DNA of 35,185 nt from Chloroflexota bacterium (lineage in GTDB: Bacteria > Chloroflexota > Dehalococcoidia > Lucifugimonadales > JADFKI01). Within the stretch, counting starts at the first letter, position 1; every line of letters starts with the position of its first letter. The translations under genes were made by a program, and so were the position numbers. Shown here one piece after another: positions 1-35,185 of the stretch. The stretch is taken from NCBI GenBank assembly GCA_022572805.1, contig JACZVF010000003.1:1-35185 (forward strand), written 5' to 3'. The notes beneath the pieces are model-generated. The model ran no database searches. It worked only from the letters and a program-made list of their open reading frames with translations, and was not told the origin of the DNA.

Positions 1-683
1 AGGAGATCTTGGACGCCGTGACCATACCCGTGATGGCCAAGGCGCGTATCGGACACTTTGTTGAGGCGCAGGTCCTCCAGGCCATGGGCGTCGACTACAT
101 TGACGAGTCCGAGGTGCTCACGCCTGCCGACGAGAACAACCACATAATCAAACACGACTTCACGGTGCCCTTCGTGTGCGGCTGCCGAAACCTGGGCGAG
201 GCCCTGAGGCGCATCGGGGAGGGCGCGGCCATGATCCGTACCAAGGGCGAGGCGGGCACCGGCAATATCGTAGAGGCCGTGCGCCACGCCAGGACCGTCC
301 TCGGAGAGATACGCCGCATTCAGGGCATGGACGAGGGCGAGATCATGGCGACTGCCAGGGACCTTAGAGCTCCCTACGACCTGGTAAAGGAGATCCACGA
401 GACCGGCAAGCTGCCGGTGGTGAACTTCGCTGCCGGCGGAATCGCCACTCCGTCCGACGCGGCCCTGATGATGCAGCTAGGCGTCGAGGGCGTATTTGTG
501 GGCTCCGGCATATTCAAGTCCTCCAACCCATCTCTGATGGCCAACGCCATTGTTAAGGCCACGACGCACTTCCAAGACCCTGATATCATCGCCGAGGTCT
601 CCAAGGGCCTGGGCAAGGCTATGCCCGGCCTGGACATCAGCACTATGCCCGAAGACGAGAAGCTGTCTACCCGGGGCTGGTAA
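1..683 (+). CDS. pdxS: Pyridoxal 5'-phosphate synthase lyase subunit PdxS (5' truncated by window edge)
   Basis: Protein [43 protein letters not shown]...[12 protein letters not shown] matches the PdxS/SNZ family. The frame stays open to the window start. Confidence 0.96.
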
Positions 684-684
684 T

Positions 685-1266
685 TTGCCGACAGTCGGCG
701 TTCTGGCGATACAGGGAGACTTCCAAGAACACAGACAGATGTTGGAAAAACTGGGGGTGGAGGTGTCGGAGATACGCCTCCCCCACCAGTTGGATGACAT
801 CGACGGCCTCATTATCCCCGGCGGTGAAAGCACCACCATCGCCCAGCTTATCGACATCTACCACTTTCGGGACGTACTCAAGGAGAAGATCAAGGGCGGC
901 TTGCCGGTCTGGGGTACGTGCGCCGGAATGATTATTATCTCCAACAGACTCACGGACCACCGCCCCGAACCCCTTCACCTGATGGACATCGAGGTTAGCC
1001 GCAACGCATTCGGGCGGCAGGTAGACAGCTTCGAGGCGGACATCCAGTTCGATGAGATAGACGGCCCGCCATTTCACTGCGTTTTCATACGCGCCCCCGG
1101 CGTAAATAAAACGGGAGCGGGCGTCAAGGTGCTGGCCCACCTGGATGACGGCCGACCCATAGCGGTGCGGCAGGGCAATATGCTGGCAACCTCTTTCCAT
1201 CCAGAGCTTACGGACGATACGCGAATCCACGGCCTGTTTGTTAAAATTATCCAGGGCAGTGCTTAA
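685..1266 (+). CDS. pdxT: Pyridoxal 5'-phosphate synthase glutaminase subunit PdxT
   Basis: GVLAIQGDFQEH, PGGESTTI, GTCAGMI and SFHPELTDD motifs. Likely TTG start right after the pdxS stop; the listed ORF start at 550 overlaps pdxS. Confidence 0.95.
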   Translation: MPTVGVLAIQGDFQEHRQMLEKLGVEVSEIRLPHQLDDIDGLIIPGGESTTIAQLIDIYHFRDVLKEKIKGGLPVWGTCAGMIIISNRLTDHRPEPLHLMDIEVSRNAFGRQVDSFEADIQFDEIDGPPFHCVFIRAPGVNKTGAGVKVLAHLDDGRPIAVRQGNMLATSFHPELTDDTRIHGLFVKIIQGSA

Positions 1267-1321
1267 AACTTCCGAACGGGTATACAATTCGTAGATAGGC
1301 CAGGTTTCCGCCGCGCCGTTA

Positions 1322-2341
1322 GTGAAGTCCGGTAACAGCAGCCGGAGGACCCGGGAGGCTACCGTACCAAACGCAAGCCTGTTAACTCCGAATGAGGCTG
1401 TCACAAGGCCGCTTAACCCGCTGGACCCCGTGCGATGCATGGTCATGGACAGTCCGGATAGGACGAACAGGGCCTGCACTTTGGCCGGCATCACCGGCAT
1501 AAATTCCTACCCTATTTCTATAGTACAGGCCACTCGAATCGGCATGTCAGTCAGAGGACGTGGCTCGTCCGCTGCCGTATCCACCGGCAAACGAGTCCTC
1601 GCACTGGCATCGGCTCGGCCCCGCTCCGGCCTGGGCAGCTGGGAGATAACGCACCTTTTCGTATCGCCGTCGGGTGAGGAGCACGTCCCTTCCCTCCTCA
1701 ACGCGATCGTGCGGTCGGCGGTCGAGCAGCGTTGCCAGAGGGTATTCCTAAGACTGCGGCGAGAGGACTCCCTTGTGGACATTGCGCGGAAGAGCGGCTT
1801 CTTCCCGAAAGTTCCGGAGACGCTATTCGCCGGCGTTCCCGCTGCGCCCGCCTCAGGGGTACCCAAGTCTGATGACTGCGACCCGTTGAAGGGGGAGACG
1901 CCTGTCGATGCCCACGACCTGTTCAGGCTGTACAACGCCGCTACTCCCTCCGAGGTTCGCCACGCCGTTGGCATGACCATGGACCAGTGGATGTCTTCCC
2001 GGGAGCGACTCAACCGAAGGTCAGCCGCCTTCGTATTGAGGCGACAGGACGTCGCCATCGGTTCTTTGCGGACGTCCAGGGTATTCTCCAAGGGATGGTT
2101 GGAGGCGTCGGCGCACCCAGACCACCAACACCGCATGCCTTTAATGGTCCGATTCGGCCTACAGCAGCTCCGGTCGTGCAGGCTAACGTACTGCATGCTG
2201 CCGGACTATCAGATGGACCTGCGGCGTTACCTTGTGGACAGCGGATTCCAGGACGTTTCCTGCTACATAACGCTGGTGAAATCGATGACCGTTAAGGTTG
2301 CTGACGACATCAGGCTCAGGGCGGCAGTGCCCATAATTTGA
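1322..2341 (+). CDS. Hypothetical protein, possibly GNAT-like N-terminal half
   Basis: Long ORF with segments such as WEITHLFVSPSGEEHVPSLLNAIVRSAVEQRCQRVFLRL...ARKSGFF resembling a GNAT fold. Start uncertain. Confidence 0.5.
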   Translation: MKSGNSSRRTREATVPNASLLTPNEAVTRPLNPLDPVRCMVMDSPDRTNRACTLAGITGINSYPISIVQATRIGMSVRGRGSSAAVSTGKRVLALASARPRSGLGSWEITHLFVSPSGEEHVPSLLNAIVRSAVEQRCQRVFLRLRREDSLVDIARKSGFFPKVPETLFAGVPAAPASGVPKSDDCDPLKGETPVDAHDLFRLYNAATPSEVRHAVGMTMDQWMSSRERLNRRSAAFVLRRQDVAIGSLRTSRVFSKGWLEASAHPDHQHRMPLMVRFGLQQLRSCRLTYCMLPDYQMDLRRYLVDSGFQDVSCYITLVKSMTVKVADDIRLRAAVPII

Positions 2342-2380
2342 GGCCTGTGGCACGGGAACGTAAGCACTTTTGCATAAGAT

Positions 2381-4039
2381 TTGCCCGCACGCTGGAACCC
2401 GGCGCCTTTCACTGATATGCTAGGGGTGGAACAAAACTTCGGAGGCTACTTAGGTTCTTTGCAAGCGCGTATTGATACTGATCTTCAAGCCCTGATCGAC
2501 ACCCTGCCCTCCCACATAAGGGGGCCTCTCACGGAGCGCGACGACATCTATGAACTCCTTGAGGTGGTCCTGGACTTGGGCCGAGAGCCGGAGGCGCGTT
2601 TCCTCAGCGAAAGCTTCGTTATCGGCCCGGACGAGGTGACCGAAGAAGACATCCAGAACGTCATCGATAACCTGGGCCAGTTCGGAGAGGACAACCGGGC
2701 CGGAATTGAACGCACCCTTCACAGAATTTCCGCAATACGGAATCGCTGGGGCAAGGTGGTGGGCCTGACTCTCCGAGTGGGCCGAGCCGTATACGGCACA
2801 ATTCGCATCATCGAAGACCTGGTTCTTAGCGGACGCAGCGTCCTTCTCCTGGGCAAGCCCGGCGTAGGCAAGACGACGATGCTGCGAGAGGTCGCCCGCG
2901 TCCTGGCCGACGACGCCCACAAGCGTGTGGTGATTGTCGATACCTCCAACGAGATTGCAGGCGACGGCGACATACCCCACCCGGGCATAGGCCGAGCCCG
3001 CAGAATGCAGGTGCCATCGCCTGCACTGCAGCACGCCGTGATGATTGAGGCCGTGGAGAACCACATGCCCGAGGTCATCGTAATCGACGAAATAGGCACC
3101 GAGGCCGACGCCGACGCAGCCCGCACTATAGCGGAGCGTGGGGTGCAGTTGGTAGCCACTGCCCACGGCAATACCCTGGACAACCTGGTAATGAACCCCA
3201 CTCTGTCCGATCTGGTGGGAGGGGTGCAGACGGTGACGCTGGGCGACATTGAGGCCCGACGCCGAGGCACTCAGAAGTCGGTGAGGGAGCGCCGAGCGCC
3301 GCCCACATTCGACATCCTCGTGGAGATACAGGGGTGGGACCAGGTTGTGGTGCACGACGACGTCGCGGAAGTGGTCGACCGCATGCTGCGCGGCTACCCC
3401 ATATCGCCTAATATCCGCACCGTCGATGGGAGCGGCCTGATCCACAGGTCCAGGGGACAGACCAAGATGCCCTCGATATTTGGCAACGACGGCAACTCCA
3501 TCCGTCGCCAGGACCTGCGGCTCGAGCCTGAGCCAATGCCTGAAGAGCCGTTCATAGATGAGCCGCCCCAGAAGGTCACCCACATACTGCCCTACGGCGT
3601 TAACAAAGGCCGTCTTATCCAGGCGGTGGAGAGCACCCGCGCTCCCGTGGAGGTGGTTGCGGACATCTCCCATGCCGACCTGCTCCTTACCACAAAGAAC
3701 TTCTATCGGCGAAGGACTCAGGCGCTAAAGACGGCTGAGCAGAAGGGCAAACCCGTCTACGTTCTGCGAAAGAACACCCTGGCCCAGATCGAACAGTTTG
3801 TGAAGGCGATCACCCGAAAGCAGGCGGAGGATGGCCGCGCCGAGGAGAAGTACTCAGCCGCCATCGAAGAGGCCGAGGTTGCGATATCGCGAATTGACGA
3901 GGGCGAGCAACAGGTCGACCTGAATCCACAGGGCTCTTACGTGCGGCACTTGCAGCACAAGATCGCCGACAAGTATGGCATGTCGTCGTCAAGCGCCGGC
4001 AGCGAACCCGAACGCCGCGTCGTAATCTACCGGCGATAG
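2381..4039 (+). CDS. AAA ATPase with R3H nucleic-acid-binding domain (Ycf45/SpoIIIAA-like)
   Basis: Walker A GKPGVGKTT, VIVDTSNEIAGDGDIPHPGIGRARRMQVP, VIVIDEIGTEADADAARTIAERGVQLVATAHG. Start may be at the downstream ATG (MLGVEQ). Confidence 0.85.
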   Translation: MPARWNPAPFTDMLGVEQNFGGYLGSLQARIDTDLQALIDTLPSHIRGPLTERDDIYELLEVVLDLGREPEARFLSESFVIGPDEVTEEDIQNVIDNLGQFGEDNRAGIERTLHRISAIRNRWGKVVGLTLRVGRAVYGTIRIIEDLVLSGRSVLLLGKPGVGKTTMLREVARVLADDAHKRVVIVDTSNEIAGDGDIPHPGIGRARRMQVPSPALQHAVMIEAVENHMPEVIVIDEIGTEADADAARTIAERGVQLVATAHGNTLDNLVMNPTLSDLVGGVQTVTLGDIEARRRGTQKSVRERRAPPTFDILVEIQGWDQVVVHDDVAEVVDRMLRGYPISPNIRTVDGSGLIHRSRGQTKMPSIFGNDGNSIRRQDLRLEPEPMPEEPFIDEPPQKVTHILPYGVNKGRLIQAVESTRAPVEVVADISHADLLLTTKNFYRRRTQALKTAEQKGKPVYVLRKNTLAQIEQFVKAITRKQAEDGRAEEKYSAAIEEAEVAISRIDEGEQQVDLNPQGSYVRHLQHKIADKYGMSSSSAGSEPERRVVIYRR

Positions 4040-4142
4040 GGCACTATCAGTTGTCATTACGTTTAACTTGGCCGGAATTCTAAACGCTCCGCAATTGAGG
4101 TATAATCAACATCCGATTAAATCGCAGACAGCAGGAGTGGAG

Positions 4143-4889
4143 TTGCCTTTACCTCTCTTCATATCCTTCGAAGGTGGAGAAGGATCCGGCAAAACATCAC
4201 TGGCTGAGAACATCTCAGTTCGGCTGCGCGACTCTGAATACAAAGTCATATTGATTCATGAACCAGGCACCACACCGTTAGGCATACATCTGCGAGACCT
4301 CCTCAAACGTGAACCCTGGAGTGACCACACCGTATCCATTGGGGCCGAATTGTTTTTGTTCTCAGCCTCTAGGGCAGAACTTGTCACCAAGGTAATCAAG
4401 CCTGTTTTTGACCAAAAACAACAAATCGTGCTGCTGGCAGACCGGTATGCTGATTCCACCGTGGCTTATCAGGGCTTCGGGCGTAAGTTGCCGATTGCGC
4501 AAATTGACGCAATAAACGACTTGGCCACGCAGGGCATTATTCCCCATCATACTTTCTTGTTAGACCTGCCCCCCGAAGAGGGCCTGAAACGGACCGGTTC
4601 TCCACAAATTTCTTTGCCACTCGAATTCGACGATGGTTTGGCTATCGTGGAACCCCGCATCGACGAAGATGGAACCCGACGATTTGAAAACGAGTCGTTG
4701 GAATTTCATGAACGTGTACGTGCGGGCTACCATAAATTGGTAGAGATGCAACCTGAAAGATGGGAAGTAATTGATGCAACCATGTCGGCGATGGAAGTAG
4801 AATGCGAAGTCTGGAAGCGCATATTGCGATATCTTCCTGAGGATTCGCTTCAGGTGTCGGATATCCAGCGTAAAGGACAGATGCTATGA
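4143..4889 (+). CDS. tmk: Thymidylate kinase
   Basis: FISFEGGEGSGKTSLAENI P-loop and DRYADSTVAYQGFGR. Likely TTG start after 'caggagtgg'; the upstream ORF extension looks non-coding. Confidence 0.88.
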   Translation: MPLPLFISFEGGEGSGKTSLAENISVRLRDSEYKVILIHEPGTTPLGIHLRDLLKREPWSDHTVSIGAELFLFSASRAELVTKVIKPVFDQKQQIVLLADRYADSTVAYQGFGRKLPIAQIDAINDLATQGIIPHHTFLLDLPPEEGLKRTGSPQISLPLEFDDGLAIVEPRIDEDGTRRFENESLEFHERVRAGYHKLVEMQPERWEVIDATMSAMEVECEVWKRILRYLPEDSLQVSDIQRKGQML

Positions 4890-5293
4890 CCACCTTCGAC
4901 ATTGAGGAATACCTGAGCCGGCCGCTTCTGGCTAACTTGGCCACGGTCCGGCCCGATGGCTCACCTCACGTGGCGCCTGTGTGGTTCGAATACCGGGACG
5001 GGCAGGTGCGCATGGTAGTGGACACCAGTGCGGTGAAAGTCCGCAACATCCAGCATGACCCCAGGGTGTCGCTGTCTGTGTCTACGCAGGAAAGGCCATA
5101 TCTGTACGTGATGATTCGCGGCACCGCACAGCTATCCAAGGAAGGCGTACCAGAGCTTACCAGAGTGCTGGCGGTCCGGTACCAGGGCGAGGAAGAAGGC
5201 AACCGGTACGCCGATCGACTGCTTAAAGAGGCGGACTCCTTCGTCATCACGGTCCGCCCCGACAAGATCGTCAGTTGGACTGCCGCCGACTAG
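4886..5293 (+). CDS. Pyridoxamine 5'-phosphate oxidase-family protein (PNPOx/F420-dependent-like)
   Basis: LANLATVRPDGSPHVAPVWFEYRDGQVRMVVDTSAVKVRNIQHDPRVSLSV. ATGA overlap with tmk. Confidence 0.85.
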   Translation: MTTFDIEEYLSRPLLANLATVRPDGSPHVAPVWFEYRDGQVRMVVDTSAVKVRNIQHDPRVSLSVSTQERPYLYVMIRGTAQLSKEGVPELTRVLAVRYQGEEEGNRYADRLLKEADSFVITVRPDKIVSWTAAD

Positions 5294-5299
5294 ACAGTC

Positions 5300-6991
5300 C
5301 TAGACCTCCTCGGCCGGTTTACTGGTGTCATCCGGGTCTTCCCCCATGACCAGTACGGGAGGCATCGGCACAGGGAAAGTCATGGTGACCGTGGTGCCCT
5401 CGCCCTCCTGGCTGACGATCTCGATATCGGCCCCGTGCTGCTTGATTATCTGGTACGTCACGTACAGTCCCAGGCCTGTTCCCCTGCCTGGCTCTCCCGT
5501 GGTGAAGAAGGGATCAAACACCTTGTCGACGATTTCGCTGGGAATGCCATGCCCGGTGTCCTGTATTTCGACCACCACGTTGGTAAAGGGAGCCTCCGGC
5601 GACTCCTGTTTCGTAAAGGTAGACACCCGCAGGGTGCCACCGCCGGGCATGGCCTTGATGGCGTTGGACAGCACTTGGTTAAATACACGAAGCAGGCTGA
5701 TGACCTCCGCATCAATCTTCGGGAGGCTTCCGCCCAATCGAAGCTCCGGTGTCACCCCAGATTGGGCCAACTGGTTAATGTTCATTCTGATGAACTGCTC
5801 CACCTGCTGGTTCACGTCGGTTGGCATCATCTGCTGTTCGGGCGACAAGGTGAAGCGAAGCATCCTGGAGATGATCTGGCCGCACCGCATCGCCTCAGTC
5901 TCCACAAATCCCAGGTAGCGGTCCAGGAACGCGATCTCGTCTCTTTCAATCGTTTCGCCCTCGAACCTCGAAAGCTTTTGTTTGCCAAGCTGTGCAAATC
6001 CTAGAATCGACGCCAGAGGGTTGTTGATCTCGTGAGCGACGCCGTTAGCCAGTTTGTCCACAGCCACCATTTTGGCCGTCTGCACGTTTCGTTGTTGAGC
6101 ACGCTCCAACCGGTTCCTGGACTCTTTTAGCGCCTCCACCATGCCGTGGAACGACCTGTTGAGGTCTCCAAACTCGTCGTTGCGATCATCCATAGGGGGC
6201 ATATCCACATCCAATGTGCCGGCCCCGACGCTTTCGGCGGCCTTGGCGAGCGTCTTGATTGGACGGGTGAACCGCTGCGCCACAAGAAACGTTATCGGGA
6301 ATGCCACGGCAATCATCAACAATGCCTGCACGAGCGCGCTCACGGCCAGATTTTTTAGGGCCTCGCTCACCGAGGAGCTGGTCATTCGGAAACGCACGAA
6401 GCCCACGGTCCGACCTTCCGAGATTATCGGCGCCGATACGTCAAGATAGTCCTGCACGTGCCGAATGACCGGCCCCGACGCGAAGTCCGAAGGCCGTATT
6501 TTTTGAACATTGGCCGCAGATGTGTTGTCTGCGGGCATAACAAGCGTCGCCAGCGGCTCGCCCGTCTCCGAAAAGAGCGCCAATTCCGAGACCTCAGGCA
6601 CGCCTTGACCCGTGCCGACCATGAGGTGGGCATAGCTGGAAGCATCTTCACCGCCGGTATCGAGGTATACCTGCCGCACGGAATTCAGGTACAAAAGAGC
6701 CATTTGCTCCAGGTGCGCCCGAAAGATGGTCTCTTCTCTACGGATTTCCATGAGAGTAGTGATGCTCATGAACAGAGATATGATAACGAGCATGGTCAAC
6801 GTCAGGACGGTGGCAACGCTCCACCTCGGTCTATGTCCCATGAATATCCGCAATTTAGCTTGGAAAAGCTCCCAGTCCGTTTTCCGCGCCCACGGCGTGT
6901 TTATCTGCTTAGCATAGGGCGTTCGGATTTCCGGCGGTGTAGTAACGTGAAGGTAATAGGTTTCCACGCCGGCTGAATCGATAATTAACAT
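5300..6991 (-). CDS. Sensor histidine kinase (N-terminal sensor, HAMP, HisKA, HATPase_c)
   Basis: HAMP region RFTRPIKTLAKAAESVGAGTLDV, H-box GVAHEINNPLASILGFAQLG, G boxes DTGHGIP and GRGTGLGLYVTYQII. Exact start uncertain. Confidence 0.9.
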   Translation of the reverse strand: MLIIDSAGVETYYLHVTTPPEIRTPYAKQINTPWARKTDWELFQAKLRIFMGHRPRWSVATVLTLTMLVIISLFMSITTLMEIRREETIFRAHLEQMALLYLNSVRQVYLDTGGEDASSYAHLMVGTGQGVPEVSELALFSETGEPLATLVMPADNTSAANVQKIRPSDFASGPVIRHVQDYLDVSAPIISEGRTVGFVRFRMTSSSVSEALKNLAVSALVQALLMIAVAFPITFLVAQRFTRPIKTLAKAAESVGAGTLDVDMPPMDDRNDEFGDLNRSFHGMVEALKESRNRLERAQQRNVQTAKMVAVDKLANGVAHEINNPLASILGFAQLGKQKLSRFEGETIERDEIAFLDRYLGFVETEAMRCGQIISRMLRFTLSPEQQMMPTDVNQQVEQFIRMNINQLAQSGVTPELRLGGSLPKIDAEVISLLRVFNQVLSNAIKAMPGGGTLRVSTFTKQESPEAPFTNVVVEIQDTGHGIPSEIVDKVFDPFFTTGEPGRGTGLGLYVTYQIIKQHGADIEIVSQEGEGTTVTMTFPVPMPPVLVMGEDPDDTSKPAEEV

Positions 6992-7197
6992 TTACAGAGT
7001 ACGCCGGGAATAGCAGCATCGCATCGTGCGGGCTGCGAATATGCGGTAAGTGATGCCACCCTATTTTTTGATGGATTACCACGATGTCGGCGTTCCCGAA
7101 GGCCTTTAAGGTTAGACAACACCAGTGGTAACATACGCCTGATGCGGTCGGGGCAATAGTCCTTCGGCGACAATAACGCAGATGGTGGGCGTAAAGC

Positions 7198-7602
7198 ATG
7201 GATCGCAGGCGATTGGAAGAAGACAAAGCACAGCCCGTTGTATTGATAGTTGAAGACGACGACTCCATCAGGGAGATCGTGCATCGCGTGCTGGAAGACG
7301 AAGGCTACACTATCCAGCTGGCGGAAAACGGCGTGCGCGGCATGGAACAGTTCTACCTGACGCTGCCCGACCTCATCGTTATGGACGTTAAGATGCCGGA
7401 GATGGATGGCTGGGAGATGCTGCAACGTCTGCGAGAGATATCCGGTTGCCCAGTCATAATGCTTACCGTTTTCGGCTCCACAGACGACATCATCAAGGGC
7501 CTGGAGCTCGGAGCAGACGATTACCTGGTGAAGCCGTTCGGGGTACAGGAGCTCACCGCCCGGGTCAGCGCAGTGTTGAGGCGCGTTGGCGTGCTAACTT
7601 AA
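7198..7602 (+). CDS. Response regulator receiver-domain protein (stand-alone or truncated OmpR type)
   Basis: VLIVEDDDSIREIVHRVLEDEGY, DLIVMDVKMPEMDGWEML, VKPFGVQELTARVSAVLRR. ORF ends at TAA right after the receiver. Confidence 0.88.
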   Translation: MDRRRLEEDKAQPVVLIVEDDDSIREIVHRVLEDEGYTIQLAENGVRGMEQFYLTLPDLIVMDVKMPEMDGWEMLQRLREISGCPVIMLTVFGSTDDIIKGLELGADDYLVKPFGVQELTARVSAVLRRVGVLT

Positions 7603-7692
7603 GGCGGCCCCAATCCGACACACGGCAGGACGGGCGACGCCCTCCTTTATCTTTGGCAGAGATTCACATCCGCCTTCGTTTGCTGGTCTGGG

Positions 7693-8427
7693 CTACTCTT
7701 GGGGCCATTTCACGGGCAGGTCCTCCAAGATACGCCGTGGCGTTGACGCAACCATTGCCTGGGCCTTGGCCGTACCCACGATCCGGGCCGCAGCCTCTGC
7801 CCCTGCCGCCAGTCCCGGCGGCCTGGGCTCCCCCGGCGTATGAGTGTCCGACGCGATTACGTGGGCCAGCCCCATTTCAAGAAGCTCCGATGTGAACCCC
7901 TTAACCTCATCGCCCCACCGTCCCAGCAGACTGCCGGCAGTAATCTGGCTCACCATGCCAAGCCCTACGAACTCCTTCAGCAGTCCGATGTCACGCTGAA
8001 AGGCCTCGATGCGCTCCGGATGGGCCAGGACCGGCACCAGGCCCAGGTCCATTACCTGGGCCAAGCAGCTATCGATGAATTCCGGCCTTCCAAAAAACGG
8101 CATCTCAACCAGGATGTAGCGGCTGCCGTTCATCGGGAGCGCCCTGCCGGCGGAGATTTCCGCCGGCAGGGCGGTGTCCAGGTGGTTCTCCATGCCCAGC
8201 AAAAGCCGGAAGTCTAGCCGTTCCGCCCGCACGCGGGCGTTCAGCTCATCGACCAGGCCCACAATATGACCGACCGACCAGCGCTCGGTAACGTCCTTGC
8301 GGTGAGGCGTCGCCAGCATGACGTGGGTACCGTTTTCGACAGCGGCTCGCGCCATCTCGACGGAGGCTTCCATCGAGTCCGGACCATCGTCCACACCCGG
8401 CAGTATATGTGCGTGGATGTCGTACAA
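7693..8427 (-). CDS. CpsB/CapC/YwqE-type PHP-domain tyrosine-protein phosphatase
   Basis: MYDIHAHILPGVDDGPDSMEASVEMARAA..., VLAHPERIEAFQ, HVIASDTHTP metal-ligand motifs. Confidence 0.9.
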   Translation of the reverse strand: MYDIHAHILPGVDDGPDSMEASVEMARAAVENGTHVMLATPHRKDVTERWSVGHIVGLVDELNARVRAERLDFRLLLGMENHLDTALPAEISAGRALPMNGSRYILVEMPFFGRPEFIDSCLAQVMDLGLVPVLAHPERIEAFQRDIGLLKEFVGLGMVSQITAGSLLGRWGDEVKGFTSELLEMGLAHVIASDTHTPGEPRPPGLAAGAEAAARIVGTAKAQAMVASTPRRILEDLPVKWPQE

Positions 8428-8534
8428 TGGCTATTCGCCGTTAAGGCTCTCGTCCAGGCCCGTAAGAGCACGGATTGGAACCCAAAAAGATACGAAGAAA
8501 TACGGTTCTGCCGTTATCACGGATATGAGGCGGT

Positions 8535-9233
8535 TTACCGCCGGAACTGGATGCGCCGAAAGGCCTCGGCGTAGGGCACCTCCGCGCGGTGGCCTATAGT
8601 CTGGGCCCTGGCTTTAACAAAGTCCGCGACGTCGCGGTCTCCACCGGACACCTGACTAACGTGCTTTTTCAATGCGTCGATCTTCAGGCCGATGGTATCC
8701 GTGATGTCGACGAAGGTGTCCGGGTCCTCGGTGCCCCACATCAGCAGGTCGCCTACCTTGTGCGGCTCCAGGCCCTCCATCCGATGCTCCGGGTAGTGGA
8801 GGATGTCTCGGGCATATGGGAATACGGCGTCCAGCGTAACCTGGCCCGAAATACGGTGGTCTCGATGGAGGTAGAATGTCTGCCTGTGGGGGTCTGTGCA
8901 GAACACCACGTCCGGCCGATGTTTCCGGACCGCGCGAACGATGAGCCCCCTGAACTCGGTCGTGTCCTCCAATGCGCCGTCGGGATACCTCAGGTAGACC
9001 ACCTCCTTCACGCCCAGGGTCTCCGCGGCGTTGGCCTGCTCCACCTCGCGTATCTCGGCCAAACGCTCCGACGTCATTTCCGGATCGCTGGTGCCCTTGT
9101 CGCCGTTGGTGCACAGGACGTAAACGACCTCGGTGCCCTCCTCGATCCACTTGGCTATGGTCCCGCCGCAGCCGCCTTCCCCATCGTCGGGATGCGGAAT
9201 GACCACCATAGCCCTGTCCGGTCTGTCTATCAT
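8535..9233 (-). CDS. PIG-L/LmbE-family deacetylase
   Basis: MVVIPHPDDGEGGCGGTIAKWIEEGTEVVYVLCTNGDKG (AHPDD-like motif) and HRDHRISG. Start taken at MIDRPDR; the ORF is open upstream to 9383. Confidence 0.87.
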   Translation of the reverse strand: MIDRPDRAMVVIPHPDDGEGGCGGTIAKWIEEGTEVVYVLCTNGDKGTSDPEMTSERLAEIREVEQANAAETLGVKEVVYLRYPDGALEDTTEFRGLIVRAVRKHRPDVVFCTDPHRQTFYLHRDHRISGQVTLDAVFPYARDILHYPEHRMEGLEPHKVGDLLMWGTEDPDTFVDITDTIGLKIDALKKHVSQVSGGDRDVADFVKARAQTIGHRAEVPYAEAFRRIQFRR

Positions 9234-9578
9234 GTACTTTAACGCCCCCCATAAAAGATCAATCGTGATGCCGTGTTTAGCTGATTGTGCCTGCGCAAAC
9301 CCTTGCCCCGTCAGGCTTCCGGGCCAGCCCCTGAACGCTGCACACCCCAGTCGGCCATGGATATATGATAAGGCCTCGCCCATTAGCGGGCAAGACCGAC
9401 GCCTTACTCAAGCGTCGCATCATCAAGGTGTTGCGCTAGCAAGGGGCTAAATAGCCACGCCGCATTTGCTCTGTTACAATCTGTCTGCAGCCGTGGATGC
9501 AACGGATTTGGGCCTGGGGGCGAGAAATTGCCTGGCTAGGGCAGTGTTGCACCACACGAAATTGAGCCGGAGTTGTGA

Positions 9579-10532
9579 ATGGCGCCTAGTTTTAATGTAA
9601 GGATATTTCGATGGACGGACCTGGAATCCATAACAGCCATATTCAATGATATCAATGGCCTTGGCGGCACTGAAAAGGCCTTCGATGTTGGCTTCATGCG
9701 CCAGTTCATGTCCCAGCCGGACATGGACCCGCAGGAGCACTGCTTCGTCGCCGATTTGGACGATGCCGTTGTTGGCTTTGCGCTGATTTCGTACGAAGCG
9801 CCCATCGGCCGGGCGGTGGCCAGCGGCGGCGTTCTCGGCGGTTTTCGGCGACAGGGGATCGGTCGTGAGCTGCTCAAAAAGGCTCTATCCCACGCAGAGG
9901 ACCTCGGGGTGGACGTACTGCACATCGAGGCCTCATCCCAAGGCGAGGCCGCCCAGCGGATGCTCGAGTCGGCGGGCTTTCACAAGGCCAAGGGTTACTG
10001 GCAGATGCAGTGGACCGGCGACGTCAGCCCAACGCCTTCCCTGCCGAGCGGATTTTCGATTCGGCCATTCAAGATCGGCCAGGACGAGGAGAGGCTCACT
10101 CAGCTACAGAACTTGGCGTTCGGCGATAACTGGGGGTTCAGCCCCAACACCGTCGATCAGATTAGCGCCCGCGTCCGCTTGGACCGGGTAACGCCCGAGG
10201 GTATCTTGTTCATCACGGATAACGGCAAACCTGCAGCCTACAACTGGACGATGATATCCGCCGACGACTCCAGGGCCACCGGGTTCATATCCATGACGGG
10301 CGTGCACCCGGACTACCGGGGCAGGGGGCTTGGCAAGGCAATCGTGGCTGCTGGAATGCAGTACCTCAAGGGCCAGGGCGTCGATTGCATCGAGTTGGAG
10401 GTAGACTCCGACAACGCGCCTGCCAGGGAACTGTATCTCAAACTAGGCTTTCGGAAGGTACGGGAGACCCTGTGGTACGAGAAAACTTTTCCAACGCCTA
10501 ATGGACAATTATCCAGCGAGCCCGGTGAATAG
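9579..10532 (+). CDS. Tandem-GNAT N-acetyltransferase (MshD/mycothiol-synthase-like architecture)
   Basis: Two GNAT motifs: GGVLGGFRRQGIGRELLKKAL...SAGF and MTGVHPDYRGRGLGKAIVAAGMQYL...ELEVDSDNAPARELYLKLGF. 317 aa. Confidence 0.8.
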   Translation: MAPSFNVRIFRWTDLESITAIFNDINGLGGTEKAFDVGFMRQFMSQPDMDPQEHCFVADLDDAVVGFALISYEAPIGRAVASGGVLGGFRRQGIGRELLKKALSHAEDLGVDVLHIEASSQGEAAQRMLESAGFHKAKGYWQMQWTGDVSPTPSLPSGFSIRPFKIGQDEERLTQLQNLAFGDNWGFSPNTVDQISARVRLDRVTPEGILFITDNGKPAAYNWTMISADDSRATGFISMTGVHPDYRGRGLGKAIVAAGMQYLKGQGVDCIELEVDSDNAPARELYLKLGFRKVRETLWYEKTFPTPNGQLSSEPGE

Positions 10533-10566
10533 CTACCGCAAGGCGACTGCGGAGTGACCGGAAAAC

Positions 10567-11292
10567 CTACGCGCCAGGCGATTTTACCCCCTGGAAAGGC
10601 GTCGGCATGTTCATGTGTTCCGGCAACACCATCCCTCCCGAGAATACGATCTTCATCGCCTCTTCCACAGTCAACTTCGTCTCAACTACCTTGTCCTCTG
10701 TGACGAACGCCAGGTTGCCCGAAGTTGGATTCGGTACTGTCGGGATATAAACTACCAGCAGGTCCTGACCGTCTTTGATTGGCGACGGGCAGTGGCCGGT
10801 GATGAAGCCCATCGCTAGAAAGCCTTGTCTCGGCCACTCGATGAATACCACGCGGCTAAACTGGTGCCCGGTGGGTGAGACAAGGCTGTCCGTGGCCTGC
10901 CTTGCAACCCCATAGATGCTCTTGACCACAGGTATTTTTGAAAGTACCGTGTTTTGCCAACTCACAGCCCTGCGGCCGGCCTCGGCCGCCACCAGGAGGC
11001 CGATGACGTAAAGCATCGCTATGGTAAATGCCACACCGACGCCCGGGAAGTCCAGAGGCGTGCCCTCGATCCACCTGGTGAGAAGTCCGGAATCGCCACG
11101 AAAGATTCCGTCGATGTAGCCAAATACAAGGCGAATTATCAGGAAGGTAGCGAGAAGGGGAACCAGAACGAAAAAACCAGCAGCAATCCTACGCCAGAAG
11201 TGGCGCTCCCCACGCTGGTAAAAGGTGTACTTCTGTGGGTCGCTGCTATCTGCGTCCGGCTCCACCTGAGACTGGTCCCGCCCGTTGTTCAC
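10567..11292 (-). CDS. DUF502 family membrane protein
   Basis: FVLVPLLATFLIIRLVFGYID, IPVVKSIYGVARQATDSL, GFITG, VVYIPTVPNPTSGNLAFV. Confidence 0.88.
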   Translation of the reverse strand: MNNGRDQSQVEPDADSSDPQKYTFYQRGERHFWRRIAAGFFVLVPLLATFLIIRLVFGYIDGIFRGDSGLLTRWIEGTPLDFPGVGVAFTIAMLYVIGLLVAAEAGRRAVSWQNTVLSKIPVVKSIYGVARQATDSLVSPTGHQFSRVVFIEWPRQGFLAMGFITGHCPSPIKDGQDLLVVYIPTVPNPTSGNLAFVTEDKVVETKLTVEEAMKIVFSGGMVLPEHMNMPTPFQGVKSPGA

Positions 11293-11295
11293 TAT

Positions 11296-12519
11296 TCACG
11301 CCCCCGCGACGCTTACCCAAGATTCTGCCAATAGATCGGAGTAGAAGTCCAGTAATCGGTCTGCGACCCCACTCCAGCTCATTTCCAGCGCCTGCGCCCT
11401 GGCCGCTTTGCCCATGGACTCCTTCAGGTCTGGATTAGCCATCAGTATGTCCAGGCGTTGCGCGAATGGTTCAGGGCAGCGCCATGGAATTAGATAACCC
11501 GTTTCACCTTGTTTGATGAAAGTTTTCAGTCCTCCGACTCTGGAGACCACAACTGGCGTGCCACAGGCCATCGCTTCCAACGCTACCAGTCCGAAGCTTT
11601 CGTAGTAAGAAGGCAACACGAATACGTCGGCCGCGCTGTAAAAGTCGGGAAGAATCCCCTGAGGGACGGAACCGGTAAAGGTTACTTTTTCCTGGATGCC
11701 CAGCGTTTCCGAGAGGCCTTTAAGCCTTTCCAACTCTAGGTCGTCTTCCAGGCTGCCTCCGACAATCACCAGTCTGGTGTCCGCCGGGTCTTCCAGTAGC
11801 GCCACGGCCTTCAGCAGGATATCGATACCCTTGAGAGGCTCGATGCGCCCTACGTATAGGATAACCCTATTTTCCTGAATTCCCAACTTCTGTTTTGCGT
11901 CGTCCTTGCCCCTGGGGTAGAACAACTCCAAATCCACGCCCGCCGGAACGACTTTGATTCTGCACCGGGATGCCTGATAAAGCTTGACAAGGTCATCTTT
12001 CTCCATTTCGGTGGAGACGACAAGACCGTCCGCGCGCTGCATGACCGTGCGCTCGATGTTGGTCCTGACCTCGGACTCCTGTTCCCCGGCTCGGGCTCGC
12101 AATTTGGTCTTGGCCAGGGTATGGAACGTGGCCACGTGGGGCACGTCCCAATCTTCACTCAGGGCCATGCCGATGCTTCCGGAAAGCCAGTAGTGGCTGT
12201 GAATAAGATCGTAGTCGATGCCCTGCTCGGAGCGGAATGAGTCCAAAGCCGTCAGGAACTCGGGTATGAACTGGTACAGGTCCTGCTTGGTAGTGTCGTA
12301 CGGGCCGGCCTTGAGGTGCACGACCCTGGCTCCCTCGCCCAACTCCACGATCTGCGGATCCAGCGGGTCGTGATATCGAGTGAACACGTCCACCTGATGC
12401 CCACGTCTGCCGAATTCCTTAGCCAACTGCATAACGTAAACGTTCATGCCGCCGGTATCTTTTTCGCCGAGGCGCGCCACGGGACATCCGTGGAAGCTCA
12501 ACAACGCCAGTCTATACAT
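11296..12519 (-). CDS. Glycosyltransferase family 4 (MshA-like)
   Basis: DTGGMNVYVMQLAKEFGRRGHQVDVFTRYHDP, DLIHSHYWLSG, VVPAGVDLELFYPRG, LPSYYESFGLVALEAMACGTPVVVSRVGGL. Confidence 0.88.
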   Translation of the reverse strand: MYRLALLSFHGCPVARLGEKDTGGMNVYVMQLAKEFGRRGHQVDVFTRYHDPLDPQIVELGEGARVVHLKAGPYDTTKQDLYQFIPEFLTALDSFRSEQGIDYDLIHSHYWLSGSIGMALSEDWDVPHVATFHTLAKTKLRARAGEQESEVRTNIERTVMQRADGLVVSTEMEKDDLVKLYQASRCRIKVVPAGVDLELFYPRGKDDAKQKLGIQENRVILYVGRIEPLKGIDILLKAVALLEDPADTRLVIVGGSLEDDLELERLKGLSETLGIQEKVTFTGSVPQGILPDFYSAADVFVLPSYYESFGLVALEAMACGTPVVVSRVGGLKTFIKQGETGYLIPWRCPEPFAQRLDILMANPDLKESMGKAARAQALEMSWSGVADRLLDFYSDLLAESWVSVAGA

Positions 12520-12676
12520 ACATATCTCCGCCCCTGCCAGGGGATTGCGACGCCCGGCCGGTCAACTTCAGTCGGCCGGCCGGCAGAGGGCACGAATATC
12601 GTTTCTGGATGGGGACCGCTTTCCGACCAGATTCTTTAGCCGAATCCACCTGTCCCCGGATTTGATGGATACGGGC

Positions 12677-13657
12677 CTAACGTCTAATCGTAATCTGGTA
12701 GACGGTCTGATTCCGCCCGCCCAGATCATATTTATATCGCTCCGGACCTCTCAGGAAATCGAAACAGCTCCTGCCTTTTTCCACTGCCTCGCGGAGGCAC
12801 AGGGCCTTGTTGAGAAGCCCTACACTTAGTGACGAATACTCCGGGTCGTAACCGCTATTGTAGAGTAGGTACGCGTCGCCGTAGTCGAAGACGATGCAGG
12901 AGGCCACCCGCACATTACCCACCTCCAGAAAGAAGAGCTTGAATATGCCCTTTTCTGCCAGCCTTACGGCCATGTCCTTGAAGAAGAGCTCCCGGTCCTC
13001 CGTCAAGAACTCGTCCTTGTCATGACTGCTGGCGCGCATCAGCCTGAAAAAGTCCGGCATATGCTCGGCCAGAGTCAAGGGATCGTCGCAGGAATACTGC
13101 CGAGCGTTATCGGCGGCGTCCAGCCGCCGCAGCTTTCGGCGCAACTCGTGGCGGTCTTTTTTGCGCATGCTCCCCTGGTATTCGTCCCAGGTGGGCGTTA
13201 GCACGGCATAGGGAGAGACATCCTCTTCCACTATTTCAGTCCGGAATCCCTTTTGCTCCGCCAGCGCCTTCAAATGCACCAGAGCAGGAGAGCTCTCCCG
13301 CAGAGATTTGAGCTCAAGTGTGTGCCACTCCATCTCTACCAGGTATTCACACAGCGCATTGTAGAACTCGACTTCTCTGCCCTTCCTCACCAGGAAATCA
13401 TGGTAATCGAACAGGTCGGTATCACCCAGGAAGGACAGCACTCCGTTAGTAAGCATCAGGGGCGCGATGCCAATCAGCACCTCGCCCTGCCTGACGGAAA
13501 GTATGTGCAGGTCAGCTTCCTGCCCGTAATGCTCCAACCATAGCCTCTGCCACCAGGGGGTAATGAAAATCGTGTCGGCGGCGGTCTCCGGCAAGAGCTG
13601 CTCCCATTCCACCTCTATACTGTCGAAGCTTTCCGACCGCACGGACAGTGGCGTCAT
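12677..13657 (-). CDS. BioF2/CelD-like (FemAB-type GNAT) acetyltransferase
   Basis: ITPWWQRLWLEHYG, MRKKDRHELRRKLRRL, LYNSGYDPEYSSLSVGLLNKALCLREAVEKGRSCFDFLRGPERYKYDLGG. Confidence 0.82.
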   Translation of the reverse strand: MTPLSVRSESFDSIEVEWEQLLPETAADTIFITPWWQRLWLEHYGQEADLHILSVRQGEVLIGIAPLMLTNGVLSFLGDTDLFDYHDFLVRKGREVEFYNALCEYLVEMEWHTLELKSLRESSPALVHLKALAEQKGFRTEIVEEDVSPYAVLTPTWDEYQGSMRKKDRHELRRKLRRLDAADNARQYSCDDPLTLAEHMPDFFRLMRASSHDKDEFLTEDRELFFKDMAVRLAEKGIFKLFFLEVGNVRVASCIVFDYGDAYLLYNSGYDPEYSSLSVGLLNKALCLREAVEKGRSCFDFLRGPERYKYDLGGRNQTVYQITIRR

Positions 13658-14217
13658 CGAATCTCCCCCAGCAGGTCGAAGAATTCCTGCCGGTCCGCGG
13701 TCTGGGTCTTCAGCCTGCCCCTGGCAGATGATGTAATTATCCGGCTGCCGGGCTTTTTAACGCCTCTCAGCGACATACACATGTGCTCCGCACTGATTAC
13801 GGCCGCGACACCGTCGGGTTCAAGCGTCTTGTTTAGGGCCTCTACTAGCTGGTCTGTGAGCCGCTCCTGTATCTGGGGTCGGCGGGCAAGAATGTCCAGG
13901 GCCCGGGCAAGCTTCGATGCGCCTACCACACGCCCCTTGGGTATGTACCCGACGTGGACGGAGCCGAAAAAGGGAAGGAAGTGATGCTCACAAATGGAGA
14001 AGAACGGGATGTCTCGCAATACCACCAATTCCCGGTGACCTTCCTCGAATCCCGTGGCCAGGACTTCCGCCGGGTCGGCGTCAATGCCCGAGAAGAATTC
14101 TGCATACATCTCGGCAACGCGACGTGGGGTGTCTTGCAGTCCCTCTCTGGACGGGTCCTCGCCCAAGGCCTCGATTATCGCAGATACCGCGTTACTTATC
14201 TTGTCCTGGTCTATCAA
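13654..14217 (-). CDS. folE: GTP cyclohydrolase I
   Basis: GEDPSREGLQDTPRRVAEMYAEFFSGID, FFSICEHHFLPFFGSVHVGYIPKGRVVGASKLARALDILARRPQIQERLT. ATGA overlap with the downstream gene; genuine TGA stop. Confidence 0.96.
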   Translation of the reverse strand: MIDQDKISNAVSAIIEALGEDPSREGLQDTPRRVAEMYAEFFSGIDADPAEVLATGFEEGHRELVVLRDIPFFSICEHHFLPFFGSVHVGYIPKGRVVGASKLARALDILARRPQIQERLTDQLVEALNKTLEPDGVAAVISAEHMCMSLRGVKKPGSRIITSSARGRLKTQTADRQEFFDLLGEIR

Positions 14218-15273
14218 CTAATGTAACCCCAGGGCCCGCTCCACCGCCTCAAGCTGCGGCGGGTACTCATCCATAAACACCGGCTCCATGGAGCTAGCCA
14301 GGTCTGGGTCCTTGAGGCCCGTTCCGGTCAGAACACAGACGATCTTGCTGTCTTTTAGATGCACTCCATTACGAGAAAGTTTTATTAGTCCGGCCACGGA
14401 AGCCGCTGACGCCGGTTCGCAGAATATGCCCTCTTTTCTGGCTATCCACTCGTAGGCCTCCATGATCTCCTCGTCCGTGACAGAGTCGATGGTGCCGTTG
14501 GATTCATCCCTGGCCTTGACTGCGCCATCCCAACTGGCGGGATTGCCGACCCTGATGGCGGAGGCGATAGTTTCGGGCTTCGCTATGGGCCGACCCCTGA
14601 CGATGGCAGCCGCGCCCTCCGCCTGGAAACCCATCATCTTGGGAAGAATGGCCGTCCACTCCATGTTGCGGGCCTCTACAAAACCCTGCCAATAGGCGGT
14701 GATGTTGCCGGCATTGCCTACCGGGATGAAAAGATAATCGGGAGCCGTTCCCAGGTCTTCAATTATCTCGAACGAGGCCGTCTTTTGGCCCTCGATTCTG
14801 TACGGGTTCAGAGAATTGACAAGAATTATGGGGTGCTTCGCCGTGAGCTCGCGTACGACCTTCAGGGCGTCGTCGAAGTTTCCGTCGATGAGGATGATGC
14901 GGGCGCCGTAGGTTATTGCCTGGGCCAACTTGCCCCTGGCGATGTTGTTCTTGGGTACGAAAACCGTGGTTTCCAGGCCGCAGTAGGCCCCGTAAGCGGC
15001 GGCTGATGCGCTGGTATTGCCCGTGGAGGCGCAGACGATGCTCTCGCCGCCCTCCTCCATGGCTTTAGCGACGGCCAGAACCATGCCCCGATCCTTAAAC
15101 GACCCGGACGGGTTGCAGCCCTCCAGCTTGAAGTACAGTTCGTCGCAGCCGACCTCCTGCGAGATAGTCTTGGACCTGACAAGAGGGGTATCGCCTTCGC
15201 CAAGTGTGAACATCGGGGTTTTTTCGTTCACGGGGAGGTAGCTTTTGTAGCGCTCCAGAACTCCTCTAATCAT
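14218..15273 (-). CDS. thrC: Threonine synthase
   Basis: [57 protein letters not shown]. Start taken at MIRGVLERY; the upstream ORF extension is unlikely. Confidence 0.93.
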
Positions 15274-15802
15274 CTTGCTCCGTTGTGCGAAAGTCCGCCG
15301 TGGGCCGGCCGCAACCGACCCCACTCAGGTCTGCCGGCGCCGTCAGTTGCGTGCCGATGTTCGCATGGCGCGCCGGACCTGAGCGCAGACGCCGCTATAT
15401 GTGGCTGTACTGCACATTAAAGGGCCACGGGGGCCCAGCGCCCCGCCGTTTTCCTTGAGATAACATGAATTTTTCGACTGCACCGTACTAGGATACTTCA
15501 GTTCGGCCTCTCAGTCCAACATTGGCGGCGGAGTTGTTCGCAAGTACAACCTGACACTTTCCGTACGTTCGCCCCGGTGTAGAGGCGCTTCCATATAACG
15601 GGAGTTCCTGAATACCACCGCTGTATTCCGAAGCCACCAATTCCCGGTCCCATTGCCCCCATCAACCCCGGCCCTATGCGCTTGATGCCCGCCCACGCAG
15701 GGCCTACAATAGAAAAGCGCTGATAAGCCTTGGCATGACCCCGGGGCATGGCCTTCGTCTTGCGTCTCCAAGCCAGTGAAATTCGCTCAGGAGGTGGTTT
15801 CC

Positions 15803-16381
15803 ATGGACCTGCGTATCTTCACAAGGAACATCGAGCTGAACTCCGAGGCCGAGCAGTACATCGAAAAAAAGCTCAAGCGGCTGGACAGGCACATGCACGG
15901 CAGCGCAGAGGCCAAGCTGGAGCTTTCCCGTACGTCCTCACGGTCTCAGACCGACAGGATCGTGGCCCAGATGACCATCTCAGCGCCGGGGAACACCCTC
16001 AGAGGTCAGGAGGCTGGGCTGAATCTATTTGCGGCCATTGATGCCGTGACAGACGTTATGGACCGTCAGATACGCCGATACAAGACCCGGGTATCAAAGT
16101 CTCGGGGAAGAAGGTCGGTACGGAACCAGGAGCAGGCGCCTCCGGACATCGCCGAGCTGCAAAACGAACTGCCTGAAGACGCGGTGGTATCCGAATTTGG
16201 GCGGGTTGTAAGGTCCAAGCGTTTCCCGATGAAGCCAATGGCCGTGGAAGAGGCCATAGTAGAAATGGAGCTTCTGGACCATGATTTCTTCCTGTTCCAG
16301 AACATAGAAACAGAAGGATTCAACGTCATCTACAGGCGCACCGATGGCGACTACGGGTTGATCGAACCCGAGGCTTCCTGA
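15803..16381 (+). CDS. hpf: Ribosome hibernation-promoting factor (long form, HPF/YfiA)
   Basis: MDLRIFTRNIELNSEAEQYIEKKLKRLDRH... and C-terminal VVRSKRFPMKPMAVEEAIVEMELLDHDFFLFQNIETEGFNVIYRRTDGDYGLIEP. RBS 'caggagg' upstream. Confidence 0.93.
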   Translation: MDLRIFTRNIELNSEAEQYIEKKLKRLDRHMHGSAEAKLELSRTSSRSQTDRIVAQMTISAPGNTLRGQEAGLNLFAAIDAVTDVMDRQIRRYKTRVSKSRGRRSVRNQEQAPPDIAELQNELPEDAVVSEFGRVVRSKRFPMKPMAVEEAIVEMELLDHDFFLFQNIETEGFNVIYRRTDGDYGLIEPEAS

Positions 16382-16456
16382 CGATTAGGTCCGGATGCCA
16401 GGTGTAGCTCCGAACAAATGGCTGGATAGCCTGTGGCAACGACAGGGAGTAGGCAC

Positions 16457-17701
16457 ATGAGCACGTTGATGGACCAGGACCCGGAGGTAGGGCGGGCCAT
16501 TCAGAACGAAGTTGACCGCCAACGCACCACGATCAATCTCATTGCATCGGAGAACTACGCTAGCAGGGCCGTCCTGGAAGCCCAGGGCAGCGTTATGACC
16601 AACAAGTATGCAGAGGGTTACCCGGGGCGGCGTTACTACGGCGGCTGCGAGTTCGTGGACGTGACCGAGAGCCTCGCCATTGACCGGGCCAAAAAGCTCT
16701 TCGGGGCCGAGCACGCAAACGTTCAGCCCCACAGCGGCGCCCAGGCCAATATGGCCGCGTACTTCGCCACCATGAGTCCCGGCGACACAGCCATGGGCAT
16801 GAGCCTGGACCACGGCGGCCACCTGACCCACGGAGCCTCCGTCAGCTTCTCCGCCAAGATTTACAACTTCGTGTCCTACGGCGTCGACAGGGAGGTGGAG
16901 CTGATTGACTACGACGAGGTGGAGCGCCTGGCCAAGGAGTACAGACCCAAGATCATCGTAACCGGCGCATCGGCCTACACCCGCACTATAGACTTCCCGC
17001 GGTTCCGGCAGATAGCCGACGAGGTCGGGGCCAAGCTCATGGTGGACATGGCCCACATTGCCGGGCTGGTAGCGGCGGATGAGCACCCCTCCCCCCTGCC
17101 CTACGCTGAAATAGTCACCTCCACCACTCACAAGACGCTGCGAGGTCCCCGTGGCGGCCTGATCTTGTCCAACTCGGAACTGGCCCGGCCCGTCAATAGC
17201 GCGGTGTTCCCCAACATGCAGGGTGGTCCCTTGCAGCACGTAATCGCAGCCAAGGCGGTTGCCTTCAGCGAGGCCATGACGCCTGAGTTTGCCGCGTACC
17301 AGAAGAGCATTCGGGCCAACGCCGTGGCGCTGGCGGAGGAGCTTCAGTCGGGCGGCCTACGACTGGTCTCCGGCGGCACGGACAACCACATCGTGCTGGT
17401 GGACCTGACACCCATGGACATCACCGGAAGGCAGGCGGAAGAGGCCCTCGGCGAGGTCAACATCGTGGTCAACCGCAACGCCATTCCCTACGACAAGAAG
17501 CCGCCTCGGACCGCCAGCGGCATGCGCCTGGGAAGCCCTGCCATTACCAGCAGGGGCATGGGCGTGGACGAGGCCCGGCGCATCGGACAGCTTATCCTCA
17601 AAGTCCTGGGCGACCTGGGTGATGAGGCGGTCATGCGCGAGGTGCGGGACGAGGTAATCGGCATATGCGGAAAATTCCCGGTGCCGGGGATAGACGCTTA
17701 G
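16457..17701 (+). CDS. glyA: Serine hydroxymethyltransferase
   Basis: [60 protein letters not shown]. Confidence 0.97.
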
Positions 17702-17711
17702 GTGGACGAAT

Positions 17712-18452
17712 TCAGCACTGGCCCAACCACCCGGAGGTGACCTCCCACGGCCACAGCAACAGGGCAGCCTGCGACTGCAAGTCCATCATGTTGTGACACA
17801 TAATGGCGGCCAGGTAAATGGTGCCCCAATTCCCGTTGGGCAGACGGCGATAGGCCGAATCGGAATCCGTCTGCTCACCAGCCTCCAGCCGATTTAGCTC
17901 GGCCCCGGCATTGGGATTGCGCATGAGCTCCAGGTGCTTTTGCCACCAAACGTGCGGGCCGTCTGCAATGGCCTCGCGGGATACCACCTCGTTCACCGAG
18001 CTGGCAATGCGTATGGCACGACGAAGCGACCTGACATCCGTCTCCCGGTCCATGTCGGCAACGCCCCAGCGGTAGTAGAAGACAGGCGGACGCATTAGCT
18101 CCCTTAGGCGGGGCCACTTCAGGGACTGCTCTTCGGCAAGTTCCTGCCAGGGGGCCATAAGCTCCTGCTCGATCAGGGCCTCCCTGCCTAGAATGTGGCC
18201 GACCCATCTTTGAGCGAACGCCTTGCTGTAGGCCCTCAATGGCCGGGGCAAATCGTCCCATGCCGCGCGGATTGCCCGCTCCACTTCCAGGCACTCCGCC
18301 TCGGTCTCAGCCTGCACGATTCGCATAGTGCTCCCCGACATGGTTCCGAAAGTGAACACGCCGCCATCGCACGGCTCCAGCGAGACGGCCTCCAGGTCCA
18401 CGACGGTGCCGGCAACGCTAATGCCTTCAAATGGGAATTCGATAATCTGCAT
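17712..18452 (-). CDS. Hypothetical protein
   Basis: 246-aa ORF convergent with glyA, start MQIIEFPFEG. No family recognised by eye. Confidence 0.6.
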   Translation of the reverse strand: MQIIEFPFEGISVAGTVVDLEAVSLEPCDGGVFTFGTMSGSTMRIVQAETEAECLEVERAIRAAWDDLPRPLRAYSKAFAQRWVGHILGREALIEQELMAPWQELAEEQSLKWPRLRELMRPPVFYYRWGVADMDRETDVRSLRRAIRIASSVNEVVSREAIADGPHVWWQKHLELMRNPNAGAELNRLEAGEQTDSDSAYRRLPNGNWGTIYLAAIMCHNMMDLQSQAALLLWPWEVTSGWLGQC

Positions 18453-18562
18453 TCGATTGGGTGCTTCAGGGCCGGCCCGGCATTTTTACCGGCCATGCCT
18501 TGCGCTCTGTTCTTGACACACTAATACGCGCATGCGGCCAGGATCGCAATCGGCTCCGGGCC

Positions 18563-19348
18563 TCAGCCGCCATGAAGCTTCTGAAGCGCCTGCCTTGCCG
18601 CCGCCTGTTCCGCGTTTGCCTTGCGGGAGCCGACCCCTCGACCTACCACCTCGCCCTCTACCAGCGCCTGGGCGGTGAAGGTGCGGTCGTGGTCTTTTCC
18701 GGCCATGCTGATGATGCTGTAAGTAGGCGGAGATTTACCCTGACCCTGCACCAGCTCCTGCAACTCAGACTTGGCGTTTTTGGACGAAGCCAGATAGTCA
18801 GCGTCGGACATTTCTACAGCCAATACCCTCAGCGAGAAGTCCCGCGCGGCAGCGTAACCCTGGTCCAGGAACAGCGCCCCCACCAGGGCCTCGAGTACCG
18901 CCGCCAAATTTGTCCTTCGCTCGGCGCCACCGCTGCTTTGCTCCCCGATGCCCATCACCAGGTGCCTGCCGAGGTCCAGGCCGTCGGCGACCCGTGCCAA
19001 CGTGTCGCCGCGCACGATCGCCGAGCGCAGCATCGTCAACTCGCCCTCCCGGCGCTCCGGGTATTGTCTGTAGAGGTCCTCGGCCACGGCCAGGCCCAGA
19101 AGGGCATCACCCAGGTACTCCAGACGCTCGTTGGATTCGGGCAATAGGCCGGGGTTTTCATTGAGGTAGGAGCTGTGGATGAAAGCCAGGCCTAGAAGCG
19201 ACCTATCGCTGAACGATATGCCAAGGTGGTTCTCAAGGGCTTCAAGGTCCTGCTCAGGGGGTTCCACTGCCTCTCCAAGAGTTCGTATAGGAGCTAATAA
19301 GCTAGGCCCCTCTCCATTCGGAAACGGAGAAGGGCCTGACGAAGCCAA
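18563..19348 (-). CDS. rnc: Ribonuclease III (true start probably near 19260-19270)
   Basis: HLGISFSDRSLLGLAFIHSSYLNENPGLLPESNERLEYLGDALLGLAVAEDLY, C-terminal dsRBD NAEQAAARQALQKL. The first ~25 codons overlap a hairpin and are doubtful. Confidence 0.92.
   Translation of the reverse strand: MASSGPSPFPNGEGPSLLAPIRTLGEAVEPPEQDLEALENHLGISFSDRSLLGLAFIHSSYLNENPGLLPESNERLEYLGDALLGLAVAEDLYRQYPERREGELTMLRSAIVRGDTLARVADGLDLGRHLVMGIGEQSSGGAERRTNLAAVLEALVGALFLDQGYAAARDFSLRVLAVEMSDADYLASSKNAKSELQELVQGQGKSPPTYSIISMAGKDHDRTFTAQALVEGEVVGRGVGSRKANAEQAAARQALQKLHGG
19304..19337 (-). terminator. Hairpin downstream of frnE-like copy 1 (terminator-like, no clear U-tract)
   Basis: aggcccctctcc-N10-ggagaagggcct, 11 of 12 pairs, between the frnE-like stop and rnc. 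Confidence 0.5.
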
Positions 19349-19354
19349 TATGGA

Positions 19355-19984
19355 TCAGTCCAGCGCGCCTTTGGGCCACGGCGGCTGCGGCCTTTTGATC
19401 TCGCCGATGTAGGGCCGGTCCGAGGCAATGGCGATGAAGTGCTCGAACTCAGCCAGCGCGTCCTCATCCGGCGGAATGAAGGTCTTGATGTAGCATGATT
19501 GGCCGTTTTCGAAGACGAACGTCGGCGTACCGAAGATACCTTCGGCGGTCGCCTCCTCGTGCTCACGGCCGATCTTCTTGGCCAGTTCGGGGTCCTTCAG
19601 GTCTGCCTTGAATCGCTCCACGTCCAGGCCTACCTGCTCTGCCAGGTCCACCAGAGGCTGCTCCTCATTGAGCGCGATGCGCCCATCGCCCCCGTGCCGC
19701 GCTATCAGAAGCGCCAGGTGGAATTTTTCGTGGAGGTCCGCCCCTTGACGCCGGGCCGCCTCTCCGGCAATCTGGCCCAGCAGAGACCTGGCTTGGGTAA
19801 CGTCCTCCCGCTCCCAGACCTTGTTTTCAGGCTCCTTGTTGTTGACCTGCTCCAGGGAGAAGTTCTTCCAGGTGATGTCCAGGTTGTCGCCGTAAACGCG
19901 CTTTACCTTATCCAGCCACACGGCCGCATTGTAGACCCACGGTCAGGAGTAGTCCCCGTAGATCTGCATCTTGATTGAATTCAT
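19355..19984 (-). CDS. DsbA/FrnE-family thioredoxin-fold protein, candidate selenoprotein (in-frame TGA at codon 14, 19943-19945)
   Basis: Reading from the ATG at 19984 with RBS AAAGGA gives MNSIKMQIYGDYS-U-PWVYNAAVWLDKVKRVYGD...GTPTFVFENG...; the listed ORF begins only after the TGA. 209 codons plus stop. Confidence 0.85.
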
Positions 19985-20118
19985 ATTTTATCCTTTCCTT
20001 GCTCTATGCCCGTTCGCCTATACAGACCTGCCAGTACATCAAAAGCTCCGTTTGGCCATAAGCGTATCGCACAACGTCCGCACCCTCACCCACATTAACA
20101 GCACAACCAGATCCAGAA

Positions 20119-20772
20119 TTAATCGAGGGCGCCTTTTGGCCACGGTGGCTGGGGCCGCTTGATCTCGCCGATGTACGACCTGTGGTCCATCAGTGCGATA
20201 AAGTGCTCGAACTCCGCCACTGCGTCGTCCTGGGGAGGAATAAAAGCCTTGATAAAGGCCGCGTTGCCGTTCTCGAACACGAAGGTCGGCGTGCCGAATA
20301 TGCTTTGCGACACGGCATCTTCGTGGTCGGCGCCTATGCTTTTGCGCAACGCCGGGTCCCGCAGGTCCTCACGGAACTTGGCTGTATCCAGGCCGACCTG
20401 CTGCGCCAGGTCCACCAGCGGCTCCTCTTCATTGAGGGCGATGCGGCCATCTCCGCCATGCCTGGCCGTGAGTAGTGCCAGGTGAAACTTATCGTATAGC
20501 TCAGGGCCTTGCCGACGGGCGGCCTCGGCCGCAATCTGGCCCATCAGAGACCGGCCCTGCGTTGGGTCTTCCTGCTCCCAGACCTTCCAGTCGGACTCGG
20601 TGCCTTCGGACTTCTGCTTCAGCGTGAAGGCGTTCTGCTCCAGGGAGAAGTTCCTCCACGTTATCTCCATGTCGTCCCCATAGACCTGCTTGACTCTATC
20701 CAGCCACACGGCTGCATTGTAGACCCAGGGTCAAGCGTAGTCGCCAAAGACCTGCATCTTGATAGGTTCCAT
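20119..20772 (-). CDS. DsbA/FrnE-family thioredoxin-fold protein, second candidate selenoprotein (in-frame TGA at codon 14, 20731-20733)
   Basis: Reading from the ATG at 20772 with RBS GGAGAT gives MEPIKMQVFGDYA-U-PWVYNAAVWLDRVKQVYGD...GTPTFVFENG. Paralogous to the adjacent copy, with the same TGA position. Confidence 0.85.
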
Positions 20773-21025
20773 ATCAACATCTCCTTTGTTTGGTGCGCCT
20801 GAACAACATATGGTAGGAAGTCATCGCCAAGGTTTCTGCATTTTAAGAGGGGCTCCCGGCAATGTCAAAACGTTTCGGCGGGAGAACGCCTATCGCCTGA
20901 TTTCTGCGATGCTCACCCGTTTGATTCCCACCGGCTCTTCGGGATTCAAACTGTTTGATTTGCAGCGCGGCATCGGCCTGCGGTAGGCCATCGCCGCGAA
21001 CGCTAAAATTCACGGCGCAGCCCCT

Positions 21026-21091
21026 GTAACACTTATTTAACACGGCGGCAACAAATCTGTTACACATCAGAAACACGCAGGTAACATCCCA
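21026..21091 (+). promoter_or_regulatory. Six-unit 11-nt-periodic operator-like array upstream of amtB
   Basis: GTAACACTTAT-TTAACACGGCG-GCAACAAATCT-GTTACACATCA-GAAACACGCAG-GTAACATCCCA, units starting at 21026, 21037, 21048, 21059, 21070 and 21081. Confidence 0.75.
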
Positions 21092-21145
21092 GCCATAAGT
21101 TGTGAGAAATATCACCAACTTCCTGATTTTTGGAGGGGAACAGAC

Positions 21146-22480
21146 ATGCAAATACTTAGCGAACGGCTGCGAATAACCACGTTCCGGCTGCGCCTGATGC
21201 TCGTGGCGCTGCTGGGCCTGGGAATATTCGCCAGCAGCAGCGGCATCGCCTATGCAGCGACCGCCGACGAGGTACAGGCGACGCTGGACAACGCCATCCT
21301 TGTCTTCGCGGCCGCCCTTGTGTTCTTCATGCAGGCGGGATTCGCCTTTCTTGGCGCAGGCCTGATTCGGTCCAAGAACACCGTCAACTACATGACCAAG
21401 TCCTTCCTGGACTTCTGTATAGCCTCGTTGGGCTTCTGGGCATTCGGGTTCGCATTAATGTTTGGCGGCGGAGCTGCCGCCGGATTCGTCGGGCTGGACG
21501 GCTTCTTCCTAACGGGGTTCGACGACAGTCAGTTGGTGACATGGTTCTTCCAGATGGTGTTCGCGGGAACGGCAGCTACCATCATCGCGGGCGCCATGGC
21601 GGAGCGCACTAACATTAACGCGTACTTCGCCTACAGCTTCATAGTCGGCGCCTTGATTTACCCGATATACGGCCATTGGGTCTGGAGCGACACCGGTTGG
21701 CTGGCCGAATTGGGCATGGCGGACTATGCCGGTTCGGGCGTGGTGCACATGATTGGAGGGATGCTGGCGCTGGCGGGAGCCAAAGTGGTCGGCCCCAGAA
21801 TAGGCTTCAAGGAGGGCATCCAGTTCAAGGGCCACAACATGCCCTACGTTGTCATAGGAACATTCATACTGTTCTTCGGCTGGTTCGGTTTCAACATCAA
21901 CTCCGATAGCCTGGGACTAAACGCCGTCAATACGCTGCTGGCGGGCGCGGCCGGGGCGACGGCGGCCGTCTATGTGATCATGCTGCGCACTGGCAAGGCA
22001 AACCTGGAGATGGCCTGCAACGGCGCTCTGGCCGGCCTGGTGGGCATAACCGCACCCAGTGCGCACGTGGACCCCTGGGCAGCAGTGGTGATCGGCATCA
22101 TAGCAGGCGTCATAATGGTGTACGGAGTAAGCTTCGTTCGCAGTGTCCTCAAGGTAGACGACCCCGTAGGGGCAATCACGGTTCACGGCATATGCGGCGC
22201 GTGGGGGCTGCTGGCCGTGGGCATATTCGCCTCGGGGCACGGCGATGTCAAAGGCCTGATCGCCGGCAATCCCGCGCAGATATTGCCACAGATCTATGGC
22301 ATACTGGTGGCAATAGGCTGGGGCTTGGGCGTGGGCTTCGTAGTATTCAAGGGCCTGGACCTCACTATGGGCCTGAGGGCTTCTCGCGAGGAGGAGCTGG
22401 AAGGCTTGGACGAGCCGGAACACGGGGCCGTGGCGTACCCCGAGATGAGCGCAGCGCCCGCGTCTGCCGTAGGCGACTAA
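21146..22480 (+). CDS. amt: Ammonium transporter (Amt family)
   Basis: FFMQAGFAFLGAGLIRSKNTVNYMTKSFLDFCIASLGFWAFGFALMFG, FFQMVFAGTAATIIAGAMAERTN, DDPVGAITVHGICGAWGLLAVGIFA. RBS ggagggg. Confidence 0.95.
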   Translation: MQILSERLRITTFRLRLMLVALLGLGIFASSSGIAYAATADEVQATLDNAILVFAAALVFFMQAGFAFLGAGLIRSKNTVNYMTKSFLDFCIASLGFWAFGFALMFGGGAAAGFVGLDGFFLTGFDDSQLVTWFFQMVFAGTAATIIAGAMAERTNINAYFAYSFIVGALIYPIYGHWVWSDTGWLAELGMADYAGSGVVHMIGGMLALAGAKVVGPRIGFKEGIQFKGHNMPYVVIGTFILFFGWFGFNINSDSLGLNAVNTLLAGAAGATAAVYVIMLRTGKANLEMACNGALAGLVGITAPSAHVDPWAAVVIGIIAGVIMVYGVSFVRSVLKVDDPVGAITVHGICGAWGLLAVGIFASGHGDVKGLIAGNPAQILPQIYGILVAIGWGLGVGFVVFKGLDLTMGLRASREEELEGLDEPEHGAVAYPEMSAAPASAVGD

Positions 22481-22503
22481 TCAGCGATAGTCACAGCAAA
22501 TTA

Positions 22504-22535
22504 GAAAGAGCCCCAGGTATTCCCGGGGCTCTTTC
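22504..22535 (+). terminator. Hairpin downstream of amtB
   Basis: gaaagagcccc-N10-ggggctctttc, 11-bp stem starting 24 nt after the amtB stop. Confidence 0.75.
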
Positions 22536-22633
22536 GAGTTCTGTCGGCATTTGGACCGGTCTTCTTTGGGTCTATCCGGCCTCGTTTTGGCCACCGGATC
22601 CCGTCAGCGGGGCCGTCCTCGGCGGCACGAGGC

Positions 22634-23692
22634 CTATGGGGTAATCAACGCGATGTCGTCGAACCACGCCGAGCCTTCGCCGACATCATCCTCTCCAATC
22701 ATCAGGTTGACCCTTACAGCAGCGGCCCCAGCCGGCGCCGTAATACCAGTGGCAGTGAGCTGAGTCCAATCATTGGTCCCAGTTACGAATCCCAGCGCGT
22801 CCGATCCGATGACGCTGGACCAGGGCGGGTTATTAGGTAACCCGGCCGCCGTAAGCCACACCAACTCCACCAGTGCGCCCATGCCATCCAAATCCTGCGT
22901 CTTCACCCAGGCCGACGCATCGAAGACATCTCCAGCCTCGACCAGCACTTCCTGATGCACGATCATAAGCCGCCGGTTTGAGGCCAACATCTGCTGCGAA
23001 TGACTGCCGGTATGCGACTGGTCATCGACTATGGACCTGCCGCCGTTGGATGCGCGTTCCCAAAAAGCGCCGCCGTCTTCGAATCCGGGATTTTGCACGT
23101 GGTTGATTGGAGCCGGATCGGAAGTTGGTCCGCCTACCTTGTTGATGAAACCATCCAGGTTGATGGTGACGACCATTCCCTCTGTGGCCGGATCGTCAGG
23201 CTTTTGCAAGGTGACCCTGTACGTTGCCAGTCCCTGCATCCCATCACCACCCAGCTCAATGACGTAACCCGGGCCCCACATCAACGTGACGTCGTTAACC
23301 AAGACCGGTGACAGGAGGACTTGGGGCATAACCGCCCAGTCTTGTGCGCCCACCTGAACGCACCAGCCCAGACTGGCGCCTGTGGCGTCGCAAACTCTGT
23401 CAGTTAAGAGATTCAGACCAACGAAAGTGTTGATTAGATCAACGGTCATGTGAGAGGACTGCCCCTCGGAGAAGCTCCCGTCTACCTCCGCAAGCTCCAG
23501 GGTTAGAATTCCGTTCGGGATTGAATCCACCGGGTCGGTGACGCCCGCATAGGTGACGTTGAACTGATTGGCGTCAACGCCATCGGAGCCGAGAATGGCG
23601 TAGGCTGTTGAAGCCGCCGCGCCGGCGATAAATGTCAATACCAAAGCTGCAACAAGAAAAAGGAGTCTTCTGCTTCGCCACTTCGCCGTCAT
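22634..23692 (-). CDS. Secreted protein: novel ~190-aa domain plus C-terminal CBM4/9-like jelly-roll domain
   Basis: Signal peptide MTAKWRSRRLLFLVAALVLTFIAGAAASTAYA. C-terminal NPGFEDGGAFWERASNGGRSIVDDQSHTGSHSQQMLASN...VEAGDVFDASAWVKTQD resembles carbohydrate-binding modules. Confidence 0.7.
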   Translation of the reverse strand: MTAKWRSRRLLFLVAALVLTFIAGAAASTAYAILGSDGVDANQFNVTYAGVTDPVDSIPNGILTLELAEVDGSFSEGQSSHMTVDLINTFVGLNLLTDRVCDATGASLGWCVQVGAQDWAVMPQVLLSPVLVNDVTLMWGPGYVIELGGDGMQGLATYRVTLQKPDDPATEGMVVTINLDGFINKVGGPTSDPAPINHVQNPGFEDGGAFWERASNGGRSIVDDQSHTGSHSQQMLASNRRLMIVHQEVLVEAGDVFDASAWVKTQDLDGMGALVELVWLTAAGLPNNPPWSSVIGSDALGFVTGTNDWTQLTATGITAPAGAAAVRVNLMIGEDDVGEGSAWFDDIALITP

Positions 23693-24066
23693 TGCGTACC
23701 CTCCAATTACAGGGAGTTCAATTCGTTGCATCACGAACATCGAGATACTCGCAGACAGTATTTCATCCGCATGTGGTGGGAAGTCCAGCGAATATAGGTT
23801 CTTGGATTGAGTGGATTGGGACATAACGGGAAATGGGGACGGGGCCTTAGCTAGAGGAGAAGTTGCGCTGGAAAACGGCGGGGGGAACCGGGTAGCCGGC
23901 GCGGCTTCCGCGGGTCCGGTCGACGGCAGGCCGGAACGAAAACGCCGCCCGCAGGGTGTAGCCGGCGCGGGGAGCCTCAAACCACGCCGGCCGCCTACGG
24001 GCGGGGGTTGGTCAGCCTAAATTCGGCGGGGCTAAACCCGATGAACGTTCATCGCATCCATCCTGT

Positions 24067-24678
24067 TCAACGGCGACCCGACGACCTTCGGCGATCGACG
24101 TTGCGCGCCTTCATCCTGCTGACGTATCCGTCGATGTTGACGGTTACAACGGCGCCTTCCGTCACTTCGTCGACAGGACTCTCGACGGTGACCCTGTAGG
24201 TCGCCAGGCCTTCGTATCCTTCGCCATCGATGACCTGCTTTACAATGCCCGGCCCCCACATGGACATCGTGTCGTCGGTCGATATAGCAGGAAGGAGCAT
24301 CTGCGGCATTGTAACCCAGGTATGCCGGCCCACATCTATGCACAAGCCTTTGAGGTCGCCGGTCTCGCCACAAGGCCTGTCGAACATCAGTCTGGTGCCT
24401 AACAGGGGGTGAGTCATCATGGACACGGTCATCTCGGACGACCTGCCCCCGATAAACCGGCCGGCTACCTGGGTCAATACAAGGTCGCTCAGACCGGCGG
24501 GCATGGAATCAACAGGACCCGTAATGCCTACGTACGTCACGCTAAAATTATGAGCCTGCACCCCAGGCCCCCGGAACTTCGCGTAGGCCGTGGAAGTAAA
24601 CGTGCCTGCCGCCAAAGTTATCGCCAGAACGGCTATCAAGAGATAGCGTCGCCTGTGCAGCATTCGCCACTTCATCAT
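24067..24678 (-). CDS. Secreted protein, paralog of the N-terminal domain of the adjacent 22634-23692 product
   Basis: Signal peptide; shared C..TG...G.C..VG...W..MPQ.LL...MWGPG.V...GLATYRVT..P.D..TEG.VVT.N.DG pattern. RBS aggagg upstream. Confidence 0.7.
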   Translation of the reverse strand: MMKWRMLHRRRYLLIAVLAITLAAGTFTSTAYAKFRGPGVQAHNFSVTYVGITGPVDSMPAGLSDLVLTQVAGRFIGGRSSEMTVSMMTHPLLGTRLMFDRPCGETGDLKGLCIDVGRHTWVTMPQMLLPAISTDDTMSMWGPGIVKQVIDGEGYEGLATYRVTVESPVDEVTEGAVVTVNIDGYVSRMKARNVDRRRSSGRR

Positions 24679-24866
24679 CAACATCCTCCTCACTGCCCGT
24701 TATACACATCGCGGGGCCAAAAAGAACAATTTAAACAACTCTTTGCCCTTGACGTGTTTAACACACTAGCTAAAATGCCCTGTTGGATTGCGGGAATCCC
24801 GTTTGCGATAGGTTGCGATAGAGCCGCCTGTGAGGGTTGAGAGGGTGTGCAGCACAGGCGGCAGAT

Positions 24867-24910
24867 GTAACAAATATTTAACATGCAGGCAATATTGCGG
24901 AAACATACAG
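24867..24910 (+). promoter_or_regulatory. Four-unit 11-nt-periodic operator-like array upstream of the small ORF
   Basis: GTAACAAATAT-TTAACATGCAG-GCAATATTGCG-GAAACATACAG, units at 24867, 24878, 24889 and 24900. A CATAAT -10-like hexamer starts at 24915. Confidence 0.7.
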
Positions 24911-24979
24911 CATCCATAATCTGTTGCAGATAACAGAAGCCATCAGGTTGGTCTGAGGCAATTGACGGAGGAGCAGAAG

Positions 24980-25078
24980 ATGGATATTCAGGCAATACTG
25001 GGCGGCGTTGCATTTATAGCCCTGTTCGCAATGTGGGTAGTGATTCCCAGCAGGCTGCGAAAGAACCGCTCCAAGTAA
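24980..25078 (+). CDS. Small single-TM protein, 32 aa, not in the ORF track
   Basis: MDIQAILGGVAFIALFAMWVVIPSRLRKNRSK. RBS ggaggag at proper spacing, upstream operator-like array and downstream intrinsic terminator. Confidence 0.7.
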   Translation: MDIQAILGGVAFIALFAMWVVIPSRLRKNRSK

Positions 25079-25115
25079 CGTCTTTTTAACCTTAGGCGCC
25101 GTTCAGAACCGATAG

Positions 25116-25153
25116 TCAACGAGGCTTTGAGGCCAAAGTCTCGTTGATTTTTT
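25116..25153 (+). terminator. Rho-independent terminator after the small ORF
   Basis: TCAACGAG-g-CTTTG-aggc-CAAAG-t-CTCGTTGA followed by TTTTTT. Confidence 0.9.
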
Positions 25154-25428
25154 GTTTCCGAAGTCGTAGATGCTGACAATCCGTCCGTGTGGCGTTTGAA
25201 TAGTCATCCCCTCTGACCGCAATGCAGAAATTATTGACTGCCGCTTGACACCATGATATCGTCTACCCGGTTTACCCGATGACGAAGGGATTTACGGCCT
25301 TGGCGGCACGGTTAATTTGAGTGCGTGTCCGTCGCCGTGTGAGCCCGGCCTTGAGATCCAGTCGACATTAATTGGCGATTTCTTCCAGCCAAATCGGTCC
25401 GGCCGGCCAATCACTCCAGGAGGGTACC

Positions 25429-26436
25429 TTGAGTTTTTACAAAGCAGAATACATTTGGATAGATGGGACTAAACCCACCGCCAAGTTGCGGTCCAAGAGC
25501 AAGGTCATCCCCACGGGCGAAAAGCCACCCGTATGGGCGTTTGACGGCTCCAGCACGAATCAGGCCACGGGGGAGAACTCCGACTGCGTGCTGAATCCGG
25601 TGTTCATCTGCCCGGACCCGATCCGCAAAGACGGCCACAAGCTTGTCTTGTGTGAGGTGCTGCTCACCGACATGTCGCCGCACCCGTCCAATACAAGGGC
25701 AGCCTGCGCGGCGGTCTCCGAGAAGTACGCTGACTTCGACACCTGGTTTGGCATAGAGCAGGAGTATACCTATTTCGACGGCGCGAGGCCCCTGGGTTGG
25801 CCTCTGAACGGCTTTCCCGCACCTCAGGGCGGATACTACTGCGGCGTCGGCTCGGACGAGGTGTTCGGCCGCCCTATAGTGGAGGACCACCTGGACGCCT
25901 GCATGTTCGCCGGCATCGGAATAGCCGGCATCAACGCGGAGGTCATGCCTGCCCAATGGGAGTTCCAGATTGGCCCCCTGAGCGCGCTGGATACGTCAGA
26001 CCAGCTTTGGGTAGCCCGTTGGCTGCTCTACCGCATCGGGGAGAACCACCACGTAAGCGCAACGCTTGACCCCAAGCCGGTACACGGCGATTGGAACGGC
26101 GCCGGCGCCCACACAAACTTCTCTACCCGACAGATGCGAGAGAGCTACGAACCCTGCGTGGCGGCGGCGGAGGCCCTGGGAAAACGGGCCGACATCCACA
26201 TAGCCAACTACGGCCACCGGATAGAGGAGCGATTGACCGGCGAGCACGAGACACTCTCGTATAATGAGTACAGGTACGGTGTCTCCGACAGAGGGGCATC
26301 TGTCCGCATACCCTGGCAGGTCCACCGAGACCAGAAGGGCTACATAGAGGACCGCCGGCCGAACGCCAACTGCGATCCTTACACCGTGACCCGGCTGATT
26401 TTGGAGACCGTTTGCGGAGCCGCGTCCCAAGGCTAA
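25429..26436 (+). CDS. glnII: Glutamine synthetase, class II (eukaryotic-like GSII)
   Basis: KAEYIWIDGTKPTAKLRSKSKV, WAFDGSSTNQATGENSDC, GIEQEYTYF, GDWNGAGAHTNFST. TTG start after RBS aggaggg; the listed ORF start is 57 nt upstream. Confidence 0.93.
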   Translation: MSFYKAEYIWIDGTKPTAKLRSKSKVIPTGEKPPVWAFDGSSTNQATGENSDCVLNPVFICPDPIRKDGHKLVLCEVLLTDMSPHPSNTRAACAAVSEKYADFDTWFGIEQEYTYFDGARPLGWPLNGFPAPQGGYYCGVGSDEVFGRPIVEDHLDACMFAGIGIAGINAEVMPAQWEFQIGPLSALDTSDQLWVARWLLYRIGENHHVSATLDPKPVHGDWNGAGAHTNFSTRQMRESYEPCVAAAEALGKRADIHIANYGHRIEERLTGEHETLSYNEYRYGVSDRGASVRIPWQVHRDQKGYIEDRRPNANCDPYTVTRLILETVCGAASQG

Positions 26437-26667
26437 ATTCAGAGAAGCCAACTCAGGAGTCTTTAACGCCTGAGTGCAAGCGGCAATGCAGACTCCTTAA
26501 TAATTCGTTGGCGGAGTCGCTCTAATGTTCGCGCACCAACGGTTCGATTTTGGGCAAGGCACAACCCCGAATACGGTAGCCAAATCCGACAATCTGCAGT
26601 CGTCGGCCGAGCCGGCGGATATCGCCCCACGATGCGATGGACACCCTATCGTCGTAAATGAAATAGT

Positions 26668-26696
26668 TTGACACAATTTTCACAAGCTGCTATATT
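26668..26696 (+). promoter_or_regulatory. Sigma70-type promoter upstream of glnA
   Basis: TTGACA (26668-26673), 17-nt spacer, TATATT (26691-26696), about 125 nt upstream of the glnA start. Confidence 0.65.
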
Positions 26697-26819
26697 TCCT
26701 GCAACAATTTTATGCACTAATAAGATAGTAAGGCATATGCTTCCGTCGCATGGAGCGCGGCGGCGTGCCCCATAGCCAAACCGGTATAAAGCTACCATCC
26801 AACGTTTAGGCAGTCATCC

Positions 26820-28157
26820 ATGGTTGCACGCGACCCTGACGCAATTGAATTCGTTCTGCATGAGGCCCGGGAGAATGACGTCAAGTTCATTCGGCTGTGG
26901 TTCACGGATATCCTCGGCAACCTCAAAGGATTCGCCATCACAGTCGAGGAGTTGGAGGGTGCGCTAAGGCGTGGCATGGGCTTCGACGGTTCCTCCATCG
27001 AAGGCTTCGCGCGGTCCGACGAGAGGGATCTGTACGCTATGCCTGATCCCAACACCTTCAGCATTTTGCCGTGGCGGCCCCGCACCAACGCTGTCGCCCG
27101 AATATTCTGCGACATCGTGACGCCTGATGAGCAGCCATTCGAGGGAGACTCACGTGCGGTGCTCCGCCGAAACCTGGAGCGGGCTTCCAGCATGGGCTAC
27201 ACCTATTACGTGGGGCCTGAGATGGAGTACTTTTACTTCAAGGACTCGTCCGGCACCGAGCCGCTGGACCACGGTAGCTACTTCGATCAGGACGCCACCG
27301 ACGTCTCCACGGACCTGAGGCGGCAGACCGTGCTGATGCTGGAAGAATTGGGTATCCCGGTGGAGTCCAGCCATCACGAGGTGGCGCCAAGTCAGCACGA
27401 GATCGACCTGCGGCATACCGACGCGCTGACGATGGCGGATACGGTAATGACGTATCGCCTGGTCGTGAAAGAGATAGCCAGGCAAAATGGCTGCTACGCC
27501 ACGTTCATGCCCAAACCCATCACGAGTGTGAACGGAAGCGGAATGCATACGCATCAGTCCCTGTTCAAAGGCGAAAAGAACGCGTTCTACGCCGATGACG
27601 ATGAGAATAAGCTCTCCGAAGTCGCCAAGTATTTCGTAGCCGGGCTTATGCGGCATGCCAGGGAGATAACCTCCGTCACAAACCAGTGGGTCAATTCCTA
27701 CAAGCGGCTGGTGCCCCAGTTCGAGGCGCCGACGTTCGTAACCTGGGCCACCGTGAACCGCGCCGACCTGATACGGGTCCCGGCGTTCAAGGCCGGCCGC
27801 GAGGAGTCCAGGCGCATCGAGTACCGCTCCCCGGACCCGGCATGCAACCCCTATCTGGCCTTCAGCGTGATGCTGGCCGCCGGCCTGGAAGGCATAGTCA
27901 AGAAGTACGACCTCCCTCCTCCCGTGCAGTCCAACGTCTACGAAATGAGCGAAGTCGAGCGCGAGGACCTGGGTATAGAGCTGCTGCCTAGAAATCTCTG
28001 GGAGGCGATCCAGATTACCGAAAGCAGCAAGTTGGTCAGGGAGGCGCTGGGAGAGCAGGTCTTCAACAGCTTCATAGAGAACAAGATGATAGAGTGGGAG
28101 CGATACCACTCCAACGTGGCCGACCACGAGGTATCAAGATACCTGCCACTCCTGTAG
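26820..28157 (+). CDS. glnA: Glutamine synthetase, class I (short, GSI-alpha-like)
   Basis: GMGFDGSSIEGFARSDERDLYAMPD, VGPEMEYFYF, NGSGMHTHQSLFK, RRIEYRSPDPACNPYLAFSVMLAAGLEGI. No obvious adenylylation-site motif near the C-terminus. Confidence 0.95.
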   Translation: MVARDPDAIEFVLHEARENDVKFIRLWFTDILGNLKGFAITVEELEGALRRGMGFDGSSIEGFARSDERDLYAMPDPNTFSILPWRPRTNAVARIFCDIVTPDEQPFEGDSRAVLRRNLERASSMGYTYYVGPEMEYFYFKDSSGTEPLDHGSYFDQDATDVSTDLRRQTVLMLEELGIPVESSHHEVAPSQHEIDLRHTDALTMADTVMTYRLVVKEIARQNGCYATFMPKPITSVNGSGMHTHQSLFKGEKNAFYADDDENKLSEVAKYFVAGLMRHAREITSVTNQWVNSYKRLVPQFEAPTFVTWATVNRADLIRVPAFKAGREESRRIEYRSPDPACNPYLAFSVMLAAGLEGIVKKYDLPPPVQSNVYEMSEVEREDLGIELLPRNLWEAIQITESSKLVREALGEQVFNSFIENKMIEWERYHSNVADHEVSRYLPLL

Positions 28158-28316
28158 CAGTCCCCGGCAGGAATCCCACAAATCGGCGCCCGGATGACCA
28201 GTATGCCGGAAATGTGTGCATTTTACCTATCGGTCGACATAAAATTGAATGGCGGGTTACCGGACTACTATTTAAGATGCCAACGCGGAAAATGATCTCC
28301 TTTCGGGGAACAGACG

Positions 28317-31300
28317 ATGGTTGAAAAGTACGTACCAAAATTTGGCAAGCAAGGCCTGTACGACCCCAGTTTCGAACACGACGCCTGTGGGGTTGGCATG
28401 GTGGCCAACATCAAGGGTGTAAAGTCCCACTCCGTTGTGACGCAGGGATTGGAGGTACTGTGCAACCTGGAGCATCGAGGTGCCCGAGGCGCCGACCCCG
28501 AGACAGGCGACGGCGCAGGGGTGCTGATACAGATGCCCCATGAGTTCTTCGCGGCCCAGTGCTCGGCCCTGGACATCGAGCTGCCGGAGGCCGGCCTATA
28601 CGCCGTGGGCATGACGTTTATGTCGCACCCGCCAGAAGAACAGCAGGGAATCGAGAGGATCATAAGGGACATTGTGGAGCGGGAGGGTCAGGTCTTGCTG
28701 GGCTGGCGCGACGTGCCTGTTTCTCCTAACGAGATAGGCTCCCTATCGGTACAGGTTATGCCGGCCATCCGGCAGTTCTTCGTGGGACGCAGCGGCGATG
28801 TAGCAGATGACACAGCCTTCGAGCTCAAGCTATACCTCATTCGCAGGCAAATCGAGGAGGCCGTTGCCCATTCAGGCCTGGACGAGAGTTGCGAATTCTA
28901 CATCTGCAGCCTCTCATCCAACAAGATTGTCTACAAAGGCCTTATTGTGGCGTCGCAGTTGGAGCGGTTCTACCACGATCTGGCCGACGAGGACCTGGTG
29001 ACGTCTTTTGTACTGGTGCACTCCAGGTTCAGCACAAACACGTTGGGCACCTGGAAACTGGCACACCCCTACCGTTTCGTGATCCATAACGGCGAGATCA
29101 ACACCCTTCGGGGCAACATCAACTGGATGACGGCCCGGCAGCATATGTTCGCGTCGGAGGCCCTGGGGCAGGACGTCAAGAGGCTGCTCCCAATCATCGG
29201 CAAGGACGTGCAAAGCGACACGGCCAGCTTCGACAACGCCCTGGAGCTGCTGCTGGCCACTGGACGCTCGCTGCCCCACTGCCTGATGATGATGATACCT
29301 GAGGCCTGGGGCGACCACCTGCCCATGGACCAGGACAAAAAGGACTTTTACGAGTACCACTCCAGCCTGATGGAGCCCTGGGACGGTCCGGCGCTCATTA
29401 TCAGCACCGACGGCAAGCAGGTCTGCGGCGTGTTGGACAGGAACGGCTTGAGGCCATGCCGCTACCTTGTGACGACCGACGATTTGCTGGTGATGGCATC
29501 TGAAACGGGAGTACTGGACGTCCCCCCGGAGAAGGTGCTTTTCAAGGACAGAATTCGGCCGGGGCGCATGTTCTTGCTGGACACGGAAGAGGGCCGACTG
29601 GTGGAAGACCCAGAACTTAAACGCCGCCTGTCCACCCAGCAGCCCTATGGCAAATGGCTCCAGGACAACCGCACCCACCTCTCCGACCTGCCTGAGCCCT
29701 CCAGGGAGACGCCCGCCGACTTCGACACGCTTTTGGCCCGGCAGAAGGCTTTCGGATATACGCTGGAAGACCTGCGCATGATAATGGAGCCTATGGCTGC
29801 GACCGGCGGCGAGCCCATCGGCTCCATGGGCAACGACACGCCCCTGGCTGTGCTTTCCGAGCAGGGACCGCTGCTTTTCAACTATTTCAAGCAGCTATTT
29901 GCTCAGGTCAGCAACCCGCCGTTGGACGCCATACGCGAGGAGTTGGTGACGTCGCTTTCGGCCACCATCGGCGCCGAGCAAAACCTTTTTGCCGAGACTC
30001 CGCAGCACTGCCGCCAGCTACGCCTTAGCGGGCCCATTATCACCAGCAACGAGCTGGAAAAGATCCGGGAGCTGAACAGGCGGGGCCTTCGCACCAAGAC
30101 CATCTCGACCCTGTTCAAACCGCACGACGGCAAGGGCGCCATGCAAGAGGCCATGGACCGCGTGCGCCAGGAAGCGTCACAGGCGTTGAGGGACGGCTAC
30201 ACCATACTGGTGCTTTCGGACCGGGGTGTTGATTCCATGCATGCGCCCATTCCCAGCATCCTGGCCACAGCCGGCGTTCACCACCACCTCATAAGGCAGG
30301 GCACTCGTACAAAAGTGGGCCTGGTTGTCGAGACTGGCGAGGCCCGTGAGGTGGCGCACTTCGCCTTGCTCATCGGCTACGGCGCAGGCGCGGTTAACCC
30401 CTATCTGGCATTCGAAACACTGGCCTGTATGGCTCGCGAGGCCAGCTTTCTGACAACCAGCGTGGACTACAAAACAGCCGAATACAACTACATAAAGGCC
30501 TCGGACAAGGGAATCCTCAAGATAATGTCCAAGATGGGCATATCTACCATTCAGAGCTACCGAGGCGCACAGATTTTCGAAGCGGTGGGCCTGAACGAGC
30601 CGTTCGTGGAGGAGTACTTCACGTGGACGTCCTCCAGAATCGGCGGAATCGGCATTGAAGAGGTGGAGGAGGAGTCGCGGCAACGGCATGCCTTCGCCTA
30701 CGCTGACCTGACAGTCGCCGGAGGCCGCGACCTGAAATCAGGCGGCTACTATCAGTGGCGTCGCGACGGCGAGTACCACATGTGGAACCCAGACACCATA
30801 GCGAAGCTGCAGCACGCCACCATGACCAACAACTGGGAATCGTACCGGCAGTTCTCCGAATTCGCAAACGGGTTTACCCAACGCCTGTGCACCATACGAG
30901 GCCTGCTGGACTTCAAGATGGCGGCCCAGCCTATCCCTATCGACGAGGTGGAACAGGCCAAAGAAATCGTCAAGCGCTTCGCCACGGGGGCAGTTTCGCT
31001 TGGCTCCGTCGGCCGCGAGGCGCATGAGACCATGGCCATCGCCATGAACCGCATCAACGCCCGCAGCAACACTGGCGAAGGCGGCGAAGACTGGCACCGA
31101 TACAAGCTGGACCCTAACGGCGACTCCCGCAACAGCGCCATGAAACAGGTAGCGTCGGGGCGCTTCGGCGTGACAATCAACTACCTGGCCAATGCCAAGG
31201 ACCTGCAAATCAAGATGGCCCAAGGCTCCAAGCCGGGAGAAGGCGGCCAGCTGCCCGGCAACAAGATAGACGAGTACATCGGATGGGTGCGGAACTCCAC

Positions 31301-32870
31301 TCCGGGCGTTGAGTTAATCTCGCCGCCACCCCACCACGACATATACTCGATTGAGGACCTTGCCCAACTGATCCACGATCTCAAAAACGGCAACCCGACC
31401 GCACGCATCCACGTGAAGCTAGTGGCCGAGGCCGGCGTGGGAACCATTGCGGCCGGGGTGGCCAAAGGTCACGCAGACGTAGTGCTCATCAGCGGCGACA
31501 GCGGTGGGACCGGCGCCTCACCGGAATCGTCCATCAAACACACAGGGCTGCCATGGGAGCTAGGGCTGGCCGAGACACAGCAGGTGCTTGTGCTGAACAA
31601 CCTGCGCGGCCGCATCGTCGTTCAGACCGATGGCCAACTGAAGACCGGGCGGGACATCGCCATCGCCTGCCTGCTGGGTGCGGAAGAGTTCGGCATGGCA
31701 ACGGCGCCGCTGATAACGTTGGGCTGCATCATGCTCCGCAAGTGCCACCTGAACACCTGCTCCGTTGGCATCGCAACCCAGGACCCGGAACTGCGAAAAA
31801 TGTTCGCGGGTAAGCCGGAATACGCCGTCAACTACTTCTTCTTCGTTGCGGAGGAGCTTCGCCAGATCATGGCTGAGATGGGATTCCGCACCATAAACGA
31901 GATGGTGGGCCGCGTGGACAGGCTGGAACACCGAGAGGCTACCGATCACTGGAAGGCCCAAGGCCTGGACTTCTCAGACCTGCTGCACATGCCGGACGTG
32001 CCCGACAGCGTGGCGACCCACTGCATCGAGAAGCAGGACCACGGCCTGGAGCACGCACTGGACAACCAGCTTATCGAGATGTGCAGGGAGGCCATAGATT
32101 TCAAGAAGCCGACCACGCTCAACCTTCCGATTCGGAACGGCAATCGCACGGTTGGCACGACCCTCAGCTACGAAATTGCCAAGCGGTACGGCGAGGACGC
32201 GCTGCCGGACGACACTATCACCATCAACTTCAAGGGCTCCGCTGGTCAGAGCTTCTCGGCGTTCCTGGCCAAGGGCGTAACGATGCACGTCAAGGGCGAC
32301 GCCAACGACTACTTTGCCAAGGGCCTATCCGGCGGCAAGGTCACGATCACCCCGCCCACGGAAGCGACTTACCCGCCTGAGGAGTGCATCCTGGTGGGAA
32401 ACGTTGTGCTGTACGGGGCCACCGGCGGCAAGGCCTTCATTCGCGGCATCGCCGGAGAGCGTTTCGCCGTGAGGAACAGTGGCGCGCAGGCAGTAGTTGA
32501 GGGCGTCGGGGACCATGGCTGCGAATACATGACCCGCGGCACCGTGGTGGTGTTGGGTCCTGTCGGGCGCAACTTCGCCGCGGGCATGAGCGGCGGCGAG
32601 GCATTCGTGCTCGACGAGAACGGCACATTCGAAAGCATGTGCAATACGGGCCTTGTCGGCTTGGAGCAGGTCGAGGCCGATGACGACAAGAGCCTTCTTC
32701 GTGGCCTGATTCAGGAGCATTTCGACCAGACGGGCAGCCTAAACGCCAAGCGTGTCATAGAGAACTGGGACGAGATGCTTCCCAAGTTCGTTAAGGTTAT
32801 GCCGCACGACTACAAGCGCGTGCTGGAAGAGCGAAAGAGGTCCCAGGAGGCGGCCACGGCGGCCGATTAA
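28317..32870 (+). CDS. gltB: Glutamate synthase large subunit
   Basis: 1517 aa. HDACGVGMVANIKG with Cys nucleophile, LVHSRFSTNTLGTWKLAHPYRFVIHNGEINTLRGN, SGDSGGTGASPESSIKHTGLPWELGLAE. Confidence 0.98.
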   Translation: MVEKYVPKFGKQGLYDPSFEHDACGVGMVANIKGVKSHSVVTQGLEVLCNLEHRGARGADPETGDGAGVLIQMPHEFFAAQCSALDIELPEAGLYAVGMTFMSHPPEEQQGIERIIRDIVEREGQVLLGWRDVPVSPNEIGSLSVQVMPAIRQFFVGRSGDVADDTAFELKLYLIRRQIEEAVAHSGLDESCEFYICSLSSNKIVYKGLIVASQLERFYHDLADEDLVTSFVLVHSRFSTNTLGTWKLAHPYRFVIHNGEINTLRGNINWMTARQHMFASEALGQDVKRLLPIIGKDVQSDTASFDNALELLLATGRSLPHCLMMMIPEAWGDHLPMDQDKKDFYEYHSSLMEPWDGPALIISTDGKQVCGVLDRNGLRPCRYLVTTDDLLVMASETGVLDVPPEKVLFKDRIRPGRMFLLDTEEGRLVEDPELKRRLSTQQPYGKWLQDNRTHLSDLPEPSRETPADFDTLLARQKAFGYTLEDLRMIMEPMAATGGEPIGSMGNDTPLAVLSEQGPLLFNYFKQLFAQVSNPPLDAIREELVTSLSATIGAEQNLFAETPQHCRQLRLSGPIITSNELEKIRELNRRGLRTKTISTLFKPHDGKGAMQEAMDRVRQEASQALRDGYTILVLSDRGVDSMHAPIPSILATAGVHHHLIRQGTRTKVGLVVETGEAREVAHFALLIGYGAGAVNPYLAFETLACMAREASFLTTSVDYKTAEYNYIKASDKGILKIMSKMGISTIQSYRGAQIFEAVGLNEPFVEEYFTWTSSRIGGIGIEEVEEESRQRHAFAYADLTVAGGRDLKSGGYYQWRRDGEYHMWNPDTIAKLQHATMTNNWESYRQFSEFANGFTQRLCTIRGLLDFKMAAQPIPIDEVEQAKEIVKRFATGAVSLGSVGREAHETMAIAMNRINARSNTGEGGEDWHRYKLDPNGDSRNSAMKQVASGRFGVTINYLANAKDLQIKMAQGSKPGEGGQLPGNKIDEYIGWVRNSTPGVELISPPPHHDIYSIEDLAQLIHDLKNGNPTARIHVKLVAEAGVGTIAAGVAKGHADVVLISGDSGGTGASPESSIKHTGLPWELGLAETQQVLVLNNLRGRIVVQTDGQLKTGRDIAIACLLGAEEFGMATAPLITLGCIMLRKCHLNTCSVGIATQDPELRKMFAGKPEYAVNYFFFVAEELRQIMAEMGFRTINEMVGRVDRLEHREATDHWKAQGLDFSDLLHMPDVPDSVATHCIEKQDHGLEHALDNQLIEMCREAIDFKKPTTLNLPIRNGNRTVGTTLSYEIAKRYGEDALPDDTITINFKGSAGQSFSAFLAKGVTMHVKGDANDYFAKGLSGGKVTITPPTEATYPPEECILVGNVVLYGATGGKAFIRGIAGERFAVRNSGAQAVVEGVGDHGCEYMTRGTVVVLGPVGRNFAAGMSGGEAFVLDENGTFESMCNTGLVGLEQVEADDDKSLLRGLIQEHFDQTGSLNAKRVIENWDEMLPKFVKVMPHDYKRVLEERKRSQEAATAAD

Positions 32871-32977
32871 TCGACCTCGATACGGCAGTCCCGGGGTCGG
32901 ATTCGCGTCCGCAGCCCAGGGTGCGCCCCCAGGAATGAATACTCACCGAGCACCAGCACTTGGCATAATGAGGCAGA

Positions 32978-34450
32978 ATGGGAAAACCGACAGGTTTTAA
33001 GGAACAGAAAATGATGACGCTGCCGCACCAGTCGGTGGCGGAACGGATACAGCACTACCGCGAGTTCTACGAACACTGGACCGAGCAGCAAGCCCGCGAC
33101 CAGGGCAGCCGATGCATGAACTGCGGCGTACCCTTCTGCCACACAGGTTGCCCACTGGGCAACCTGATACCGGACTGGAACGACCTCGTATACCGAGGCA
33201 GGTGGCAGGAGGCCCTGGTAGAGCTGCACTCCACCAACAACTTTCCGGAGTTTACCGGCCGCATCTGCCCCGCGCCATGCGAGTCGGCGTGCACGCTGGC
33301 AGTCAACCAGGACCCGGTTACCATCGAGCATATCGAAAAGGCCATTGCCGACCGTGGCTGGCAGGAGGGCTGGATAACCCCTCAATCGCCGGCCAAGCGA
33401 ACCGGCAAGACGGTCGCCATCGTGGGCTCAGGCCCGGCGGGACTGGCGGCGGCACAGCAGCTTTGCCGCTCCGGCCACACCGTCACCGTTTTCGAGCGAG
33501 ACGACTACATCGGCGGACTGCTGCGCCTGGGCATACCCGACTTCAAGCTGGACAAGGATATCGTTCAACGCCGCGTCGACCAGATGGCGGCCGAGGGCGT
33601 CACTTTTCGGACGGGCGTCAACGTTGGAGGCGACGAACTTCCGGCGGACAGGTTGGTCAACGAATTCGACGCCGTGGTATTGAGCGGCGGCTCGACGGTG
33701 CCCCGCGACCTTCAGGTACCGGGCCGCGAGCTCCAGGGCGTTCATTACGCCATGGAGTTCCTGGTCCAGCAAAACAAGATTAACGCGGGCGAGACTATCC
33801 CTACCGGAAAGCGCATTTCGGCCGAGGGCAAGCGCGTTGTTATCCTTGGCGGCGGCGACACCGGTTCCGACTGTTTGGGCACGTCCCACAGGCAGGGCGC
33901 GGAGGCCGTCTACCAGTACGAGCTGCTTACAGAGCCGCCAACCGAGCGCGCTTCAGACAACCCATGGCCTTACTGGCCCGTGGTCCTGCGGACATCCCTA
34001 TCGCAAGAGGAGGGCGTGATTCCAGGCTTTGGGATAATGACCACGCACCTGTCCGGTAACTCGGGACATGTCAAGAAACTTCACGCGGTGAAGGTCCAGT
34101 GGGGTGCGCCCGACGAGTCCGGAAGGCCGCAGATGCAGAAGATCGAGGGCAGCGAGTTCGATGTCGAAGTAGACCTGGTGCTGCTGGCCATGGGTTTCCT
34201 GTGTCCCGAGCCGACGGGCCTGCTGGCTGAGCTCGGCGTAAAACTGGACGCGCGCGGGAACGTGTCCAACGATGATGACAAGATGACCAGCGTGCCCGGC
34301 GTCTTCGTCGCCGGCGACATGGCGCGTGGCCAATCGCTTGTGGTTTGGGCAATCGCGGAAGGCCGGGAGGCCGCTCGCGGCGTAGACCAGTACCTGATGG
34401 GACAAACCAGCCTGCCGCGCGTGCTGGCGGGGGCGCTGCCCAGGGCTTAG
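32978..34450 (+). CDS. gltD: Glutamate synthase small subunit
   Basis: RCMNCGVPFCHTGCPLGNLIPDWNDLVY, VAIVGSGPAGLAAAQQL, VVILGGGDTGSDCLGTSHRQGA. Confidence 0.97.
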   Translation: MGKPTGFKEQKMMTLPHQSVAERIQHYREFYEHWTEQQARDQGSRCMNCGVPFCHTGCPLGNLIPDWNDLVYRGRWQEALVELHSTNNFPEFTGRICPAPCESACTLAVNQDPVTIEHIEKAIADRGWQEGWITPQSPAKRTGKTVAIVGSGPAGLAAAQQLCRSGHTVTVFERDDYIGGLLRLGIPDFKLDKDIVQRRVDQMAAEGVTFRTGVNVGGDELPADRLVNEFDAVVLSGGSTVPRDLQVPGRELQGVHYAMEFLVQQNKINAGETIPTGKRISAEGKRVVILGGGDTGSDCLGTSHRQGAEAVYQYELLTEPPTERASDNPWPYWPVVLRTSLSQEEGVIPGFGIMTTHLSGNSGHVKKLHAVKVQWGAPDESGRPQMQKIEGSEFDVEVDLVLLAMGFLCPEPTGLLAELGVKLDARGNVSNDDDKMTSVPGVFVAGDMARGQSLVVWAIAEGREAARGVDQYLMGQTSLPRVLAGALPRA

Positions 34451-34561
34451 TCACTATCTTAAAATCGTCATGGGGGAATCCAGAGGGGCTGGGGGATGTG
34501 CCCCCAGGAACAAGGCATCCGCCTTTTTGAGATAGTTACTTAGTCCGGAGAACATTGTCCC

Positions 34562-35185
34562 CTAGATAATTGCCTCTTTCTTCAGCTCCGCCAGGTCCGA
34601 TTCCGTCAGGCCCAGCAACTCGCGGTAAACGTCAGCGTTGTGCTCGCCGAGCAGCGGCGAAGGCTTCATCTCCACAGGTGAGTGGTCCAGTTGCACGGGG
34701 AAGCTGGGGAGCTTGAAGCTACCGCGCACCGGATGATTCATGGTATCTATCATGCGACGCTCATTGAGGTGCGGATCGTTGTGGATATCGCCGGCATTCA
34801 ATACCGCTCCGCACGGTACTCCGCCCTCCCCCAGAATTTGCTGGACCTCATACTTCGTCTTTGTCGAGGTCCACGCCTCCACCAGGGCGTCCACCTCAGC
34901 CTTGTGCTGTCCCCGCCACACCGGGTCGGACCAGTCCGGGTCATCCAAGAGCTCTTCCCTGCCCAGAATAAGGCACAGGGCGTCCCACATATGGCCCCGG
35001 GTTGGCTGGCAGTAGATGAACACGTAGTCGTCCGACCCGCCGGGCTTGCACTTGTAGATGTCCGCTGGGGCGTTGCCCGCCACGTGACTGCCGGTCCTGC
35101 CCGGCTCCTGCCCTCCCGAGTCGTAGTACTGCCGCATCTTTATGCGGCTAAAGTTGATTACGGCATCCTGCATGGAAATCTCCAG
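34562..35185 (-). CDS. CaiB/BaiF-family (class III) CoA transferase, 5' truncated by window edge
   Basis: GSDDYVFIYCQPTRGHMWDALCLILGREELLDDPDW..., EGGVPCGAVLNAGDIHNDPHLNERRMI, SPLLGEHNADVYRELLGL. Frame open to the window end. Confidence 0.87.
   Translation of the reverse strand: MEISMQDAVINFSRIKMRQYYDSGGQEPGRTGSHVAGNAPADIYKCKPGGSDDYVFIYCQPTRGHMWDALCLILGREELLDDPDWSDPVWRGQHKAEVDALVEAWTSTKTKYEVQQILGEGGVPCGAVLNAGDIHNDPHLNERRMIDTMNHPVRGSFKLPSFPVQLDHSPVEMKPSPLLGEHNADVYRELLGLTESDLAELKKEAII

Follow-up and report, generated by a model that had tools for sequence, protein, structure and literature searches.

What is encoded by the 32-codon open reading frame (ORF) that lies between an ammonium transporter gene (amtB) and the genes for glutamine synthetase (GS) and glutamate synthase (GOGAT) in this Chloroflexota genome? 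The window analyzed here, a stretch of 35,185 nucleotides, belongs to an assembly of 2.87 Mb in 316 contigs. The initial annotation had proposed a small membrane protein (SMP) of the nitrogen regulon, encoded as a monocistronic unit. The relevant features of the window are as follows.

21026..21085, + strand: six-unit GlnR-type array upstream of amtB (GTAAC-like units)
21146..22480, + strand: amtB, class Amt1 (PF00909), the class tracked by SMP; acidic C-tail GLRASREEELEGLDEPEHGAVAYPE
24867..24904, + strand: GlnR-type four-unit array GTAAC-N6-TTAAC-N6-GCAAT-N6-GAAAC with an 11-bp period, in agreement with published GlnR boxes (PMC10704036)
24915..24920, + strand: inferred -10 box CATAAT, 10 bp past the last array unit; found at a conserved place across an alignment of 85 SMP promoters
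24967..24975, + strand: Shine-Dalgarno-like region (ggaggag run), read in the sequence; GGAGG-like sites also precede most homologues
24980..25078, + strand: SMP gene, MDIQAILGGVAFIALFAMWVVIPSRLRKNRSK, for a 32-aa single-TM protein (pN/pS, AlphaFold2 helix, hydropathy)
25114..25155, + strand: intrinsic terminator closing the SMP unit, a 16-bp stem plus T-run
25372..26436, + strand: GSII-type glutamine synthetase, 3' of the SMP terminator
26820..28157, + strand: GSI-type glutamine synthetase
28317..32870, + strand: glutamate synthase large subunit (GltB)
32978..34450, + strand: glutamate synthase small subunit (GltD-like)

A small protein-coding gene under selection

The ORF, its ATG and the ggaggag ribosome-binding site were all confirmed at the place first assigned to them. 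Among the window's 265 ATG-initiated ORFs of 25-60 aa, it is the sole one to pair a Shine-Dalgarno-like site with a hydrophobic core (a 19-residue window with hydropathy of at least 1.9). The strong dedicated terminator, originally placed at 25116-25153, also held, with a stem of 16 pairs at 25114-25149 and a folding z of -3.8. The claimed location between amtB and the GS/GOGAT genes held with a correction: SMP is not directly 3' of amtB in the window because two minus-strand ORFs (22634-23980 and 24067-24693) intervene. These encode paralogous secreted-type proteins that are 46% identical over 193 aa, the longer of which (22634-23980) has a weak carbohydrate-binding/NTTRR-F1 match.

The ORF is a real protein-coding gene under selection. 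In 414 close pairs drawn from 108 distinct core SMP sequences, mean pN was 0.107 and mean pS 0.479 (ratio 0.22), and pN was lower than pS in every pair. Codon-position entropies of 0.95, 0.71 and 1.64 identify the third position as the variable one. A lack of such conservation would have refuted the initial annotation; instead, frames are open in relatives and the peptide is under purifying selection at the codon level, which rules out a purely non-coding reading.

Family members are mostly 26-57 aa long with a single helix. Their consensus is MExxLGGxAFxGLFxxWVVLPSxxRKxxx, in which F12 and P23 are invariant and an F-W-V-P motif is strongly conserved. The AlphaFold2 (monomer) model consists of one helix spanning residues 3-30 (pLDDT 88), and the window protein has a hydropathy peak of 2.37 and a basic C-tail. 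Since the C-side is more positive than the N-side in 101 of 102 sequences, an N-out/C-in topology is predicted, leaving a cytoplasmic tail of about 8-10 residues. SMP is thus predicted by the model, and inferred from sequence, to be a single-pass membrane protein, in agreement with the original claim of one TM helix and a basic cytoplasmic tail.

A search with the single sequence retrieved homologues from 44 of 98 genomes of the order at E<=1, and a profile search extended them to further orders and classes within the phylum. A GTDB-wide pattern scan yielded 87 stretches, the majority of them short ORFs of Chloroflexota located next to amt or GS; most matches outside Chloroflexota were set aside as long, truncated or unrelated ORFs. 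Named contigs with homologues are from the SAR202 cluster, Dehalococcoidia or Chloroflexota, and within the phylum SMP ranges over SAR202/Dehalococcoidia and also Anaerolineae. Its carriers hence number dozens of Chloroflexota genomes, SAR202-type and others, from largely uncultivated marine and groundwater bacteria. Cultured carriers are Anaerolinea thermolimosa (L104) and Leptolinea, on a plasmid (L146); the ORF is unannotated in the finished Leptolinea record. Despite this spread, SMP is absent from curated families: profile searches of Pfam, NCBIfam, PHROGs and PDB sequences gave no match below E 0.01, and matches of members to FixQ, PVV-CTERM and CcoM in the Pfam/NCBIfam/PHROG scans were rejected as chance level only.

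Some related or similar sequences fall outside the core set. A family drawn in by the profile ('MPEWWLEAxLPxxxF..SKIR') was excluded, as its genes are without array and beside other genes. Its members (L057-L060, L066, L206-L211) are small TM proteins of the form M(P)EWWLEAxLPxxxFxxLxxxWVxxPPKxGExDFxSKIRxx; L057 has an ArsP-like permease nearby, and L066 one of OppC type. L212 (G068:C133) is what remains of a broken SMP gene, its frame apparently disrupted but its array well preserved, in a genome without Amt1. In another Chloroflexota class, SMP-like proteins MPLPLEALLGIVAFAGLFMMWAVVPARLRKR (L175-L198, family f125) are encoded away from Amt and GS.

The promoter array and a GlnR-like regulator

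SMP genes are preceded by a characteristic promoter pattern. The initial annotation had reported an array common to amtB and the small ORF, and this held: across both strands, the window's only two high-scoring array sites are those 5' of amtB and of the SMP gene. Called at p<=0.05 against shuffles, the array precedes 92 of 104 distinct SMP genes, with the direct-repeat consensus GTAACAN5-TTAACAN5-GNAA(A/C)N6-GTAACA and an 11-bp period. It is also found upstream of 32/38 Amt1 and 22/23 Amt2 genes, but of just 3/34 GSI and 0/19 GltB genes. The SMP genes of Anaerolineae are without array and are located 43-125 bp after amt. In 85 aligned SMP promoters, a -10 box follows 10-11 bp beyond the last array unit (A at +49 in 93%, A at +51 in 78%, T at +53 in 92%). 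Intrinsic terminators are present 3' of 58 of 107 SMP genes, 53 of them beating shuffles. Tandem SMP copies, up to four, mostly each have their own array, and the parts of the transcript outside the ORF are not conserved. The core claim of a monocistronic small membrane protein in the nitrogen regulon is therefore supported, given that the monocistronic layout recurs in relatives and that synteny and array are both conserved across dozens of families. The initial annotation had missed that the array is a GlnR-type box and that the gene belongs to a widespread family in which tandem duplication is frequent.

The array matches sites known from Actinobacteria. The GlnR box of Mycobacterium smegmatis reads t/gTAAC-n6-Gc/aAAC, and activation by GlnR takes place from four sites arranged head to tail (PMC10704036). 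The system described here shares with the actinobacterial regulon its GTAAC-like sites, four-unit arrays of 11-bp period before amt, and an encoded OmpR-family GlnR-like protein. It differs in its occurrence in Chloroflexota and in the arrays before tiny membrane-protein genes, of which no description was found in the GlnR review (PMC10704036). The GlnR-like protein of this genome (L160, G000:C265) has its best PDB matches in 8hig_A (1e-32) and 8hih_O, both of which we take to be GlnR; regX3 scores close behind. Homologues of L160 adjoin Amt/SMP genes in about nine relatives. The regulator is near Amt1 in G011, G033, G069, G091, G065 and G080, often adjacent or divergent to amtB; in these proteins and L160, the receiver domain is weakly conserved. 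That this protein binds the array and activates SMP under nitrogen limitation is inferred, in the absence of binding or expression data. With the same reservation as to binding, the promoter survey suggests that a GlnR-type regulon exists beyond Actinobacteria, for which no earlier description was found in the literature searched.

Linkage and co-occurrence with Amt1

SMP genes are closely associated with nitrogen assimilation loci. An Amt, PII or GS gene is present on the same strand within 2.6 kb of 71 of the 79 distinct Amt-type SMP genes, and on the opposite strand of none; Amt is upstream in 49 of the 79. The usual gene orders are Amt1-SMP-GS-GltB-GltD and Amt1-SMP(1 to 4 copies)-Amt2-(PII)-(second SMP)-GS. 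Where present, the PII gene comes after Amt2, and it directly follows Amt1 at one locus only (L131).

Presence of SMP follows that of Amt1, defined as an Amt of the window's class with at least 57% identity or a clear fragment. Across the 98 genomes of the order, SMP is encoded in 26/26 genomes with Amt1 vs 6/72 without it (Fisher 2e-18, treating genomes as independent); the latter figure leaves out the MPEWW-type family and one broken remnant. Families f6, f37, f41 and f20 each include genomes with SMP and Amt1 as well as genomes with neither. SMP is thus a protein under selection that is inherited with Amt1; its gene has a GlnR-type promoter to itself and, in the window, a dedicated terminator as well. 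There are exceptions. G037 (97% complete) lacks Amt but contains SMP-GSI-GltBD; G028, G048, G054 and G061 have SMP and Amt2 without Amt1; and G001, with SMP and no Amt1, is an assembly just 66% complete. In mirror-tree comparisons, SMP distances correlate at least as well with those of GSI as with those of Amt1.

A group of QAAD-tailed SMP paralogs, comprising 22 distinct sequences, has no Amt or GS neighbour. The array is upstream of most of them, and this retention of the promoter away from Amt and GS argues against a purely Amt-specific role for the family. These paralogs (L056, L072, L077, L087, L107, L111, L135 and others) are about 49-55 aa long. Neighbours of several include an alcohol dehydrogenase, an alpha/beta hydrolase and an unknown protein of 338-362 aa. 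A match in a Latescibacterota MAG is also a QAAD-type SMP and is possibly misbinned.

Proposed function and alternatives

The initial annotation had speculated that the protein modulates Amt or a GS. The data are consistent with this, and the co-occurrence pattern speaks for Amt, but neither role is shown. The reading we prefer, which could prove wrong as readily as right, is that SMP is induced by nitrogen limitation and serves Amt1 as an accessory or modulatory subunit; the function is inferred and there are no interaction data. When nitrogen is short, the GlnR-like OmpR-family regulator would occupy the four 11-bp sites beside the -10 box and turn on the one-gene SMP unit. SMP would then insert as a single helix, N-terminus out and basic C-terminus in, and pack against Amt1 with its basic tail beside the acidic cytoplasmic tail of the transporter. 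That tail region of Amt is the part used by GlnK in E. coli, and glnK commonly occupies the gene position next to amt. SMP may thus stabilize or modulate Amt1 from the gene slot normally held by glnK. Points against the subunit reading are G037, the four Amt2-only genomes, the QAAD paralogs, a mirror-tree that does not favour Amt, and the dedicated promoters and terminators of SMP, which make a fixed SMP:Amt stoichiometry unnecessary. A bolder version is conceivable, in which peptides of about 30 aa gate or stabilize an Amt class lacking an adjacent glnK, providing an integral-membrane alternative to PII control. These peptides may constitute a dedicated Chloroflexota family, in which most copies have a GlnR-type promoter to themselves and tandem multiplication is frequent. 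In this respect, SMP offers a specific candidate for the control of Amt without PII, an idea that can be tested in the cultured Anaerolinea thermolimosa and Leptolinea.

Four other explanations were weighed against the Amt1-subunit reading. SMP could possibly act on its own as a membrane peptide of nitrogen starvation, in the manner of YohP or a type I toxin, reducing membrane potential or slowing metabolism; its position next to amt and GS would then merely reflect a nitrogen island. Small size, one helix, a basic tail, up to four tandem copies, an inducible-type promoter with terminator, and the QAAD paralogs with arrays away from Amt/GS all suit this proposal, as does the precedent of the 27-aa E. 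coli YohP, which is starvation-linked and lowers proton motive force (PMC12719787). However, the near-strict presence with Amt1 across the order, the steady orientation and gene order, and the conserved F-W-V-P motif better fit a specific partner. It is unlikely that SMP instead tethers glutamine synthetase to the membrane close to the transporter, so that incoming ammonium is channelled into glutamine. SMP precedes GSII, GSx or GSI at many loci, G037 retains SMP-GSI-GltBD without any Amt, and the distance correlation with GSI is at least as good as with Amt1; against this, the type of GS after SMP varies, the next gene is often Amt2 instead, SMP presence tracks Amt1, and the cytoplasmic tail is very short.

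We give still less credence to the proposal that SMP serves as a membrane anchor or sink for PII/GlnK or for the GlnR-like regulator, coupling Amt activity to nitrogen control. PII and GlnR-like genes do share clusters with SMP in several relatives, and in Methanosarcina mazei the small protein sP36 bridges AmtB1 and GlnK1 (PMC10714827), but no PII was detected in the SMP genomes G002, G031 and G037, and sP36 is without a TM helix. Lastly, the transcript might be a nitrogen-regulated small RNA or leader in which the ORF is incidental. A short monocistronic unit with a strong promoter and terminator, sometimes in tandem, is a layout typical of regulatory small RNAs. This explanation is all but excluded by the purifying selection and third-position variability of the codons, the Shine-Dalgarno sites before most members, the absence of an Rfam match in the window, and the lack of conservation in the flanking transcript.

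SMP appears to be a new family of unusual regulatory design, whose role, by analogy, may resemble that of KdpF, AcrZ, CydX or sP36. It shares no detectable sequence with the known families tested; the sP36 sequence was outside this comparison. KdpF, CydX, AcrZ, MgtS and TorE/NapE are accessory single-helix proteins that stabilize or tune membrane complexes. They resemble SMP in having about 30-50 aa and one TM helix, but have no detectable sequence kinship with it in PDB and Pfam/NCBIfam searches; SMP genes, unlike theirs, come with a dedicated promoter and terminator and occur in tandem. The sP36 protein is likewise small, nitrogen-regulated and proposed to modulate an ammonium transporter (PMC10714827). 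It has 61 aa, is soluble, and becomes membrane-bound after ammonium upshift (PMC10714827), whereas SMP is an integral helix. YohP is also a starvation-linked single-TM peptide (PMC12719787); SMP differs in being bound to amt/GS loci and a nitrogen-type promoter.

With respect to the transporters, the C-tail of Amt1 is slightly more acidic than that of Amt2 (mean charge -6.5 vs -5.5). The idea that Amt1 has lost its GlnK-contact tail was rejected, as the GLD..EHG..AY tail is retained; the HGE glutamate of Amt2 is usually absent from the Amt1 tail. The genome of the window also carries a second amtB (G000:C41:4540-5194), a fragment with an in-frame TGA that adjoins a PII gene.
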